Origin: Pirellulaceae bacterium
GTDB taxonomy: Bacteria; Planctomycetota; Planctomycetia; Pirellulales; Pirellulaceae
Reading direction: 5' to 3'
DNA length: 64,000 nucleotides
Assembly (NCBI GenBank): GCA_020852965.1
Contig: JADYZV010000059.1
Span: forward strand, 1 to 64,000
Under the pieces are notes generated by a model. That model had not been told where the DNA came from. It saw only the letters and a program-made list of their open reading frames with translations, and made no database searches. Positions 1 through 64,000 of the stretch are shown piece after piece. Numbering within the stretch: the first letter of the stretch is position 1; every line of letters starts with the position of its first letter. A program made the translations under genes and the position numbers.

Positions 1-161
1 CAAAGCACCCGAAGGGCCGCTGGCGGCAATTGACTCCTGACCCCTTTACCCCAATTCGGATTTTAGGCGGAGGGTTGAACTCCATACTGGGAAAGCCGTA
101 GAATGAAGGGTGCCAGCTTGGACTGGCCTAGCAACACTGACCACTCCAGGAGAAACCGAAT

Positions 162-1634
162 ATGGCTACCGTAATCGAGACGATCCAAGCGCCCCAAGTC
201 CAACATACCGAGTGCTTCATTGGTGGGAAGTGGCTACCTGCGGCGAGCGGCAAGACGTTTGCCACGATCAATCCGGCTACCGAAGAGACGATCGCCGAAG
301 TTGCGGAGGGAGATCAAGCGGATATCGATCTGGCGGTCGACGCGGCCCGCAAGGCTTTTGACCAGGGACCGTGGGGCCGCATGGACGCGCGAGATCGCGG
401 ACGTTTGATGTATCGGTTGGCTGATTTGATCGAGGAGGAGATCGACGAATTGGCCGCGCTCGAGAGCTTCGATAATGGCAAGCCGGTGAGTGTGGCGCGC
501 GCCGCCGACCTGCCGTTGGTTATCGACTGCCTGAGGTACTACGCTGGCTTCGCAGACAAGATTCATGGTTCGACCATTCCGGTGCGCGGCAATTACTTTA
601 CCTACACGCGCAAGGAGCCGGTGGGGGTCGCCGGACAGATTATCCCTTGGAACTTCCCGATGTTGATGACGGCGTGGAAGTGGGGACCCGCGCTGGCCGC
701 AGGTTGTACCATCGTGATGAAGCCCGCCGAACAAACCCCACTGACTTGCCTGCGGATGGCCCAGTTGGCACAAGACGCGGGCATTCCCGACGGCGTCATC
801 AACGTCGTACCCGGCTATGGTCCCACGGCGGGCGGGGCGCTAGTGAAACATCCCGGCGTCGACAAGATTGCCTTTACCGGCGAAGACCGCACGGCAAAAA
901 TCATCATGCGCAACGCGGCCGATTCGCTCAAGCGCCTCACGTTTGAACTCGGAGGCAAGAGTCCCAATGTCATTCTAGCCGATGCTGACCTCGATGCCGC
1001 TGCCGCTGGGGCCCACTTCGGCCTGTTCTTCAATCAAGGGCAGTGCTGCTGCGCAGGCAGCCGAGTCTTCGTCGACGAGCGCGTGCATGATGAATTCGTC
1101 GACAAGCTCAAGGACTTGGCCACCAATCGCAAGCTCGGCAATCCACTCTGCCAGGATACCGAACAGGGCCCTCAAATCGATCAGGCTCAGTTCGATAAAA
1201 TTCTCTCGTACATCGACAAGGGGAATGCCGAAGGTGCGCGATGTGTCGTCGGCGGCAAGCGTTTCGGCGACAAGGGGTACTTTATAGAACAGACGATCTT
1301 CGACGGCGTGACCGATGACATGGCAATTGCCCAGGACGAAATCTTTGGTCCGGTGATGAGCGTTCTGAAGTATAAGGATTGGGACGAGTTGATTGATCGA
1401 GCCAATCAGACTTTCTACGGCTTGGCAGCCGCTGTGTGGACCAGCAATGTGGGCAAGGCGCACGATTTTGCGCGCCGCGTTCGCGCCGGGACGATCTGGG
1501 TCAACTGCTATGACGTCTTTGACGCGGCTGCACCGTTCGGTGGTTTCAAAATGTCGGGCCAAGGTCGCGAGCTGGGTGAAGAGGGCTTGCGGGCCTATAG
1601 CGAGACCAAGACCGTCACGATCAACCTGAGCTGA
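162..1634 (+). CDS. NAD(P)-dependent aldehyde dehydrogenase family protein
   Basis: Oxidises an aldehyde to a carboxylate with NAD(P) in the cytoplasm; the substrate cannot be told from sequence. At 490 residues it has the usual family length. The general base Glu lies in FELGGKSPN near residue 263 and the nucleophilic Cys in [11 protein letters not shown] near residue 295, and the PWNFP cofactor motif is present. The C-terminal [12 protein letters not shown] motif is typical of the class. An AGGAG ribosome site lies nine bases before the ATG. Odd point: the usual FTGSTEVG cofactor loop reads FTGEDRTA, so the second glycine is lost. The gene appears to be monocistronic, followed by a hairpin/T-run. 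Confidence 0.93.
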
Positions 1635-1680
1635 CGCATAACGTCAATTAGTTCCACGTATGTCTGCCGTCATATCACCC

Positions 1681-1721
1681 GCCCCCATCGCCCGCTCGCC
1701 GGGCTGGGGCGCAAGTTTTTT
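1681..1721 (+). terminator. Possible terminator-like repeat after the aldehyde dehydrogenase
   Basis: A short stem GCCCG-CTCGC-CGGGC (1690-1704) is followed eleven bases later by a run of six T. The same words (GCCCCCATC, CCCGCT, GGGCTGGG, T-run) recur after the RND pump gene at 37703-37740, so this may be a repeated terminator element. Confidence 0.35.
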
Positions 1722-1792
1722 AAGTAGAGCCACAAACCCTAAGATCCGTCCACCGTCTGATGTTGAGATCATGGCTCGAACCCAAACTGGTC

Positions 1793-1922
1793 TGTTTAAC
1801 CGCGCAGCGCGCTCGCCTAAGTGCCAGGTCAAATTGCGACACCGATTGGGGCGACCAGCGGTGCCGCTGGGGCAATCTTTTCAGTCTCAACTCACCCTGC
1901 GGGCGCGCTGCGCGGTTAAACA
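1793..1922. repeat. Long-range 20-base perfect inverted repeat
   Basis: The arm at 1793-1812 (TGTTTAACCGCGCAGCGCGC) is the exact reverse complement of 1903-1922. The 90-base interior carries its own small stem (CCAGCGG-TG-CCGCTGG). It fills most of the 456-base gap between the aldehyde dehydrogenase and the sugar dehydrogenase. No coding signal was seen there. Its role is unknown; it could be an intergenic repeat element. Confidence 0.6.
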
Positions 1923-2090
1923 ATCGATCGCGTCGACAAGCGTACCGCGCTGCCGAAGAGCTTACTCCTTCTGGGATCGGTTGGGCTTACCAGCGGACGG
2001 AACATTCGGCTCTGGCGCTATATCTATTGAAATCTATTGAAGTTTAGGTTGAGGTGCGAAGCGGCGCGAATCTAACGAATTGAGGGCGGG

Positions 2091-4877
2091 ATGGTTATAG
2101 GGGTTAGAGCGCTGTTTAGCGTATTGGGGTTCATGCTAATTCTGGCCTGGGGGTGGGCGAGCTGCTTTGCGGACGAAGCTCGCACCGACGGTCCGAACTC
2201 CTGTGCTGCCGGCAGTAGCGACAAGGCCGACGATCAGCGCCCCTATGGGCTGGAAAGTCGCACGCCTTGGACCGCGTCGCGAGTCGTGGGTTCGCCCGAG
2301 CCGCCGCTCCCCTTTGTCGCCGTTAAGCAGTTTAACGATATTGCCTGGGAACGCCCGTTGACCATCACGGCCGAACCGGGAACCAATTGGTTGATAGTTA
2401 TTCAGCAGGGGGGCGAAGACGATCGGCCCTCGAAGCTGCTGCGAGTGGAAGACCGCCCAGACGCCAACCAAACCTCACTCTTTATGGAGGTGCCAAAGCG
2501 GTTGGTCTACAGCGTGCAATTCGATCCGGACTATGAACAGAACGGTTATATCTATGTATTTAGCAATGGGACTACTGGGCAACCCAACAAGAAGAATCGC
2601 GTATCGCGGTTTACCGTTTCGCGGCGGGCCGATGCGGGGATGCCCGTCGATGTCGACTCGGAGTTGATTATCCTCGAATGGTACTCCGAGGGGCACGACG
2701 GCGGAGGGATGGTCTTTGCCCCTGACGGCATGCTGTATATCAGCACCGGCGACGGTACCAGCGACTCGGACGAGTGGATGTCGGCCCAAGATGTTACGGG
2801 ACTTCAGGGGGGCGTGCTGCGGATCGACGTACGGCAGGCCACGGCCGAGCAGCCCTATATCATTCCCACCGACAATCCCTTTCTGGATATCCCTGGCGCA
2901 CGTGGCGAATTTTGGGCCATCGGCCTGCGCAACCCGTGGCGAATGGACATCGATCGCAAGAGCGGACAGATCTGGGTCGGCAACAATGGACAAGACCTGT
3001 GGGAGTCCGTGCATATTATCGGTCGCGGAGAAAACTACGGCTGGAGCGTTTACGAAGGGAGCCATCCCTTTATGGTAAATCGCCAACTGGGCCCTGGAAA
3101 ATTGACGCTACCCACCTTGGAGCACCACCACATCGAATCGCGTTCGCTGACCGGCGGCGTCGTCTACGATGGGAGTAAATTGCCGGAGCTTACTGGTGCC
3201 TACCTCTATGGCGACTATTCGACGGGCAAGATCTGGGCGGTGCGACATGACGGCAAACAAGTGATCTGGCATGAGGAAATCGCCGACACGACACTGCAGA
3301 TATCCTCGTTTTGCAATTCGCACCATGGCGAAATACTGATGACCGACCACACAGCGGATGGAGGAGTCTACCGCCTAATGGCCAATCCCGCTTTGCTGGC
3401 GGCAGAGAAAGCCCCGGAGTTCCCGCGAAAGCTGAGTGAAACCGGCTTGTTTGATTCGGTCGCCGAGCATCGTGTTGCCCCTGGGGTGATTTCCTATTCA
3501 GTCAACGCTCCGGGGTGGCATGATGGCGCAGTGGCTGAACGCTTTCTAGCCATCCCCGACGACAAACAGATCGATTACAAATCTCGGCGCGGTTGGAATT
3601 TCCCCGACGGCGCCGTATTGCTGCAGACCCTGTCGCTGGAAGTCGTCTCGCAGACGGGCGTGGCACCGCGGCGCATTGAAACCCGGATGCTAACCCGCCA
3701 GCAGGGCGAATGGGCCGCCTACTCCTATCTCTGGAATGACGCACAAGGAGACGCACTGCTCGTCGACGCCTTGGGGCGGGACCTGTTGCTTGAAACCCCG
3801 CTGGCCAGCGCGGCGGGAAGCCAGGGCAACGACCAGCGAACTTGGCGAGTCCCCGGCCGGGCTGAGTGTTTGTCTTGCCACAGCCGAGCCATCAACTTTG
3901 TCCTAGGCATGAGCGAAGTGCAAATGAATCGCCAGCACTTCTACGGCGCGCGCAGCGATAATCAACTGCGGACCCTCGAGCATATCGGCCTCTTCAGCGG
4001 ACCACTGCCCAAGCCGCCGACACAACTCGAACGACTCGTTGATCCCTACGACTCGCAGGCTCCCTTAGAAGAGCGCGCCAAATCGTACTTGCACACCAAT
4101 TGCGCTGGATGCCATGTGAATTCGGGCGGGGGGAACTCGCGTATGTTGTTGGAATATGACACCCCACTAGCGAATATGAACCTCATTTCGCAGTTCCCGC
4201 AACACGCGACCTTTGGCATCGCCCAACCACTGATCGTAGCCCCGGGCGAACCGGAACGATCCGTCATGCTTGCCCGGGTCGCCCGCCGCGGGGTGGGGCA
4301 AATGCCCCCCTTGTTTTCCAATCGCGTCGATCACCGAGCGGTCGAACTCCTGCGGCAGTGGATGGCTGGAATGGAGTCCGATCGGAGATTTGTCAAGGAT
4401 TGGACCGTGGCCGACATCAGCGGTCATCTGTCCGAGCTGGAGGCGGGGCGTTCGTTCGAACGCGGCGAGGCACTGTACAGTTCCGCCGGCTGCGGCAATT
4501 GCCATCGCTTGCACAAAGAAAAGGCAGGGATAGGTCCCAACCTCACCGGCGTGGCCCAGCGGCTCAAGCCTCGCGAAATCTTGGAGTCGATCCTTTCCCC
4601 CTCGGCGGTCATCGACGACAAGTATGCTACGACGCAGATCGTCACCCTAGACGGAGAAATCGTGCAAGGACGCATCGAATCGGAAGACGACAAAAAGCTC
4701 GTATTGCGCGGCAATGAATCCTTTGATGCACCCCGAACGATTCGCAAGGCAGACATCGAAGTTCGCTCTCTATCGAAGGTTTCGACCATGCCCAGCGGCA
4801 CGGTGAACCATCTCGAACTGGAGGAGATTCTCGACTTACTGGCCTATCTGCTGGCCGACGGCACTGCACTTCGCTAA
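2091..4877 (+). CDS. Secreted PQQ-type sugar (glucose/sorbosone) dehydrogenase with C-terminal cytochrome c domains
   Basis: Predicted periplasmic oxidoreductase. A signal peptide (residues 1-27, ending near CFADE) is followed by a glucose/sorbosone dehydrogenase beta-propeller at about residues 75-430, with GHDGGGMVFAPDG and GLRNPWRMDID typical of that family. Three CxxCH haem sites follow at about 592 (CLSCH), 669 (CAGCH) and 800 (CGNCH). The last 140 residues match the haem domain TIGR02603 (Pirellula/Verrucomicrobium type), including GIGPNLTG and LDGEIVQGRI. The probable role is oxidation of a sugar or polyol, with electrons passed to its own haems. The substrate is unknown. At 928 residues, fusion length is normal for planctomycetes. 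Confidence 0.9.
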   Translation: MVIGVRALFSVLGFMLILAWGWASCFADEARTDGPNSCAAGSSDKADDQRPYGLESRTPWTASRVVGSPEPPLPFVAVKQFNDIAWERPLTITAEPGTNWLIVIQQGGEDDRPSKLLRVEDRPDANQTSLFMEVPKRLVYSVQFDPDYEQNGYIYVFSNGTTGQPNKKNRVSRFTVSRRADAGMPVDVDSELIILEWYSEGHDGGGMVFAPDGMLYISTGDGTSDSDEWMSAQDVTGLQGGVLRIDVRQATAEQPYIIPTDNPFLDIPGARGEFWAIGLRNPWRMDIDRKSGQIWVGNNGQDLWESVHIIGRGENYGWSVYEGSHPFMVNRQLGPGKLTLPTLEHHHIESRSLTGGVVYDGSKLPELTGAYLYGDYSTGKIWAVRHDGKQVIWHEEIADTTLQISSFCNSHHGEILMTDHTADGGVYRLMANPALLAAEKAPEFPRKLSETGLFDSVAEHRVAPGVISYSVNAPGWHDGAVAERFLAIPDDKQIDYKSRRGWNFPDGAVLLQTLSLEVVSQTGVAPRRIETRMLTRQQGEWAAYSYLWNDAQGDALLVDALGRDLLLETPLASAAGSQGNDQRTWRVPGRAECLSCHSRAINFVLGMSEVQMNRQHFYGARSDNQLRTLEHIGLFSGPLPKPPTQLERLVDPYDSQAPLEERAKSYLHTNCAGCHVNSGGGNSRMLLEYDTPLANMNLISQFPQHATFGIAQPLIVAPGEPERSVMLARVARRGVGQMPPLFSNRVDHRAVELLRQWMAGMESDRRFVKDWTVADISGHLSELEAGRSFERGEALYSSAGCGNCHRLHKEKAGIGPNLTGVAQRLKPREILESILSPSAVIDDKYATTQIVTLDGEIVQGRIESEDDKKLVLRGNESFDAPRTIRKADIEVRSLSKVSTMPSGTVNHLELEEILDLLAYLLADGTALR

Positions 4878-4942
4878 TTCTAGCCCTTGCTATGCTCCTC
4901 CCTGCGGTTGCGCTATCCGCGCGGTGCTGCGATCGCGGGAGG

Positions 4943-5365
4943 TCAACAAGCTGCACTCCAACCGTCGATGGCGGCCATCGATTTTTGTTCTCCTCCGCGG
5001 ATGGAAATTTGCTTGCGCGTTTTGCGTTCGCCTTCATAGGGCCAGGGAATCCAACCAAAGTAACGGCCGTCTGATTTCGGCATAAGCAGTGGTAATTCGT
5101 AGCCCAGCGGTGAGATTTCGTATTCGAAATAAGGCTGCTTTTCTTCGTTTGGCCAGAAGAAGCACTCAAAGACGTCTTCAGTCCACAGCTTGAGAAAATC
5201 GCCTTCGAGCGTGGCGTGCAACTGCTTGTCGCTGCCGTCAAACAGTACTGGCTCAGCGGACGGCAGCTCAGCCGGCAGTAGCAGCCCAGCTATGACGAGG
5301 ATGCCCCCAGATGCGTGTTGCAGATACCTTTTTTGCCCGTCGCTCACTGGTCGGTTTTCTTCCAT
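4943..5365 (-). pseudogene. Carbohydrate-binding family 9-like fragment, apparently truncated
   Basis: The 140-residue frame has a weak hydrophobic N-terminal segment (GGILVIAGLLLPAELPSAEP). After it comes a stretch typical of CBM9-like domains: LWTEDVFECFFWPN, YFEYEISPLG and a later DGW. The family normally continues after DGW into a strand such as FIPF, but here the frame stops at GWSAAC. None of the three frames past that point restores the expected sequence, and the N-terminal half of the domain is also missing. I read it as a decayed or truncated gene. It could instead be a short expressed protein. The start was taken at the ATG (5365) rather than the TTG at 5398. Confidence 0.5.
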
Positions 5366-5605
5366 GTCGCAGCGGCAGCGACCAGCGAAATCGCTCAACC
5401 AATTCTCGAATTGCCTCGCTTTTCTCGCAGTTTTTCCTTCGCAGCCTATTCATCGAAGTCGACCTGTTGTGGTTTTCAAGCTTTACTAGTTCGGATGGGC
5501 TTGGAGCAATGGGAACCAGCGGCGCGACAATTGCCTTGTACACTACCGGAGTTGCGATCAATGTTCTATTGTTAGGCTGAACGGTCAGTTCACGAGGCGG
5601 GGCGA

Positions 5606-6709
5606 ATGCGTTTAATTGGCAGAATCCGAACTAGCATCATGACCACTGGGTGGGTGCTCTTGAGCGTCGTGGCTGCCGCTCAGGAGCCTGTTCCAGCCCC
5701 AGTTCCGATCGACTCGCCATCGATCGGTTCGCCAAGCATCATCACACGCTCGCTCGACACATTAACGATTGATGCGGCGACGATCGAACCGCCCATGGAT
5801 GAGCAACGATCCGATTTGGCCATTGCTTGTCTCCGCATCCCCGCTTCGCTGATCACTGACGAAGCAAGCCGAAGCTTTCAACATACGGCACCCGTTGACC
5901 GCGTCGTGCTCGGGACTCACGCGCGTGGAACGGCCGAATGCCAAGGCGAAGTCCGTTGTGAAATGGGGCAGCAGCCTAGTGCTGCGGAGCTGGTGTGTCA
6001 CATCTCTGGCACGGTCCGTTCGCAGACTTGTGGAACCAACGGACCCGCGCTGATCAACTCGACCGCCGAGACCTCTTACACGGCCACGAAGCGCATCGTG
6101 TTTGATGGGCGACAACTCACAACTCAACCCGCAGTCGTAAATGCCAGGACTCAAATACAAATCACAGGAATTGGTAGTATCGCGCCTAGGTTGCGAGGTC
6201 GAATTGTCGAGCGGGTGGCCACCCGTCGCGCCGCCGACAGTCGCCTCGAAGCGGAAAGGATAACGTGTCGATTGACCGCCGATGAATTGCAGCAACACAT
6301 CGATAACGAATTCTCTCAGCGCATTGTCTCCCTGAATCGCAAGTTGGCCATGCGATTGGCAATTCTTGATGGTTTCAAAGACAATGAATATGCACTTTCA
6401 ATAAGCAGTCGCCCCGAGTACATACAGATCTTGTACGCTCGCAGAGAAACCAATTCGCAAACGGATGCAGCGCTACCGAACTTTCCATTGGGAGACAAGC
6501 TGGTTTTGTGGATCCCGCTCCCCGACTCGAAGTCGGCGATCAACGACGAAGAAGCCTGGGGGCTTGAAGATGTTAAGGGCTTTCTACCGCTATGGCTCTA
6601 CGCTCCCGTATCGCGCATCAAAGCCAAGATCGATGAAAGCACCCCTCGCCTCGATCTGCTCAGGCATTCGAATTGGATCGGCTTTGAGTTTGGTTCCGAC
6701 GCCGTTTAA
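5606..6709 (+). CDS. Hypothetical exported protein
   Basis: I do not recognise a family. A hydrophobic segment (residues 12-25, TTGWVLLSVVAAAQ) looks like a signal peptide, followed by a Pro-rich stretch and then a mixed alpha/beta region of about 320 residues. Four cysteines at about residues 111-141 (around AECQGEVRCEMG and ELVCHISG) could form disulfides. The 367-residue length, regular codon use and clean frame argue for a real gene. There is no good ribosome site other than a purine-rich GAGGCGGGGCGA before the ATG. It stands alone between non-coding stretches. Confidence 0.7.
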   Translation: MRLIGRIRTSIMTTGWVLLSVVAAAQEPVPAPVPIDSPSIGSPSIITRSLDTLTIDAATIEPPMDEQRSDLAIACLRIPASLITDEASRSFQHTAPVDRVVLGTHARGTAECQGEVRCEMGQQPSAAELVCHISGTVRSQTCGTNGPALINSTAETSYTATKRIVFDGRQLTTQPAVVNARTQIQITGIGSIAPRLRGRIVERVATRRAADSRLEAERITCRLTADELQQHIDNEFSQRIVSLNRKLAMRLAILDGFKDNEYALSISSRPEYIQILYARRETNSQTDAALPNFPLGDKLVLWIPLPDSKSAINDEEAWGLEDVKGFLPLWLYAPVSRIKAKIDESTPRLDLLRHSNWIGFEFGSDAV

Positions 6710-7204
6710 TGAATCAAAGCAGCCTCAAGCGCGGCAGTAGAACGCAATAAACGATTACGTCCTTTTTCCACTGCACGCACCATACGGTCAAGTGAAGCGG
6801 TAGCTCTAGTTGGAAAATCATTATAATTCATCTGAAGTTGTTTAACGCCTAGCCGGATTGGCCGGTGGAGCGCGAGTGATGTGTACTACGGAGAGTTGGC
6901 TCGATGCGATAGCGATATGATCAGCGCGGGTGTACCGGCCAAGTAGGCGCAGGCTGGAGCGGAGTTGATCACACCTAGACCCGAGACTGTACGAGAGAGT
7001 ATCCATGGAGTCAGGTTGACAGTCGCAGGTTAGCCTAGAAGGCGGCTGCCGCAGGTGCCATCGCCTGCGCAGGCCGCAACAGTGGGTTGGCTTATGCTAT
7101 GGTGTGTCAGAGACTCACCCGCTGACCAGATCAACTCATGCACCTGCGGCCTGCTCCGGCTCGGCGTTAAACGAAAGCATCGAGTCGACAAAAATTGTTC
7201 ACGA
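6710..7204. other. Non-coding stretch
   Basis: About 495 bases without a convincing gene on either strand; short frames here show no family motif. Small GC-rich partial dyads (around GCCGCAGGTG and CACCTGCGGC, 7050-7150) are present. Nothing else was recognised. Confidence 0.5.
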
Positions 7205-7651
7205 TTAGAAATCAAATTTGTCTGGTCGCCAGAGTTGGTACTGTTCGTCTAAGAGCCAGTTCCAGCGCTCGGTTTCATCCAATCCGACCAGCCCAACGAC
7301 TTGTTCCATTGCCGACAAAGCAGCTCGCTGCTGTTCGCTGGTTTCGAGCGGCAAATTTTCCAGCGCTAGAACGGTTTGTTGTGGGGCGGTCAGGAAGGCG
7401 ATCCCGAACAAATAGTACGGTGCCTTGTCGATGGAAAAGCTGCGACGCTAGCCTAAAGCTGCCGTAGCCAAATCGACAATTCGGATCGATGTCCGCATCG
7501 AGTCCAACGTGGCCGAACACACGACGTCGGACTTGCCCCAGCGTGACGTGAACAGTCTCTCCTGACACCAGAGATAGCGTTTGCGAGCCGCGTGTGCAGA
7601 CTGCCAAGCCCATGAGTCAGCCATGATATTCAACGCATGTACGAAGTTCAT
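7205..7651 (-). pseudogene. Possible decayed gene downstream of the BlaI-type repressor
   Basis: On the minus strand one frame begins at 7651 (MNFVHALNIMADSWAW) and runs to a TAG at 7448-7450. The same frame resumes and continues open to 7205 (for example APYYLFGIAFLTAPQQTV, LDETERWNWLLDEQYQLW). Because BlaI-type repressors are usually followed by an M56/BlaR1 sensor gene, this could be the remnant of such a partner. I see no HExxH motif or membrane segments to prove it. It may also be unrelated non-coding DNA. Confidence 0.25.
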
Positions 7652-8115
7652 GATCGGCTTCCTTTCGAATTCGGGCCGCGTTCATTCTTTTTGTCCGCTG
7701 ATGCTTGGGACGACCTTTGGTTGCCTTGGGTGGCTTGCTTCGCTTTCAAATCGTCGAGCAAGCACTGCAGTTGGCCGATTTCAGATGCCGTGAGTGGTTT
7801 GGTTTCGAGAAGTGACGCGACCAGGTCGACCCCGCTTCCACCGAAAACTCGATCGACAATGCCGCCGATCACTTGCCCGCAGGTTTTATTGGGCGCGATT
7901 TTGGCTTGATACACAAAGGCTTTGCCGCAATGGCCTTTTTTGCGAGTGACGAAACCTTTACCAGACAATCGTTCGAGAAGTGTGCAGACTGAGGAGTGGG
8001 AGAGCGGGCGTCGTTGGGCGAGCATCTCCCGCACTTGGCGCGCGGTCATTTCCTCGGCTTCCCACAGGCATTGCAGCACATCCAGTTCCGCTGGGGGCAA
8101 ATCCAGATCGGTCAT
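7648..8115 (-). CDS. BlaI/MecI/CopY family transcriptional repressor
   Basis: A winged-helix DNA-binding repressor of 155 residues. The N-terminal domain reads PPAELDVLQCLWEAEEMTARQVREML, then SHSSVCTLLERLSGKGFVTRKK, which matches the BlaI helix-turn-helix and wing. In this family the C-terminal part mediates dimerisation. I start it at the ATG at 8115 because the longer frame from 8187 would begin inside an operator-like dyad. Two 16-base dyads lie 44-80 bases upstream and suggest autoregulation. The usual BlaR1/M56 sensor-protease partner is absent or decayed downstream. A charged Lys/Ser/Asn tail ends the protein. Confidence 0.88.
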   Translation of the reverse strand: MTDLDLPPAELDVLQCLWEAEEMTARQVREMLAQRRPLSHSSVCTLLERLSGKGFVTRKKGHCGKAFVYQAKIAPNKTCGQVIGGIVDRVFGGSGVDLVASLLETKPLTASEIGQLQCLLDDLKAKQATQGNQRSSQASADKKNERGPNSKGSRS

Positions 8116-8158
8116 TAGTTGGTTTCCATGCGAAAACTCAAAAAACGGCAAACAGAAT

Positions 8159-8195
8159 ATCGACAAATGTAGATAACTAATCGACATGTGTCAAT
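8159..8195. promoter_or_regulatory. Two tandem BlaI-type operator dyads
   Basis: Two 16-base dyads occur: ATCGACA-AA-TGTAGAT (8159-8174) and ATCGACA-TG-TGTCAAT (8180-8195). They share the half site ATCGACA and are 21 bases apart centre to centre, that is, on the same face of the helix. The layout and the TACA/GACA-TGTC half sites resemble BlaI/MecI operators. They lie just upstream of the repressor gene. Confidence 0.65.
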
Positions 8196-8303
8196 ATGCT
8201 AAGCGTGGGGTGGCCCATCGATTGCGAAAAGCTGGTATCTTTTGTACCGGAGGGAGGATTTGGTGAAGTCCAGCCGTGTGCATTATCCACGTATAGTCTA
8301 GGA

Positions 8304-8370
8304 GTAGTGGACGAGGTTGCGAGTCGCTGGCATCCAGCGAAGCAAGGGGACTCGTAACCTCGTCCACTAC
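8304..8370. repeat. Repeat family R1, inverted pair
   Basis: Two copies of GTAGTGGACGAGGTTACGAG plus TC face each other (8304-8325 and 8349-8370, one mismatch). Between them lies a small stem CGCTGG-CAT-CCAGCG. The whole would fold into a long hairpin. It sits in the gap before the AAA+ module. Further copies are at 40753-40775, 45264-45288 and three in tandem at 62131-62221. Confidence 0.8.
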
Positions 8371-8454
8371 GCCCAATCCCACAATGATGAATCGATGAGG
8401 CATTAGCCTTCTGTTCAACACCACCCCAAACCCTTTTCTCGAGCACCTTCGAAG

Positions 8455-11400
8455 ATGCGTCTTACCCTGAGTGCCTATGTGACGGTCGAGCGTGAAGAGG
8501 GGCGCAGTATTTATAACTGTCGTCCGTTGCGCGGTCCGCAGATCGTGACCCGCGATCCGCTGCTGAGCATCGCGCTGAGCAAGCTGGGGAATAAAATGCG
8601 CAAGTCGGTCAATGCCTGGATCGAAGGGGGCGAATCGGCACGGCTGGGGACCTGGTTGTACGACAGCGAGACGCGTGGTGTGCCGGTCAAGCTAACGCTC
8701 GCGCTGCGAGATCGCACGCTACGTTGGAAACTACTGCTGGTGTGCATTCCTGCATTCACGCGCACGATCGCCTTTTCGCCATCGATTCCCGATGTGGCAT
8801 TCGAGCTCGAGTCGTTGGCAGATTTGGAACTGCGCGCGGCCGAGGTGTATAGCGCGTGGGCGCAGGAAAAGATCTCCGATGGAGCTGAATTCATCTTGGA
8901 CGAAATCGGTGGCGGTAGCGAGATGTGGGTCGAGCCGTTGGAGGTCGAGGTCGAAACGAAGATCCGCGACAAGAAAAAATCCAAGAATATCTTTGCAGCC
9001 TTGTTTGGCGGAGAGCCGAGCAGTGGCAATGAAGAATTGCATAAAGTGGGACAATGCCTGGACGATCTGGCATCCGACTATCAACCGGCACTCGGCCGCA
9101 GCGAATTGGTAAGCGAAGTCGATCGGCTGCTACAGCGGGACGACCGACAAGGGGTACTGTTGATCGGCCCACCGGCGGTCGGCAAGACTGCCATCATCAA
9201 TGAATGCGTGCAGCGCCGGACAGCGCGCTTTCATCATCGTCGCGATCAAAAGCCTCAAGTTTGGTGGTTGTCACCTCAGCGATTGATTAGCGGCATGTCG
9301 TACTTGGGGCAGTGGGAGCAGCGTTGGTTGTCGATCTTACGAGAATCGTCCAAACGCGATCACATTCTGTACTTCGATGACTTGGTGGGTCTATTCACCG
9401 CCGGTCGCACGCGCGACAGTAGCTTGAGCGCCGCCGATGTGCTGCGTAGCTTTTTGGCGGAGCATCCGCTGCGTCTGTTGGCAGAAGCCACGGCGGAACA
9501 GTTGGCGGTTCTACGGCGACGCGATCGCAGCTTGGCCGATCGCTTTCACTTGATCTATGTCCCTGCTTTGAGCGCCGAAGACGCGCTCCCCATCACGCTC
9601 GAGGCCACCTACGATATTGAGCTCCGCGCACAACGCTACTTTCACCCCGAAACCGTACCGCTGATCATGCGGCACCAGGAAACGTTCGCGCCCGACCAGG
9701 CCTTTCCTGGCAAAGCGATCGAGATGTGCAAGACGCTTACCAAGCACTCGTCGTTGGTTGTCAATAGCGATAGTGTATTGAATTTGGCAAGCGCCCAAAT
9801 GGGTGCCAGCTCGGGTCTACTGATCAACGATCTGGGCGATCTACGGTGCATTCAGACATCGCTGTCGCGACAGTTGATCGGTCAACCCGCCGCGCTCGAG
9901 GCGCTCAGCCGTACCGTCATTCGCTATTCACAGCGACTACATCCTCCCGACCGACCGTTGGGAGTGCTGCTGATGCTTGGACCGACGGGTGTGGGCAAGA
10001 CCGAAGCGGCTAAAGCCCTCACGCGTTTGTTGTACACCGAAGAATCGCACTTGGTGCGCATCGACATGAACGAGCTGACCACGCCACACGCGGCAGAACA
10101 ACTGGTCGGCACTTTCGACTCACCCGATGGGCGCCTGACATCGGCCATTCGTCGTCAGCCGAACTGTGTCATCCTGTTGGACGAGATCGAAAAAGCCCAT
10201 CCTGATGTGTTCGACTATTTGTTGCAAGTCTTGGGGGAAGGGCGGCTGACCGACGCGCGCGGACGAGTGGCCGATTTCCGTTCTGCAGTGATCATCATGA
10301 CCAGCAACTTGGGCGCCAGTGAACAGGATTCTAACTTGGGGTTTGAGGTCTCCGCCGAACGGCGGCAGCAGATCTACCTCAAAGCGGCGCAACAGTTTTT
10401 CCGCCCTGAGTTTTTTAATCGTATCGACGAAGTGGTCGCCTTCCGCAATCTTGATCCGCACGATATGGAGAAAATTGTTGCCATTCAGTTGGACCAGGTG
10501 CTGTCTCGCGACGGAATCAAACGCCGCGACATTTTCGTGGATGTCGATCGGACTGCCATCAAGCACATCATACGCCGAGGCTACGATTCCAAACTGGGTG
10601 CGCGCGCCGTGCGGCGAATGCTCGAGAGCCAAGTCATGGGACCGCTGGGAGACTGTCTCTCAGGACTGCATATCGATCGTCCAACTCTCGTTCAAATCTC
10701 GCACCCTCCGAGCGCGGCGGAGCTGAGTTGTCGAGTGCGGCCGCTGGAGATCGCTGCGCGGCAGCCGACAACGCGTTTGAGCGTATTGGAGCCGCTGATC
10801 GAGCAGGCTGGCGCACTCTATCAACAGCTCGATCGCCGCTTGATCGAAATGGAAGAGGAGCTGCGTGAAACGGATCATAGGACGACAGGTCAGACGCATG
10901 GTGCGTCGTATTATGCCCTGCGCGAACAACTATATCGCTGTGCGGAATCGCTCAAAGCAGCCAAGGCGCGGGCCGTACATCCGACGGGGCCACGGCTTGA
11001 TATCAATCCCATTGCCCCTTCGGTGGCGCGGCGTGACTTGGACGGCGGTGGAGCGCGACGTACGATTCGCGACTGGCACGCTCAAGATGACTTGCGCGCC
11101 GCCATCAATGATCAACAGATGTTGCTACAACCTGAGATCCGATCCGCCGATCGGCTGGCGCGACAATTGATCGACAATTTAACCGTCGCTTCGACCATGC
11201 TCGACGCTGCGCAGTCGGCTAGAAGCTGGCTGTTCGGATTCGAGCAGTTGACACATGGAACAGGCTTGGTCGAAGGCAGTTCGCTGGGGCTAGGATTTGG
11301 GCGCACTGGGGCAATTAAGTTTCACTCTGGCCCCAACATCCAAATCCATGATACATCGCCTGCCAGCGGTGCCGCTACACGCCTAGTCCGCTGCCTGAGT

Positions 11401-11910
11401 GAGGGGTGGATGTACGAGGTGGCCGAACAGGCGTTCGAAGGTCGTTACTGGTTGGTGTCGGGGGTATCGTTGATCGGTATTCTGCGCCCATTGCTGGGAA
11501 CCTATCGACTCGACATGTCTCAACAACGCAGTGGTGTTGGCGCAAGTCACCTACTAGCCATGCGAGCGATCGCCGTGCCCGATGCGTGTGCGGCCGAGTA
11601 TCTGGTCGCCTCCGCAACGGAAGGAACTTCGGCGACTTTGCCGACCAGTTTGACAACCGAGCTGACGAGCTTAATTGCGCGCGAACCGTTGTTGGCTAGC
11701 GACGGAACGCCCATGACTCCAGAGGGACAACCGTGGCCAACCTCGACGGTACGTGGCGAGTTGGCAGCGACGATGGTCGACTACGTTAGTGGAGCCAGCC
11801 TTCCCTTGTGGCCCACGAGCTGGTTGGAGCCAAGTAAAGTGCTTGCCCAGGCTATGCAGTGGTGGACCGACTGCCTGCCGGTGCCCAGCCAATTACAGGA
11901 GTCGCACTAA
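8455..11910 (+). CDS. ClpA/ClpB-like double AAA+ ATPase with a novel N-terminus and a release-factor-like C-terminal region
   Basis: The 1151-residue protein has about 200 N-terminal residues unlike the Clp N-domain. A first AAA+ module follows, with Walker A GPPAVGKT near 236, a pore-loop-like LISGMSYLGQW and a Walker-B-like ILYFDDL. The second is canonical, with GPTGVGKTEAAK near 508, ILLDEIEKAHPDVF near 571, sensor TSNLG, arginine finger RPEFFNRID and GARAVRRML. About 400 extra residues then contain a coiled coil (QQLDRRLIEMEEEL) and a segment near 1001-1042 whose Gly/Leu/Arg spacing matches the PCRF core of class I release factors; no GGQ is seen. The family role would be an unfoldase or remodelling machine. 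First gene of a three-gene module. Confidence 0.85.
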   Translation: MRLTLSAYVTVEREEGRSIYNCRPLRGPQIVTRDPLLSIALSKLGNKMRKSVNAWIEGGESARLGTWLYDSETRGVPVKLTLALRDRTLRWKLLLVCIPAFTRTIAFSPSIPDVAFELESLADLELRAAEVYSAWAQEKISDGAEFILDEIGGGSEMWVEPLEVEVETKIRDKKKSKNIFAALFGGEPSSGNEELHKVGQCLDDLASDYQPALGRSELVSEVDRLLQRDDRQGVLLIGPPAVGKTAIINECVQRRTARFHHRRDQKPQVWWLSPQRLISGMSYLGQWEQRWLSILRESSKRDHILYFDDLVGLFTAGRTRDSSLSAADVLRSFLAEHPLRLLAEATAEQLAVLRRRDRSLADRFHLIYVPALSAEDALPITLEATYDIELRAQRYFHPETVPLIMRHQETFAPDQAFPGKAIEMCKTLTKHSSLVVNSDSVLNLASAQMGASSGLLINDLGDLRCIQTSLSRQLIGQPAALEALSRTVIRYSQRLHPPDRPLGVLLMLGPTGVGKTEAAKALTRLLYTEESHLVRIDMNELTTPHAAEQLVGTFDSPDGRLTSAIRRQPNCVILLDEIEKAHPDVFDYLLQVLGEGRLTDARGRVADFRSAVIIMTSNLGASEQDSNLGFEVSAERRQQIYLKAAQQFFRPEFFNRIDEVVAFRNLDPHDMEKIVAIQLDQVLSRDGIKRRDIFVDVDRTAIKHIIRRGYDSKLGARAVRRMLESQVMGPLGDCLSGLHIDRPTLVQISHPPSAAELSCRVRPLEIAARQPTTRLSVLEPLIEQAGALYQQLDRRLIEMEEELRETDHRTTGQTHGASYYALREQLYRCAESLKAAKARAVHPTGPRLDINPIAPSVARRDLDGGGARRTIRDWHAQDDLRAAINDQQMLLQPEIRSADRLARQLIDNLTVASTMLDAAQSARSWLFGFEQLTHGTGLVEGSSLGLGFGRTGAIKFHSGPNIQIHDTSPASGAATRLVRCLSEGWMYEVAEQAFEGRYWLVSGVSLIGILRPLLGTYRLDMSQQRSGVGASHLLAMRAIAVPDACAAEYLVASATEGTSATLPTSLTTELTSLIAREPLLASDGTPMTPEGQPWPTSTVRGELAATMVDYVSGASLPLWPTSWLEPSKVLAQAMQWWTDCLPVPSQLQESH

Positions 11911-11912
11911 TC

Positions 11913-14183
11913 ATGTTCGCCAAAATGCCGGTACTCATCGATCAACCCACTGCTGGTGTCGCCATCGCTCAATTGCTGGACGGTTTGTCACACCAAGCGG
12001 CAGGTTTTTCGATCGAACAATCACTGCGACTATTGAGGAAGAGTCTCCATCGCGAAATCAAAAAGCACCGTGTTTCGTCGTTGACAACCTGGAAATCAGC
12101 CACGTTGGCGCAAAAGAAGTTCGACGTTCAGCCAGCCATCATCTTTCGCGAGCGACGCTACCCAGCCGGACCCAAGGTACAGCTTCCCGTCCGCTATGTC
12201 GAGCTGGTCGATCAGCGCGATCAATTGTACTGCATGCTCCCCGATTTCGGCGAAGTCTTGTACATACCTGAACGCAAACTATTGAAGACGATGTTGTCGG
12301 AAACGGTGCGTTCGATAACCGCCACGCTCTCACCACGAGAGCTGCACAAACTATGGCCGCCAGCCGCCAGCGAATTGAAATGGATTCGATTGGACTTGGT
12401 CAAACCTGCCAACCGACAGACTCTACAGCACACGCGCGTGTTGCGAACGGTAGCCGAACCTTTAAGCGATGGTCGCAATCTGACCATCGTGGCCGGTTCA
12501 CGCGAAGAAGTGCTTGGACAAATGCGCACGGCGATTAGCAAAGGTAGTTGCCTGATTGTGGGAGAAACTGGGGTCGGCAAGACGACCCTGGTGAGCTCGG
12601 TAGCGCGTGAGATGTTTCTCGCCCGCCGCGCTCTGCGAAAACAGCAGCGAGACAAAGGAAGCGACACGGAGCCACTGCAACCTTTGTTTTGGTCGAGCAG
12701 TGCGGGCCGCTTGATCGCTGGCATGCGCTACCTTGGACAATGGCAACAGCGGCTCGAAGCGGTAGTAGCGGAGCTGGCCAATATCGACGGAGTGCTGGCC
12801 ATCGAGAACCTACTCGACTTGGTATCGATCGGTGGTCGTGAGCCCCGCGACTCGCTGGCTGCCTTTTTGATTCCCTATTTGCGCAGCGGCAGTTTGCGGC
12901 TGGTGGCAGAAGCCAGCCCGACGGAGCTCGATGCCTGTCGGCGCCTCTTACCTGCTTTGGTCGATACGCTACCCATGGTGCGCGTCGAGCCGATGCGTAT
13001 CGAGCACGAACAAGAGCTATTGCGAGTGACGCTTGCACAGCAACTGCAATCGGCCGAGATCAAATTCTCTGCCAGCATTCCGGCTTGCGTGTCACGGTTG
13101 TGTCGACAATTCCAACGGCACAGCGCGGCGCCGGGCCCAGCTATGCGGTTTATTCTGGAATTGGCTGGGCGCAAACGCCGCCAGGATCAGCCCAAACTAT
13201 GGACTGAGCCTTGGATTCTCGAGCGATTTAGCCAACGCACCGGCCTGCCGTTGATTCTACTCGACGATGCTCGCAGTCTGGACAAAGAAACAGTCGTCAA
13301 CGATTTATCGCGCGATGTGATTGGCCAAGCCAATGCCTGTCAACAAATGGCCAGCGTGGTAACTCGCATTAAATCCGCCGTGCAAGACCCGCGACGACCG
13401 TTCGGCTGTCTGCTGCTGTGTGGCCCGACAGGCGTTGGTAAAACACAGTTGGCGAAATCGCTGGCCAAGTATTTGTTCGGAGCGGCTGGGGAGAAAAGTC
13501 CGATGATCCGACTCGACATGAGCGAGTACTCAGGTGTCACAGCCGGTTTTCGCTTTTTGAACGACTCAGCCGGCAACTCGGCAACTTGGATTCAACAGAT
13601 TCGCTCGCGTCCACTGAGTGTGCTATTGCTGGACGAAGTGGAAAAAGCATCGACCGAGGTCTTCGATATCATGCTGAGTATGCTCGACGAAGGGCGACTG
13701 ACCGATCGTCTAGGACGCGTGACCTCGTTTCGCAACTCGGTCATCATCATGACCAGCAATGTGGGGGGGCGCAGTAGCACTTCGCTCGGCTTTAGTGAGG
13801 ATGCGAATATCGACTACGCAAGCGAGGTACGCAAGGCTTTTCGGCCCGAGTTCTTCAATCGACTCGATAGTGTCATTCCGTTTGCGCCGTTGAGCCACGA
13901 AGTGATCCAACAGATTACTATCAAGGAACTGAATGATCTTCGCAACCGTGAAGGGTTGGAGCGCTACGGTCGCGGTATAGAATGGACGACTGAGGTGGTC
14001 GACCACTTGGCTCGAACTGGCTTTCAAAACCACCTCGGTGCTCGGCCGCTGCAACGCGCCATTGAGACGGACATTGTCGCCCCTTTGGCTAAATGGATCG
14101 TGGAACACAACGCGCTACCAGCCACCACACTGCAGCTCGACTGGGACACACACCATCAACTCCTAATAGTTCATCCACGTTAA
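11913..14183 (+). CDS. Second ClpA/ClpB-like double AAA+ ATPase, degenerate first domain
   Basis: Starts two bases after the previous stop, with AGGAG eleven bases before the ATG. The 756 residues open with about 200 residues of unknown fold. AAA+ domain 1 has Walker A GETGVGKTT (near 216) and a pore-loop-like LIAGMRYLGQWQQRL, but its Walker B reads VLAIENL, without the acidic pair. Domain 2 is intact, with GPTGVGKTQLAKSLA near 503, LLLDEVEKASTEVF, TSNVGG, RPEFFNRLD and GARPLQRAI. It shares the YLGQW signature with its upstream neighbour, so the two are probably paralogues that could form a mixed ring. No Clp N-domain, middle coiled coil or ClpP-docking loop was seen. Confidence 0.85.
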   Translation: MFAKMPVLIDQPTAGVAIAQLLDGLSHQAAGFSIEQSLRLLRKSLHREIKKHRVSSLTTWKSATLAQKKFDVQPAIIFRERRYPAGPKVQLPVRYVELVDQRDQLYCMLPDFGEVLYIPERKLLKTMLSETVRSITATLSPRELHKLWPPAASELKWIRLDLVKPANRQTLQHTRVLRTVAEPLSDGRNLTIVAGSREEVLGQMRTAISKGSCLIVGETGVGKTTLVSSVAREMFLARRALRKQQRDKGSDTEPLQPLFWSSSAGRLIAGMRYLGQWQQRLEAVVAELANIDGVLAIENLLDLVSIGGREPRDSLAAFLIPYLRSGSLRLVAEASPTELDACRRLLPALVDTLPMVRVEPMRIEHEQELLRVTLAQQLQSAEIKFSASIPACVSRLCRQFQRHSAAPGPAMRFILELAGRKRRQDQPKLWTEPWILERFSQRTGLPLILLDDARSLDKETVVNDLSRDVIGQANACQQMASVVTRIKSAVQDPRRPFGCLLLCGPTGVGKTQLAKSLAKYLFGAAGEKSPMIRLDMSEYSGVTAGFRFLNDSAGNSATWIQQIRSRPLSVLLLDEVEKASTEVFDIMLSMLDEGRLTDRLGRVTSFRNSVIIMTSNVGGRSSTSLGFSEDANIDYASEVRKAFRPEFFNRLDSVIPFAPLSHEVIQQITIKELNDLRNREGLERYGRGIEWTTEVVDHLARTGFQNHLGARPLQRAIETDIVAPLAKWIVEHNALPATTLQLDWDTHHQLLIVHPR

Positions 14184-14212
14184 TTGTTCAATTACGACAA
14201 AGGCTCTCCTTC

Positions 14213-17200
14213 GTGAATCGCGAACTTCTGGAACTTGAGCAAGCCTTTCGAGAGAGTTGGCGCAGCTTCAATCCAGGCGGCTATGCGCAGTACTTGGACC
14301 GAATCGACGCGGCTCTTCGGCTCGAACTCCTGGCGCGATTACTGAGCGCAGAGCTCGAATTCGCCTTTCAACCCCCTTCGGTGGTTCGGGAGTGCCTGGC
14401 TGGCCGACTCGACTATTCGCCGTCCATGCCCATTGCCCACAATCACGAACGGAGCGGCAGCAATGTCGCCGGCAGCGCGGACACGCTGGAGGGGCACCGC
14501 GATAGCGACAAGGAGGCCGATTGCGAGATAGACGACGATCAACGCGTCAAGCCTTGCGTGCCACTATTCCTGGTGCAGTTTCCCGAACTAGCTGGCCGCA
14601 ACGAACTGCTCATTCGGTTGATCGTGCTCGAGTATGCTTTACGGTTGCGCTACGATCCATGCCCGCCGAATCCTGAATCGTATTTGCCATTATGCGAGCA
14701 GGGAGGGGACCAATTAATTCGGCTATTGGAGCTGACCGAGAACAAACTACCGCAGAGCCGCTCGGCATCGTCGCCTGCCGAACCGTTGAAGCACTCCGAT
14801 TCGACGATCAAGGAAGCGTCATTGTCCGCTTCGATCACGCTCGATCCGCTGCCGCTGAACCTTGGGTGTTTCCTACTGGTGCGATTGTTGGGGCGTGGCG
14901 GTATGGGGTATGTGCATGCAGCCATCGATCTGCGCAGCACTGCGCAGGTAGCCGTGAAGGTCATGCGCCGCGTGGATGCTTGGAGTATCTACCGATTTAT
15001 CGAGGAATTTCGCTGGCTGTCTCAGTTGAGTCATCCGCATTTGGTCAAGTTATACGACGCATTCTGCGAAGGAGACATCCGCTACTTCTCGATGGAATTG
15101 ATCGAGGGCAAGATGGTCCGCGAATGGTTTCGCAATTTTCCTGTGGGGCTATCGTCACGCTGGGGTGAACTGCGGCGCGTGCTTGAACAGTTCGCCTCGG
15201 CCGTCGAGTACCTGCACGATCATCAGGTGTTGCATTGCGATTTAAAGTGCTCAAACATGATGATCACCTCGGGGAACCGCGCCGTGCTCTTGGACCTTGG
15301 TTTGGCGATACGCGCTGGTCAAGAAAATCGCCTGGTTGGTACTTTGCAATACATGGCACCCGAGTTGATCGAGGGTGGGTCGGCGACCTATGCGAGCGAT
15401 TGGTATAGTTTCGGAGTCATGATTTACGAAGTGCTGACCGACAGCTTTCCTCCCATCGAAATTGATCTATCGAACAGTGGCGTGCGCGGGACCAAATATA
15501 GCTTGGACCTCGAAAAGGTTCGTTACCTGCTGCGGGATTGTCCCACCGACTTGATGGATTTGTGCATTGAGCTGCTGCGTGCTGATCCCTCCAGGCGACC
15601 TCGATGCAGCGATGTCGTACAGCGATTGTCAGGCACCAAGAAGGCGCGCATGCGGCCCGCGAAGCAACCGCTATTGTGCTGGGGGCGTGAAAATGAGCTG
15701 GCGACTTTGAATGCGGCTACACGGACGCCAGGCGACGGGACGTTCAGCGGGCCCACCAACGCGAGCCAGACTTCCATCGCGCCGAATTTAGAGAGGCAGA
15801 CATTAGAAGGGCAGAAAGGCGAAGAGCAATGTGCTAGCTTGGTCATGCTGTATGGGGAATCAGGAATTGGGAAAACGACACTGCTGCAACACTGGTCTCG
15901 TGCGTTGCCGCAACAAGGCAAACAGTTGTTGCTCTCGGTTCGCTGCTATCGACAGGATCACACCCCAGTCCGACTGCTCAACGCCTTGGTTCAAGAGTTG
16001 ACGCTGGCCGCACCGAAACTACCAGCTGACATCTGGGAACCGGCGCTGACGAAGCTCGCTCGCGAGATCTGCATTCTGTTCCCTCAGGTCCAACAACTAC
16101 TGCCTGCAGGCCAAGCGAGCACCGTTCAGCGGGCAGAATCTCATGCTCCGCCGAATGAGACGGCCCACGATGTCAGCCTCGGTTCCATCGTCCAATGGTT
16201 GTTGGAACTCAGCCACCAACAAAGACTAATTCTTTGTGTGGACGACGCGCAATGGGCCGATATCGAAAGCCTGCGAACGCTTCGAAGGCTACTTACCCAT
16301 CCAGCCCGCTTCTGCGGAACCCTGGTGTTGGTCGATGAAAGCAGCACGAGTCGGATACGCGACTTATTCCGGCCCAGCCGTGCGCCGGAGCGAGACGAAT
16401 TTGCGTTGAGCAATTCAGCAGGCAGCTCGTCAGACGGCGATTCTCCATTTCTTACAACGCAAATTTCGCTTCACGCTTTGAACCAGCAAACCTGCCAAAT
16501 GCTGCTCGAACACTGGGCTAGCAACGCACAGGTTTCCATGAAGTCTTCGATCTCCCAGGATATCGCCGAGCGGTCTAGCGGCAATCCTTTCTTGCTCCAG
16601 GAGATCTTCCGCACCTATACACATCATGTGGCCAATGGCGATACCACAGGCACGGCCTGGCTAACGGCGGATTCTCAAAGTAGTGTGCGAAGGCGTTTCA
16701 GCATGCTTTCCATAGCGGCCGAAAACATCCTACAGTTCCTAGCAGTTTCTGACCATTCGATGAGCTTTCACCAACTCCAAATGGTTTCACGAATTCTGCC
16801 ACAAGAATTGCAACGTACGCTGAGCTGGTTGGCCTCGCAGGGCTGGATCAGCTCGCGTGGCAGCGAGACCGAATCGGGCTTCGAAGTCGCACATGAGAAC
16901 TTTCGACGTGCCATACTTCAATCGATACCAGCCGACCGCATTCACCGGCGGCACTATCGTTTGTCGCGAATTCTATCGTGTGAAACTCCTCCCCCCTGGG
17001 CACGCGTAGCTCGCCATTACTGGGCCGCCGAGCACTTCCGCGAAGCCAGTTCGTGTTACTTGGAAGCAGCCCGACAAGCCATGGCGACAGGGAGTATCGA
17101 TGAAGCGCTCGAATTCTTGGACCGCGCAGAGCACCCCGACGCACAGCGTACTCCCACCGAACAACAGCGGGTGACGCGGATGAAGGCAGCTTGTCTAGCA

Positions 17201-18754
17201 CGCGCCGGAAGCTCTCTGGCGGCTGCGCAGTTATACGATCAGCTACTCGATACACACCTGCGCAAACCATCCACCGATGCTCCTGCAGCTACAGGTAGAA
17301 TCCAAACGATCGCTGGATATGCTGACGAATCAACTATCATGTTACGCTGTTTGGCAGGGGAGCAGAGAATTCGAGCAGGCGAATTGGAAGCGGGCTTGAG
17401 TCGACTTCAATTGGCGCTACAAAACCTTGGAATTGTCCGCTGGAGGAAGACTCGCTTCGCTCAACTTAGCCTCGCACTGCGTACTTTTCGGCTGGGCTTA
17501 ACCTCCCCCACTCATCTGGCTGCAAACACTTTGGACAATGCATCCGCCGCGCCATTCAGCGAAATGGAGCGTTGCCTCAATCGCCTGGTACCGCCTTTGA
17601 CTTTTCTGGACAGTCAATTGGGGCCTGATCTCGCTCTGCGATTAGCCCGCCGAGCCGAAAAAACGGGAGAGCCATTTGATCGCTCCCTGGCCCTGCTGCG
17701 ATCGGGCATTTTGCTTTCCTTCGCTGGCCGCAAATGGCGAGGTCGGGCTCTGCACCGCCTGCGGATCGGACGCCAACTGGCTCGGATGAGTCGCTCCGAC
17801 GAGGCGCGCGCCACCGGCGACTTCTGTATGTTCGTGTGGCATCGATTCTGCGGCCAGTTTCACTCGGCCGCTCGATACGGGCATGCTTCCCTCAAGCGCT
17901 ATCACAACTGCCACTCCAGCACTCAATGGGAGCAGCAGTTTCTTCACTGGGCCATGCTTGGCACATATTGGTACACCAACCAACTGCGCGAGCTGACTCG
18001 TTTGACATTTCAGTTGCGGGAAAGCGCCCACCATCGTTCCGATCCGATGTCGCTGTTTTGGATGCACGTCGATACCGCACACTGGGCCGACCTGGTTGCT
18101 GATCAACCCAGTCTCGCACGTTCGTCGTTGGTCATTGCCAGCAAAGCCATCGCCAATCAATCGCTGCAATCACCGCGTTTCTTCCTATGGCTGTCGCGCA
18201 TTTACCAATCGCTTTACGAAGGCAATCCCCAGCAAGCTTTAGAAATCCTGGAAGCGGATTGGCGACAATTGGGCCAAGCCTACCTGATGCGCACCAACTA
18301 CTATCGTTGGCTGGCGTTGACCGCCCGCATTTGTTGCGATCTCGTTAGCCTGCAGCACCAGCCCGCCAACTCGGCTAAGCTACTGAAAGATGCCCAACGC
18401 TGCGCGCGCGACATGCAACGACTGGAGGAACCCGTGTTTGTGTGTTACGGAAAAGCATTTGCACTGGCCATCTATGCCTGGAGTGTCAGCACCGAATGCG
18501 TCTCGACGAGCCGCCGCGGAGGGCGTGGCCGGACAACCTCGCAGCCTGCGGCGTGGGAAACTAGCATCGCACAACTTCACAAGCTGGGACATCCCCTGCT
18601 GGCGTTAGCCCTGCAGTGGCATTACAGTTTCTATGCGCCAACACAATCCGAGGAACTGCGACAACAAGCTGAAACTGCCTTTCGTGAACAGGGTTGCGTC
18701 CGCCCCGACAAGTTGTTGAATACGATCCTCCCCTTGCCAACGCAGTTCGTGTAG
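14213..18754 (+). CDS. PknK-like Ser/Thr kinase fused to an NTPase and helical repeats
   Basis: A multidomain signalling protein of about 1513 residues. The N-terminal 200 residues resemble the helical segment in front of many planctomycete kinases. The kinase domain (about 218-475) has GRGGMGYV, the VAVKVM lysine, HCDLKCSN in place of HRDxxxxN, DLG in place of DFG, and GTLQYMAPE. The catalytic Asp, Asn and metal-binding Asp are kept. A STAND/AAA_16-like NTPase follows (Walker A GESGIGKTT near 547, LCVDDAQWAD), then about 700 residues of TPR-like helices. I chose GTG 14213, preceded by AAAGG, because the ATG at 14093 overlaps the previous gene by 91 bases. Third gene of the AAA+ module. Confidence 0.85.
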   Translation: MNRELLELEQAFRESWRSFNPGGYAQYLDRIDAALRLELLARLLSAELEFAFQPPSVVRECLAGRLDYSPSMPIAHNHERSGSNVAGSADTLEGHRDSDKEADCEIDDDQRVKPCVPLFLVQFPELAGRNELLIRLIVLEYALRLRYDPCPPNPESYLPLCEQGGDQLIRLLELTENKLPQSRSASSPAEPLKHSDSTIKEASLSASITLDPLPLNLGCFLLVRLLGRGGMGYVHAAIDLRSTAQVAVKVMRRVDAWSIYRFIEEFRWLSQLSHPHLVKLYDAFCEGDIRYFSMELIEGKMVREWFRNFPVGLSSRWGELRRVLEQFASAVEYLHDHQVLHCDLKCSNMMITSGNRAVLLDLGLAIRAGQENRLVGTLQYMAPELIEGGSATYASDWYSFGVMIYEVLTDSFPPIEIDLSNSGVRGTKYSLDLEKVRYLLRDCPTDLMDLCIELLRADPSRRPRCSDVVQRLSGTKKARMRPAKQPLLCWGRENELATLNAATRTPGDGTFSGPTNASQTSIAPNLERQTLEGQKGEEQCASLVMLYGESGIGKTTLLQHWSRALPQQGKQLLLSVRCYRQDHTPVRLLNALVQELTLAAPKLPADIWEPALTKLAREICILFPQVQQLLPAGQASTVQRAESHAPPNETAHDVSLGSIVQWLLELSHQQRLILCVDDAQWADIESLRTLRRLLTHPARFCGTLVLVDESSTSRIRDLFRPSRAPERDEFALSNSAGSSSDGDSPFLTTQISLHALNQQTCQMLLEHWASNAQVSMKSSISQDIAERSSGNPFLLQEIFRTYTHHVANGDTTGTAWLTADSQSSVRRRFSMLSIAAENILQFLAVSDHSMSFHQLQMVSRILPQELQRTLSWLASQGWISSRGSETESGFEVAHENFRRAILQSIPADRIHRRHYRLSRILSCETPPPWARVARHYWAAEHFREASSCYLEAARQAMATGSIDEALEFLDRAEHPDAQRTPTEQQRVTRMKAACLARAGSSLAAAQLYDQLLDTHLRKPSTDAPAATGRIQTIAGYADESTIMLRCLAGEQRIRAGELEAGLSRLQLALQNLGIVRWRKTRFAQLSLALRTFRLGLTSPTHLAANTLDNASAAPFSEMERCLNRLVPPLTFLDSQLGPDLALRLARRAEKTGEPFDRSLALLRSGILLSFAGRKWRGRALHRLRIGRQLARMSRSDEARATGDFCMFVWHRFCGQFHSAARYGHASLKRYHNCHSSTQWEQQFLHWAMLGTYWYTNQLRELTRLTFQLRESAHHRSDPMSLFWMHVDTAHWADLVADQPSLARSSLVIASKAIANQSLQSPRFFLWLSRIYQSLYEGNPQQALEILEADWRQLGQAYLMRTNYYRWLALTARICCDLVSLQHQPANSAKLLKDAQRCARDMQRLEEPVFVCYGKAFALAIYAWSVSTECVSTSRRGGRGRTTSQPAAWETSIAQLHKLGHPLLALALQWHYSFYAPTQSEELRQQAETAFREQGCVRPDKLLNTILPLPTQFV

Positions 18755-18918
18755 CATGCGGAAATGAGAGCACCCAGGGGAATCCGACGGCGGAGCGTCG
18801 GGCCACATTAGCGCAGTTCGTGTAGCATGCGGAAGTTCGGGTGTCTGTGGGGAATCCGACGGCGGAGCGTCGGGCCACATTAAGACAGAATCCGGCGGCG
18901 GAGCGTCGGGCCACATTA
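18741..18918. repeat. Repeat family R2, three copies plus a duplicated 3' gene end
   Basis: Three copies of a 30-base element with the dyad CCGACGGCGGAGCGTCGG and the tail GCCACATTA lie at 18781-18810, 18853-18882 and 18889-18918. The first two belong to a 72-base unit that also contains GCAGTTCGTGTAGCATGCGG (18741 and 18813). The first of these words is the end of the kinase gene including its stop codon, so the gene end itself is part of the repeated unit. Confidence 0.85.
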
Positions 18919-18934
18919 GCATAGTTAGAATCGC

Positions 18935-19435
18935 ATGCCAAAATTCGAACACCTGCGACATCAGCCTCCCTCGCTTTTGACTCAGCCACGACCGCTCCTA
19001 TTGGTCGTTGCACCGCTGCGCAGCAACGTCAACTTGAGTCGGATGGTGCGACTGGCTGGCTGCTCGGCTATTGCCGAGATCATTCACTGCGGCGGTGGCA
19101 AGGTCGATCGCGAAATCGCTCGTGATGCGGCGGACATCGTCAAGCTCTCCTCGCCACGTAGCCTGCCTCCGGTGCTGGATCGACTACGCGGCCAAGGCTA
19201 TCGCTGTGTCGGTTTAGAGCAAACCACCAACTCGCAATTGCTTTACAACTATCAATTTGTTCGTCAAACCGCACTGGTCATCGGTTCAGAGCGCGAAGGC
19301 CTGTCGCAAGAAATCCTCGATCGCTTGGACGATGTGGTAGAAATCCCCGTTTACGGGCAACCCGCTAGCTACAATGTAGTCACCGCCGCCACCATGGCAG
19401 TCTATGAATACTGCCGTCAGTTTCCCGAAGGCTAA
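18935..19435 (+). CDS. SpoU (TrmH) family RNA 2'-O-methyltransferase
   Basis: A 166-residue SPOUT-fold methyltransferase that would transfer a methyl group from SAM to a ribose 2'-OH of tRNA or rRNA. Visible motifs are NVNLSRMVRLAGC (motif 1 with Asn and Arg), ALVIGSEREGLSQEIL (motif 2) and VEIPVYGQPASYNVVTAA (motif 3, knot). It lacks the N-terminal substrate-binding domain of the larger TrmH/RlmB members. The target base cannot be predicted. It starts just after the R2 repeat cluster and has no obvious operon partner. Confidence 0.88.
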   Translation: MPKFEHLRHQPPSLLTQPRPLLLVVAPLRSNVNLSRMVRLAGCSAIAEIIHCGGGKVDREIARDAADIVKLSSPRSLPPVLDRLRGQGYRCVGLEQTTNSQLLYNYQFVRQTALVIGSEREGLSQEILDRLDDVVEIPVYGQPASYNVVTAATMAVYEYCRQFPEG

Positions 19436-19671
19436 GATCTTCTCAATCCGCGACGATCACACAGTGAAATTCGGTACGGCCAACCGTTCACGGTCAACAT
19501 AAGAGTTGAGACAATGTAGAACCATCGTCCCAATAGATTACCGCTTCGGATTGCTTGAGCCCGTCAAAACCCCGAACAATTGGGAATAACTATTCCACTT
19601 TTCAATCAAGCGTGAAAGGTTACCGATACCGTTCCATCAGAAAGACGTTTGATACCGGTACATGATGACGT

Positions 19672-19691
19672 AGGCACCCACGCGTAAGTTT
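19672..19691 (+). repeat. Repeat family R3, single copy
   Basis: TAGGCACCCACGCGTAAGTT matches with one change the inverted pair at 40793-40886. Here it lies directly after the stop codon of the Uma2 gene (minus strand), as does the copy after the DUF885 gene. It may act as a 3' end signal. Confidence 0.6.
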
Positions 19692-20282
19692 CTACGTCGA
19701 TTCCTCGGACTCTGCGAGCGAGACCTTGGCGTAAAGTTCCGCCAGCCGAATCCGACAGCCGACGGACTCAAGAATGATCTCTTGCTCCGGCTGCCTGAAT
19801 TCGGTCAGCAACCAACTGCCCGAAGCTTGGCGCGCGTAGAGTTCCGCGTGCATGCGTTTCTGGGCGACCAACAGGTAATCTTTTAATGACGCGAGTTGGC
19901 GGTATTGTTCAAACTTGGGCCCGCGATCGTAGGCTTCGGTTGAGTCCGGCAAGACTTCGACGATAAGCCGCGGATTCAGCAGCACATCGCTCACCGCGTC
20001 TACAAATTCTGGATTCTCGCAGGTGACAGAGATGTCGGGGTAAGTGTACAGCCCCGTAGGCGACACTTTGACTTTCATGTCACTGGGATAAACCTCGCAA
20101 TCGCGCTCGCGAAGCTGATTGCTGAGTGAAGTTCCCACGTTCATAGCGATCAAATTATGGCGTCGCGTGGCTCCAGCCATCGCAAAAACTTCACCACGGT
20201 AGTACTGACTTTTGTGTTCCGCTCGGCGTTCTTGAGCCAGATATTCCGCTTCGGTGAGGAAAGTTTCCGGAAGGCTGGACAT
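19692..20282 (-). CDS. Uma2 family (DUF820) putative endonuclease-fold protein
   Basis: A 196-residue member of the Uma2 family, which has a PD-(D/E)XK restriction-like fold, is expanded in cyanobacteria and planctomycetes, and has no settled function. Visible are KSQYYRGEVFAMAGATRRHN, the YPDISVTC strand with the metal-binding Asp, and NPRLIVEVLPDST with the Glu. The start was set at the ATG at 20282, with AAAGG seven to eleven bases upstream, not at the earlier frame opening at 20396. It stands alone between convergent and divergent neighbours. Confidence 0.85.
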   Translation of the reverse strand: MSSLPETFLTEAEYLAQERRAEHKSQYYRGEVFAMAGATRRHNLIAMNVGTSLSNQLRERDCEVYPSDMKVKVSPTGLYTYPDISVTCENPEFVDAVSDVLLNPRLIVEVLPDSTEAYDRGPKFEQYRQLASLKDYLLVAQKRMHAELYARQASGSWLLTEFRQPEQEIILESVGCRIRLAELYAKVSLAESEEST

Positions 20283-20427
20283 GAAAGCATCGCCTTTTGT
20301 CTGAAAGAATTTGCACAACCGCAAGCTGCCATGCTCCATTGTAGTCAATGGAGTAGGCGAGCAAAGAGCCGAAAAAATCAGCATCGGCGATCGCAAAAAC
20401 CTCTTGAGTTACCGGTAGCGAAATCCC

Positions 20428-21702
20428 TCAGCGACTCGCCTGCAGTGAAGCATCTTGGGCCGCTTCCGCCTCGACACCTTCTTCCTTGGGAGGTTCCGCC
20501 AGCGAGCGGACGAAGTTGACCAAGTTCCAAATGTCTTCTTCAGGCAGCGTGGCGGCTGGCATCGGGGTCCCATCAATACCGGCAGCGATCCGACGATAGA
20601 GGTGCTCTGGCTCGCTACCACCACGGAATAGTCCTAAGCGGAAGTCGCGGGGATCGATCTTGCGCGCAGGAAGGGCGCCGCGGGCAACCAAAGGAACTTG
20701 CGCGGCTTCATCGACCGGATCGATCCCGATTCGCACCGTCCAATCCTTCGTCCAGTCGTCGTAGTCCTGCTGCGGCCCATCGCCGTGCCCCTCCTTGCCG
20801 TGACACTTGGCACACGCGGCAATTTCCGATTCGAAAACTTCCTTTCCGCGAGCGACCGACTGCTTGACTGGTGAATCTCCATCCGCAGCCAGGGCGGCTC
20901 GCAATTCGTCGATCGTGGCTGGCACAGGAATATCACCTGGATCGGGAACGTCCTTAACACGATCTTCGGCTTCGAGCCAGCTATCTCCGATCTCCAGAAT
21001 CGTATCGTTGGCGAAGGCCAGTTGTTCTTCGAAGGTGCTGGAGGTTGGATCAAATAGCGATTCACCTTCTTCGAACTCGACTTCGCCACCTTCGGTCAGC
21101 ATGGCTCGCTCGAACTCGCCGCGCCATGAAAGGTAGATGACATAGTCGACCAGCGCTTGAATATCTTCGTCGGTCACTTTAGGAACCAATTGATCGGCCG
21201 GTACCATCGCTGTTCCGACCACTCCATGCTTGATCACGTAGGTGAGATCCTCGCGAGTCGGCTTGGCACTGCGTGTGGTGCTCTTGAATTTGAACTTGCC
21301 CATGCGAAAGTCGCGGGGATAGACGGCCAGCAGCGCGGCCGTTGATCCGCGGCCATTACCCACCACACCATGGCAGGTCGAGCAGTGCTGGCGATAGAGG
21401 CCTCGCCCCGAGTCGTCCGGAGCACCTGCCGCTTTTTGCAGGTTTTCCATGCTGACCAAACCCGAATACTCTTCGTCGCTGGTTACCACCTCAGGCAGCA
21501 GAGGGTGGTCCGGTGTACCGAAGAATCGGGTCAAGGCGACTTCCGTTTGCTCGAGCGCGCGCTGCATTGGATAACCGGTATCGATTTCGACCGACTTGGA
21601 ATAGACCCAATTCGGCTCGAAGGTCACCACCGGTTCTTGGCGGCATCCTAGACAAGCAAAAGCAGCCACGGAAGCTAGCCCCAACCCAAAACATCGTTTC
21701 AT
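20428..21702 (-). CDS. Dihaem cytochrome c, last gene of the cbb3 operon
   Basis: An exported c-type cytochrome of 424 residues. The N-terminus has a hydrophobic segment ending in CLGCRQE, a possible lipoprotein or signal site. Two cytochrome c domains carry CSTCHG (about 108) and CAKCHG (about 297), each followed by a distal Met region (GTAMVPAD and GTPMPAA). They are separated by an acidic linker. The ATG at 21702 is used, with AGGGA eight bases before it; the TTG at 21720 is less likely. It follows ccoS by 44 bases and probably feeds electrons to or around the oxidase. The tail is Glu/Ala rich. Confidence 0.85.
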   Translation of the reverse strand: MKRCFGLGLASVAAFACLGCRQEPVVTFEPNWVYSKSVEIDTGYPMQRALEQTEVALTRFFGTPDHPLLPEVVTSDEEYSGLVSMENLQKAAGAPDDSGRGLYRQHCSTCHGVVGNGRGSTAALLAVYPRDFRMGKFKFKSTTRSAKPTREDLTYVIKHGVVGTAMVPADQLVPKVTDEDIQALVDYVIYLSWRGEFERAMLTEGGEVEFEEGESLFDPTSSTFEEQLAFANDTILEIGDSWLEAEDRVKDVPDPGDIPVPATIDELRAALAADGDSPVKQSVARGKEVFESEIAACAKCHGKEGHGDGPQQDYDDWTKDWTVRIGIDPVDEAAQVPLVARGALPARKIDPRDFRLGLFRGGSEPEHLYRRIAAGIDGTPMPAATLPEEDIWNLVNFVRSLAEPPKEEGVEAEAAQDASLQASR

Positions 21703-21746
21703 TTCTGTAGTCCCTATCAAACTAAACCGTTTCTATTTCTTGGTGA

Positions 21747-21905
21747 TCACTGAGGTGATTCCGTTTTCTTATCGTCGATCAACATTCGCACAGCGGGTGT
21801 TTCCAAATCGTCATATTGGCCACTGCGAATGCAGCGTATGCAAGCCAGCAACGCGGCGGCCCCCAGCAAAATTGCCAGCGGCAATGCTACATACAGCACA
21901 CTCAT
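21747..21905 (-). CDS. ccoS: Cytochrome oxidase maturation protein CcoS
   Basis: A 52-residue single-span membrane protein beginning MSVLYVALPLAILLGAAA, followed by IRSGQYDDLETPAVRMLIDD. The SGQ(F/Y)DDL-TP-hR-L-DD signature is diagnostic of CcoS. It is needed for cofactor insertion into cbb3 oxidase in other bacteria. The ATG overlaps the stop of ccoI as ATGA, so the two are translationally coupled. Confidence 0.92.
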   Translation of the reverse strand: MSVLYVALPLAILLGAAALLACIRCIRSGQYDDLETPAVRMLIDDKKTESPQ

Positions 21906-24475
21906 ACTCTCTCTCCTAAGGCTCCGCTTGCCTGCGATTGCGAAGCCGCTGTCTCTTCAAAGCTTCGCCAAGCCAGCGTCAAAGCCAACACACTCACCGA
22001 GCTGAGCGGCATCAGCAGTGCGGCGATCAGTGGACTGATCCAGCCTGCCATGGCTAGTCCCACAGCAACTAAATTGTAACCCAGCGACAAAGCAAAGTTC
22101 AGTAGTACCAGCCGCGTCGTCGCCTTGGCACCGCGCAACAACGTTACCAGACTGGAGAGTTGGCCTGACGCGATAAACACGGGGGCGGCTTGCAGGCTCA
22201 CTTCCGCTCCGCCTCGCAGGGCGATACCCACGTCGGCAGCGGCCAGCGCGGCGGCATCGTTAGCACCATCCCCGACCATCGCCACCGTTTGCCGAACATG
22301 CCGTGACTCGCGAATTGCAGCCAACTTTTCCTCTGGGCTTAGACCGCCAAAACAACGCTCCGGTGCTAAGCCTAGCTGCTGTGCCACACCAGAAACAATC
22401 TGCGGGTGGTCGCCGGACAAGATTCCCATCGACCATCCACGTCGACCGAGCTCTGCGACCATCTCCAACGCACCGCACCGAAGTGGATCGGACAGCCCCA
22501 GCAGCGTAATGACAACGCCCCCTACTGCGATCAGGATCGGGCTCTCGCCGTTGGCGGCCAGTTGCTCTAGTCGCCGATGAAGCTCGGCCTCGATGACGAT
22601 GCCGTGTTGCTCCAAGTGTTGTCGATTTCCGACGAAGATTGTTTGCTGCTCGGCCTCTCCCACCACGCCGCTATTGGCCACGCGGTCCAATCTCGCTGAA
22701 ATGGGTAGTGTCAATCCTCTGCGGCGAGCATCGAGCACGATGGCTTGCGCAACAGGATGTCGACAGCTCGCCTCCACGCCGGCGGCCAAACGCAGACCTT
22801 CGATTGAGCCTTGTAAGGTGGAAACTCGCTGGCGTCCCTCCGTCAGCGTGCCCGTCTTGTCAAACCACATTACGCCGCGACCAGACAATTGCTGAAGAGC
22901 TTGCCCATCCCGAATCAAGATATTGCGTTTGGCCGCGCGGCCTAGCCCGACCGCGATCGCCAGCGGGGTGGCCAGGGCCAGCGCGCAGGGGCAAGCTACA
23001 ATCAACAGTGCAGTAGCATGCGCCGTGGCCGTGGCTAAGCTGACCTGTGACCAATAGGCGAAGGTGACCAGCGCCAGCAACGTCACCGCCACCACAAACA
23101 CACCGCCGATGCGATCGGCCAATTGCACAATGGGCGTTTTTTCGGTAGCTGCCGCTTCGACGGATTGCATCACGCGACCAATACGACTTTCGCGCCCAGT
23201 GGCCGTGACCTGCACGTCGATGGGCGATGTCAAGTTGATTGTACCGGCGGCCACAGCATCACCGCTGCAAACCGGCATGGGTTGGCTTTCGCCAGTTAGC
23301 AACGAGCGGTCGATATTCGATCTCCCCTGAACCACTTGGCCGTCCGCTGGCACATGTTCACCGGCGGCGACGCGGATGATATCCCCGAGTTGCAGCGTAT
23401 CGACCAGCACAATCTTCTCTGACTCGACCGCTTGATCGGTTTCCGCAACCACGAGGCTCGCGTGACGCGGTGTAATGCGCAGCATTAGGTCTACGGCTCG
23501 GGCGGCGCGTTGCTGTTGTCGAAATTGTATCCAACGTCCGATCAGTAGAAAGAACACGAGCGTGGCCAGCGAATCAAAGTAGACGTGCCCGCGTCCTGCT
23601 ATCGCATTGGCCGAACCGACGAGCGTACCGACGCTCAAGCCCAGCGCTACAGGCAAATCCATGTGCGGCGTCCAGGTTCGTAGCGAGGCCAGCGCACCGA
23701 CAAAAAACGTACGTCCCGGACCGGCAACGGCAGCCACACCCAGAGCGGTACCGATCAAGCCGAGGAAATAGCGGTGCTCCGCTTCGACCCCCGAGTAATC
23801 GCCCGCGTAAAGCGCGATCGCAATCCACATGGCGTTGGCGGCAAAGAAACCGGCAATGGCAATCTGGATCAAGAGTCGACGGTTCTCTTGCTGCACTTGA
23901 TCGTCGCGCTGCGGGTCGATGGGTGCCAAGCCATAGCCCAATCGATCGAGCAGTCGCGCCACTTGGCTGAGTCGAATTTCCGCTGGATCGAACACAATAC
24001 CGATCGTATGATCGCTCATCTTCACTCGAGCCGATAACAGACCAGGTTCACGCGCGGCGGCGTTTTCGATCAGCCACGCGCATGCGCCACAATGCAGTCC
24101 GTGTATCGCGAACTCGGCGCGACATGTGCCATCGTTAAGCGCAACGGGCTTCGATGGCCCAAGAAAATCTGCCTGATCAAACTGTTCGTAGCGATTTGCT
24201 CTGCCGGCAGCCTGGGCGGCGCCAGTCAATTTCATTTGGTCGCGCAGCGCGTAGAAATCTTCCAAGCCCCAACCATGAATCAACTGGTAGGCACCTAGAC
24301 AACCCGCGCAACAAAAAACTTGCTCGGGATGTGTGCCCGCCTCGCAGTGCGTCGGCAGCCCACAATGGGTGCACGGCAAGGTAACGCCGGCAGGCGTGTT
24401 CGGTGTAACCGCCGGTGATAACTCGGAGGTGGCGTGTGCAAGCCGATCAGCGACGATCGTTTGGGAGGAAGTCAC
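21902..24475 (-). CDS. ccoI: Copper-transporting P1B-type ATPase CcoI (FixI)
   Basis: Exports copper into the pathway that loads CuB of the cbb3 oxidase. The N-terminus has a Cys-rich metal site (LPCTHCGLP, VFCCAGCLGAYQ) found in CcoI proteins, then a heavy-metal domain with GLHCGACAW. Further on are the TGE phosphatase loop (LLTGESQPMP), the CPC transport motif (VACPCALALATP), the phosphorylated Asp in DKTGTLTEG, an HP motif and GDGANDAAAL. I take GTG 24475 as start: it overlaps the previous stop as GTGA and has AGGAG eleven bases upstream. That gives 857 residues. The alternative at 24523 overlaps more. Confidence 0.92.
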   Translation of the reverse strand: MTSSQTIVADRLAHATSELSPAVTPNTPAGVTLPCTHCGLPTHCEAGTHPEQVFCCAGCLGAYQLIHGWGLEDFYALRDQMKLTGAAQAAGRANRYEQFDQADFLGPSKPVALNDGTCRAEFAIHGLHCGACAWLIENAAAREPGLLSARVKMSDHTIGIVFDPAEIRLSQVARLLDRLGYGLAPIDPQRDDQVQQENRRLLIQIAIAGFFAANAMWIAIALYAGDYSGVEAEHRYFLGLIGTALGVAAVAGPGRTFFVGALASLRTWTPHMDLPVALGLSVGTLVGSANAIAGRGHVYFDSLATLVFFLLIGRWIQFRQQQRAARAVDLMLRITPRHASLVVAETDQAVESEKIVLVDTLQLGDIIRVAAGEHVPADGQVVQGRSNIDRSLLTGESQPMPVCSGDAVAAGTINLTSPIDVQVTATGRESRIGRVMQSVEAAATEKTPIVQLADRIGGVFVVAVTLLALVTFAYWSQVSLATATAHATALLIVACPCALALATPLAIAVGLGRAAKRNILIRDGQALQQLSGRGVMWFDKTGTLTEGRQRVSTLQGSIEGLRLAAGVEASCRHPVAQAIVLDARRRGLTLPISARLDRVANSGVVGEAEQQTIFVGNRQHLEQHGIVIEAELHRRLEQLAANGESPILIAVGGVVITLLGLSDPLRCGALEMVAELGRRGWSMGILSGDHPQIVSGVAQQLGLAPERCFGGLSPEEKLAAIRESRHVRQTVAMVGDGANDAAALAAADVGIALRGGAEVSLQAAPVFIASGQLSSLVTLLRGAKATTRLVLLNFALSLGYNLVAVGLAMAGWISPLIAALLMPLSSVSVLALTLAWRSFEETAASQSQASGALGERV

Positions 24476-25506
24476 GGTGCAGATGACTCCTGTGCGGTGT
24501 TTGCTGCCTGGCAAAGGGGACAAGCAGGGGGGACTTCCGACGCGGAGCGTCGGGCCACATTGGATTCTTCCGGAGTGGAGCGTTGGGTTACATTAAGCTC
24601 TTCCGGAGTGGAGTGTTGGGTTGCATTAAGCTTTTCCGACGCGGAGCGTCGGGCCACATTAAGCTCTTGGTGTTCGGCACAGCAGGGGAGGGGAGTATCG
24701 AGCAACTGGGTCAAACTGGTTTTTACCGTGTTGGCAGACGCTTGGGGTGCATCGACTTGCGACTGGACGAAATCGACCGAGCCAGATAGCCGAATGTCGC
24801 TCAGCGAGTTGAGACTCGCGAAACCACGGCCCGAGGCGGTGAAGCCTCCACCGACAATCAATAGCACGGCGGCACCGATTGGAATTACGCGTCGGAAGCG
24901 GAGCGCGAGCGCTTGGGTGCCCGTTACCAGGCCTACCAAGGCAGGAACCGTGCCGATCCAGAAAGCGATCATGACTACGGAGCCCATCAGCATACTACCA
25001 GTTCCGGCAGCAACCAGCGCGAACAGATATAGCCAACCACATGGAAGAAACGCGGTCAATAAACCCGTGGCCAGGCCGCGTGCGGGGACGGGCAAGCGGA
25101 ACACCCACGGGCGCAACTTCAACAACCAGCGTGTTACCAAATTGGGGCGTGGTGCTGAGCCGACGAAATTTGCTGGCGCAGGCCGGCTTTGGCTGGCGAG
25201 CCTCAACAACTGCAACAGCCCAAAAGCGATCATCAGCCCCCCCACAATCCGCGCGGCAAACAGTTGCATGCCCAATGTTTGACCACCCATGTCGAGCAAT
25301 TGGCCAGCGGCACCCGCTAACACACCTACCCATGCGTATGTCAACAAACGTCCCAGATGGTACAGTGTCGTAGCTACTGACATTTGATTCGTCGAAATTC
25401 GGTCTCCCGCGCCGCTCGCCCAAATTGCTAGCGGTCCACACATACCGACGCAGTGCATACTACCCAAGAGGCTTGACGTGACGATGGCGCTTACAAGTAT
25501 CCACAT
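24472..25506 (-). CDS. SafE/TauE-type membrane protein of the cbb3 operon with a repeat-filled Cys-rich tail
   Basis: An integral membrane protein of 344 residues with about six helices. It begins with SSLLGSMHCVGMCGPLAIW and contains FLPCGWLYLFALVAA. These conserved Cys/Met motifs are typical of the SafE-like proteins that sit next to ccoGHI and are linked to copper supply. After about residue 260 comes a soluble tail with CC (LPCCAEH) and CxxC (ACPLCQAAN). The 44 residues between them are four 11-residue repeats of the NVARRSASE type encoded by the R2 element. The start lies four bases after the ccoH stop. Confidence 0.88.
   Translation of the reverse strand: MWILVSAIVTSSLLGSMHCVGMCGPLAIWASGAGDRISTNQMSVATTLYHLGRLLTYAWVGVLAGAAGQLLDMGGQTLGMQLFAARIVGGLMIAFGLLQLLRLASQSRPAPANFVGSAPRPNLVTRWLLKLRPWVFRLPVPARGLATGLLTAFLPCGWLYLFALVAAGTGSMLMGSVVMIAFWIGTVPALVGLVTGTQALALRFRRVIPIGAAVLLIVGGGFTASGRGFASLNSLSDIRLSGSVDFVQSQVDAPQASANTVKTSLTQLLDTPLPCCAEHQELNVARRSASEKLNATQHSTPEELNVTQRSTPEESNVARRSASEVPPACPLCQAANTAQESSAP
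24535..24660. repeat. Repeat family R2, four tandem 33-base units inside a gene
   Basis: Units start at 24535, 24568, 24601 and 24634. Units 1 and 4 have the perfect dyad CCGACGC-GGA-GCGTCGG with tail GCCACATT. Units 2 and 3 have diverged (CCGGAGTGGAGCGTTGG, CCGGAGTGGAGTGTTGG). The period is 33 bases, so the reading frame of the SafE-like gene on the minus strand is kept. Confidence 0.9.
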
Positions 25507-25510
25507 AGAC

Positions 25511-26071
25511 TCACTCCACCATCATTTCGCGAGTATCGCTGGCGATGCCGTGACTGCCTTCGATTTGCAAACTCACTTGCCACATTCCCGGTTGTACTAG
25601 ACTCGTCATGGCTTCATAGTAGCCCGCATCGGTCTCGACAAAGGTCAGGTCATACACCTCGGAGCCGCGCGCATGGTGATAGACTCTTGCCGATAGGTTC
25701 AGGTCGCTCACCGGCTGGTCCATTCGATCGCGAATCGCGACACGCACCAGGCGTTTACCCGTCTCGGGCGAAGTTAGACTCACCAGCGGTACAACTTGCC
25801 AGCCGAGCTTTTCGGTCAAGTGGACGGCGCGCTGCGACGCATCCCAATCGAGCGCCTTCTGATGGTAGTTGGGAACGATGGCTACGGTGGGATCGCCCAC
25901 AGCCAAGATGACCGAACCGACTCCGATAACGACTTGTAAACTCAACAGCCCAACAATACCTGCGACCCACCAGCGCCGCGCGTTGCGTTCCACTCGCGCT
26001 AGTTCGGTCGCCGTGGTTCGTGTTGGAATCGCCGATGTGGAGTCTGTGGCTATAAGTGTCGGCTGCGTCAT
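25511..26071 (-). CDS. ccoH: FixH/CcoH family protein
   Basis: A 186-residue bitopic membrane protein with one N-terminal helix (WWVAGIVGLLSLQVVIGVGS) and a periplasmic beta-rich domain. Visible features are NYHQKALDWD, which is typical of FixH, and the later AGYYEAMTSLVQPGMWQVSLQ. CcoH is an assembly and stability factor of the cbb3 oxidase. The ATG at 26071 follows the ccoG stop by five bases. Using 26113 would create an unneeded overlap. Confidence 0.88.
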   Translation of the reverse strand: MTQPTLIATDSTSAIPTRTTATELARVERNARRWWVAGIVGLLSLQVVIGVGSVILAVGDPTVAIVPNYHQKALDWDASQRAVHLTEKLGWQVVPLVSLTSPETGKRLVRVAIRDRMDQPVSDLNLSARVYHHARGSEVYDLTFVETDAGYYEAMTSLVQPGMWQVSLQIEGSHGIASDTREMMVE

Positions 26072-26075
26072 TTTT

Positions 26076-27464
26076 TTATTGCCTTGGTCCCAATAGTCGA
26101 AAACTGACCTCATGACGGTTTTGGTTGCCGTCGACGATCAACAGCGTCAGCGGCACATTGCCGTTGCCAAAAGTCAAACTGCTAGGGAATCGAACCCTCA
26201 GCGGCACAAGGCTCATCTCACCAGGTTGCAGTTCCAATTGCGAATCATCAAACACATCGAGCGTGGCCGTCTTGGGCGTCAGCACTTCCAATGCATAGCT
26301 CTGCGGCGAGTCGGTGCGATTGACCAAACGCATGCTGAACGTATTTGAGATCAGCCCGCGATCGACACTCGTGAACGGTGCCCCTTTGCCACGAATAACC
26401 CTCGCGTCGAAGCCATGGCGGGCGGACAGTGCATAAACCAATCCCGATACAACTCCAATCAACAGCAAAGCGTAGATAGCCGTGCGGGCGCGTAGGATCC
26501 GAGGAGGTTTCTTCTTCAATGCATCTTCCGACGAGTAGCGAATCAGGCCTCGTGGATAGCCCACTTTATCCATCACGTCATCACACGCGTCAATGCACTG
26601 CGTACAGTTGATACACTCCATCTGTAGGCCGTCGCGAATATCGATTCCTGTTGGGCAGACAACCACGCATTGGTTGCAGTCGACACAGTCTCCCGCCTTG
26701 TCCTCTGGCAGGTGCTTGCCCTTCTTGCGCGGCTCCCCCCGAGTATAGTCGTAGGCCACAATCAACGACTGTGGGTCGAGCATCACGGACTGCAATCGTC
26801 CGTATGGACAGGCGATTAAGCAGGTTTGTTCGCGGAAGTAATAGAAGTCGTAGGCAAGCAGCGCGGTCGTGGAGGCCATGACAAGGAATGCGGCTGGGTG
26901 TTCGAGCGGCGAACTACGAACCCATACCGCTAGTTTTTCTGTGCCAACGAAATAGGCCAAAAAAGTGTGTGCTAAGAACATGCTCAGTAAAATGTAAACG
27001 CCCATTCGCGCAATTTGACGCGGCGCGGACATCGGCTGCTTGGGCTTCCCCCCCTTTCCTCCCGTCCCTTCGAAGAGTCGATCGATGGGGCGAAAGAGGT
27101 ACTCCATATAGACCGTTTGGGGACAGGCCCAACCGCACCAGGCGCGGCCTGTAATTGCCGTCACAAACACGATCGCGATAAAAGCTCCTAGCATCGCCAG
27201 CGCCAGCAGCAGCGTATCGGTCGGCAAGAATGTATAACCGAAGATGGTGAACTTACGAGCCGTGATGTCGAGTTGAATTAGCGGTTTGCCGGCCATACGA
27301 ATGTAGGGCACCACCACAAAGATAACCATCAGCACATAGGCTACTGCGCGACGTCGATGCCACCAGACCCCCTTGGACAACTTCGGCCTTAACCAACGAC
27401 GGGTACCGTCACTTTCCAAAGTACTGAGCACAGGTAGCGATAACTTCGCCTGACGGTCATTCAT
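26076..27464 (-). CDS. ccoG: Cytochrome c oxidase accessory protein CcoG (FixG/RdxA)
   Basis: A membrane-bound polyferredoxin of 462 residues proposed to reduce Cu(II) for cbb3 assembly. About five helices are followed by two ferredoxin motifs, CVDCNQCVVVCPTGID and CINCTQCIDACDDVM, and by a C-terminal Ig-like domain. WCGWACPQTVYME and ACPYGRLQSVM are family hallmarks. The gene starts nine bases after ccoP and belongs to the same operon. Confidence 0.93.
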   Translation of the reverse strand: MNDRQAKLSLPVLSTLESDGTRRWLRPKLSKGVWWHRRRAVAYVLMVIFVVVPYIRMAGKPLIQLDITARKFTIFGYTFLPTDTLLLALAMLGAFIAIVFVTAITGRAWCGWACPQTVYMEYLFRPIDRLFEGTGGKGGKPKQPMSAPRQIARMGVYILLSMFLAHTFLAYFVGTEKLAVWVRSSPLEHPAAFLVMASTTALLAYDFYYFREQTCLIACPYGRLQSVMLDPQSLIVAYDYTRGEPRKKGKHLPEDKAGDCVDCNQCVVVCPTGIDIRDGLQMECINCTQCIDACDDVMDKVGYPRGLIRYSSEDALKKKPPRILRARTAIYALLLIGVVSGLVYALSARHGFDARVIRGKGAPFTSVDRGLISNTFSMRLVNRTDSPQSYALEVLTPKTATLDVFDDSQLELQPGEMSLVPLRVRFPSSLTFGNGNVPLTLLIVDGNQNRHEVSFRLLGPRQ

Positions 27465-27473
27465 TGGGCTCTA

Positions 27474-28130
27474 CTAACCTTCTTTCGCCGCATCGGGCTG
27501 GCCCGCCTCGGCTTCTTTTTCAGCGGGGGTATCCGCCGCGCTCGCGGAAGGCTCAGGCCACGGAGGAATCTCGCTCCCCTCAGGTGGCTTGCCCCCTTCG
27601 TGTTCCGTACCACGCAGCGAGGCAACGTACGCGGAAACCAAAACAATCTCATTAGGTAACAGGCGAGTCCCCCAAGCGGGCATGGCACCGTTGCCCGCTC
27701 CTTGGGTGATGACGCGCGCGATGTCTTCGACCTTATGCACGTTCTTGAAGTAATCGTCCGTCAGGTTCGGGCCCACTTTGCCTATTCCGTCGAGCCCATG
27801 ACAGGAGACGCAGTTGGTCTTGTAAAGCGTTTGCCCAACACTCAACCAGCTTTTCCGGCCTTTCGCTAGCGCGCTGGAATAGAGCAGGATATTGTCGGCT
27901 GTGGGCTGCAAGTCGCCGATCTCGGAAAATTGCAAACGCGTGTTGGCCGCCAGCGCTGCATCGTATTGATCGGTCATGGAACGCCCCGGTGCCCCGATAT
28001 GAAAGAACAAGGCATAGAACATACTGTAGACGATCGAGCCCACGAACATCCACTTCCACCAACCCGGCAATGGATTGTCGAACTCTTGGATGCCATCGTA
28101 GCTGTGTTGAATAAGCGGTTCATTTTCCAT
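27474..28130 (-). CDS. ccoP: cbb3 cytochrome c oxidase subunit III, single-haem type
   Basis: A membrane-anchored cytochrome c of 218 residues. It opens with EFDNPLPGWWKWMFVGSIVY, the classical CcoP N-terminus, with one helix. Only one CxxCH (NCVSCHGLDGIGK, about 115) and one distal Met (GNGAMPAWG) are present, whereas proteobacterial CcoP has two haems. The tail is rich in Pro, Glu and Ala. The ATG at 28130 overlaps ccoQ by eleven bases and has AAGGAT seven bases upstream. Confidence 0.9.
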   Translation of the reverse strand: MENEPLIQHSYDGIQEFDNPLPGWWKWMFVGSIVYSMFYALFFHIGAPGRSMTDQYDAALAANTRLQFSEIGDLQPTADNILLYSSALAKGRKSWLSVGQTLYKTNCVSCHGLDGIGKVGPNLTDDYFKNVHKVEDIARVITQGAGNGAMPAWGTRLLPNEIVLVSAYVASLRGTEHEGGKPPEGSEIPPWPEPSASAADTPAEKEAEAGQPDAAKEG

Positions 28131-28302
28131 CAAACGGATCCTTAACTTCATCACTCAATGGGATCGACGCGAATCGATCGGTGGCTTCGCGGCTCAAGCG
28201 CAGTGCTCCGTAGAAGATCAGCACGAAAGCCGCAACGAAGATCAGCAGTGCTGCTTCGGCGCAGTCCGAATAATCGAGCGCGCTGACGATATCTTGTATC
28301 AT
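28120..28302 (-). CDS. ccoQ: cbb3 oxidase small subunit CcoQ (FixQ)
   Basis: A 60-residue single-helix protein (AALLIFVAAFVLIFYGALRL) ending with the soluble SIPLSDEVKDPFDGK. Size, topology and position between ccoNO and ccoP identify it as CcoQ, which stabilises the oxidase. Its 3' end overlaps the start of ccoP. Confidence 0.85.
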   Translation of the reverse strand: MIQDIVSALDYSDCAEAALLIFVAAFVLIFYGALRLSREATDRFASIPLSDEVKDPFDGK

Positions 28303-28405
28303 TGTTTTCTCTCAATAATCGCTTAACCTGGATTATTCACGACTCACTAAATGCAACTCTCCACCCTCCTGCCTGCGGGAGGGGCGGGCTCCACTTCGGA
28401 CCAAA

Positions 28406-28423
28406 GCGGGGATAAATCCCCGC
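28406..28423. promoter_or_regulatory. Hairpin between ccoNO and ccoQ
   Basis: A perfect stem GCGGGGA-TAAA-TCCCCGC lies twelve bases after the ccoNO stop (minus strand). A weaker stem CCTCC-GGGAGG follows near 28368. No T-run was seen, so it may be an mRNA-stability or attenuation hairpin rather than a full terminator, setting the NO to QP ratio. Confidence 0.45.
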
Positions 28424-28434
28424 ACTCCCAAGGA

Positions 28435-30765
28435 CTACTTCTGGGCGGTGGCGTCGACCGGCTCGGCAGGCGCCTCTTCACCCGGAACTTCTTCACCGGG
28501 CGACGCTCCAGACGGTGCGGGAGCCTCCTCGGTGCGGAAGATATCGGTTCCCAGTCGCTGCACGTAGGCGATCAGGGCAATTACTTGCTTCTCGTGAACA
28601 CCCGCTGGGCCACCTTGCTTGACGATGTCGGCGGCTATTTCTTCAGCTTGGCGTCTAGCCAATGCATCACTCTCTTCCAGCTCATTCGTATACGGTGCGC
28701 CCAACCAGTGTGCCGCTTTGACCAGCGGAGCAATAGCAGAGAACTTCAAATCGTCCGTGAGCAAGTGATCATAGCTGGGCATGACCGATCCGGGAGACAT
28801 AAGCTCGGGATCTTCGAAGTGCGTCCAGTGCCAGAAGCTACTCTGCCGCCCTCCCTCGCGCGCCAGGTCAGGACCGATGCGACGGCTGCCCCATTGGAAC
28901 GGACGGTCATAAATGAACTCACCCGGCTTGCTGTACTCGCCATAGCGCTTGGTTTCCGCCACCATCGGGCGGATCTGCTGCGAGTGACAGTTGTAACAAC
29001 CTTCGGAGGTGTAAATCTGTCGTCCAGCCAATTCGAGCGGCGTATACGGTTTCACGGTAGCGATCGTCGGAATGTTACTGCGAATTAGAAACGTCGGAAT
29101 CACTTCGAACAGTGTGGCGATCACCACTGCCAAGGTCGCCAACACGGTGAACTTGACCGGCAGGCGTTCCCACTGGCGGTGCCAATCCATGCGCGCCCAA
29201 ACCTCGATCTTTTTGCCAACTTCCAATACGGGAGCAGTCGCCAATTCGCTGACTGGCGCAGGCGCGTGATCTTCGTAGTGCTTGCTCAGCCGTGGTGCCG
29301 AGTAGACGGGCACTTCGTATTTGGCCGGTCGGGCTCGCCAAGTCATCAAAGCATTGACGCCCAACATCCCCACTCCGACGAAATAGAGAGTCCCCCCCAA
29401 AACACGCAGCCACCACAGCGGCACGACACTTGGCATCGTTTCGATAAAGTCGGGGTACATCAACTGACCGGTCGCAGGGTCGATAGCTCGCCACATCAAT
29501 CCTTGCAACAATCCGGCAGCGTAAATCGGTACAATATACAGCAGGATGCCGAGTGTACCGATCCAGAAGTGCAAGCCCATCAGCTTGGGACTCCACAGCT
29601 TGGTTTGATACAGTCTCGGCAACATCCAATACAACATGCCGAAGATCATGAACCCGTTCCAGCCCAGGGTGCCTGCATGAACGTGAGCGATGGTCCAGTC
29701 GGTATAGTGGCTGAGCGCGTTGACACTCTTGATCGATAGCAGTGGCCCCTCGAACGTAGCCATGCCGTAGAAAGTAACACCCACCACAAAGAACTTGAGG
29801 ATCGGGTCGGCTGCCACTTTGTGCCAAGCACCGCGCAAGGTAAGCAATCCGTTGATCATCCCCCCCCAGCTCGGCATCCACAGCATCAAGCTAAACAGCA
29901 TGCCTAGGGTGCTCGCCCACTCTGGCAGCGAGGTGTAGTGCACATGGTGCGGGCCGGCCCAAATATAGATGAACACCAACGACCAGAAGTGGATAATACT
30001 CAGCTTGTAACTGAACACCGGGCGCTCAGCCGCCTTCGGCAAGTAGTAGTACATCAGACCTAGAAAGGGAGTCGTCAAAACGAAAGCCACCGCGTTGTGA
30101 CCATACCACCACTGCATAAACGCGTCTTGCACGCCGGCGTATATCGAATAGCCATGGAACCAACTGGTCGGGACCACCAAATTGTTAAACACATGCAGCA
30201 AGGCTACTGTAACAATTGTGGAAATGTAAAACCACAACGCTACGTACATATGGCGTTCGCGTCTATGGATTAGGGTCATCAGGAAGTTACCACCGAAAAT
30301 CAGTAGCCACACAACGGCGATGGCGATATCGATCGGCCACTCGAATTCGGCGTACTCGCGGCTTTGCGTAATCCCCAACGGCAGGGTGATCGCCGCGGCG
30401 ACGATAATCGCTTGCCAGCCCCAGAAGTGCATTCGGCTGAGCGTGTCACTCCACATCCGCGCTTTGCACAGTCGCTGAGTACTGTAGTAAATGGCAGCGA
30501 AGATACCGTTTCCCCCGAATGCGAAAATCGCCGCGTTGGTATGCAGCGGACGCAAACGCCCAAAAGAGATCCACGGCAGGCCACCGGTTAACCACGGTAC
30601 CACTAGCACCACGGCTACGATCAAACCCACCAGTGTCGCTACCAGCCCCCACACGATCGTGGCGGTTACGAACAAGCGGACTATGCCATCGTCGTAACTG
30701 AAACTCTCCATCTCGCCCGCAGGTTGACTGGAGGCCTGCTTGGTATCGGTAGCAACTGTCGACAT
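28435..30765 (-). CDS. ccoNO: Fused cbb3 oxidase subunits I and II (CcoN-CcoO)
   Basis: A 776-residue terminal oxidase catalytic subunit fused to its cytochrome c subunit. Residues about 1-490 are CcoN, with about twelve helices. Haem/CuB histidines are visible in RLRPLHTNAAIFAF, WYGHNAVAF, WAGPHHVHY and WTIAHVHAG. Residues about 510-740 are CcoO, with its membrane anchor, CYNCHSQQIRP and a distal Met near SPGSVMPSYDHLL. The C-terminus is a Pro/Glu tail. It reduces oxygen with high affinity and pumps protons. First gene of the operon. The ATG at 30765 is used; GTG 30768 is an adjacent alternative. Confidence 0.94.
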   Translation of the reverse strand: MSTVATDTKQASSQPAGEMESFSYDDGIVRLFVTATIVWGLVATLVGLIVAVVLVVPWLTGGLPWISFGRLRPLHTNAAIFAFGGNGIFAAIYYSTQRLCKARMWSDTLSRMHFWGWQAIIVAAAITLPLGITQSREYAEFEWPIDIAIAVVWLLIFGGNFLMTLIHRRERHMYVALWFYISTIVTVALLHVFNNLVVPTSWFHGYSIYAGVQDAFMQWWYGHNAVAFVLTTPFLGLMYYYLPKAAERPVFSYKLSIIHFWSLVFIYIWAGPHHVHYTSLPEWASTLGMLFSLMLWMPSWGGMINGLLTLRGAWHKVAADPILKFFVVGVTFYGMATFEGPLLSIKSVNALSHYTDWTIAHVHAGTLGWNGFMIFGMLYWMLPRLYQTKLWSPKLMGLHFWIGTLGILLYIVPIYAAGLLQGLMWRAIDPATGQLMYPDFIETMPSVVPLWWLRVLGGTLYFVGVGMLGVNALMTWRARPAKYEVPVYSAPRLSKHYEDHAPAPVSELATAPVLEVGKKIEVWARMDWHRQWERLPVKFTVLATLAVVIATLFEVIPTFLIRSNIPTIATVKPYTPLELAGRQIYTSEGCYNCHSQQIRPMVAETKRYGEYSKPGEFIYDRPFQWGSRRIGPDLAREGGRQSSFWHWTHFEDPELMSPGSVMPSYDHLLTDDLKFSAIAPLVKAAHWLGAPYTNELEESDALARRQAEEIAADIVKQGGPAGVHEKQVIALIAYVQRLGTDIFRTEEAPAPSGASPGEEVPGEEAPAEPVDATAQK

Positions 30766-30768
30766 CAC

Positions 30769-31092
30769 TTCTTCTTAGCTAAAAAGAAATCCATGGAACG
30801 ATTCTGCAACTGCTCGGCGAATCCATTTCGCTCTCCCAGGCTGCACTGTCACAACTTGGGGCGCAATCGACTGCAACTATCGTAACAAGTTAACGAAACT
30901 TCCCAAACGGGTATACCTGCGTTAAATTGACGCATCGCTCCGGGTATTCTGTCACAGTCATAAAGATGAGTTTAGCTTCCAGCTTGCCTTTTTCGGAATC
31001 ATCGGTGACAGGCAAGCCTGGAGGCTCAGGGAAAAGCAGATGTACAACCGACGCGGAGCGTCGGGCCACATTCCGTCGAGGCTATTAAGCTG
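30769..31092. other. Divergent intergenic region with one R2 repeat
   Basis: The 324 bases separate ccoNO (minus) from the sigma-54 activator gene (plus). One R2 element (CCGACGCGGAGCGTCGG and GCCACATT, 31046-31072) lies twenty bases before the activator start. I looked for an FNR/Anr box (TTGAT-N4-ATCAA) and did not find a good one. No promoter could be called with confidence. Confidence 0.6.
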
Positions 31093-32541
<1,449 letters not shown>

Positions 32542-32548
32542 CCGTCGA

Positions 32549-32592
32549 GCGTTAAGCCTGTCAAGTTAACACTTAACACTTTTGCTTAACGC
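32549..32592. repeat. Inverted repeat after the activator gene
   Basis: GCGTTAAG (32549-32556) and CTTAACGC (32585-32592) flank AGTTAACACTTAACAC. The block could be an activator-binding site about 100 bases before the sigma-54 promoter, or part of a terminator. No T-run follows the second arm. Confidence 0.35.
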
Positions 32593-32687
32593 GTCTAAGG
32601 ATGTAGCGCGGTGGTCCCCCACCGTAGACTTCAAAAACCTCTGCGCTTCCCAACATATCCCTACATAAAATCACGTTTCACGTGTCG

Positions 32688-32703
32688 TGGTCTAGCATTT
32701 GCA
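32688..32703 (+). promoter_or_regulatory. Sigma-54 (-24/-12) promoter candidate
   Basis: TGGTCTAGCATTTGCA fits the TGGCAC-N5-TTGCA consensus, with GG at 32689-32690 and GC at 32701-32702 exactly ten bases apart. It lies about 100 bases before the small membrane protein gene and directly after a sigma-54 activator gene. Confidence 0.6.
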
Positions 32704-32804
32704 ACTGGGACCATGAGCTGGCCAATGCTCAATGTGCTATCGCACCCTCACCGAGCCAGTTCAGCGTACGTCGTATCCACCAACGCAATCAGAAAGTATC
32801 TCCA

Positions 32805-32972
32805 ATGCTCGATTGGCAAATTATCCTGTTGGTCTTTGTGACCTGGATCGTCCTCAACCGTTGGCTGCTCCCAGCCCTGGGCATCCGGACGTGCATGAGC
32901 GGCCAGTGCGCGGTGCGCCCAACTATAAAAACCGAACCACCTGCTGATTCCAATAGCATCGACCCATCGTAA
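32805..32972 (+). CDS. Small single-span membrane protein with a CxxxxC tail
   Basis: A 55-residue protein, MLDWQIILLVFVTWIVLNRW followed by LLPALGIRTCMSGQC and a polar tail. One transmembrane helix and the CMSGQC pair, which could bind a metal or form a disulfide, are all that can be seen. It precedes the adaptor gene by seven bases and shares its putative sigma-54 promoter, so it probably belongs to the efflux system. No family name is claimed. Confidence 0.65.
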   Translation: MLDWQIILLVFVTWIVLNRWLLPALGIRTCMSGQCAVRPTIKTEPPADSNSIDPS

Positions 32973-32979
32973 ACAGATT

Positions 32980-34146
32980 ATGTCAAAGCATTCAATTCGT
33001 CCCAGGCTAGCCCAATCCCTGCAGGTGCTCAAAACGTGGAGTATCGTCATCGTCGGCACGCTCGGCGTGGGGGTCATTTTGCTGTATCTAGCAGGAGTGT
33101 TTAGTCCCAAAGTACCATCCGGCGAGGGCCATGCGTTCCGACATCGTGCACTGCCCGCAGGCGCTCAGTTTGCACAAGCCGAGCTGCTGCGCCGCCCCCG
33201 ATTCGAGTCTGCCGTGGGCTCAATCGCGCCAGTTCACCAATCGTCGATAGCCGCCAAGATCTTAGCCCGAGTACTCGAAGTGAATGTCACCGCTGGGCAA
33301 CCGGTACTCGCCGGCGATGTGCTAGTACGCCTGAACGATGACGACTTGCGTTCGCGCCTGCAACAGGCCGAGGCACAGCACGAGGCGGCTGGGGCTAGGC
33401 TCAATCAGGCCCGCTCCGATTACCAGCGCGCCAGCGGCCTAATTCAAGGCAACGCCATCTCGCGCGCCGAATACGAATCGCTGGCAACCGCAGTGCGCAC
33501 CAGCGAAGCGGAGCTCGAGCGTACGGCTCGAGTGATCGATGAGACGAACATCTTTCTCGACTACGCCACCATCACCGCCCCCTTCGACGGCGTCGTCGTT
33601 GACAAACAAGCCCAAGCGGGCGACATGGTCACGCCGGGACAGACCCTATTGACCGTCTACGATCCCAATCAAATGCAATTGGTCGCCAACGTCCGAGAGT
33701 CGCTGGCGATGAAATTGAAAGTCGGGCAAGAGGTCACCGCTAAGCTCGAAGCGCTCGATCACGAATGTTTGGCCACCGTGCGCGAGGTAGTACCTCAAGC
33801 GGACGTGGGGAGCCGTTCATTCCAAGTCAAAGTCAGTGGGCCTTGTCCCCCAGGAGTATACAGCGGTATGTTCGGACGCATTCTACTGCCCCTCGAAGAT
33901 GAACAGATTATTATTATCCCCGCAGCGGCCGTGCGCCGTGTCGGACAACTGACACTCGTCGATGTGCGCTCGGATGACGACGGATTGATACGACGCAACG
34001 TTCAAATCGGTCGCCGATTCGGTGACGACATCGAGATCCTCTCCGGGCTGCGCCCGGGCGAACAAGTGCTGCTGCCTGTGGTTCCTGCCAGCACTATCCC
34101 AGCAGGATTCAACTCAGCCGGCGGCAACCTGGAAGGAACGCACTAA
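32980..34146 (+). CDS. RND efflux periplasmic adaptor (HlyD/MFP family)
   Basis: A membrane-fusion protein of 388 residues that links the inner-membrane pump to an outer-membrane channel. It has an N-terminal anchor helix (IVIVGTLGVGVILLYLAGV), a lipoyl-like half motif (VNVTAGQPVLAGDVLVRLND), an alpha-helical hairpin (LQQAEAQHEAAGARLNQA), the second lipoyl half (TAPFDGVVVDKQAQAGDMV) and a beta-barrel. No TolC-type gene lies next to it. It ends immediately before the pump gene. Confidence 0.9.
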   Translation: MSKHSIRPRLAQSLQVLKTWSIVIVGTLGVGVILLYLAGVFSPKVPSGEGHAFRHRALPAGAQFAQAELLRRPRFESAVGSIAPVHQSSIAAKILARVLEVNVTAGQPVLAGDVLVRLNDDDLRSRLQQAEAQHEAAGARLNQARSDYQRASGLIQGNAISRAEYESLATAVRTSEAELERTARVIDETNIFLDYATITAPFDGVVVDKQAQAGDMVTPGQTLLTVYDPNQMQLVANVRESLAMKLKVGQEVTAKLEALDHECLATVREVVPQADVGSRSFQVKVSGPCPPGVYSGMFGRILLPLEDEQIIIIPAAAVRRVGQLTLVDVRSDDDGLIRRNVQIGRRFGDDIEILSGLRPGEQVLLPVVPASTIPAGFNSAGGNLEGTH

Positions 34147-37100
34147 ATGTCGATGCGTCACACGCCCGACGATGGCCATACGGACGTGCTGTCGGGGATT
34201 GTTCGAATCTTCCTACATTCCAATCTGTCGATGATCCTGATCGTCTTCTCAGTGATTGTTGGTGCTGCGGCGCTGTTCATCACTCCGCGCGAAGAGGATC
34301 CGCAGATCGTCGTGCCGCTGGCCGATCTGTATGTGCAATTCCCCGGCCATACCGCCGACGAAGTCGAGCAGTTGGTATCCACCCCGCTGGAGCGCATGCT
34401 CTATCAGATCGATGGCGTGGAATATGTGTACAGTATGTCGCGCGACGATCAAGCCATTATTACCGTTCGTTTCTACGTGGGCCAGGATCGCGAGCGAAGC
34501 CTGGTGAAACTGTTCAAGAAGCTCAACGAGAATAACGACACCATCACTCCTGGAGTCACTGGCTGGGTTATGAAGCCGGTCGAAATCGACGATGTGCCCG
34601 TCGTTACCCTAGCGCTAACCGGAGCAGGAGAGGATAGCTACCAATTGCGACGCATGGCCGAAGAGCTGGTCGAGCGTCTGTCGATTGTGCCACAAGTTAG
34701 TCGCGCGGCGGTGATCGGTGGGCAATCGCGAACGGTCACCATCGAATTGAATCCCGAAACGCTGCGCGCCTATCAGTTGACGGCCATGGAGGTCACGCGA
34801 GCTGTCGATGGTGCCAATGCGGCGAGCCCCGCTGGCTCGTTCACACGCAATGATCAAGTGGTGCAGGTCGAAGCACGCGGTGGATTAACCAGCGCAGCGC
34901 AGTTGGGAGATGTCGTCGTTGGCGTCTTTGACCATCGACCCGTGTTTCTCAAAGACGTCGCTCGGCTCAGCGATGGCAGCCAAGAGGTCACCAGCTACAC
35001 GCGACACGGTTGGGGCAGCGCGCGGGGCTTCGAGACCCATGCGGGTAGTCCGGGGACATTGCTGGGAGTCGAGCATGGAGATGGTGGTGTAGGTGGTGAA
35101 GCTAGTGGTAGTGGTAGTGGTAGTGGTAGTGGTAGTGGTAGTGCAGAAGATGGGGAGGTGTCGGGGGAGGGAATATCCGACGCGGAGCGTCGGGCCACAT
35201 TGATGAGTCGCCCGACGGTGACGATCGCTATCTCCAAACAGAAAGGGTCGAACGCCGTTCGCGTCGCCCAGTCAGTCATTGATCGAGCCAACGAGCTAAA
35301 GCGAGAAATGCTCCCCGATGACGTGGAGCTGATTATCACTCGCAACAATGGCCTGACCGCCGACCACAAAGTCAACGAACTGGTGGAAGCGCTGGGCGTA
35401 GCCATCATCATCGTCGTGCTGCTACTGACTATCGGGCTCGGCTTTCGCGAAGCCATGATTGTCGCCGTGGCCGTCCCCGTCGTCTTCGGTTTGACGCTGG
35501 CGGTGAACTTGCTGTTTGGTTACACCATCAATCGCGTAACGCTGTTCGCACTGATCTTGGCTTTGGGGCTGCTGGTGGATGATCCCATCGTGGATGTGGA
35601 GAATATCGCCAGGCACTTTAACGATCGCAAAAAAGCCACGCGGCGAATTGTACTCGACGCCGTGGCTGAGATACGTCCGCCTTTGATCAGCGCTACTTTA
35701 GCGGTCATTGTCAGCTTCTTGCCGATGTTCTTTATCACGGGCATGATGGGACCCTACATGTCCCCGATGGCCCTCAACGTTCCCGTGGCCATGTTGATGT
35801 CGATGGTCGTCGCATTTACCATCACCCCTTGGCTGACATATCAACTGCTCAAGAAGCACTACCCCAACGAAGAATCGGGGCTGGATGCAAGCCAGAGCCA
35901 TGTTGTAGAGAATGAAGCAGTTGCAGTCGCTGGAGGTCATCAAGCCTACGATCCCGAGGTAGTCAAGCAAACGCTGCTCTACCGCTTCTTCCGACCGCTG
36001 ATGGTCCCGCTACTAAAAACCCGGTTTCGAGCGATTGCGTTCTTGGCATTGATTGGCATCCTGACTGCTGCCGCTGCCGGCATGGGTGCCCTGCGCATGG
36101 TCCCATTGAAAATGCTCCCCTACGACAACAAGAACGAGTTCCTGTTGATTCTCGACATGGACGAAGGGACAACACTCGAGCGGACCGATGCTGTCATGCA
36201 GCAATTGGAGATCGCCGTGGCACAAGCCGCCGAGGTGACCGACTACACCAGCTATGTGGGGATCGCAGGGCCGATCGATTTCAACGGCATGGTCCGACAT
36301 TACTACTTGCGCAATGATCCGCATCGAGCCGAAATGCGAGTCAACTTTGTCGGCAAGAAGAATCGGAGACTGCAAAGCCACGGTCTCAACTTGCGCATGC
36401 GCGACGAACTGACGCGCATCGCTGCCCAGGCGGGAGGCAAGCTCAGCGTGGTCGAATTGCCTCCTGGACCACCGGTATTGGCTTCCTTGGTAGCCGAAGT
36501 AACCGGTCGCCCGGACACTCCCTATGGCGATATCCTGAGCGCGGCCAGCATCATCGGGCAGCGCATGGCGCTCGAACCTGGCGTGGTCGAAGTGGATGAT
36601 ATCAGCGAGTCGGCGATGGCCAAATTCACCTTCATCCCCGACCAAGAGAAAGCTGCCCTGGCGGGAGTGAGTGTGGCTGAGATTGCCGATACGATCCGCA
36701 TCGCCCTCGAGGGGGACACGCAGCAAACACTTCGCGTCCATCACGAACGAGTCCCATTGCGTTTGACCTTTCGCCTCCCCAGAGCGCTTCGCTCCAGCCC
36801 GGCCGATCTGTCATTGCTCTCCGTGAAAGGTCGCGCAGGCAATGTCGTACTCCTAGCCGAACTGGGTAGCTGGAAGAGCTCGACCGTTAGCCAAACGATC
36901 TATCATAAGAACCTGCAGCGCATCGCCTATGTATTTGCCGAGTGCGCGGGTCGACCACCGGCCGAGTGTGTGATCGACATTCTGGCCGACCGAGTGGATA
37001 CGGATGCTGCTACACTCGACAAACATGCAAAGCCCATCCCACTCGCCTCACGCACCTATCTCAACAACGGCAGCGGTATTGGCTGGAGCATCCCACGCGA

Positions 37101-37674
37101 CATAGCGATGACCTTCGCAGGTGAAGGGGAATGGAAGATTACGCTCGATGTCTTTCGCGATCTGGGGCTCGCCTTCGGAGCAGCGATGGTCATGATCTAT
37201 ATCATCCTGGTTGCGCAAACCGGATCCTTTTTGATTCCCATGGTAGTGATGTTAGCCATTCCATTGACGGTGTTGGGAGTGATGCCCGGTTTCTTCGCGC
37301 TCAACAGTTTCATGAGTTCGCCCATAGGCGGCTATCCCGATCCCGTTTTCTTCACCGCCACGGCGATGATCGGTATGATCGCACTGTCTGGAATTGTAAC
37401 TCGCGACTCGATCATCCTGGTCGACTTTATGGAGCAAGCGGTTGCGAGCGGTCGCCCCTCGTTCGATGCGATCTTAGAGAGTCGCGTGGTCCGTCTGCGT
37501 CCGATCCTGCTGACTGCGGGAGCCGCCATGCTGTCGGCAATCCCCATTACGCTCGACCCCATTTTTTCGGGGCTTGGCTGGTCGTTGATTTTCGGCCTGA
37601 TCGCTTCGACCCTGTTTACCCTATTTGTGATTCCCATCACCTATTGGCTACTTCCCCGAAGGCCGATGGCTTGA
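34147..37674 (+). CDS. RND family efflux pump with a repeat-derived insertion
   Basis: An inner-membrane proton-driven exporter of 1175 residues (family usually about 1040). Helix 1 is near 25-42 and the TM4 acidic motif LGLLVDDPIVDVENIARH is near 475. Both halves of the AcrB-like fold are present (MMGPYMSPMALNVPVAM, then GLGWSLIFGLIAS near the end). At about residues 295-353 lies a foreign-looking stretch with a (GGTAGT)6 microsatellite coding Gly-Ser repeats and one R2 element read as SDAERRATL. It falls in the periplasmic porter region. Substrate unknown. The start directly follows the adaptor stop. Confidence 0.9.
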   Translation: MSMRHTPDDGHTDVLSGIVRIFLHSNLSMILIVFSVIVGAAALFITPREEDPQIVVPLADLYVQFPGHTADEVEQLVSTPLERMLYQIDGVEYVYSMSRDDQAIITVRFYVGQDRERSLVKLFKKLNENNDTITPGVTGWVMKPVEIDDVPVVTLALTGAGEDSYQLRRMAEELVERLSIVPQVSRAAVIGGQSRTVTIELNPETLRAYQLTAMEVTRAVDGANAASPAGSFTRNDQVVQVEARGGLTSAAQLGDVVVGVFDHRPVFLKDVARLSDGSQEVTSYTRHGWGSARGFETHAGSPGTLLGVEHGDGGVGGEASGSGSGSGSGSGSAEDGEVSGEGISDAERRATLMSRPTVTIAISKQKGSNAVRVAQSVIDRANELKREMLPDDVELIITRNNGLTADHKVNELVEALGVAIIIVVLLLTIGLGFREAMIVAVAVPVVFGLTLAVNLLFGYTINRVTLFALILALGLLVDDPIVDVENIARHFNDRKKATRRIVLDAVAEIRPPLISATLAVIVSFLPMFFITGMMGPYMSPMALNVPVAMLMSMVVAFTITPWLTYQLLKKHYPNEESGLDASQSHVVENEAVAVAGGHQAYDPEVVKQTLLYRFFRPLMVPLLKTRFRAIAFLALIGILTAAAAGMGALRMVPLKMLPYDNKNEFLLILDMDEGTTLERTDAVMQQLEIAVAQAAEVTDYTSYVGIAGPIDFNGMVRHYYLRNDPHRAEMRVNFVGKKNRRLQSHGLNLRMRDELTRIAAQAGGKLSVVELPPGPPVLASLVAEVTGRPDTPYGDILSAASIIGQRMALEPGVVEVDDISESAMAKFTFIPDQEKAALAGVSVAEIADTIRIALEGDTQQTLRVHHERVPLRLTFRLPRALRSSPADLSLLSVKGRAGNVVLLAELGSWKSSTVSQTIYHKNLQRIAYVFAECAGRPPAECVIDILADRVDTDAATLDKHAKPIPLASRTYLNNGSGIGWSIPRDIAMTFAGEGEWKITLDVFRDLGLAFGAAMVMIYIILVAQTGSFLIPMVVMLAIPLTVLGVMPGFFALNSFMSSPIGGYPDPVFFTATAMIGMIALSGIVTRDSIILVDFMEQAVASGRPSFDAILESRVVRLRPILLTAGAAMLSAIPITLDPIFSGLGWSLIFGLIASTLFTLFVIPITYWLLPRRPMA
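35107..35142 (+). repeat. Hexanucleotide microsatellite (GGTAGT)6 in the RND gene
   Basis: Six perfect GGTAGT units encode alternating Gly-Ser. Being six bases long, length changes keep the frame. It lies inside the unusual insertion of the pump. Confidence 0.95.
35175..35201 (+). repeat. Repeat family R2, in-frame copy in the RND gene
   Basis: Perfect dyad CCGACGCGGAGCGTCGG followed by GCCACATT, identical to the intergenic copy at 31048-31072 and to units 1 and 4 in the SafE-like gene. It is 27 bases (nine codons) long and contains no stop in this frame. Confidence 0.9.
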
Positions 37675-37702
37675 ATCCAATGAAAACTGCTTCAGGCTCT
37701 AC

Positions 37703-37740
37703 GCCCCCATCACCCGCTTGTGGGCTGGGTCCCGGTTTTT
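37703..37740 (+). terminator. Possible terminator-like repeat after the RND gene
   Basis: GCCCCCATC, CCCGCT, GGGCTGGG and a run of five T repeat the order seen at 1681-1721. It lies between the convergent RND and bioD genes. A stem from ACCC/GGGT is possible but short. Confidence 0.35.
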
Positions 37741-37758
37741 CAGGTTAGCGCCGCGCAA

Positions 37759-38649
<891 letters not shown>

Positions 38650-38687
38650 TCACCTTCAAACTACACACTTCTGGCTTCGAACATCCC

Positions 38688-39578
38688 ATGGCACGATCGA
38701 ACATCGTCAATTTGGCACTCGTGCAGATGACCTGCACTGCCAACAAAGAAGCCAATGTCGACAAGGCGCTCGAGCGAGTTGCTGAGGCGGCCAAGGCGGG
38801 AGCTCATATTGTATGTTTACAAGAAGTTTTCAATACTCCCTACCCCTGCCAGAGCGAAGATCACGCGAATTTCGATTTGGCCGAGTCGATTCCGGGACCG
38901 ACCAGCCAGCGACTGCAACGAGCGGCTCGGCTGCACGGTGTAGTAGTGACTTGTTCGATTTTCGAGCGTCGCGCGCCGGGGCTCTACCACAATACGGCAC
39001 TCACCTTTGACGTCGACGGAGAGATGGTCGGATTCTATCGTAAGATGCACATCCCCGACGATCCGCTGTACTACGAAAAATTCTATTTCACCCCCGGCGA
39101 CTTGGGTTTCACGGTAGCGCGCACCAAATATGCCTGCTTGGGGGTTGGCGTGTGTTGGGATCAGTGGTATCCAGAAGCCGCCCGCTTGTTCGCCTTGCGT
39201 GGGGCGGAGATACTGCTCTATCCGACAGCGATTGGCTGGCTACCCGCTGAGCGCGACGAGTATGGCGAGACGCAGCATAGTTCGTGGGAGACCTCGATGC
39301 GCGGTCACGCCATCGCCAACGGTCTCTACGTGGGCGCTCCGAATCGAGTTGGCGTGGAAGGAGAGCTGCAGTTTTGGGGCGGTTCTTTTGTGGCCGACCC
39401 GAGCGGCAGCGTATTGCATCGCGCCAGCCACGACAGCGAAGAACTCGTGATCGTTCCCTGCGATTTGTCGCGTTTGGATGTCGTCCGCACCCACTGGCCT
39501 TTCCTGCGCGATCGGCGAATCGATGCCTACGCCGACCTCACCCAACGCTACTTGGATCATTCGACCTCTACGCACTAA
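38688..39578 (+). CDS. aguB: N-carbamoylputrescine amidase (carbon-nitrogen hydrolase)
   Basis: Hydrolyses N-carbamoylputrescine to putrescine, CO2 and ammonia. The nitrilase-fold triad is visible: Glu in LQEVFNTPYP, Lys in YRKMHIPDDP and Cys in GVGVCWDQWYPEAAR. The 296-residue length and motifs such as FTPGDLGF and HWPFLRDRRIDAY are typical of AguB. It lies 13 bases before aguA and 41 bases from the divergent bioD start. Confidence 0.93.
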   Translation: MARSNIVNLALVQMTCTANKEANVDKALERVAEAAKAGAHIVCLQEVFNTPYPCQSEDHANFDLAESIPGPTSQRLQRAARLHGVVVTCSIFERRAPGLYHNTALTFDVDGEMVGFYRKMHIPDDPLYYEKFYFTPGDLGFTVARTKYACLGVGVCWDQWYPEAARLFALRGAEILLYPTAIGWLPAERDEYGETQHSSWETSMRGHAIANGLYVGAPNRVGVEGELQFWGGSFVADPSGSVLHRASHDSEELVIVPCDLSRLDVVRTHWPFLRDRRIDAYADLTQRYLDHSTSTH

Positions 39579-39591
39579 AGACCAACGCTGC

Positions 39592-40647
39592 ATGAAACTC
39601 ACCAGTCCCCATATGTGGCCAGCCGAATGGGAGCATCAAGCTGCTACTTGGATCGCCTGGCCCCATAACCTCGATACTTGGCCAGGACGCTTCGAGTCCA
39701 TTCCGCCTGCCTTTGTCAAGTTTGCTGTCGCGCTCAGCCATTTCCAGAGTGTGCATGTCCTCACAGGGCCAGCCAACGCGCGGCCTAGCGCCGTAGCACT
39801 TTTGGGCAAGGACGCGTTGAGCAAGGCTGGGCAATTGGCGCAGTACCCGATCCAACTCCATGACATCGCGACCAATGACACTTGGATTCGCGACTACGGG
39901 CCGACCTTCGTGCGCCGCCGCGACGATGGTTCTTTGGTCGGCATCGACTGGAAGTATAACGCTTGGGGTGGCAAGTATCCGCCGTTTGGCGACGATGCCC
40001 TGGCTGCCGAATCGATCTGCCGCGTTGCCGGTTGCACGCGCAGCATGTCGTCGCTGTATTGCGAAGGTGGAGCGCTCGAAACGGATGGCCAAGGAACACT
40101 ACTCACGACTAGTAGTTGCCTGCTGAGCCCGACTCGCAATCCAGGTTGGACGCGCGAGATGGTCGAAACCGAACTCAAACGACAATTGGGGGTCGAAAAG
40201 ATTCTTTGGGTGGATGGCGGGGGGCTAATCGGTGACGATACCGATGGGCACATCGACCAGTTGGCGCGCTTTATAGCGCCGGGCGTTGTCGTTGTCGCAA
40301 CCAGTTCAGATGCCGGCGACCCCAACCGCGATGGCCTGGAAGCCAACCTACAGCAGCTTCGGCAGAGCGCGTCTGCAGATGGCGCTCCGCTTGCTGTCCA
40401 CGCGTTGCCTACGCCGCCGCCGCGCATTGTCGATGGCAAACGCGCCCCGGAAAGTTACTGCAATTTTCTCTTTGCCAACAACTGCTTGATCGTGCCAACG
40501 TTCCGCAATGAGACCACCGATCAAGCCGCGTTGAAGTTGCTCGGTCAATTATTGCCACAGCGCAAGCTGGTTCCGCTCGACGCCTACGACTTCATCTGGG
40601 GACTCGGCGCTTGGCACTGCGCATCGCAACAGCAACCGACAACCTAA
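39592..40647 (+). CDS. aguA: Agmatine deiminase
   Basis: Converts agmatine to N-carbamoylputrescine, the substrate of the neighbouring AguB. It is a 351-residue guanidino-modifying enzyme of the PAD_porph family. Motifs are WPAEWEHQAATWIAWPH, NDTWIRDYGPTFV, EGGALETDGQGT, TDGHIDQLARF and the catalytic Cys in GAWHCASQQQP near the C-terminus. The ATG at 39592 is chosen, since an earlier frame opening would overlap aguB by 100 bases. Together the pair gives a two-step route from agmatine to putrescine. Confidence 0.94.
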   Translation: MKLTSPHMWPAEWEHQAATWIAWPHNLDTWPGRFESIPPAFVKFAVALSHFQSVHVLTGPANARPSAVALLGKDALSKAGQLAQYPIQLHDIATNDTWIRDYGPTFVRRRDDGSLVGIDWKYNAWGGKYPPFGDDALAAESICRVAGCTRSMSSLYCEGGALETDGQGTLLTTSSCLLSPTRNPGWTREMVETELKRQLGVEKILWVDGGGLIGDDTDGHIDQLARFIAPGVVVVATSSDAGDPNRDGLEANLQQLRQSASADGAPLAVHALPTPPPRIVDGKRAPESYCNFLFANNCLIVPTFRNETTDQAALKLLGQLLPQRKLVPLDAYDFIWGLGAWHCASQQQPTT

Positions 40648-40752
40648 AATGTCTTTCGCGTTAACGTTGCAAGTGTGGTTGTACGATGAGGGTTCCGCCC
40701 GAATGTGCCTAGTGGTGTTCAGTGATACGGGCCGATTTGGACGTTATCTCAG

Positions 40753-40775
40753 GGGCTCGTAACCTCGTCCACTAT
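40753..40775 (-). repeat. Repeat family R1, single copy
   Basis: A copy in reverse orientation (CTCGTAACCTCGTCCACTAT), in the 236-base gap between the convergent aguA and DUF885 genes. That gap holds nothing else but the R3 pair. Confidence 0.8.
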
Positions 40776-40792
40776 CAGATCAGACCGTGACT

Positions 40793-40886
40793 TAGGCACC
40801 CACGCATAAGTTTATGCGCATATTTGGCCGCTTTGCCGTTAGCCAGGGTTCAATGATATGCCAGGTAACTTATGCGTGGGTGCTTA
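40793..40886. repeat. Repeat family R3, inverted pair over a stop codon
   Basis: TAGGCACCCACGCATAAGTT (40793-40812) pairs with the reverse complement at 40867-40886, with one mismatch. The second arm includes the stop codon of the DUF885 gene. With the single copy after the Uma2 gene (19672), all three sit at gene 3' ends. It may work as a bidirectional end-of-transcript hairpin. Confidence 0.7.
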
Positions 40887-42740
40887 CTCATCCGCAAAAC
40901 GCCAGACGGGCGCGGTGTCGCGCGTCAGTGGCTGGTCGGTCAGATAATTGCGCAGGACTTCAATCGGTATCGAGTGTTCGTGGAGCACCGCGTCGTGGAA
41001 TTGGCGATTGGTCATTTTTCCGCTCGAAACCAATTCGGTATGCAATCGTCGTAGTTGTAGTCCCCCCAGCATGTAGGCGGCTTGATAGAGTGGGCTGTAG
41101 CCACCCATGATCGAACGGCGAACCTCGGCGGCAGCGGCCGAACGTTCGTGGCCCACGCGCTGGACCAGGTAGTCGACGCACTCGTCGGGAGTCATCGTCC
41201 CCAGATGATAGCTGAGCGAAAAGATGATCCGCGCGCAGCGATGTCTACGCCAGAACAACATTCCGACACGATCTTGGCCGTTGCGTGCGAAATCGAGATC
41301 CCAGAGCTGCATTTCCCAGTACAAGGCCCAACCCTCCATCCAGAACGGAGTGGCAAACAACTCGCGGTAGGGGCGGTAGCGTGGCAGCATATAGTATTGT
41401 AGGTGGTGGCCTGGAATGAGTTCGTGATGGACGGTGGCTCTGGCAAAGTGTTCGTTGTTGCTGCGCATACTCATCAGTTTTTCGTCATGCGTCATCACGT
41501 TGGTTGGGAACGAAACGATGATCGTGTCGCCTCCGAGGAAGTATGGAGTGACGCGTTGTTGTTCGGGGCTCATCATGGCCATGGTCCAGCCGCTGGCGGC
41601 CAGAGGTGGAATGGTCACTAGATCGTGCGCTTCCAAAAAGCGAATTGCTTCCCAGGCCAAATCGCGGATCAGACGCGGCTGTTCGCCGGGCTGCACATGC
41701 CGGGCTTTGACCAACTCGACAGCTTTCTTCCAATCGTCGCCACAGCCAAGTTCTTCGGCAGCGGCTGCCATGTGCGTGTCGCACCAATCCATTTCGCGCT
41801 CGGCCAACGCGATCAACTCGGCGGGATCGTGAGCGATCCATTCATGTCGCAGTTCTAACGCGAGTCCTTCGCTGCCGATGGGTAGGCCGATGATCGTCTG
41901 TTGGTCGGCGTCGGGGACACCCACCATTCTCTCTCTTAGCGTCAAGCGGTGTTTCTCCAGCGCGCTGCTAAGGCGTTCCATCGGTTTGGCGACCCACCAA
42001 GTGTAGTTGGGATCGTAGCCCGAATAGAATCGATCGGCTTCCTTCAAACTGCGTTGCAGGTTTTCGAGCAGTTCGCAGGCGCGCAGAGCAGCAAGCTGCC
42101 GGCTAACCGCGTCTGACTCGTTGGTCGAAGAACTTGCCTGTTGTGCCTCATCTTTCGAGTCTATCTCATCGCTCGGGGCCGTTGCATCAGCCGGATCGGA
42201 CTGGTTTTCCAGAGGTAGGGCAACCGCAGCGGAGCCCAGCGCCACCTGGCGCGTGAGCTCCTCGATGGCAGCGGCGGTTCGGTCGAGCAGCGAGGCAACG
42301 GCGGCCGGATCGACGGTTTCGACGTCCTCGCGCTGTTTGAGGAATACCACCAAATCTGGAGCATACGGGAGAAACTCAGCCGCAGTAGCATCGCGCGCCG
42401 CATCGAGTTCGAGCTTGGCCAGTCGATATTCGAGCTCACGTGCGAGCAACAGATAGTCGGTCTGGCTGACTCGGTCGAGCTCGTCAAAATTGCGCTCGAC
42501 CAGCTTGCTTGACCACTGTCGCAGAGTCTCGCGAAGTATTTGCGTGGCTACGATGTCCAGCGGTACTCGATAGCGCTGATCTAACGTCTTAAGATCGGCG
42601 GAGAATTGTTCGATCCAATTCGATACGCGCTCGCCGGCTGAGTCGCTCTGGCCGACGGGTGCGTGCTGTAGATCCTCCGCCAACGCGATCATTTTTCCGC
42701 AATACAGAGCTGCGCAAAACAGAGCCGCGCTAAGCATCAT
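40884..42740 (-). CDS. DUF885 family metallopeptidase-like exported protein
   Basis: A 618-residue protein starting with a signal-like segment (MMLSAALFCAALYCGKMIALAED). The C-terminal half has the zinc site HHELIPGHHLQYY, the later EGWALYWE, and GGYSPLYQAAYMLGG, all typical of DUF885. Members are predicted metallocarboxypeptidases or similar; substrate unknown. An Ala/Asp/Ser-rich low-complexity stretch (about residues 180-215) separates the halves. The start at 42740 leaves 46 bases to the sigma factor gene upstream. The longer frame from 43037 would overlap that gene. Confidence 0.85.
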   Translation of the reverse strand: MMLSAALFCAALYCGKMIALAEDLQHAPVGQSDSAGERVSNWIEQFSADLKTLDQRYRVPLDIVATQILRETLRQWSSKLVERNFDELDRVSQTDYLLLARELEYRLAKLELDAARDATAAEFLPYAPDLVVFLKQREDVETVDPAAVASLLDRTAAAIEELTRQVALGSAAVALPLENQSDPADATAPSDEIDSKDEAQQASSSTNESDAVSRQLAALRACELLENLQRSLKEADRFYSGYDPNYTWWVAKPMERLSSALEKHRLTLRERMVGVPDADQQTIIGLPIGSEGLALELRHEWIAHDPAELIALAEREMDWCDTHMAAAAEELGCGDDWKKAVELVKARHVQPGEQPRLIRDLAWEAIRFLEAHDLVTIPPLAASGWTMAMMSPEQQRVTPYFLGGDTIIVSFPTNVMTHDEKLMSMRSNNEHFARATVHHELIPGHHLQYYMLPRYRPYRELFATPFWMEGWALYWEMQLWDLDFARNGQDRVGMLFWRRHRCARIIFSLSYHLGTMTPDECVDYLVQRVGHERSAAAAEVRRSIMGGYSPLYQAAYMLGGLQLRRLHTELVSSGKMTNRQFHDAVLHEHSIPIEVLRNYLTDQPLTRDTAPVWRFADE

Positions 42741-42786
42741 CGCACGGGCCGTTGTTACGCAAACTCCAATCGTAGGCGATAGGGAT

Positions 42787-43395
42787 TTACGAACGCAGTT
42801 CGCGCATGCGATCGCGGGCGCGCGACAGCAGAGGGCCGACGCTATTTTCCGGAATGCCGAAATGAATGCCAATGTCACTGTAGCTCCGGTTCTCAAGGTG
42901 GAACATGCGAATCGCCGTCGCCTCTTCACTGGGCATGCTGGCGAGCAGATGTTGTACCTCTTCCACGTTTTCAACATGCCACGCTTCGGGTGAGATGCCT
43001 GCGGTGGAAGAGAGCGCGGAGTGGGCCGCATCGACACGCGTGGTCAAGGGCGTTCCATTGGCATCCAATTCACTAGCCGCCTTACTTACGCGTCGCATTT
43101 TGGCCAGCGTGCGGACGGCAATGCGGCGGCTGATCACGACCAAGTAGGTTCCGAGCGAACTCTGACCTCGGAAGCGACGCAGTACCGCGTAGTCTTGGTC
43201 GACTAGGCCAAGCATAATTTCGGCAACAAGATCATCACGGATTTCGTCGGGCAGGCCACCCAAGCGCGCTTTGGAAGCCGAATTGACCACGTGCGAAATC
43301 AGAGGCAGGTAGCGGTCTACGAAACTATCCCACGCGCCTGGAGTACCGCTTAGGCAGCGAGCTAGCAAATCTCGATCTAGATCGGATAAGACCAC
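42787..43395 (-). CDS. ECF-type RNA polymerase sigma factor
   Basis: A 202-residue sigma-70 family protein with region 2 (GAWDSFVDRYLPLISHVV, then LRRFRGQSSLGTYLVVISRR) and region 4 (LENRSYSDIGIHFGIPENSVG, LLSRARDRMREL). A 40-residue linker rich in Ala/Ser separates them. No anti-sigma factor is obvious beside it. It is 46 bases from the DUF885 gene and probably co-transcribed with it. Confidence 0.9.
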   Translation of the reverse strand: MVLSDLDRDLLARCLSGTPGAWDSFVDRYLPLISHVVNSASKARLGGLPDEIRDDLVAEIMLGLVDQDYAVLRRFRGQSSLGTYLVVISRRIAVRTLAKMRRVSKAASELDANGTPLTTRVDAAHSALSSTAGISPEAWHVENVEEVQHLLASMPSEEATAIRMFHLENRSYSDIGIHFGIPENSVGPLLSRARDRMRELRS

Positions 43396-43849
43396 GGATA
43401 TTCTCGGTTTTAGAATAGAAACTTGGGCGGGGCACCCCGTCGACCGATCACCCTATGGTAGGTGGGGGGCGAGCAGACTTCAAGTAACTTTCCCCCTAGA
43501 ATTACTTACTAATTTCTATTCTCGGGGCCTGCCGGTACTCGCCGCCCCACATCGGCCTCTATAAAACTAGGCTACGGCAATCCAGGTTCCGGTAATCTCG
43601 GCTACAGTGGGGGTCTCACTGAATAGTTGCTGGGTCCTGGCCGATAGTAAGGATTGGTCCGCATAACTCCCAGGCGCATTGCGTGGGAGGGCTATTGATT
43701 GAATTAGCTGTTCGCTTGACACTTTATAGCGGCCCGCTTAACATCCGACCGACTTTTTGCGTAAAATCAAATACTGAGTCCTTGCCCGATGGGGGCGTGG
43801 GGCCCAAGCATCTCGCGGTTTACTTCAAGCTTTGAAAGGTTTCACTGAA
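43396..43849. other. Divergent intergenic region
   Basis: The 454 bases separate the sigma factor (minus) from the ferredoxin (plus). AGAATAGAAA at 43412-43421 is matched by its perfect reverse complement at 43513-43522, with GC-rich small stems between. A good vegetative promoter for the ferredoxin is listed separately. No gene was seen. Confidence 0.55.
43716..43744 (+). promoter_or_regulatory. Vegetative-type promoter before the ferredoxin gene
   Basis: TTGACA (43716-43721), a 17-base spacer and TAACAT (43739-43744). The -35 is perfect and the -10 matches four of six. The ferredoxin ATG is about 100 bases further on. Confidence 0.5.
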
Positions 43850-44128
43850 ATGACGCACGTCGTAGCTCAACCCTGCGTAGGCTGCCGATATACCGACTGT
43901 GTGGTCGTGTGCCCGGTCGAGTGCTTCTACGAAGGGGAGAAGATGTTGTACATCCACCCCGAGGAGTGTATTGACTGCGAAGCGTGTGTGCCGGAGTGCC
44001 CAGTCGAAGCGATTTTCCATGAAGACAATCTGCCCGAAGAGTGGAAAGAGTACACCGCTTTGAATGCTGAAATGTCTGAGAAGTGCGAAGTCATTACCGA
44101 GAAGAAGACTCCCTTAGTCGAAGAATAG
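43850..44128 (+). CDS. fdxA: Seven-iron type ferredoxin
   Basis: A 92-residue electron carrier. The first cluster region, [21 protein letters not shown], has the spacing of FdxA-type [3Fe-4S]/[4Fe-4S] ferredoxins. The second, [16 protein letters not shown], holds a [4Fe-4S] cluster. The C-terminal tail ([16 protein letters not shown]) is also typical of FdxA. The start is the ATG at 43850, with GAAAGG ten bases upstream. The redox partner is unknown. Confidence 0.92.
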
Positions 44129-44230
44129 CGGCCTAGCGATGGTCGCGCTCTCGGTCAGCTGCTTTTCAGTCGATGATCGCTCGCTCGCTCGGTCAGCAGC
44201 TTACGTTTGTCGTCGATGAGGCGGGCGGTT

Positions 44231-45103
44231 ATGCAAGACGATCTAACCAGCGGTCGGTCCCAGTTGTGTATCATGCAGATTTCCGATCTGCATTTTGGTC
44301 CGCCGCTGGTACCTGATGTGGCGGAAGCAGCCTTGGCGAGCTGCTTTCGCTTGGCCCCCGATCTGCTCGTCGTCAGCGGCGATCTGACTCAGCGGGCGCG
44401 ACGCGAGCAATTTGAGGCGGCGCGCGATTACTTGCAGCGCTTTCCCTCGATTCCGCGACTGGTCATTCCCGGAAATCACGATGTGCCGCTATACGATGTG
44501 GCCAGGCGGCTATCCGATCCCCACCGCAACTATCGCGAGATCATCAGTCCCGCGTTGAACACGGTGCTCGAAGTCCCTGGAGCTGTATTGGTGGGACTCG
44601 ATTCCACCTCGCCTCGTTCGGCAATCAGCAATGGTCGTATCCACAGTTGGCAGCTCGAATTCTGCGCCCAAGCGTTTGCCAATGCGCCACAGGATGCCAC
44701 GCGGATCGTGGTTGCCCATCATCACTTCGCCCCAGCCCCCGACACGCTCCGAGACGCGCGCATGCCGCAGGCTCGGCGAGCGATAACCAAATTCACGGAG
44801 CTGGGGGTCGAGCTGATCATGGGGGGACATCTGCATCGCGCCTACATCGGCCATTCGCTCGATTTCTACCCTGGCGAGCATCGTGATCGAGGCATCATTA
44901 TAGCCCAGTCGGGGACGACCACATCGCGGCGTGGTCGCGGTCGCGAAACCGAGAAGAACTCGTTCAATTTGATCGAGCTAGCCGAGCGGACGGTTAAGAT
45001 CACTCACTATCTGTACTTCGATGCCCAACAGGGTTTTGTCGCCAACAGCCAACACTTTTTCCGCCGCTGGCGCCAGCCCAACGCGGATTCAGCCCATTCC
45101 TGA
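44231..45103 (+). CDS. Calcineurin-like metallophosphoesterase
   Basis: A 290-residue dinuclear metal phosphoesterase. Motifs in order are ISDLHFG, SGDLTQRAR, PGNHDVPLYD, VAHHHFAP and GGHLHRAYIG, the complete metal-binding set of the CpdA/Icc-like family. The substrate is not known; cyclic nucleotides or other phosphodiesters are possible. ATG 44231 has GAGGCGG upstream and is preferred to the TTG at 44207. The C-terminal region with SGTTTSRRGRGRETEKNSF is typical. Confidence 0.9.
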   Translation: MQDDLTSGRSQLCIMQISDLHFGPPLVPDVAEAALASCFRLAPDLLVVSGDLTQRARREQFEAARDYLQRFPSIPRLVIPGNHDVPLYDVARRLSDPHRNYREIISPALNTVLEVPGAVLVGLDSTSPRSAISNGRIHSWQLEFCAQAFANAPQDATRIVVAHHHFAPAPDTLRDARMPQARRAITKFTELGVELIMGGHLHRAYIGHSLDFYPGEHRDRGIIIAQSGTTTSRRGRGRETEKNSFNLIELAERTVKITHYLYFDAQQGFVANSQHFFRRWRQPNADSAHS

Positions 45104-45263
45104 GCGAAACACGCATCCAAGACTTGCTCGCTCTCGCGGCGGCTACCGATCGGCACGAGCTGTTGTTAGAATTGCTTTACGGCTCCCCACGTTTGACACG
45201 CAAACGACTGAGTATCGCAGTCGACGAGGCCCGCGAGTCCGTTGGATTCGGTGCGCGTCAGTC

Positions 45264-45288
45264 AGGGACTCGTAACCTCGTCCACTAC
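45264..45288 (-). repeat. Repeat family R1, single copy
   Basis: Reverse-orientation copy between the phosphoesterase and the aminotransferase. The open frame from about 45100 to 45260 (RIQDLLALAAATDRHELLLE) looks coding-like but lacks a start and runs into the repeat. Confidence 0.8.
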
Positions 45289-45295
45289 ATTAGCA

Positions 45296-45337
45296 CCAAG
45301 AACCAAGAACCAAGAACTAAGAACTAAGAACTAAGAA
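45296..45337 (+). repeat. Heptanucleotide tandem repeat
   Basis: Three CCAAGAA units followed by three CTAAGAA units, directly before the aminotransferase gene (ATG at 45362). It could affect leader length or expression by slippage. No function is shown. Confidence 0.9.
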
Positions 45338-45361
45338 CCAACGAAAAACCTGGACCCACTC

Positions 45362-46555
45362 ATGACACAAACCTTCGGTGCCCTCAACCCTACCCAACGC
45401 GTTTTGCTGGGACCTGGACCGAGCGACGTATCGGCACGCATTCTGCGTGCCTTGGCCGCCCCGACGCTCGGCCATCTCGATCCAGAATACTTGACGATCA
45501 TGGACGAAACGCGGCAGATGCTGCGGCAGGTTTTTCAGACGAAGAACGAGATGACCATCGCCATTTCGGGGACTGGCAGCGCCGGGATGGAGGCCTGCGT
45601 GTGCAATCTCATCGAGCCGGGCGACGAGATGATCGTCTGCGTCAATGGTGTCTTTGGTGGTCGCATGAAGGATGTCGCTCAGCGTTACGGAGCGATCGTC
45701 CACACCATCGAAGCGGAGTGGGGACGTGGAATCGATCCGCAGCAAGTCGCCGAGGCATTCAAGCAACATCCGCGCACCAAAGTTTTTGGCATAGTCCATG
45801 CGGAAACGAGCACTGGCGAGCAACAGCCGCTCGAAGAGATCTCGCAGCTCGTTCACGATAGTGGCGCTTTGTTGTTGGTCGACGCGGTGACGAGCTTGGG
45901 AGGAATCGACATTCCCATCGACGGCTTGCAGATCGACGCGTGCTACAGTGGAACACAAAAATGTCTCGGCTGCCCACCGGGACTGGCACCAGTTACCTTT
46001 TCGCCGCGCGCCTTGGAGGCCCTCGACCAGCGCAAGTCGAAAGTCACGAGCTGGTATTTGGATGTGACCATGCTCCGCAATTATTGGGGGAGCGATCGAG
46101 TCTACCACCACACCGCACCGATCAACATGACTTATGCCTTGCGCGAAGCATTGCAGATCGTACTGGAGGAAGGGCTCGCAGCACGCATCGCACGACATCA
46201 ACGCAATCACCGCATGCTGCGCGCCGGACTGGAGGCGATGGGGCTGGCCTATGTCCCTCAGCATTCGCTTACCACGCTCAACGCAGTCCATGTTCCCGAA
46301 GGTGTCGATGATCTCGCTGTGCGCAATCGTTTGTTGCAAGACTACAATATTGAAATCGGTGCCGGCCTAGGCCCTTTCAAGGGGACGGCGTGGCGCGTAG
46401 GCCTGATGGGCTCGAGCAGCACCGAACAGAATGTAATGCTTTTCCTTGCTGCGCTCGACAATATCTTGCGCGACGGTGGACTAGGCATTGAAGCGGGGGC
46501 TGGGCTAGCGGCGGCTAATGCCGCTGCCAACGAATCCGAGGTGGCAACCGCCTAG
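45362..46555 (+). CDS. Class V aminotransferase, serine/alanine-glyoxylate type
   Basis: A PLP enzyme of 397 residues that most likely converts glyoxylate to glycine using alanine or serine. It opens with the family motif [15 protein letters not shown]. The PLP lysine is in [17 protein letters not shown], and [11 protein letters not shown] and the C-terminal [10 protein letters not shown] also fit. The GlcD-like glycolate oxidase gene follows in the same direction, which fits a glycolate-to-glycine path. The donor specificity is not certain. Confidence 0.9.
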
Positions 46556-46581
46556 CGATTCATCCATAGTTTCCAAGTTGA

Positions 46582-46653
46582 AAAATGACAAATGCAAAAT
46601 AGAAAATGCAAAATGAGAAGAGTCGATATTTTGCATTTTTTAATTGTCATTTT
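46582..46653. terminator. AT-rich two-stem hairpin
   Basis: AAAATGACAA (46582-46591) pairs with TTGTCATTTT (46644-46653), and AAAATGCAAAAT (46603-46614) with ATTTTGCATTTT (46628-46639). The A+T content contrasts sharply with the GC-rich surroundings. It lies 27 bases after the aminotransferase stop and may terminate transcription, or be a small mobile palindrome. Confidence 0.55.
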
Positions 46654-46755
46654 GCAATCATTGGGCTCCGATGCAGTTTAGGGCGAGCCGCTTATGGACA
46701 GCCCGAGCGCCGCTGGGCACTTAAGATTTGAACGATAGATCGCATAGCAATCAGT

Positions 46756-48237
46756 ATGACACCCGCACCCGCACCCGCACCTCACGAACTCAGCCACAAT
46801 CACCGCCTGCGCGACTTGCAGCAGCTTCTACCAGCCGATCGTTGGGAGTCGAGCGCGAGCGCATTGGCAGCTTTTCAAAGCGACGGCCTGACCGCCTTTG
46901 CCGTGCAGCCATTGGCTATAGTGACTCCGCAAACGGTCGACGAAGTGGTACAAGTGGTGCGTTGGTGCCATCAGCACAAGGTCCCCTTTGTAGCGCGTGG
47001 TAGCGGCACGAGTCTATCGGGCGGTTCATTACCGCATGCGGATGGTATTGTCATCGCACTCAATCGGCTCAACCGTATCGTGCGGCTTGATCTGCCCAAC
47101 CGCTTGGCGGTGGTTGAACCGGGCGTGATCAATTCGAAGCTCACCGCAGCCGTCGAGCATGCGGGGCTGTATTATGCTCCCGATCCGAGCAGCCAGCAGG
47201 TGTGTACCATCGGCGGCAATATTGCTTTCAATTCGGGTGGGGCGCATTGCTTAAAGTACGGCATGACAAGCAATCACATTCTAGCCATGAAGGTGGTTTT
47301 GGCAGATGGCGCAGTCATCGAGGTGGGTTGCGAGGGGGGAGAGCAAATTGGCCCAGACGTACTCGGTTTGATGGTCGGCAGCGAAGGGCTATTGGGAATC
47401 GCGGTAGAAATCACGGTAAAACTACTTCCGAAGCCAGAAAGTTTTCATACGGTCTTGGCCGGCTATGGCGATCTACAGACGGCGGGTGCTGCGGTGGCCA
47501 AGATCATCGGTAGTGGTTTGTTGCCTGCTGCCATGGAGATCATGGATCGGCTGAGCATGCAAGCCGCTACGGCAGCCGTCGGTGCCAAGTATCCGGCCAA
47601 CGCCGAAGCGGTGCTGATCGTCGAGCTCGATGGTAGTTGTGAGGCGGTTGCCGCCGAGCGCGGCCTGCTCGATCAACTGCTCGAAGAAAGCGGTGCCAGC
47701 CAAGTGATTGTGGCGGCGAGTGCCGCCGAGCGAGCCAAAATCTGGAAGGGCCGCAAGAGTGTCTTTTCCGCCGTCGGTCGGCTTAGTCCCGACTTTATCG
47801 TACAAGACGGAGTCGTGCCGCGCAGCAAACTCGGCTTTGCCCTGACACAGATCGAACAACTCAGCCAAGAAGCTGGTATCAAGGTTGCCAACGTATTTCA
47901 CGCGGGCGACGGGAATTTGCATCCGCTAATCATGTTCGATGGCCGTCAGCCGGGCGAATTGCATCGCGCTGAAGAACTGGCTGCGCGCATCGTGCAGGTC
48001 TGCATCGACCTCGGCGGTTCGATCACCGGCGAGCATGGTGTCGGAATGGAGAAGCGGCAATTCCTCTCGGGCATGTTCTCCGATGACTCGATCCACTGCA
48101 TGCGTCGTATTCGCCTCGCCTGCGATCCGCATGAGGTCGCGAATCGCGGCAAGATGTTCCCCGATGCCGAGGCGCCAGCCCTGTCGATGTACGGACTGCA
48201 TCCACTTGAAAAACAAGGGGTCATCAGCCGCATGTAG
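46756..48237 (+). CDS. glcD: FAD-linked glycolate/lactate oxidase, GlcD-like
   Basis: A flavoprotein of 493 residues that oxidises glycolate (or D-lactate) to the 2-oxoacid. The FAD-binding PCMH domain is at about 60-240 ([33 protein letters not shown]). The C-terminal cap has [29 protein letters not shown] and a final FPD. GlcE/GlcF subunits are not in the window. The start is followed by a hexamer repeat coding Ala-Pro (PAPAPAP). Confidence 0.88.
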
Positions 48238-48410
48238 TCGCCCCACCAGCCCCACGTTCGATCTACCGGCATGAGCCAAAGTTTTGTAAGTACGTAAGTA
48301 GCGGCCCCACGCCAGCTTGTCTGGCATGAGCCAAAGTCTTGATGGTAGATGCGACCGTTCGACTGCACGAAGCGGATGGATGGGGGCCGAAGCTGGCTAG
48401 CTACAAAACT

Positions 48411-48683
48411 GATTCACCAGCGAGGCAAGCTCGCAGGGGTCTAACAACGGATTCACCAGTGAGGCAAGCTCGTAGGGGTCTAACAACGGATTCACCAGTG
48501 AGGCAAGCTCGTAGGGGTCTAACAACGGATTCACCAGCGAGGCAAGCTCGCAGGGGTCTAACAACGGATTCACCAGCGAGGCAAGCTCGCAGGGGGCTGA
48601 CGACTGATTTACCAGCGAGGCAAAATCACAGCGGTCTAAGGCAAGATTTATCTGCGAGGCCAGCTCGCGACGGTCTCGGAAAA
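48411..48683 (+). repeat. Seven tandem 39-base units before lgt
   Basis: Units start at 48411, 48450, 48489, 48528, 48567, 48606 and 48645. Each carries the hairpin GCGAG-GCAAG-CTCGC or a variant; the last two are diverged. In units 2 and 3 the stem reads GTGAG/CTCGT, where both changes give wobble pairs in RNA. The period is 13 codons, so one frame stays open across the array, but I do not think it is a gene. It ends 16 bases before the lgt start. Confidence 0.92.
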
Positions 48684-48699
48684 CTATTAGGATTCATCT

Positions 48700-49980
48700 G
48701 TGCGCGACACATTGCTCTACATCCCCCACAAACTCTTCGGAATACCGCTGTTTGGCTTTGGCCTTCTGCTAGTGGGGCTAATCGTAGCAGCGGCGGTGTG
48801 GATTGTCTGGACACTACTGAGGAAGCGCGTCCCGGGTGAGGCGAGCCCTGCGAGCGAATTGTGGAGCGGCTTGCCCGTCTGGTTGGTGGCTACGGCCATC
48901 GTGACTTTTGTTCTGCCGCAGATTGAACAGGTGGTTCCCAATGGCGAGCCGATCGGCCTACCGATACGTGGTTACGGAGTGATGGTGCTGCTGGGATTGT
49001 TGGCGGGTATTGGAATCACCATCGTGCGCGGCAAGCAATTGGGCATCGTGGCTGACGTCATCATTGGACTTGGCTTTTGGATGATGCTCGGCGGAATCGC
49101 TGGTGCCAGAATGTTCTACGTTGTGCAAAAGTGGAATGACAATCCACACTTGGATTTGCAGAATCGCTTGATCGATATCTTCAAATTGACCGAGGGAGGC
49201 TTGGTGATCTATGGCGGGGTGGTCGGAGGACTTTTAGCCGGCGCGATTTACTGTCGGCTGCAACGGCTGCCGATTACGGCTACGGCAGATTTGGTAGCTC
49301 CTGGGTTTTTGATTGGGTTATCGCTAGGGCGTATCGGCTGTTTGCTACATGGTTGCTGTTTTGGTGGCGTATGCACGGCCAACCTGCCCGCGATTCACTT
49401 TCCGGCTGGCAGCGTACCCTATAACTCGCAGTTGGACTCCGGTGCTCTGCTGGGCATCGAGCTTGAGGGGACGCGCTCACCGCCGGGTGTGATCGCCAAA
49501 ATCCATCCAGGGAGTTTGGCCGAAAACGCCGAGTGGAAAGCGGGTCAGCGACTTGATGAAATCGATTGGGGAGCGTCGGGGGAACTGCCAGCATCGCCTA
49601 CCAGTCCGCCTCCGCTTCGGGCTGACGTGATTGTTGACGGCCAGCGGACGACATGGCAGTCGAGGCAATTGCCCGCCGAAAGTTTGCCGACGCATCCCTC
49701 GCAGATTTACGCTTCGATCAACGCGTTACTGTTGTGCCTGCTGGTGTGGCAGCTACAACCGTTGCCCCAACGCGACGGAGTGACATTCTTGGTAGCTATC
49801 TTGCTCTATGCCCTGTCGCGCTTCTTGTTGGAGCTCGTGCGCAGTGACGAAGCGGGTCAGTTGGGAACTTCGCTCACAATCGCCCAATTGATTGCTGTGG
49901 GGAGCGGCTTAGTGGCCGGGATTGGATTGTTGGTACTTTGGCGGCGCCCGCGCGGCCGAGCTTGGAATTGGGCGGCTTAG
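48700..49980 (+). CDS. lgt: Prolipoprotein diacylglyceryl transferase-like protein with a PDZ-like insertion
   Basis: Transfers diacylglycerol from phosphatidylglycerol to the lipobox Cys of prelipoproteins at the inner membrane. The Lgt signature GRIGCLLHGCCFGG (about residue 210), the IRGYGVMVLLG helix and the closing HPSQIYASINAL are present, with multiple helices. At 426 residues it is much longer than E. coli Lgt (about 290). Between GSVPYNSQ and HPSQIY, about residues 247-325 form a PDZ-like segment (VIAKIHPGSLAENAEWKAGQRLDEI and DVIVDGQ). There is also a 60-residue N-terminal extension with one helix. The start is a GTG. Confidence 0.88.
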   Translation: MRDTLLYIPHKLFGIPLFGFGLLLVGLIVAAAVWIVWTLLRKRVPGEASPASELWSGLPVWLVATAIVTFVLPQIEQVVPNGEPIGLPIRGYGVMVLLGLLAGIGITIVRGKQLGIVADVIIGLGFWMMLGGIAGARMFYVVQKWNDNPHLDLQNRLIDIFKLTEGGLVIYGGVVGGLLAGAIYCRLQRLPITATADLVAPGFLIGLSLGRIGCLLHGCCFGGVCTANLPAIHFPAGSVPYNSQLDSGALLGIELEGTRSPPGVIAKIHPGSLAENAEWKAGQRLDEIDWGASGELPASPTSPPPLRADVIVDGQRTTWQSRQLPAESLPTHPSQIYASINALLLCLLVWQLQPLPQRDGVTFLVAILLYALSRFLLELVRSDEAGQLGTSLTIAQLIAVGSGLVAGIGLLVLWRRPRGRAWNWAA

Positions 49981-50011
49981 AAACGCGGCGAATCATAGTA
50001 AGAGTTTTGCG

Positions 50012-50269
50012 CTACTGCTTTTCAGTAAGCAGTCTGGCCACCAATTCGGGGCTGTCTTGCTCGCGTAGATGAGCGATCTGCGTGGTGGGAATTCCGGCTT
50101 TTTCTAAACTCTTAGCAAGCGCCTCCCAGACTTTCACTCGTTTTTTTCCTTCGGATAGATACAGTTCCGTCACCAACTCTTGGGCGCGCTGCAATCCGAT
50201 GTGGTCGAGATTGTCGTAGTAACGCTTGATGACTTTTTGTTGGAACTTCGAATGCGTGCGTTCAGCCAT
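50012..50269 (-). CDS. Small conserved hypothetical protein
   Basis: The 85 residues are highly charged and helical (KFQQKVIKRYYDNLDHIGLQ, AQELVTELYLSEGKKRVKVW). I cannot assign a family. Its composition and a clean frame from an ATG suggest a real cytoplasmic gene; basic and acidic patches hint at nucleic-acid or protein binding, which is inference only. It is convergent with lgt. Confidence 0.6.
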   Translation of the reverse strand: MAERTHSKFQQKVIKRYYDNLDHIGLQRAQELVTELYLSEGKKRVKVWEALAKSLEKAGIPTTQIAHLREQDSPELVARLLTEKQ

Positions 50270-50870
50270 GTTGGGTGGGCCTCATCGTCGGGGACAGTAA
50301 TGAATAACTGGTGGTTTAAAGTCGTCTTTCGCGGGGCGTATGACGACTTGGGGTTGCTCGGCAGATTCAGTCTTCTCCAGTATCGTATCCATCATCGTCG
50401 AGTCGCAAACGGCAGTTGACTGATTTCTGGCAAATTTGGTTTGGGTTCGTCGTGGATCGCTCCGCCGGTCGATTGCTTTTGGGACTGCCCATTCGGATAT
50501 GTCGACTTCCCGCCGATCGCCACTATCATTTTCCGTTTTATCCTACTCGTGCTCGATATTCCAACGCGGCTTCGACTACGAAAAATGACCAAATTAGAGC
50601 GGCAGACCTACGGTGCGGCCAGCGACGATTGTCACGCTGAAATGGGTGGAAGGACCTAAACACCCTCCTGCGAGCCTCTGTGGCCCCCCGCGATGGACAT
50701 TCACCCCGAAGGTGGTGTTCTCTCGATATGGCACTTTCAGCCCCGCAAATCAACGCTAAAGTCCGCCTGGGCGGCGCTCTCGGAAGCCGGAGGGAGGATA
50801 TTTGCGGTCACTCCAAGAATCCAATTGTAGGGCTCTTGCGTTTCCACCAGGGGAGATCAAGATTGGCAGG
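50270..50870. other. Stretch without a clear gene; one coding-like small frame
   Basis: No long convincing gene. A 45-residue frame at 50693-50830 (start MDIHPEGGVLSIWHFQPRKS, end GGRIFAVTPRIQL) looks coding in composition but lacks a ribosome site. A 38-residue frame at 50303-50419 (MNNWWFKVVFRGAYDDLG) also looks protein-like. Both could be remnants or small genes. Confidence 0.3.
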
Positions 50871-51560
50871 ATGGAAACCTCCCGAAGTCAGCGCGCGATG
50901 CAATCGCTGCGGCGCGAGAAACACGTAATCCTGCCGAGCTTGCTCCAATGCGATTTCGGCAATTTGCAACGCGAGATCGAACAGCTTGAAGCGGCTGGGG
51001 TACGCGGATTGCACTTGGATGTCATGGATGGGCATTTTGTGCCGAACTTGTCGTACGGTATGCCTATTGTGGCTGGGGTTCGCAAGCTGACGAGCTTACC
51101 GATCGACGTACACTTGATGCTGTCCGAGCCGTCGAAGTACGTACGGCAATTTGCCGAGGCGGGGGCGGACAACTTGACCATTCACGCCGAAGTCTCCGAG
51201 GATGTCGGTGCTACGCTGGAGTTGATTCGCTCGGCTGGCACTGGGGTTGGGTTGGCCATCAACCCAGATACTGCTCTCAGCTCGATTGAGCAGATCTTGC
51301 CATTATGTGACTTGCTGCTAATTATGAGTGTTAATGCTGGCTTTGGCGGCCAAGCATTCAATCCGGTTGCGTTGGATAAATTGAAAGCGGCGCAACGGGG
51401 CTTTCCTGAGTTGCTTCTTGAGGTCGACGGTGGTGTCAATTTGACGACTATCGCCAAGTGCCAACAAGCGGGTGCGAGCCTGTTTGTAGTGGGGTCAGCG
51501 ATTTTTGGACAATCCAACTATCGAACTGCCCTCGAGCAGTTGAATGCGGCTTTGAGTTGA
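50871..51560 (+). CDS. rpe: Ribulose-phosphate 3-epimerase
   Basis: Interconverts ribulose-5-phosphate and xylulose-5-phosphate in the pentose phosphate pathway. TIM-barrel motifs are ILPSLLQCDFGNL, GLHLDVMDGHFVPNLSYG, DVHLML, MSVNAGFGGQAFNP, LEVDGGVN and VVGSAIFG. The metal-binding His/Asp residues are kept. The family core begins at about residue 20, so the start could be 50871 or the ATG at 50898; neither has a strong ribosome site. The pseudo-phosphatase gene follows by 28 bases. Confidence 0.92.
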   Translation: METSRSQRAMQSLRREKHVILPSLLQCDFGNLQREIEQLEAAGVRGLHLDVMDGHFVPNLSYGMPIVAGVRKLTSLPIDVHLMLSEPSKYVRQFAEAGADNLTIHAEVSEDVGATLELIRSAGTGVGLAINPDTALSSIEQILPLCDLLLIMSVNAGFGGQAFNPVALDKLKAAQRGFPELLLEVDGGVNLTTIAKCQQAGASLFVVGSAIFGQSNYRTALEQLNAALS

Positions 51561-51588
51561 AACGTTTCACTTTTTTTGACGAGTAGGC

Positions 51589-52188
51589 ATGATTGAAGTA
51601 CTGTTGATTCGACCAGGTTCTACGACCTTTGACCAAGAGGGGCGCATCAAGGGCTCGCTTGACATTCCGCTAAGTGCTGAGGGGGAAGTGCAAGCCGAAG
51701 CGCTGTCGCGCAGTTTGGCGGAGGTCAAGCTCGATTGCTTGTATGTGGCTCCCTGCGAGTCGGCGCTGCGGTCGGCGGAGCGGATTGGCGATCGCAACTT
51801 TTGCAAACAAAAGACGCTCGACTGCCTGCGCAATTTGAACCATGGCTTGTGGCAGGGCAAGTTGGTTTCAGAAGTTCGTCGCTTGCAACCCAAGGTTTAT
51901 CGCCAATTCCAAGAGCATCCCGCCGACGTTTGTCCTCCTGAGGGAGAGACGGTGCAGGCCGCTCATGAACGGGTCAAGGCGATGATAGCAAAACTCAAGA
52001 AACGACACAGCGGCGGACGCATCGGCTTGCTCGTCCCACAACCCATGGCCTCGATCGTGCGTTATGCCCTGGTTGGTGGTAGTCTAGGAGACCTGTGGAA
52101 ATCAGAACTGGACTTCGGGACTTATGAAACCCTGGAATTCCAACCGCAGCAAGCTCTGGCCGGCTTGTCGATTCTGGCGGCAGTTTAG
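51589..52188 (+). CDS. Histidine-phosphatase superfamily protein lacking the catalytic histidines
   Basis: The 199 residues have the phosphoglycerate mutase fold: LLIRPGSTTFDQEGRIKG, LSAEGEVQAEAL, PCESALRSAERI, LNHGLWQGKLVSEV and PPEGETVQAAHERV. The catalytic RHG motif reads RPG, so the phospho-accepting His is replaced by Pro. The second His (normally SHG) region reads LLVPQPMASIVRY. I infer a pseudo-enzyme with a binding or regulatory role. It is probably co-transcribed with rpe upstream. Confidence 0.82.
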   Translation: MIEVLLIRPGSTTFDQEGRIKGSLDIPLSAEGEVQAEALSRSLAEVKLDCLYVAPCESALRSAERIGDRNFCKQKTLDCLRNLNHGLWQGKLVSEVRRLQPKVYRQFQEHPADVCPPEGETVQAAHERVKAMIAKLKKRHSGGRIGLLVPQPMASIVRYALVGGSLGDLWKSELDFGTYETLEFQPQQALAGLSILAAV

Positions 52189-52287
52189 TGGTAATGGATT
52201 TACCTGTGGGCAGATACCTGCAGTGAATCAGTTTGAGTTACACTGTGGGAAGTCGAATTCGATTCCAATCGCGGATTATAACAGGCC

Positions 52288-53145
52288 ATGGCGCAACTAG
52301 ACTCGGCAGAGATAGACGCAACGAATAGTAAGTCCGCAGCGATGCGCAAGCGGCCGGTTCCGGATGGCGTATGGGTCAAATGCCCTGGCTGCTCGGCGAC
52401 CATCTATCGCAAGGAAGCGGAGCGTTTACAAAATGTTTGCCCCAAGTGCCAGTATCACTTCTATGTCTCTGCCATAGAGCGGATTGGGCAAGTGCTCGAC
52501 GAGGGGACGTTCGAGGAGTGGGATGGCCACTTGCGACCGACCGACCCGCTGCACTTTTCGGACAAGAAGCGTTATGCCGATCGTCTGCTCGAAGAGCAAG
52601 CCCGCACCGGTTTGACCGACGCGGCACTGACCGGTTGTGGGATGATACGCGCCCGACGTGTGGCGATTGGCGTAACCGATTCGGCGTTCATCATGGGGAG
52701 CATGGGGTCGGTCGTGGGCGAGCGACTAACGCGATTGGCCGAACGGGCCACCGCGCAGAAATTGCCTCTGATCATCATCAGCGGATCGGGAGGGGGCGCG
52801 CGCATGCACGAAGGCATTTTGTCATTGATGCAAATGGCCAAGGTTTCCGCAGCCCTGTCGCGTTATCATGCGGCAGGTGGGCTATATATTTCCGTATTGA
52901 CCAATCCCACCATGGGAGGCGTCGCCGCAAGTTTCGCTTCACTGGGAGATCTGGTTTTTGCCGAGCCCAAAGCGCTCATCGGTTTTGCTGGCCCGCGCAC
53001 GATTAAAGCCACGATCAAGATCGAGTTGCCCGAGGGCTTTCAAACGAGCGAGTTTCTGCTTGAGCACGGTTACATTGACCGCATCGTCGATCGCAACCGC
53101 CTCAAGAACGAGATCGCGCGGGCGATCGACTATTGCGGAAAGTAG
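52288..53145 (+). CDS. accD: Acetyl-CoA carboxylase carboxyltransferase beta subunit
   Basis: Transfers carboxyl from carboxybiotin to acetyl-CoA in fatty acid synthesis, together with AccA. The N-terminal zinc ribbon is present ([11 protein letters not shown] and [10 protein letters not shown]). The crotonase-like core has [37 protein letters not shown] and [12 protein letters not shown]. The 285-residue length is normal. An ACAGG ribosome site is close to the ATG. The kinase gene starts nine bases after its stop. Confidence 0.95.
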
Positions 53146-53154
53146 CCGATCGAC

Positions 53155-54078
53155 ATGGGATTTCTTGACAAGTTCGGTTTCGGCTCGAAATCTAGAAGCG
53201 GCGACAGCGCAGGGAAGAAGTCGCTCAAGTCGAATCGGAAGGTTGACATTGACGAACGCTTCGAGCGACTGCGCACTGCCGTCAGCGGTACGATGAGTAA
53301 ATTCTACGCTGCTCGCGACCGCGAGAATGACACGGTCGTCGGACTAAAGCTATGCGACTTGGAAAAATTTACTTTCTTTGAAAGCCGCTTTCGAGGATTG
53401 AATAAGCCTTCCGAAGGCGAAATCTCTGCACAGATGGTGCATCCCAACATCATCCGCACGCTCGAATATGGACTGTCGACCAAAAACGAACCCTACTTGA
53501 TTTTGGAGTTCATCGACGGTCCCGGATTGAATACGCTTATTCATGCCCGCGACGAAGAGCGACTCGCTGGAAAACGTATGAGCTTGATCCATCAAATGGC
53601 CGACGCCTTGCACTATGTACACCAGCAAGGTTTCATTCACCGTGACATCTGCCCTCGCAACTTTATCTGTTCGACCGACATCGAGACCATCAAATTGATC
53701 GACTTTGGCTTGAGCGTCCCTGCCACAGAGCCTTTCATGCGACCGGGCAATCGCACGGGTACGCCGCTGTATATGGCTCCTGAAATTGTGCGTCGTCGCG
53801 CGACCGATCAACGCCTGGACATCTTTGCATTTGGAATATCGATCTATCAGTTGCTGACGTTTGAACTTCCTTGGCCGGTCGGTGATGCCAGCGCGCTGGC
53901 TGCGCTTAATCACGACATTGCCCACCCCAAGAGCATTTTTGATTACCGTCCCGATCTGGACAAGAACCTCGGTGCCGCCATCATGCGCTGCATCCGTGCC
54001 AGCCCGCAGGATCGCTTCCCAAACATGGGCGACCTCGTCAAGACTTTGAGCTCCATCCGCTCCGAATCTGCAGTTTGA
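53155..54078 (+). CDS. Serine/threonine protein kinase
   Basis: A compact cytoplasmic kinase of 307 residues with no membrane segment or extra domain. Motifs are VVGLKL (ATP lysine), FIHRDICPRNFIC (catalytic loop), IDFGLS (metal Asp), GTPLYMAPEIV and the later DIFAFGISIYQLLTFELPW. The glycine-rich loop is poor (AVSGTMSKFYAA). It lies nine bases after accD and is probably co-transcribed with it, a possible link to lipid synthesis control (inference). Confidence 0.92.
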   Translation: MGFLDKFGFGSKSRSGDSAGKKSLKSNRKVDIDERFERLRTAVSGTMSKFYAARDRENDTVVGLKLCDLEKFTFFESRFRGLNKPSEGEISAQMVHPNIIRTLEYGLSTKNEPYLILEFIDGPGLNTLIHARDEERLAGKRMSLIHQMADALHYVHQQGFIHRDICPRNFICSTDIETIKLIDFGLSVPATEPFMRPGNRTGTPLYMAPEIVRRRATDQRLDIFAFGISIYQLLTFELPWPVGDASALAALNHDIAHPKSIFDYRPDLDKNLGAAIMRCIRASPQDRFPNMGDLVKTLSSIRSESAV

Positions 54079-54089
54079 TTGTTTTGCCC

Positions 54090-54341
54090 GCGAATCACGC
54101 GAATCAGCGCGAATTTTAAATCAGTTGCTGGGGGGCCTAATGCCTGAGAAATATGCCTGAGAAATCAGCCGTTTTCACCAATGCAATGATATCCAGCGAG
54201 TAGTCTGCTTTAGCGCGTCAGCGCGCAGAGGTGAGTCAGCACAACCGGGACGGTCGGCCCTCGCGTTCTTCACCTTCACCAGTGCCGCCTGGTCGTTTTG
54301 GTTGGCACATCTCCCTATTCGCGTTGATTCGCGTGATGCGT
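54090..54341. repeat. Inverted repeat pair flanking the gap after the kinase
   Basis: The 25 bases at 54090-54114 (beginning GCGAATCACGCGAATC) are matched by a near-perfect reverse complement at 54317-54341 (three mismatches). The enclosed 202 bases show no gene. Confidence 0.65.
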
Positions 54342-54347
54342 GGGCAG

Positions 54348-54839
54348 TCAATTTTCTGGGCGCGAATGCTGAGTCCAATGCCAGCTATCGATGTGCAATT
54401 GGGTAGCTTGGCCGACTCGGCAAGCGATGTAATGGAACTCTGCTGTTAGTTCAGCGGAATGGAGTTGGCAGTGGACCGGCCCGCTGGTCTGGGACGCTTG
54501 GCAGATGGCTTGGCCTGCGGCGATGCGGTGCACCTTTCCGCGGTTGCCTGCTTGCTTATTGGTGTCTTTATTGTCTGAGCTGGTCTGGGCGGGTGGATCG
54601 ATGACTCCTTCGTAGTCAAGATAATGTCGGCGGTGATCGGCCAGTCGCGTGGTGGGCCATGCGACGCGGGCGGAGTTCGATACATTTCCCGGGAGCGATT
54701 GCAGCTCGAATGTCAAGAGGAAATCGCCCGCTTCGATCATTAAATCCCAGTGAGATTTGCGCGACGAGTGGTCTGGCAGTGTGTGCTGTAGTAGGACAAA
54801 TCGCACGGAGTTGGGTTTAGCCCGGTCTTCAAATTCCAT
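54348..54839 (-). CDS. LigD 3'-phosphoesterase-like protein
   Basis: The 163 residues contain VRFVLLQHTLPDHSSRKSHWD and LMIEAGDFLLTFEL, then ADHRRHYLDYEG. These match the N-terminal phosphoesterase domain of bacterial ligase D (PF13298), with the metal-binding His of LLQHT and the HWDLMIE motif. As a free-standing domain it may trim 3' ends in DNA repair. The C-terminal 60 residues have diverged. The ATG at 54839 avoids overlap with the divergent uvrA; their starts are 57 bases apart, so a shared regulatory region is likely. Confidence 0.75.
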   Translation of the reverse strand: MEFEDRAKPNSVRFVLLQHTLPDHSSRKSHWDLMIEAGDFLLTFELQSLPGNVSNSARVAWPTTRLADHRRHYLDYEGVIDPPAQTSSDNKDTNKQAGNRGKVHRIAAGQAICQASQTSGPVHCQLHSAELTAEFHYIACRVGQATQLHIDSWHWTQHSRPEN

Positions 54840-54896
54840 ATAATTTCTTACAATACAAGGTTTCGCCCGAAGTCTATCCGCTGAAGTCGAGACCCT

Positions 54897-57800
54897 ATGG
54901 ACAACGCGACCATCGAAGTGCGCGGCGCTCGAGAGCACAACTTAAAAAATGTCAGCATCACGCTGCCTCGCAATCAGTTGATTGTCTTCACTGGGGTGAG
55001 CGGCAGTGGCAAAAGCTCGATGGCGTTTGACACGCTGTATGCCGAAGGGCAGCGCCGTTACTTAGAGAGTCTATCGAGCTACGCGCGGCAATTCATCGGA
55101 CAGCTCCCCAAGCCGAATGTTGATTATATCGGCGGATTGAGTCCTGCGATTTCGATCAGCCAGAAATCGACTAGCTCCAACCCACGCAGTACCGTCGGTA
55201 CCGTCACCGAGATCTACGATTTTCTGCGTGTGCTCTATGCGCGGGTGGCGACGGGATTTTGTTCCAAGTGTGATATACCGATCGCATCGCAGACGTGTGA
55301 TCAAATCGTCGTTCGCTTGCAGGACCTGCGCGATGCGGACGAATACTTGATGCTCGCTCCGGTAGTGCGCGGTCAAAAAGGCGAGTATCGCGAACTGTTC
55401 GAGAGTCTACAGCGTCAAGGCTATGCCCGCGCGCGCATCGATGGACAAGTCGCACGGATTTCCGACGCACCGCAGTTGCAGCGTCAGCAGAAGCATCATA
55501 TCGAAGTCGTGGTCGCGCGTTTCAATCCAAGAGAGACCGCGCGCGGCAAGATTGCCGAGGCGGTTACCGAGTCGCTCAAGTTGGGTGAAAATACGCTCAT
55601 CGTCATCCCTTGGAATGAAGCCGACGCGGACTCACCTTCCTTCGACGAAGCCAATGCGGCGGATGACGAACAGGACGAAGCGCCAGCGGCCCCCAAGTCG
55701 CGTCGTGGCCGCACTCGCGCCGCCAAGCAGACTGGCGAATTGGTGATGAGCAGCGAGTATGCGTGCCCTCAATGTGGCTTGTCGAGCATGCCGCCGACGC
55801 CCCAATTGCTCAGCTTCAATAGCCCCAGCGGAATGTGTGGCGTGTGCGAAGGCCTGGGGCGCCAGTTTACTTTTTCTCCCGAGTTGATCGTCCCCGACCC
55901 CACGCGTTCGTTGCGTCGCGGAGCCATCGAACTGCTGGGTGGATGGAACGACCTCGGACGTTGGCAGCGTCACCAATTGATGAGCGTCGGTGAATCGATC
56001 GAAAACGAATTCGGAATGCAAGCAGGTGAAAGCCTGACGATGCCCTGGGGTGAATTGCCCGCTGAAGTCAAGCAGGAATGGCTCTACGGCACCGGTGAGC
56101 GGCACATCACCTTCACGTGGCGAGGCGGTGCAAAGCCGATGAAGTACGGTGGCAGCTTCGAGGGGTTGGTGCCGCAACTCTTGGAACTATATCGCAACGC
56201 CAAGTCGCCGACTGCGCGCAAACGCTTCGAGAAATATATGGAACGTCGCCACTGCGATGCTTGCGGTGGCTCGCGTTTAAATCCGCAGGCGCGACAGCTG
56301 CGTCTGCGCAGCACAGCGACCCCGCGCAGCGCAGTGGGTTTGCGCAGCCCAGCGAAGCGGAAGAAGGGGGACGAGTGGCTGAACTTGCCCGATCTGTGCC
56401 GTCTGCCAATCGACGAGTGCCTCGAGTTTCTGCACGCAGTACAGCTTGGTGAAATCGAAAAACGCATTGCTGCGGAAGCCCTGAGGGAGATCCGCAATCG
56501 TCTGCAATTTCTGCTTAATGTCGGGCTCGACTACCTGAGTCTCGAACGCTCAGCTCCCACGCTCTCGGGTGGCGAATCACAAAGAATCCGACTGGCTAGC
56601 CAGATCGGTTCGGGCTTGGTGGGCGTGTTATATGTATTGGATGAACCGTCGATAGGCCTTCACCCGCGCGACAATGATCGCTTGATCGACTCGCTCAAGG
56701 CGTTGCGCGATCAAGGGAACACGCTATTGGTAGTCGAGCACGACGAGGATACGATGCGCGCCGCCGACCTGGTCCTCGACTTCGGCCCTGGCCCAGGCGT
56801 GCGCGGCGGCGAGATCGTGAGCTTCGGCGACTTGAATACTCTGGCGTGCAACGACAAGAGTCTCACAGGACAGTTCTTGACAGGCAAGCTGTCGATCCCC
56901 GTCCCCGAAATACGCAGACCGGGCAACGACAAAGCCATTCGTGTCCGTGGAGCCACGCACAACAACCTGAAGGATATCGATGTCGACATTCCGCTGGGCA
57001 AGTTGGTGTGTGTGACCGGTGTTAGCGGATCAGGTAAGAGTTCGCTGATCAACGATATCGTCGTCCCCGTGCTACGCCGTCAACTCCATGCAGCCGAAGA
57101 TGTGCCGGGTGAACATCGTTCGATCGAGGGTATCGAGCACTTGGACAAAGTCATCGCCATCGATCAATCTCCGATCGGACGCACACCGCGCAGCAATCCG
57201 GCAACCTATGTGAAGGTCTTCGATGAGATTCGCTCACTTTATGTCGAGCTCACCGAGGCCAAGCGCCGTGGCTATCAAGCAGGGCGTTTCAGTTTCAACG
57301 TGGCGGGAGGCCGCTGCGAATCGTGCGAAGGAAACGGTTCGAATCGCTTGGAGATGGACTTCCTGGCCGACTTGTGGGTTACCTGCCCCATCTGTGATGG
57401 CAAACGCTACAACCACGAAACGTTGCAAGTCAAGTTCAAGGACAAGTCGATCGCAGATGTGCTCGATATGGATATCCAGCAAGCGCTCGAGCTGTTCGAG
57501 AATGTCCCAAAGATCTCTGATAAACTGCGCACCTTGCACGATGTAGGACTCGACTACATCAAGCTCGGTCAACCCTCGCCGACGCTCTCGGGTGGCGAAG
57601 CACAGCGTATCAAACTGGCTAAAGAATTATCGCGTCGCAGTACCGGAAGCACGCTGTATCTGCTCGACGAACCGACTACTGGCTTGCACTTTCACGACAT
57701 CCGTCTGCTGTTGAAAGTGCTGCAGGACCTCGTCGGTTTGGGAAATACGGTGTTGGTTATCGAGCACAATTTGGATGTGATTCGCGCGGCCGATTGGCTG

Positions 57801-60800
57801 ATCGATATCGGTGCCGAGGGAGGTGAAGCGGGTGGTGACGTAGTCTTCGAAGGAACACCAGACGAGATCGTCAACTGCCGGCAATCGTACACGGGTCGTT
57901 CCCTGGCCAAGCACATCGCCGCTGGACCCATTCAAGCCGATAAGAGCTCAGCCAAGAGGAGTCGCGCGAGCAAACGCCCAGCGAGTATTCCCACGCCGGT
58001 ACTGCGCGTTCAGGGGGCGGTCGAGCACAATTTGAAAGACGTTTCACTTGAGATCCCGCATCATGCCATGTCGGTATTTTGTGGACCGAGCGGTAGTGGT
58101 AAGAGCTCGATGGCCATGGATACCATCTACGCCGAAGGCCAGCGGCGCTACGTCGAAAGTCTGTCTTCGTACGCGCGGCAGTTTGTTGGACAAATGCCCA
58201 AGCCACGTGTCGAGCGCATCGAAGGTTTGGCACCCGCTATCGCCATCGAACAAAAGAGTGTTGCCCACAATCCGCGCAGTACCGTTGGAACCGTTACCGA
58301 AATCTATGACTATCTACGCGTGCTGATGGCGCGCTTGGGCGAGCCGCATTGCCCCAATTGCGATGCGCCCGTGTCGAATCAGACGGCTGATGACATAACC
58401 AATCACCTGCTTGACTTCGAGGAGGGGACACGTTTGGTGCTGACCGCGCCACTTGTCTGGCAACCGAGCCACGATCCGGACAACCTCTGGCAAGACTTGC
58501 GGACGTCAGGGCTGGTACGGGTGCGAGTCAACGGGCGTACCCATTCCCTCGACGAAGTGCCTCCTCTCTCGTCGACGGTCAGCTACGACTTGGAAGCGGT
58601 TATCGATCGGATTACGATCCACCAGGCCAACCGTAGCCGCATAGCGGAGAGCGTCGAGCTTGCGCTATCATTGGGCAACGGCAACATGTTTGCGCTCGAG
58701 CCACGCGACGATCAGGATGAGATTCACTGGACATCGACGCGCCACAGTCAGCACCTAGCCTGCCGGTCGTGCGGACACAGTTTACAAATGTTGACACCGC
58801 AATCATTCTCGTTCAATTCACCTTTGGGGTGGTGTGCCGATTGTGAAGGCCTGGGAACGCAAACGGGAACCAGCCCCGCACTGCTACTCGAACCGCGATT
58901 GACGATTCGTCAGGGGGCGATTCGCATGTGGCCAGCCCTGGACGAGGCCAGCCAGGCGGCCATGCCGGTGACGGAACTCTCCGCGCCGATGCTGTTGGCC
59001 TTTTGCAAAGCGGTCGGTATTTCGCTCGATGTACCTATTGAACGTTTGACCGTCGGCCAGCGCCGCAAGCTGTTGTACGGCACCAGCGAGCAGTGGATCG
59101 AGTTGGAGACGGAAAAAGGGGCGCGGTTCGAATTTCAATGGAAAGGGCTGTTTCCCGCGCTCGAATTCGCGGCGCGCCTGAGCCCCACCTTGCGTTCCAA
59201 ACTTAATCCGTTTGTGGCCGAAGTAGCCTGTTCTGCCTGCGATGGTTCGCGTCTGAATCAAGACGCGGGTGCAGTAAAATTTCGTGGGCTAACCATCGGC
59301 GACTACACACAAGGAACGATGAAATGGTTTCATGAACAAGTTACCGGTTGGAAGCTGAGCCAGAGGGAACAAGAGATCGCCGGTGAGCTGGTGCGTGAGC
59401 TAATCGCACGCAGCGAATTCCTGCTCGATGTGGGACTCGAGTACTTGTCGCTCTCGCGCCCAGCCAACACGCTCAGCGGTGGTGAATCGCAGCGGATTCG
59501 GCTCTCAAGCCAACTTGGCAGTGGCCTATGCGGCGTGCTGTATGTACTCGACGAGCCAACCATTGGACTGCACCCGCGCGACAACCTGCGCTTGATCGGT
59601 GCGCTGAAAAAGTTACGAGACCTGGGGAATACGCTACTGGTCGTCGAGCACGATCGCGATGTCATCGAGAGCAGCGATCAAATCTGCGACTTTGGTCCAG
59701 CAGCCGGAAGGTTCGGCGGTGAATTGGTCGCGCACGGCACGCCCAGGCAATTGATGCGCGACAAAGGAAGTGTCACTGGGCCGTTTCTAAACGACAAACT
59801 GACGATTCCCGTCCCCGCGCGGCGGCGCAGCGAAGACATGGGGACCATCCGCTTGCGCGGCGCGCGGTGTCATAACTTGCGCGATATCAACATCGACTTG
59901 CCCCTGCGCCGACTGACGGTGGTGACAGGACCTAGTGGCAGTGGCAAGAGCACGCTGATCAACGACGTGCTCTATCCGGCGATGTCCAAACGACTGTCCA
60001 AACAATCGACCAAGAAGATTCCGTTTCAATCGATCGACGGTATCGATTTGATCGACAAAGTGATCCGAGTCGATCAAAGTCCGATCGGTTCCAATCCCAG
60101 TTCCACCCCCGCGACCTACACGGGAGTCTTCGATCTGATTCGGCAACTCTACTCGCAGTTGCCCAACGCTCGCGCGGCGGGCTACACGCCACGTCAGTTT
60201 TCGTTCAATGTGCCCGGAGGACGTTGCGAAAAATGCGAAGGGGCAGGACAACTGCGCATCGAGATGCACTTCCTGCCCGACGTGTGGGTTGAGTGCGATA
60301 GTTGCCATGGCCGGCGTTTTACCGAGGACGTGTTATCGATCGACTATCACGGCTTCAGTATCCACGATGTGCTCGAGATGCAGATTGGCCAAGCGGTCGA
60401 GGTGTTTAGCAACATCCCCAAAATCCGCCGCACGCTACAGACGCTGGTCGACGTGGGGCTCGACTACATCTCGCTTGGGCAATCGGCACCGACGCTGTCG
60501 GGCGGTGAGGCACAGCGAGTCAAGTTGGCTGCTGAACTGTCGCGACCCGACACGGGCAAGACGCTCTACTTGCTCGACGAACCCACTACGGGCTTGCACT
60601 TCGGCGATATCATCAAGCTCTTAGAAGTACTGCAGCGCTTGGTTGATTTGGGCAATACGGTACTGGTCATCGAGCATAACCTGGACGTCATCAAAGCGGC
60701 GGATTGGGTGCTCGATCTTGGACCCGAAGCGGGGAGCGCCGGTGGGCAGTTGGTTTTTGCAGGTACTCCCGAAGGGTTGGTCGAACACGCCGAGCAGACG

Positions 60801-62024
60801 CGACCTGGCGCACTTGCTAGTAGTTCTTCAGCGAAGAATGGCAAGCCCGCGTCGGGGAGCACGTCGCGCAAGAAGAAGTCGGCTGGGACTCAAGTAGTGG
60901 ATGCGTCCGATGTGTCCGGCGCGCCGGAAAAACTACGGAGCTATACGGGCGAAGCGCTAATCCCATTGATGCGCACTGCCGAATATATCGAACGCGAAGC
61001 CTACGATCACCGCGCGGCGGCCAAAGGACAGGAGGGCGATTTGGATCTCGAGCAGATCGGACGCGATACCCTGTTGCCTTGGCAAGCCGATGGTCAGCGC
61101 TGGCATACCAAAGATAGCGTCGACCGCGCCGGAGGACAAATTCGCTGGGAGAGAGATATTTTAGTGAAGGTCATCGAAGCGCTCGAGACCGTCGATGGTT
61201 TTGCACCAACCAATTGGGACAATCGAAGTATCGTCGAAGTCGCCGGGCCGGTGAAAAGTCGCGGTTGGTTCTTGCACGCCATCACCGCTGAGACGTGGCT
61301 GCTGAAGCTCAAATTCCGCGTGCCACGCCGCTCGTTCACCAAAGCTCAGATGCTGGCGATCGTCGAGCTACCGACGCTCAATCAAATGCAGGAAGTCGAA
61401 ATGTACGGCAACGAACCGCGTGTGACCGCCCGAGCGACCGGGGCATGGATGGAATTGGAAATTCGCCCACACACTTTGGCCGAAATCGATTCGCCTAAGT
61501 TTTGGCGATGGCTGCGCGATGCCAGCTCAGCCTTCCTCGGCAAGACCACACCGACGCCCGAGACGGTTGAATCCAGCGACCCGAAGCAACACGCCCCATG
61601 GAGAGTTCTCAAACAGCGTTGGCACTCGTTGCGCAAGGGCTTTCCACCGGGGCGTACGGTCGTCTGGCCCGCAGAGACGCTGAGCGTATTCATTCAATCC
61701 GTGCATCAAGCGGCCGGTGGTGGCAAATGGCGCTGGGATGAACAGACGACCGCGCGCTATTTCCTCCCCGGCAATAGCCAGCCATGGATCGTGCTGCATA
61801 CCAAACGCCCTGAAGGTTTGATTGCCGTGCTGCACGGACCGTCCGGCTACGATCCAGGCGATTTAAAAGATACGCTGCCGGTGAAGCTACAGATGACATC
61901 GCGAGGAAGCGACGAGCAGCAGTTACAGATGGCGTTTACGGAGCTGCAACAACCACGCGACTCGGCCGTCAAGAAGCTGTTGACCAAACACATGCAGTAT
62001 GTCAGCCGCGTGAAGGTGAAGTAA
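54897..62024 (+). CDS. uvrA: Giant tandem UvrA (two UvrA units plus a C-terminal extension)
   Basis: A 2375-residue DNA damage-recognition ATPase of nucleotide excision repair. It holds two UvrA units, giving four ABC domains. Walker A motifs lie near 33 (GVSGSGKSS), 707 (GVSGSGKSS), 1063 (GPSGSGKSS) and 1678 (GPSGSGKST). Signatures are near 556 (LSGGESQRI), 896 (LSGGEAQRIKLA), 1525 and 1867. Zinc CxxC pairs occur in both units (GRCESCEG/CPICDG, GRCEKCEG/CDSCHG). After a Ser/Lys-rich linker, about 370 residues from 2000 on match no domain I know. Normal UvrA is about 950 residues and dimerises; here the dimer may be intramolecular. Confidence 0.93.
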   Translation: MDNATIEVRGAREHNLKNVSITLPRNQLIVFTGVSGSGKSSMAFDTLYAEGQRRYLESLSSYARQFIGQLPKPNVDYIGGLSPAISISQKSTSSNPRSTVGTVTEIYDFLRVLYARVATGFCSKCDIPIASQTCDQIVVRLQDLRDADEYLMLAPVVRGQKGEYRELFESLQRQGYARARIDGQVARISDAPQLQRQQKHHIEVVVARFNPRETARGKIAEAVTESLKLGENTLIVIPWNEADADSPSFDEANAADDEQDEAPAAPKSRRGRTRAAKQTGELVMSSEYACPQCGLSSMPPTPQLLSFNSPSGMCGVCEGLGRQFTFSPELIVPDPTRSLRRGAIELLGGWNDLGRWQRHQLMSVGESIENEFGMQAGESLTMPWGELPAEVKQEWLYGTGERHITFTWRGGAKPMKYGGSFEGLVPQLLELYRNAKSPTARKRFEKYMERRHCDACGGSRLNPQARQLRLRSTATPRSAVGLRSPAKRKKGDEWLNLPDLCRLPIDECLEFLHAVQLGEIEKRIAAEALREIRNRLQFLLNVGLDYLSLERSAPTLSGGESQRIRLASQIGSGLVGVLYVLDEPSIGLHPRDNDRLIDSLKALRDQGNTLLVVEHDEDTMRAADLVLDFGPGPGVRGGEIVSFGDLNTLACNDKSLTGQFLTGKLSIPVPEIRRPGNDKAIRVRGATHNNLKDIDVDIPLGKLVCVTGVSGSGKSSLINDIVVPVLRRQLHAAEDVPGEHRSIEGIEHLDKVIAIDQSPIGRTPRSNPATYVKVFDEIRSLYVELTEAKRRGYQAGRFSFNVAGGRCESCEGNGSNRLEMDFLADLWVTCPICDGKRYNHETLQVKFKDKSIADVLDMDIQQALELFENVPKISDKLRTLHDVGLDYIKLGQPSPTLSGGEAQRIKLAKELSRRSTGSTLYLLDEPTTGLHFHDIRLLLKVLQDLVGLGNTVLVIEHNLDVIRAADWLIDIGAEGGEAGGDVVFEGTPDEIVNCRQSYTGRSLAKHIAAGPIQADKSSAKRSRASKRPASIPTPVLRVQGAVEHNLKDVSLEIPHHAMSVFCGPSGSGKSSMAMDTIYAEGQRRYVESLSSYARQFVGQMPKPRVERIEGLAPAIAIEQKSVAHNPRSTVGTVTEIYDYLRVLMARLGEPHCPNCDAPVSNQTADDITNHLLDFEEGTRLVLTAPLVWQPSHDPDNLWQDLRTSGLVRVRVNGRTHSLDEVPPLSSTVSYDLEAVIDRITIHQANRSRIAESVELALSLGNGNMFALEPRDDQDEIHWTSTRHSQHLACRSCGHSLQMLTPQSFSFNSPLGWCADCEGLGTQTGTSPALLLEPRLTIRQGAIRMWPALDEASQAAMPVTELSAPMLLAFCKAVGISLDVPIERLTVGQRRKLLYGTSEQWIELETEKGARFEFQWKGLFPALEFAARLSPTLRSKLNPFVAEVACSACDGSRLNQDAGAVKFRGLTIGDYTQGTMKWFHEQVTGWKLSQREQEIAGELVRELIARSEFLLDVGLEYLSLSRPANTLSGGESQRIRLSSQLGSGLCGVLYVLDEPTIGLHPRDNLRLIGALKKLRDLGNTLLVVEHDRDVIESSDQICDFGPAAGRFGGELVAHGTPRQLMRDKGSVTGPFLNDKLTIPVPARRRSEDMGTIRLRGARCHNLRDINIDLPLRRLTVVTGPSGSGKSTLINDVLYPAMSKRLSKQSTKKIPFQSIDGIDLIDKVIRVDQSPIGSNPSSTPATYTGVFDLIRQLYSQLPNARAAGYTPRQFSFNVPGGRCEKCEGAGQLRIEMHFLPDVWVECDSCHGRRFTEDVLSIDYHGFSIHDVLEMQIGQAVEVFSNIPKIRRTLQTLVDVGLDYISLGQSAPTLSGGEAQRVKLAAELSRPDTGKTLYLLDEPTTGLHFGDIIKLLEVLQRLVDLGNTVLVIEHNLDVIKAADWVLDLGPEAGSAGGQLVFAGTPEGLVEHAEQTRPGALASSSSAKNGKPASGSTSRKKKSAGTQVVDASDVSGAPEKLRSYTGEALIPLMRTAEYIEREAYDHRAAAKGQEGDLDLEQIGRDTLLPWQADGQRWHTKDSVDRAGGQIRWERDILVKVIEALETVDGFAPTNWDNRSIVEVAGPVKSRGWFLHAITAETWLLKLKFRVPRRSFTKAQMLAIVELPTLNQMQEVEMYGNEPRVTARATGAWMELEIRPHTLAEIDSPKFWRWLRDASSAFLGKTTPTPETVESSDPKQHAPWRVLKQRWHSLRKGFPPGRTVVWPAETLSVFIQSVHQAAGGGKWRWDEQTTARYFLPGNSQPWIVLHTKRPEGLIAVLHGPSGYDPGDLKDTLPVKLQMTSRGSDEQQLQMAFTELQQPRDSAVKKLLTKHMQYVSRVKVK

Positions 62025-62130
62025 ATACTACCCAGCTTGCCTGTCCCGAACCCCTCACCCCCTCTCCCCTGAGACCAGAGGCGAGGGGAGCCAGGAATCG
62101 AAAATTTTAAATTTGAAATCTACGAACTTC

Positions 62131-62221
62131 GTTGTGGACGAGTCCACGAGTCCCTTTGATTTGGTAGTGGACGAGGCTACGAGTCCCTTTGATTCGGTAG
62201 TGGACGAGGTTACGAGTCCCT
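62131..62221 (+). repeat. Repeat family R1, three tandem copies with 33-base period
   Basis: Copies start at 62131, 62164 and 62197. The core GTAGTGGACGAGGTTACGAG is followed by TCCCT. The 33-base period equals that of the R2 array at 24535-24660. The 286-base gap between uvrA and the next gene holds nothing else recognisable. Confidence 0.88.
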
Positions 62222-62310
62222 GACATCCGTGCTCCGGATTTGCCATCCGTGCGAGAAATTGTTGATTGAACTTGTCGAAGCCGTAAGCCCACCCTCACGC
62301 GGAGATCTCG

Positions 62311-63522
62311 ATGAATACCCCACGAGAATTGCTGACCTCCAAGCTTTCGTCGAAACAGCAAGCAGTGCTCAGGAAGATGAAGATAAGTGACACGGAACCG
62401 GGCCCGCTGCTGACAAACATCGCCTGTCTGATCAATGCGATCGGAACGGGGGGGCCGACGAGCAGTGCTTACTTTGCGCTGCCGCAGCGACTGCTTGCGG
62501 AGTTGAACCTGTCGCTGATCGATCCTATGCCACATGATTTGAAACGGCCGCAACTGCGTTCGTTTCCCGACCTGATGGGCTTGTTCCTGTTGCTGCGAAG
62601 CACGGGTTTAGCTGTGGGCGAAACTAAGCCCAAACGAGCTGTGCTGATCGACCCCGCAATGCTCGAACAATGGCGATCATTGAATCCGACCGAACGCTAT
62701 TTTACTTTGATGACGTCCTGGCTCTACGAAACGTCTTGGGATTGCGTCGGCCAGCGAGGTGGACGACGCAAGGGAATGCTCAGAGACGTGCGCGACACTT
62801 ACCTACAACTGGACCATCGCTCCACAACACTCACCGATCATCGTTGGGGAATACTGTATGGAATCGAATCGCATGTGGCAGTCAGTCTATTGCATCAATT
62901 CGGCTGGGTGCGGCTGACCTATGCGGAGAAGCCGAAGCCGGGGAAGGCTGCGGAGGTGCGCGAGATCAAGCGGACGGACTTTGGCGATGCCATGTTTGTC
63001 GCAACCTGTCAGTTGACGTCTTACAGGGAAGACGAGCTGGGAGACATGCAAGCCAAGTTGGAAAACTACTTTCCCGATTGGAATAAATCGCTCGTAGGGC
63101 ACGAAACCGAATATCGCGATGGTCAGTACACTTTTAAGGTTTCGGTGGGAAGAGCTTGGCGGCGAATTGTTGCTCCAGCCAGCGCCAGTATGGAGCAACT
63201 TGCCTGGTCGATCCTGGATGCTTACCAGTTCGACCACAGCCATCTGTACCAGTTTGAGCTGCGAGGCACGAAAGGGAGTCTGGTCACAGTTGCTTCACCG
63301 TACCTAGAAGAAGCCGACTACTTTGCCGAAGAGATGCGAGTCGGCGATGTGCCGCTCTTAGTGGGTGCCACAATGGTTTTCCACTATGATTTTGGCGACG
63401 ACTGGCGTTTTCAGGTCGCCCTCGAATCGGTCGACGAGGCTAACCGCGCGAAAATAAAAGCGCCCAAAGTCACTGCAGAATCAGGTAAATCGCCCGAGCA
63501 ATACGATCATGGCGATTGGTAG
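62311..63522 (+). CDS. Plasmid pRiA4b ORF-3-like (IS1096 TnpR-like) protein
   Basis: The 403 residues have an N-terminal helical half of unknown role. The C-terminal half ends in the pRiA4b ORF-3 domain, with LYQFELRGTKGSLV, TMVFHYDFGDDWRFQVALES and SPEQYDHGDW. The FxYDFGDDWxH-like strand is the family hallmark, although the usual His after the Trp is replaced. Such genes are often carried on plasmids and mobile elements, in keeping with the restriction-type gene next door. The function is unknown. GGAG lies nine bases before the ATG. Confidence 0.82.
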   Translation: MNTPRELLTSKLSSKQQAVLRKMKISDTEPGPLLTNIACLINAIGTGGPTSSAYFALPQRLLAELNLSLIDPMPHDLKRPQLRSFPDLMGLFLLLRSTGLAVGETKPKRAVLIDPAMLEQWRSLNPTERYFTLMTSWLYETSWDCVGQRGGRRKGMLRDVRDTYLQLDHRSTTLTDHRWGILYGIESHVAVSLLHQFGWVRLTYAEKPKPGKAAEVREIKRTDFGDAMFVATCQLTSYREDELGDMQAKLENYFPDWNKSLVGHETEYRDGQYTFKVSVGRAWRRIVAPASASMEQLAWSILDAYQFDHSHLYQFELRGTKGSLVTVASPYLEEADYFAEEMRVGDVPLLVGATMVFHYDFGDDWRFQVALESVDEANRAKIKAPKVTAESGKSPEQYDHGDW

Positions 63523-63654
63523 CCGTCGACAATAGACAGGAAAACCTACCTCACGCAAAGGCGCAAAGCTCGCAGTCTTCTTCGACAACCGTGATTAGTG
63601 CCATATTGGCTAATTGTGCGGAGAAGCTCATGCCTGGGTGCTTAGAGGCAAACG

Positions 63655-64000
63655 TCAAGAGAACGCAGTGCCACCACTTGGATCCATCGGAGAACTGTCA
63701 GCGGCACCTACATCGGCTAAGAAAGTTTCGATTCCTGTGACGATCGAATGTCGTCGACGAGTTTTTCCTTTGCACTTCTCAGCCCATGGCCTTCCTGGGT
63801 GAACCACGTCCCATTCCGAAGGAGCTTGCTCAAAACGACCGCTTCCAGGAGTGTGATTCCCAAATCCGTCGAGGTAACTGTTCCACAATGGCCGTTTCCA
63901 TTTGATGATGGAAGCTTCCAAAGTTCCAATCATGTCTGAACTCGCGCCTTCAAAAATCATGAAGCGACATGAAAAATCTTCGATCGAAAGGCTGCTTACA
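63655..64000 (-). CDS. Partial Eco29kI-like GIY-YIG restriction endonuclease, C-terminal part
   Basis: Only the 3' part is in the window; the frame stays open to base 64000 and the start lies beyond it. The visible residues include SIEDFSCRFM, MIGTLEASIIKWKRPLWN, LDGFGNHTPGSGRFEQAPSE and WDVVHPGRPWAEK. The Glu, PLWN and GFGNHxPGSGR...HPGRPWA pattern resembles Eco29kI-family restriction enzymes of the GIY-YIG superfamily. The GIY and YIG strands would be upstream, outside. If correct, a cognate DNA methyltransferase is expected next to it. Confidence 0.6.
   Translation of the reverse strand, partial: VSSLSIEDFSCRFMIFEGASSDMIGTLEASIIKWKRPLWNSYLDGFGNHTPGSGRFEQAPSEWDVVHPGRPWAEKCKGKTRRRHSIVTGIETFLADVGAADSSPMDPSGGTAFS

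Follow-up and report, generated by a model that had tools for sequence, protein, structure and literature searches.

The window analyzed here, a 64-kb stretch of DNA taken as a whole, contains three long open reading frames that run in the same direction, namely, genes A and B, each encoding a Clp-like AAA+ protein, and a gene for a kinase. Genes A and B are separated by 2 bases, and the kinase gene begins either at a GTG at 14213, leaving a 29-base gap after B, or at an ATG at 14093, in which case it overlaps B. ORF analysis thus agrees with the first-pass annotation, which had reported three codirectional genes with gaps of 2 and about 29 bases. The features are as follows.

8455..11910, + strand: gene A, Clp-like AAA+ protein with a release-factor-like tail, 1151 aa
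8455..9024, + strand: N-domain of A, residues 1-190 (boundary chosen in this analysis)
9301..9315, + strand: D1 pore signature of A, YLGQW, residues 283-287
9376..9381, + strand: D1 Walker B of A, DD, catalytic Glu replaced
9979..10002, + strand: D2 Walker A of A, GPTGVGKT, residues 509-516
10105..10137, + strand: D2 pore-loop site of A, 5 residues shorter than in the Clp controls, without GYVG
10336..10344, + strand: D2 LGF tripeptide of A, at the position of the ClpC-type ClpP-contact loop
10675..11907, + strand: C-terminal tail of A, residues 741-1151, class I release-factor-like, without a GGQ domain
11913..14183, + strand: gene B, Clp-like AAA+ protein without a tail, ATG start at 11913
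11913..12482, + strand: N-domain of B, 190 aa, two beta-beta-beta-alpha-beta-like units
12729..12743, + strand: D1 pore signature of B, YLGQW
12804..12809, + strand: D1 Walker B of B, EN, catalytic Glu replaced
13422..13445, + strand: D2 Walker A of B
14213..18754, + strand: kinase-STAND gene, a neighbor judged not to be a member of the conserved system

The domain content of the three proteins largely bears out what was first read from the sequence. Pfam finds two AAA+ modules in each of A and B, the second consisting of AAA_2 and ClpB_D2-small, as expected of double-AAA+ proteins, and the YLGQW motif said to be common to both lies at the D1 pore-loop position in each. The Clp N-domain, also said to be lacking, is missing among the best 25 of 29 Pfam families for A and among the best 25 of 53 for B. 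The third product had been called a kinase-STAND-TPR protein; its protein kinase domain and an AAA_16 NTPase domain are matched, but there is no TPR family among the 16 Pfam families listed. The last 411 residues of A, overlooked in the first-pass annotation, form the release-factor-like tail.

A and B belong to two of three paralogous AAA+ families, A, B, and C, that are found jointly in several bacterial phyla; the window genome encodes its C protein on another contig (L028, 8106-11531, minus strand). Relatives were sought by scanning contigs with one pattern that included the Trp of YLGQW, with A and C rows entered as neighbors, and the presence of this Trp in 72 of 72 B proteins is therefore partly selected. 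This yielded 89 relatives, of which 80 were kept, mostly metagenome-assembled genomes with taxonomy taken from titles. Of the 68 loci that extend 3.3 kb or more upstream, 47 have A preceding B on the same strand, and the pair can be considered conserved, as had been proposed; the order C-A-B on one strand is seen at 38 of 61 loci with at least 7 kb upstream. The complete genome of the cultured Sulfidibacter corallicola M133 also carries the cassette (L167). The junctions are tight, with a gap or overlap of fewer than 300 bases in 32/38 cases for C-A (18 of them four-base overlaps) and in 42/49 for A-B (7 four-base overlaps). Among 392 genomes of the phylum, strong A, strong B, and strong C matches fall in the same 21 genomes, by score cutoffs that were set after the match lists were seen. 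Where cassettes are broken or incompletely seen, 23 of 27 genomes still have the full trio, with A and C elsewhere (G459 and G465 here coincide in position with G130 and G181 among the 392 genomes). Some sets are incomplete: G124 has just B and C, G268 has nothing but a partial B, A is missing from G464, and C is missing from G474; those of G466, G467, and G271 are divergent. In total, the co-occurrence of A, B, and C across phyla exceeds chance.

The trees are consistent with joint inheritance. All three families are monophyletic, A with a support of 0.995 and B with a support of 1.0; the branch order among the three families is weakly defined, the grouping of B with C having a support of just 0.119 in a midpoint-rooted tree in which the six Clp controls are not monophyletic. 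Mirror-tree correlations over 32 loci range from 0.93 to 0.97, with none of 2,000 permutations as high and with the shared species tree left uncorrected in these values. Closer to home, A is found in only 2 of the 14 congeners compared, and the machine is therefore dispensable; A and B of one of these congeners, G005, are 62% and 69% identical, respectively, to those of the window. When 220 neighbor proteins from 79 loci (the nearest two per side within 2.5 kb) were clustered, no universal fourth gene appeared, the largest clusters covering 5 loci and one of them consisting of kinases, and no translation gene recurred beside the trio genes. Response regulators with a sigma-54 domain stand beside trio genes in three genomes.

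How do these proteins compare with ordinary Clp proteins? Like class 1 Hsp100/Clp proteins (ClpB, ClpC, ClpA, and Hsp104), they have two AAA+ modules and a D2 with Walker A, Walker B, sensor 1, Arg finger, sensor 2, and D2-small elements. A motif table of 155 trio proteins (45 A, 72 B, and 38 C, near-identical rows retained) places the differences elsewhere. In D1, Walker A is kept in each family, but the catalytic Glu of Walker B is present in 0/155 trio proteins versus 6/6 Clp controls, being replaced in family A by D (43) or N (2) and in family B by N (45), S (19), D (7), or G (1); the D1 Arg finger is mostly missing. In D2, the catalytic Glu is kept in 155/155, and Walker A, Walker B, Arg finger, and sensor 2 were checked and are all kept. 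The GYVG pore stretch of D2, however, is deleted in all three families, so that the column of the pore Tyr, which is Tyr in 6/6 Clp controls, is a gap in 154 of the 155 proteins and Leu in one. This loss argues against threading of the usual kind. Clp-like ATPases that lack the pore aromatic are known, torsins among them, and the trio shares this absence, although torsins are single AAA modules, depend on an activator, and have no release-factor tail. Two further differences from Hsp100/Clp proteins are that the N-domains are HicB-like, Clp_N itself not being seen, and that the trio consists of three paralogues, two of which carry release-factor tails.

A tripeptide of the form [LIVMF]G[FLYM] lies between sensor 1 and the Arg finger of D2 in 133/155 trio proteins (38/45 A, 63/72 B, and 32/38 C) and in 1/6 Clp controls. 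This LGF-type site resembles the ClpC loop and may contact ClpP. The window genome has ClpP genes at two places. Based on NCBIfam, A falls below every Clp equivalog cutoff (329.8 against 1,232.1 bits for ClpB, 321.1 against 993.15 for ClpA, and 232.3 against 884.95 for ClpV), and B, with lower scores than A, reaches none either; the original description of the two as divergent Clp-like proteins fits these values. The PDB matches of A at E values up to 1e-20 are Clp/Hsp100-type entries, and its D2 is near ClpB/ClpC. The ClpA model aligns to A in one stretch and the ClpB model in two; ClpA has no coiled-coil M-domain.

The N-termini of A and B had been described as unmatched, and indeed no Pfam family matches them, but they are homologous to one another and to that of C (hhalign, 93.1% for A/B, 96.4% for A/C, and 93 to 97% overall). 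An AlphaFold model of the B N-domain (pLDDT, 88.7) retrieves HicB antitoxin N-domains in Foldseek at a probability of 0.99, yet with E values of 0.33 to 0.39; no match reaches an E value of ≤0.001, and HicB is outranked by unrelated entries. When 63 N-domains were compared with Pfam, 21 families were matched, none of them HicB, and PDB sequence matches are weak (2yzt, 0.043; HicB 6u0i, 0.95). Because these matches are weak or missing, the modeled likeness of the N-domains to tandem HicB modules is no more than suggestive.

The tails set the trio apart most clearly. A and C end in a release-factor-like tail and B does not, and sequence comparisons give good support to the view that these tails derive from class I release factors (RF1/RF2) without the GGQ domain. 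For A, all 23 PDB sequence matches of the tail profile up to an E value of 5 are RF1/RF2 entries (best, 1.4e-10), with the GGQ stretch of RF2 as an unaligned insert, and a profile from which the window tail and its closest relative were left out still detects that tail at an E value of 2.3e-11. Against 30 planctomycete release factors (11 RF2-like and 19 RF1-like, assigned by sequence), the A tails are weak in hhalign, with 17.6% for the full set, 41.9% for the RF2-like set, and 0.7% for the RF1-like set, and with 41.1% when GGQ is removed; no Pfam family matches more than 1 of 40 A tails. For C, the first 21 of 35 PDB sequence matches are RF1/RF2 (best, 2.6e-5), and hhalign against release factors gives 94.5%, rising to 97.1% (290 columns) once the GGQ part is excised, whereas reversed controls give 0.3%. 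Pfam PCRF matches 4 of 33 C tails (best E value, 0.019). With an AlphaFold model of a C tail (pLDDT, 92.6), ranks 1 to 40 in Foldseek are all release-factor entries (best E value, 9.6e-8; 29 at an E value of ≤0.001), at low TM-scores of 0.20 to 0.47 and rmsd values of 7.9 to 25 Å. The domain 2/4 fold is thus indicated by Foldseek and profiles for C and by profile matches for A, and the GGQ peptidyl-hydrolase domain is absent from both, as an insert against A tails and as a segment whose excision gives C tails their best alignment.

Both tails align to domains 1, 2, and 4 of RF1/RF2 in order; they differ from RF1/RF2 in lacking GGQ and in being fused to a Clp-like motor. Particular release-factor elements read the stop codon, and in the alignments the corresponding stretches do not appear recognizable in the tails; the tail may therefore no longer bind ribosomes. 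PrfH/RFH, ArfB, and their kin are likewise release-factor derivatives that act outside ordinary termination, but these rescue factors retain the GGQ hydrolase domain, whereas the trio has lost it and gained an AAA+ motor (PMC6514570).

Two of the three proteins end in a release factor without its cutting domain, which points to a machine that has not been described and that may act on the ribosome. The anatomy of the trio is well supported, and its function is inferred; with a little less than even confidence, we posit that the trio is a hetero-oligomeric motor of the Hsp100/Clp type that docks on ribosomes. A hetero-oligomeric ring, which had been proposed for the two AAA+ proteins, remains a natural reading. 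In this model, A, B, and C would assemble into one hetero-oligomeric double ring, in which D2 would serve as the motor and D1 as a scaffold that binds ATP. Placed by the tails of A and C at the ribosomal A site, or at some other site where release factors bind, the machine would leave peptidyl-tRNA unhydrolyzed. The motor would then remodel the complex: it would extract or release a nascent chain or a factor bound there, or it would separate a stalled or damaged ribosome, and the protein might be handed on to ClpP. In eukaryotic ribosome quality control, Pelota/Dom34 is a nonhydrolyzing release-factor mimic that works with a Cdc48-type double-ring AAA+ motor. We speculate, somewhat more tentatively, that a ribosome-directed heteromeric Hsp100 with a dead release factor as its docking arm could be the bacterial counterpart of Pelota plus Cdc48; the likeness is one of logic only, the proteins being of different origin and built of unrelated parts.

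Could the same proteins act away from the ribosome? A Clp-like hetero-oligomer in which the release-factor fold is reused for assembly or substrate binding is a serious possibility, if a doubtful one, and we regard with like reserve the roles it might then have, as a disaggregase, a ClpP-linked protease, or a remodeler of some complex. The evidence of anatomy and co-occurrence fits this alternative as well, the tails are very divergent (mean column identity, 19% for A and 23% for C) and absent from B, and the ClpC-loop-like tripeptide and the two ClpP places would suit it. However, the tails of A and C are still recognizable as release factors despite that divergence, and the near-invariant columns of the C tail (Y182, E249, G251, H253, R295, and D306) fall in stretches aligned to release-factor motifs. 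A conflict or defense module acting on translation, for example, by clearing phage- or toxin-damaged ribosomes, is improbable. The patchy presence among congeners and the spread across several phyla are compatible with it, and RFH-type rescue has been linked to conflict (PMC6514570); nonetheless, PADLOC matches only ATPase-domain models (DolB and PDC-M37B; best, 8.3e-28) and kinase models (mad6 and PD-T4-6), these being single-domain similarities with no full gene set of a known anti-phage system matched, and no recurrent defense neighbor is seen among similarity clusters in which some of the neighbors were Pfam scanned. For the immune module once suggested for this locus, nothing was found in support.

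Control of the two AAA+ proteins by a PknK-like kinase, the scheme originally drawn from their adjacency in the window genome, is very unlikely. A window-like kinase is among the nearest neighbors at 5 of 79 loci, a weak trend given as a raw count, and both tested congeners with A and B (G003 and G005) have a long kinase homologue. However, the relatives at those loci were found by the kinase domain only and not by the N-terminal or STAND part, and the window genome has 80 kinase-domain matches. In G005, the SpoU methylase gene that follows the kinase in the window also follows the long kinase homologue, but A-B is on a different contig, and the adjacency is therefore particular to the window genome. 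Across the loci, the partner that recurs with A-B is C and not the kinase; the kinase was rejected as the third component, and phosphorylation control found no support. Ordinary ClpA, ClpB, ClpC, or ClpV paralogues are just as hard to credit: D2 is close to ClpB/ClpC, but the missed cutoffs, the extra tail, and the motif table (D1 Glu in 0/155; D2 pore stretch absent in 154/155 versus 0/6 controls) contradict them, and A and B are not the ordinary ClpB/ClpC that would have undone the initial proposal.

No prior description of the trio was found in open PMC full text. If the ribosome-directed reading is true, several phyla own an undescribed motor in which a release-factor mimic is coupled to Hsp100 force, and ribosomes would be rescued, and nascent chains kept under quality control, by a route new to bacteria. 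Should the tails be put to another use, the co-inherited Clp-like trio, distinctive in its divided tails and degenerate D1 rings, would still be an unusual candidate for an obligate hetero-oligomeric bacterial Hsp100.

The first-pass annotation had described three genes in one direction encoding two double-AAA+ proteins and a PknK-like kinase-NTPase. The shared orientation is borne out, and Pfam finds two AAA+ modules each in A and B and kinase plus AAA_16 domains in the third product; none of the NCBIfam Clp equivalog cut-offs was attained.

8455-11910, plus strand, gene A
11913 (ATG) to 14183, plus strand, gene B
14213 (GTG) or 14093 (ATG) to 18754, plus strand, kinase gene

A search of the organism's own genome with A matched B plus another relative on contig 45. 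Across genomes, the relatives' loci, assigned by profile score, resolve into three families, not two, and A, B, and C are each monophyletic (support of 0.995, 1.0, and 0.986).

Is the kinase, as first proposed, the third component? Long homologues occur in the two congeners carrying A and B (G003 and G005), but in G005 the homologue, followed by the same SpoU gene as in the window (76.5%), lies on a different contig from A-B, and kinases are found near trio genes in only 5 of 79 loci. The own genome holds 80 kinase-domain matches, and the window kinase (14213-18754) has HCD for HRD in the catalytic loop and DLG for DFG. We judge it probably a chance neighbor of A-B.

The order C-A-B is seen in genomes G036 and G022, and in G033 all three genes lie at separate places. 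Scanning contigs with a profile of the B N-domain and D1 (the first AAA+ module) gave 89 relatives, of which 80 were retained, by their record titles 38 planctomycete, 19 verrucomicrobial, 10 acidobacterial, 5 from Bacteroidota, 2 from Lysobacterales, and 6 others, with a single complete genome, that of Sulfidibacter corallicola (L167). In 61 loci the sequence extends 7 kb or more upstream of B; 41 of these have A upstream on the strand of B, 38 have C there, and 38 have both. Where 3.3 kb or more is covered, A is so placed in 47 of 68. One locus (L106) has A downstream of B. Gaps or overlaps are below 300 bases at 42 of 49 A-B and 32 of 38 C-A junctions, with four-base overlaps at 7 and 18, respectively. 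Other genes were seen at these loci: two related tandem genes of ~670 to 680 aa upstream of B in Saprospiraceae (L164, L162, and L166); an opposite-strand gene of ~295 to 363 aa immediately upstream of C in planctomycetes (five loci: L112, L119, L132, L136, and L149); and sigma-54-domain response regulators next to C in the organism's own genome and next to A in both G005 and G130 (L028 6568-7950 and L029 12853-14271, called by Pfam; L086 2895-4427, called by similarity). A similar gene, also called by similarity, lies at 31093-32541 in the window, apart from A-B.

The families also co-occur without linkage. Across the phylum, 392 genomes were compared, and the strong matches to each family (at least 395 bits for A, 338 for C, and 292 for B, cut-offs chosen after viewing the lists) fall in an identical 21 of them. 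The exceptions are G124 (B plus C), G268 (a B-like match that is partial), and G271 (a divergent pair). In 27 genomes in which no full cassette was seen at the B locus, two of which duplicate genomes of the larger set, A was found in 24 (at least 336 bits), C in 24 (at least 293 bits), and both in 23; G464 is without A, G474 is without C, and G466 and G467 have divergent relatives only. Family-tree distances correlate with an r of 0.93 to 0.97 (32 loci), and none of 2,000 permutations was as high. The trio is patchily distributed, since full-length A occurs in only G003 and G005 among 14 congeners sampled.

What kind of motor do these proteins carry? Motifs were tabulated for 45 A, 72 B (L169 and L170 included), and 38 C proteins and six Clp controls. 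In D1, the Walker-A Lys is kept in 155/155, while the catalytic Glu is present in 0/155 trio proteins versus 6/6 controls; Arg is rare at both Arg-finger positions (A 0, B 1, and C 4 at the first; A 3, B 2, and C 0 at the second). All 155 keep the Walker-A Lys, Walker-B Glu, Arg finger, and sensor-2 Arg of D2, the second module, and 154 of them have a gap at the D2 pore Tyr column. At the D1 pore site, most A and B proteins have Y-x-G-x-W; G-x-G-x-W takes its place in 36 of the 38 C proteins. Read from these motifs, the trio motor is reorganized relative to Clp.

Related single or paired genes of other genomes (L038, L066 to L070, L087, L169, and L170) likewise have the D1 W, and in them the D1 Walker B is degenerate and the D2 loop shortened. 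Given these same motor changes, and ExGxH tail motifs in some of them, the trio belongs to a wider group. The Proteobacterial relatives (L170, L169, and genome G467), with several copies, some in neighboring pairs, similar motor changes, and ExGxH-type tails, are possibly a sister two-gene system; a kinase gene follows L170. The single trio-like Clp matches of other planctomycetes (L038 8889-12362 and L066 to L070, mostly short loci), in which the D1 Walker B is dead and the D2 loop shortened, are a possible homomeric form.

A, B, and C have N-domains homologous to one another (hhalign, 93.1 to 97.5%), and the window B N-domain is modeled (pLDDT of 88.7) as two strand-rich units with one helix in each. 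Among the 50 Foldseek matches listed, none of which reached an E of ≤0.001, HicB antitoxin chains alone had a probability of 0.99 (ranks 31, 32, and 41; 48 to 60 columns; rmsd, 1.4 to 1.6 Å; E, 0.33 to 0.39). Sequence support is weak, and the model is suggestive of HicB-like N-domains.

The C-terminal tails of A (last 411 residues) and C share a domain (hhalign, 90.2%, 82 columns) that resembles release factors. C tails match 30 planctomycete release factors at 94.5% (E of 8.4e-8) and, with GGQ columns removed, at 97.1% (E of 7.8e-11, 290 columns), against 0.3% for reversed controls. Against PDB sequences, RF1/RF2 account for the first 21 and 25 of all 35 C-tail matches at an E of ≤1 (best, 2.6e-5) and for 23/23 A-tail matches at an E of ≤5 (best, 1.4e-10; nine at ≤0.001), the GGQ stretch of RF2 being left as an insert in the A-tail alignment. 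An A-tail profile made without the window and L092 picked up the window A tail (E of 2.3e-11), a planctomycete release factor (E of 2.1e-4), and 0 reversed controls. For one C tail modeled by AlphaFold (pLDDT of 92.6), Foldseek ranks 1 to 40 are chains of release-factor entries, a few titled by ribosome complex only (best E, 9.6e-8). The TM-scores are low (0.20 to 0.47; rmsd, 7.9 to 25 Å), which would agree with an absent domain and altered domain angles and is not strong alone. Against the likeness, A tails match planctomycete release factors weakly by hhalign (0.7 to 41.9%), and of the 33 C tails searched with Pfam, PCRF matched only 4 (best E of 0.019) and the unrelated DUF501 matched 1 of the 33 at 5e-4; in 40 A tails, no Pfam family was found in more than one. 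In the portion consulted of PMC6514570, a survey of bacterial release factors bearing GGQ, no fusion of a form lacking GGQ with a Clp-like motor appears, nor was a GGQ-less release factor-Clp motor system found in that of PMC7159879.

What might such a machine do? Peptide release by RF1/RF2 needs GGQ; thus, an arm that has lost it would be unable to release peptide in their manner, and a D2 that has lost its pore loop speaks against simple threading in that module. Of the 155 trio proteins, 133 carry a ClpP-type tripeptide, which may leave room for delivery to ClpP. We posit that A, B, and C form a hetero-oligomeric double ring in which D1 would bind ATP, D2 would be the active module, and two of the three subunits would bear release-factor arms. 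In this model, the most likely job would be docking on ribosomes via these arms, whereupon D2 force would remodel something there.
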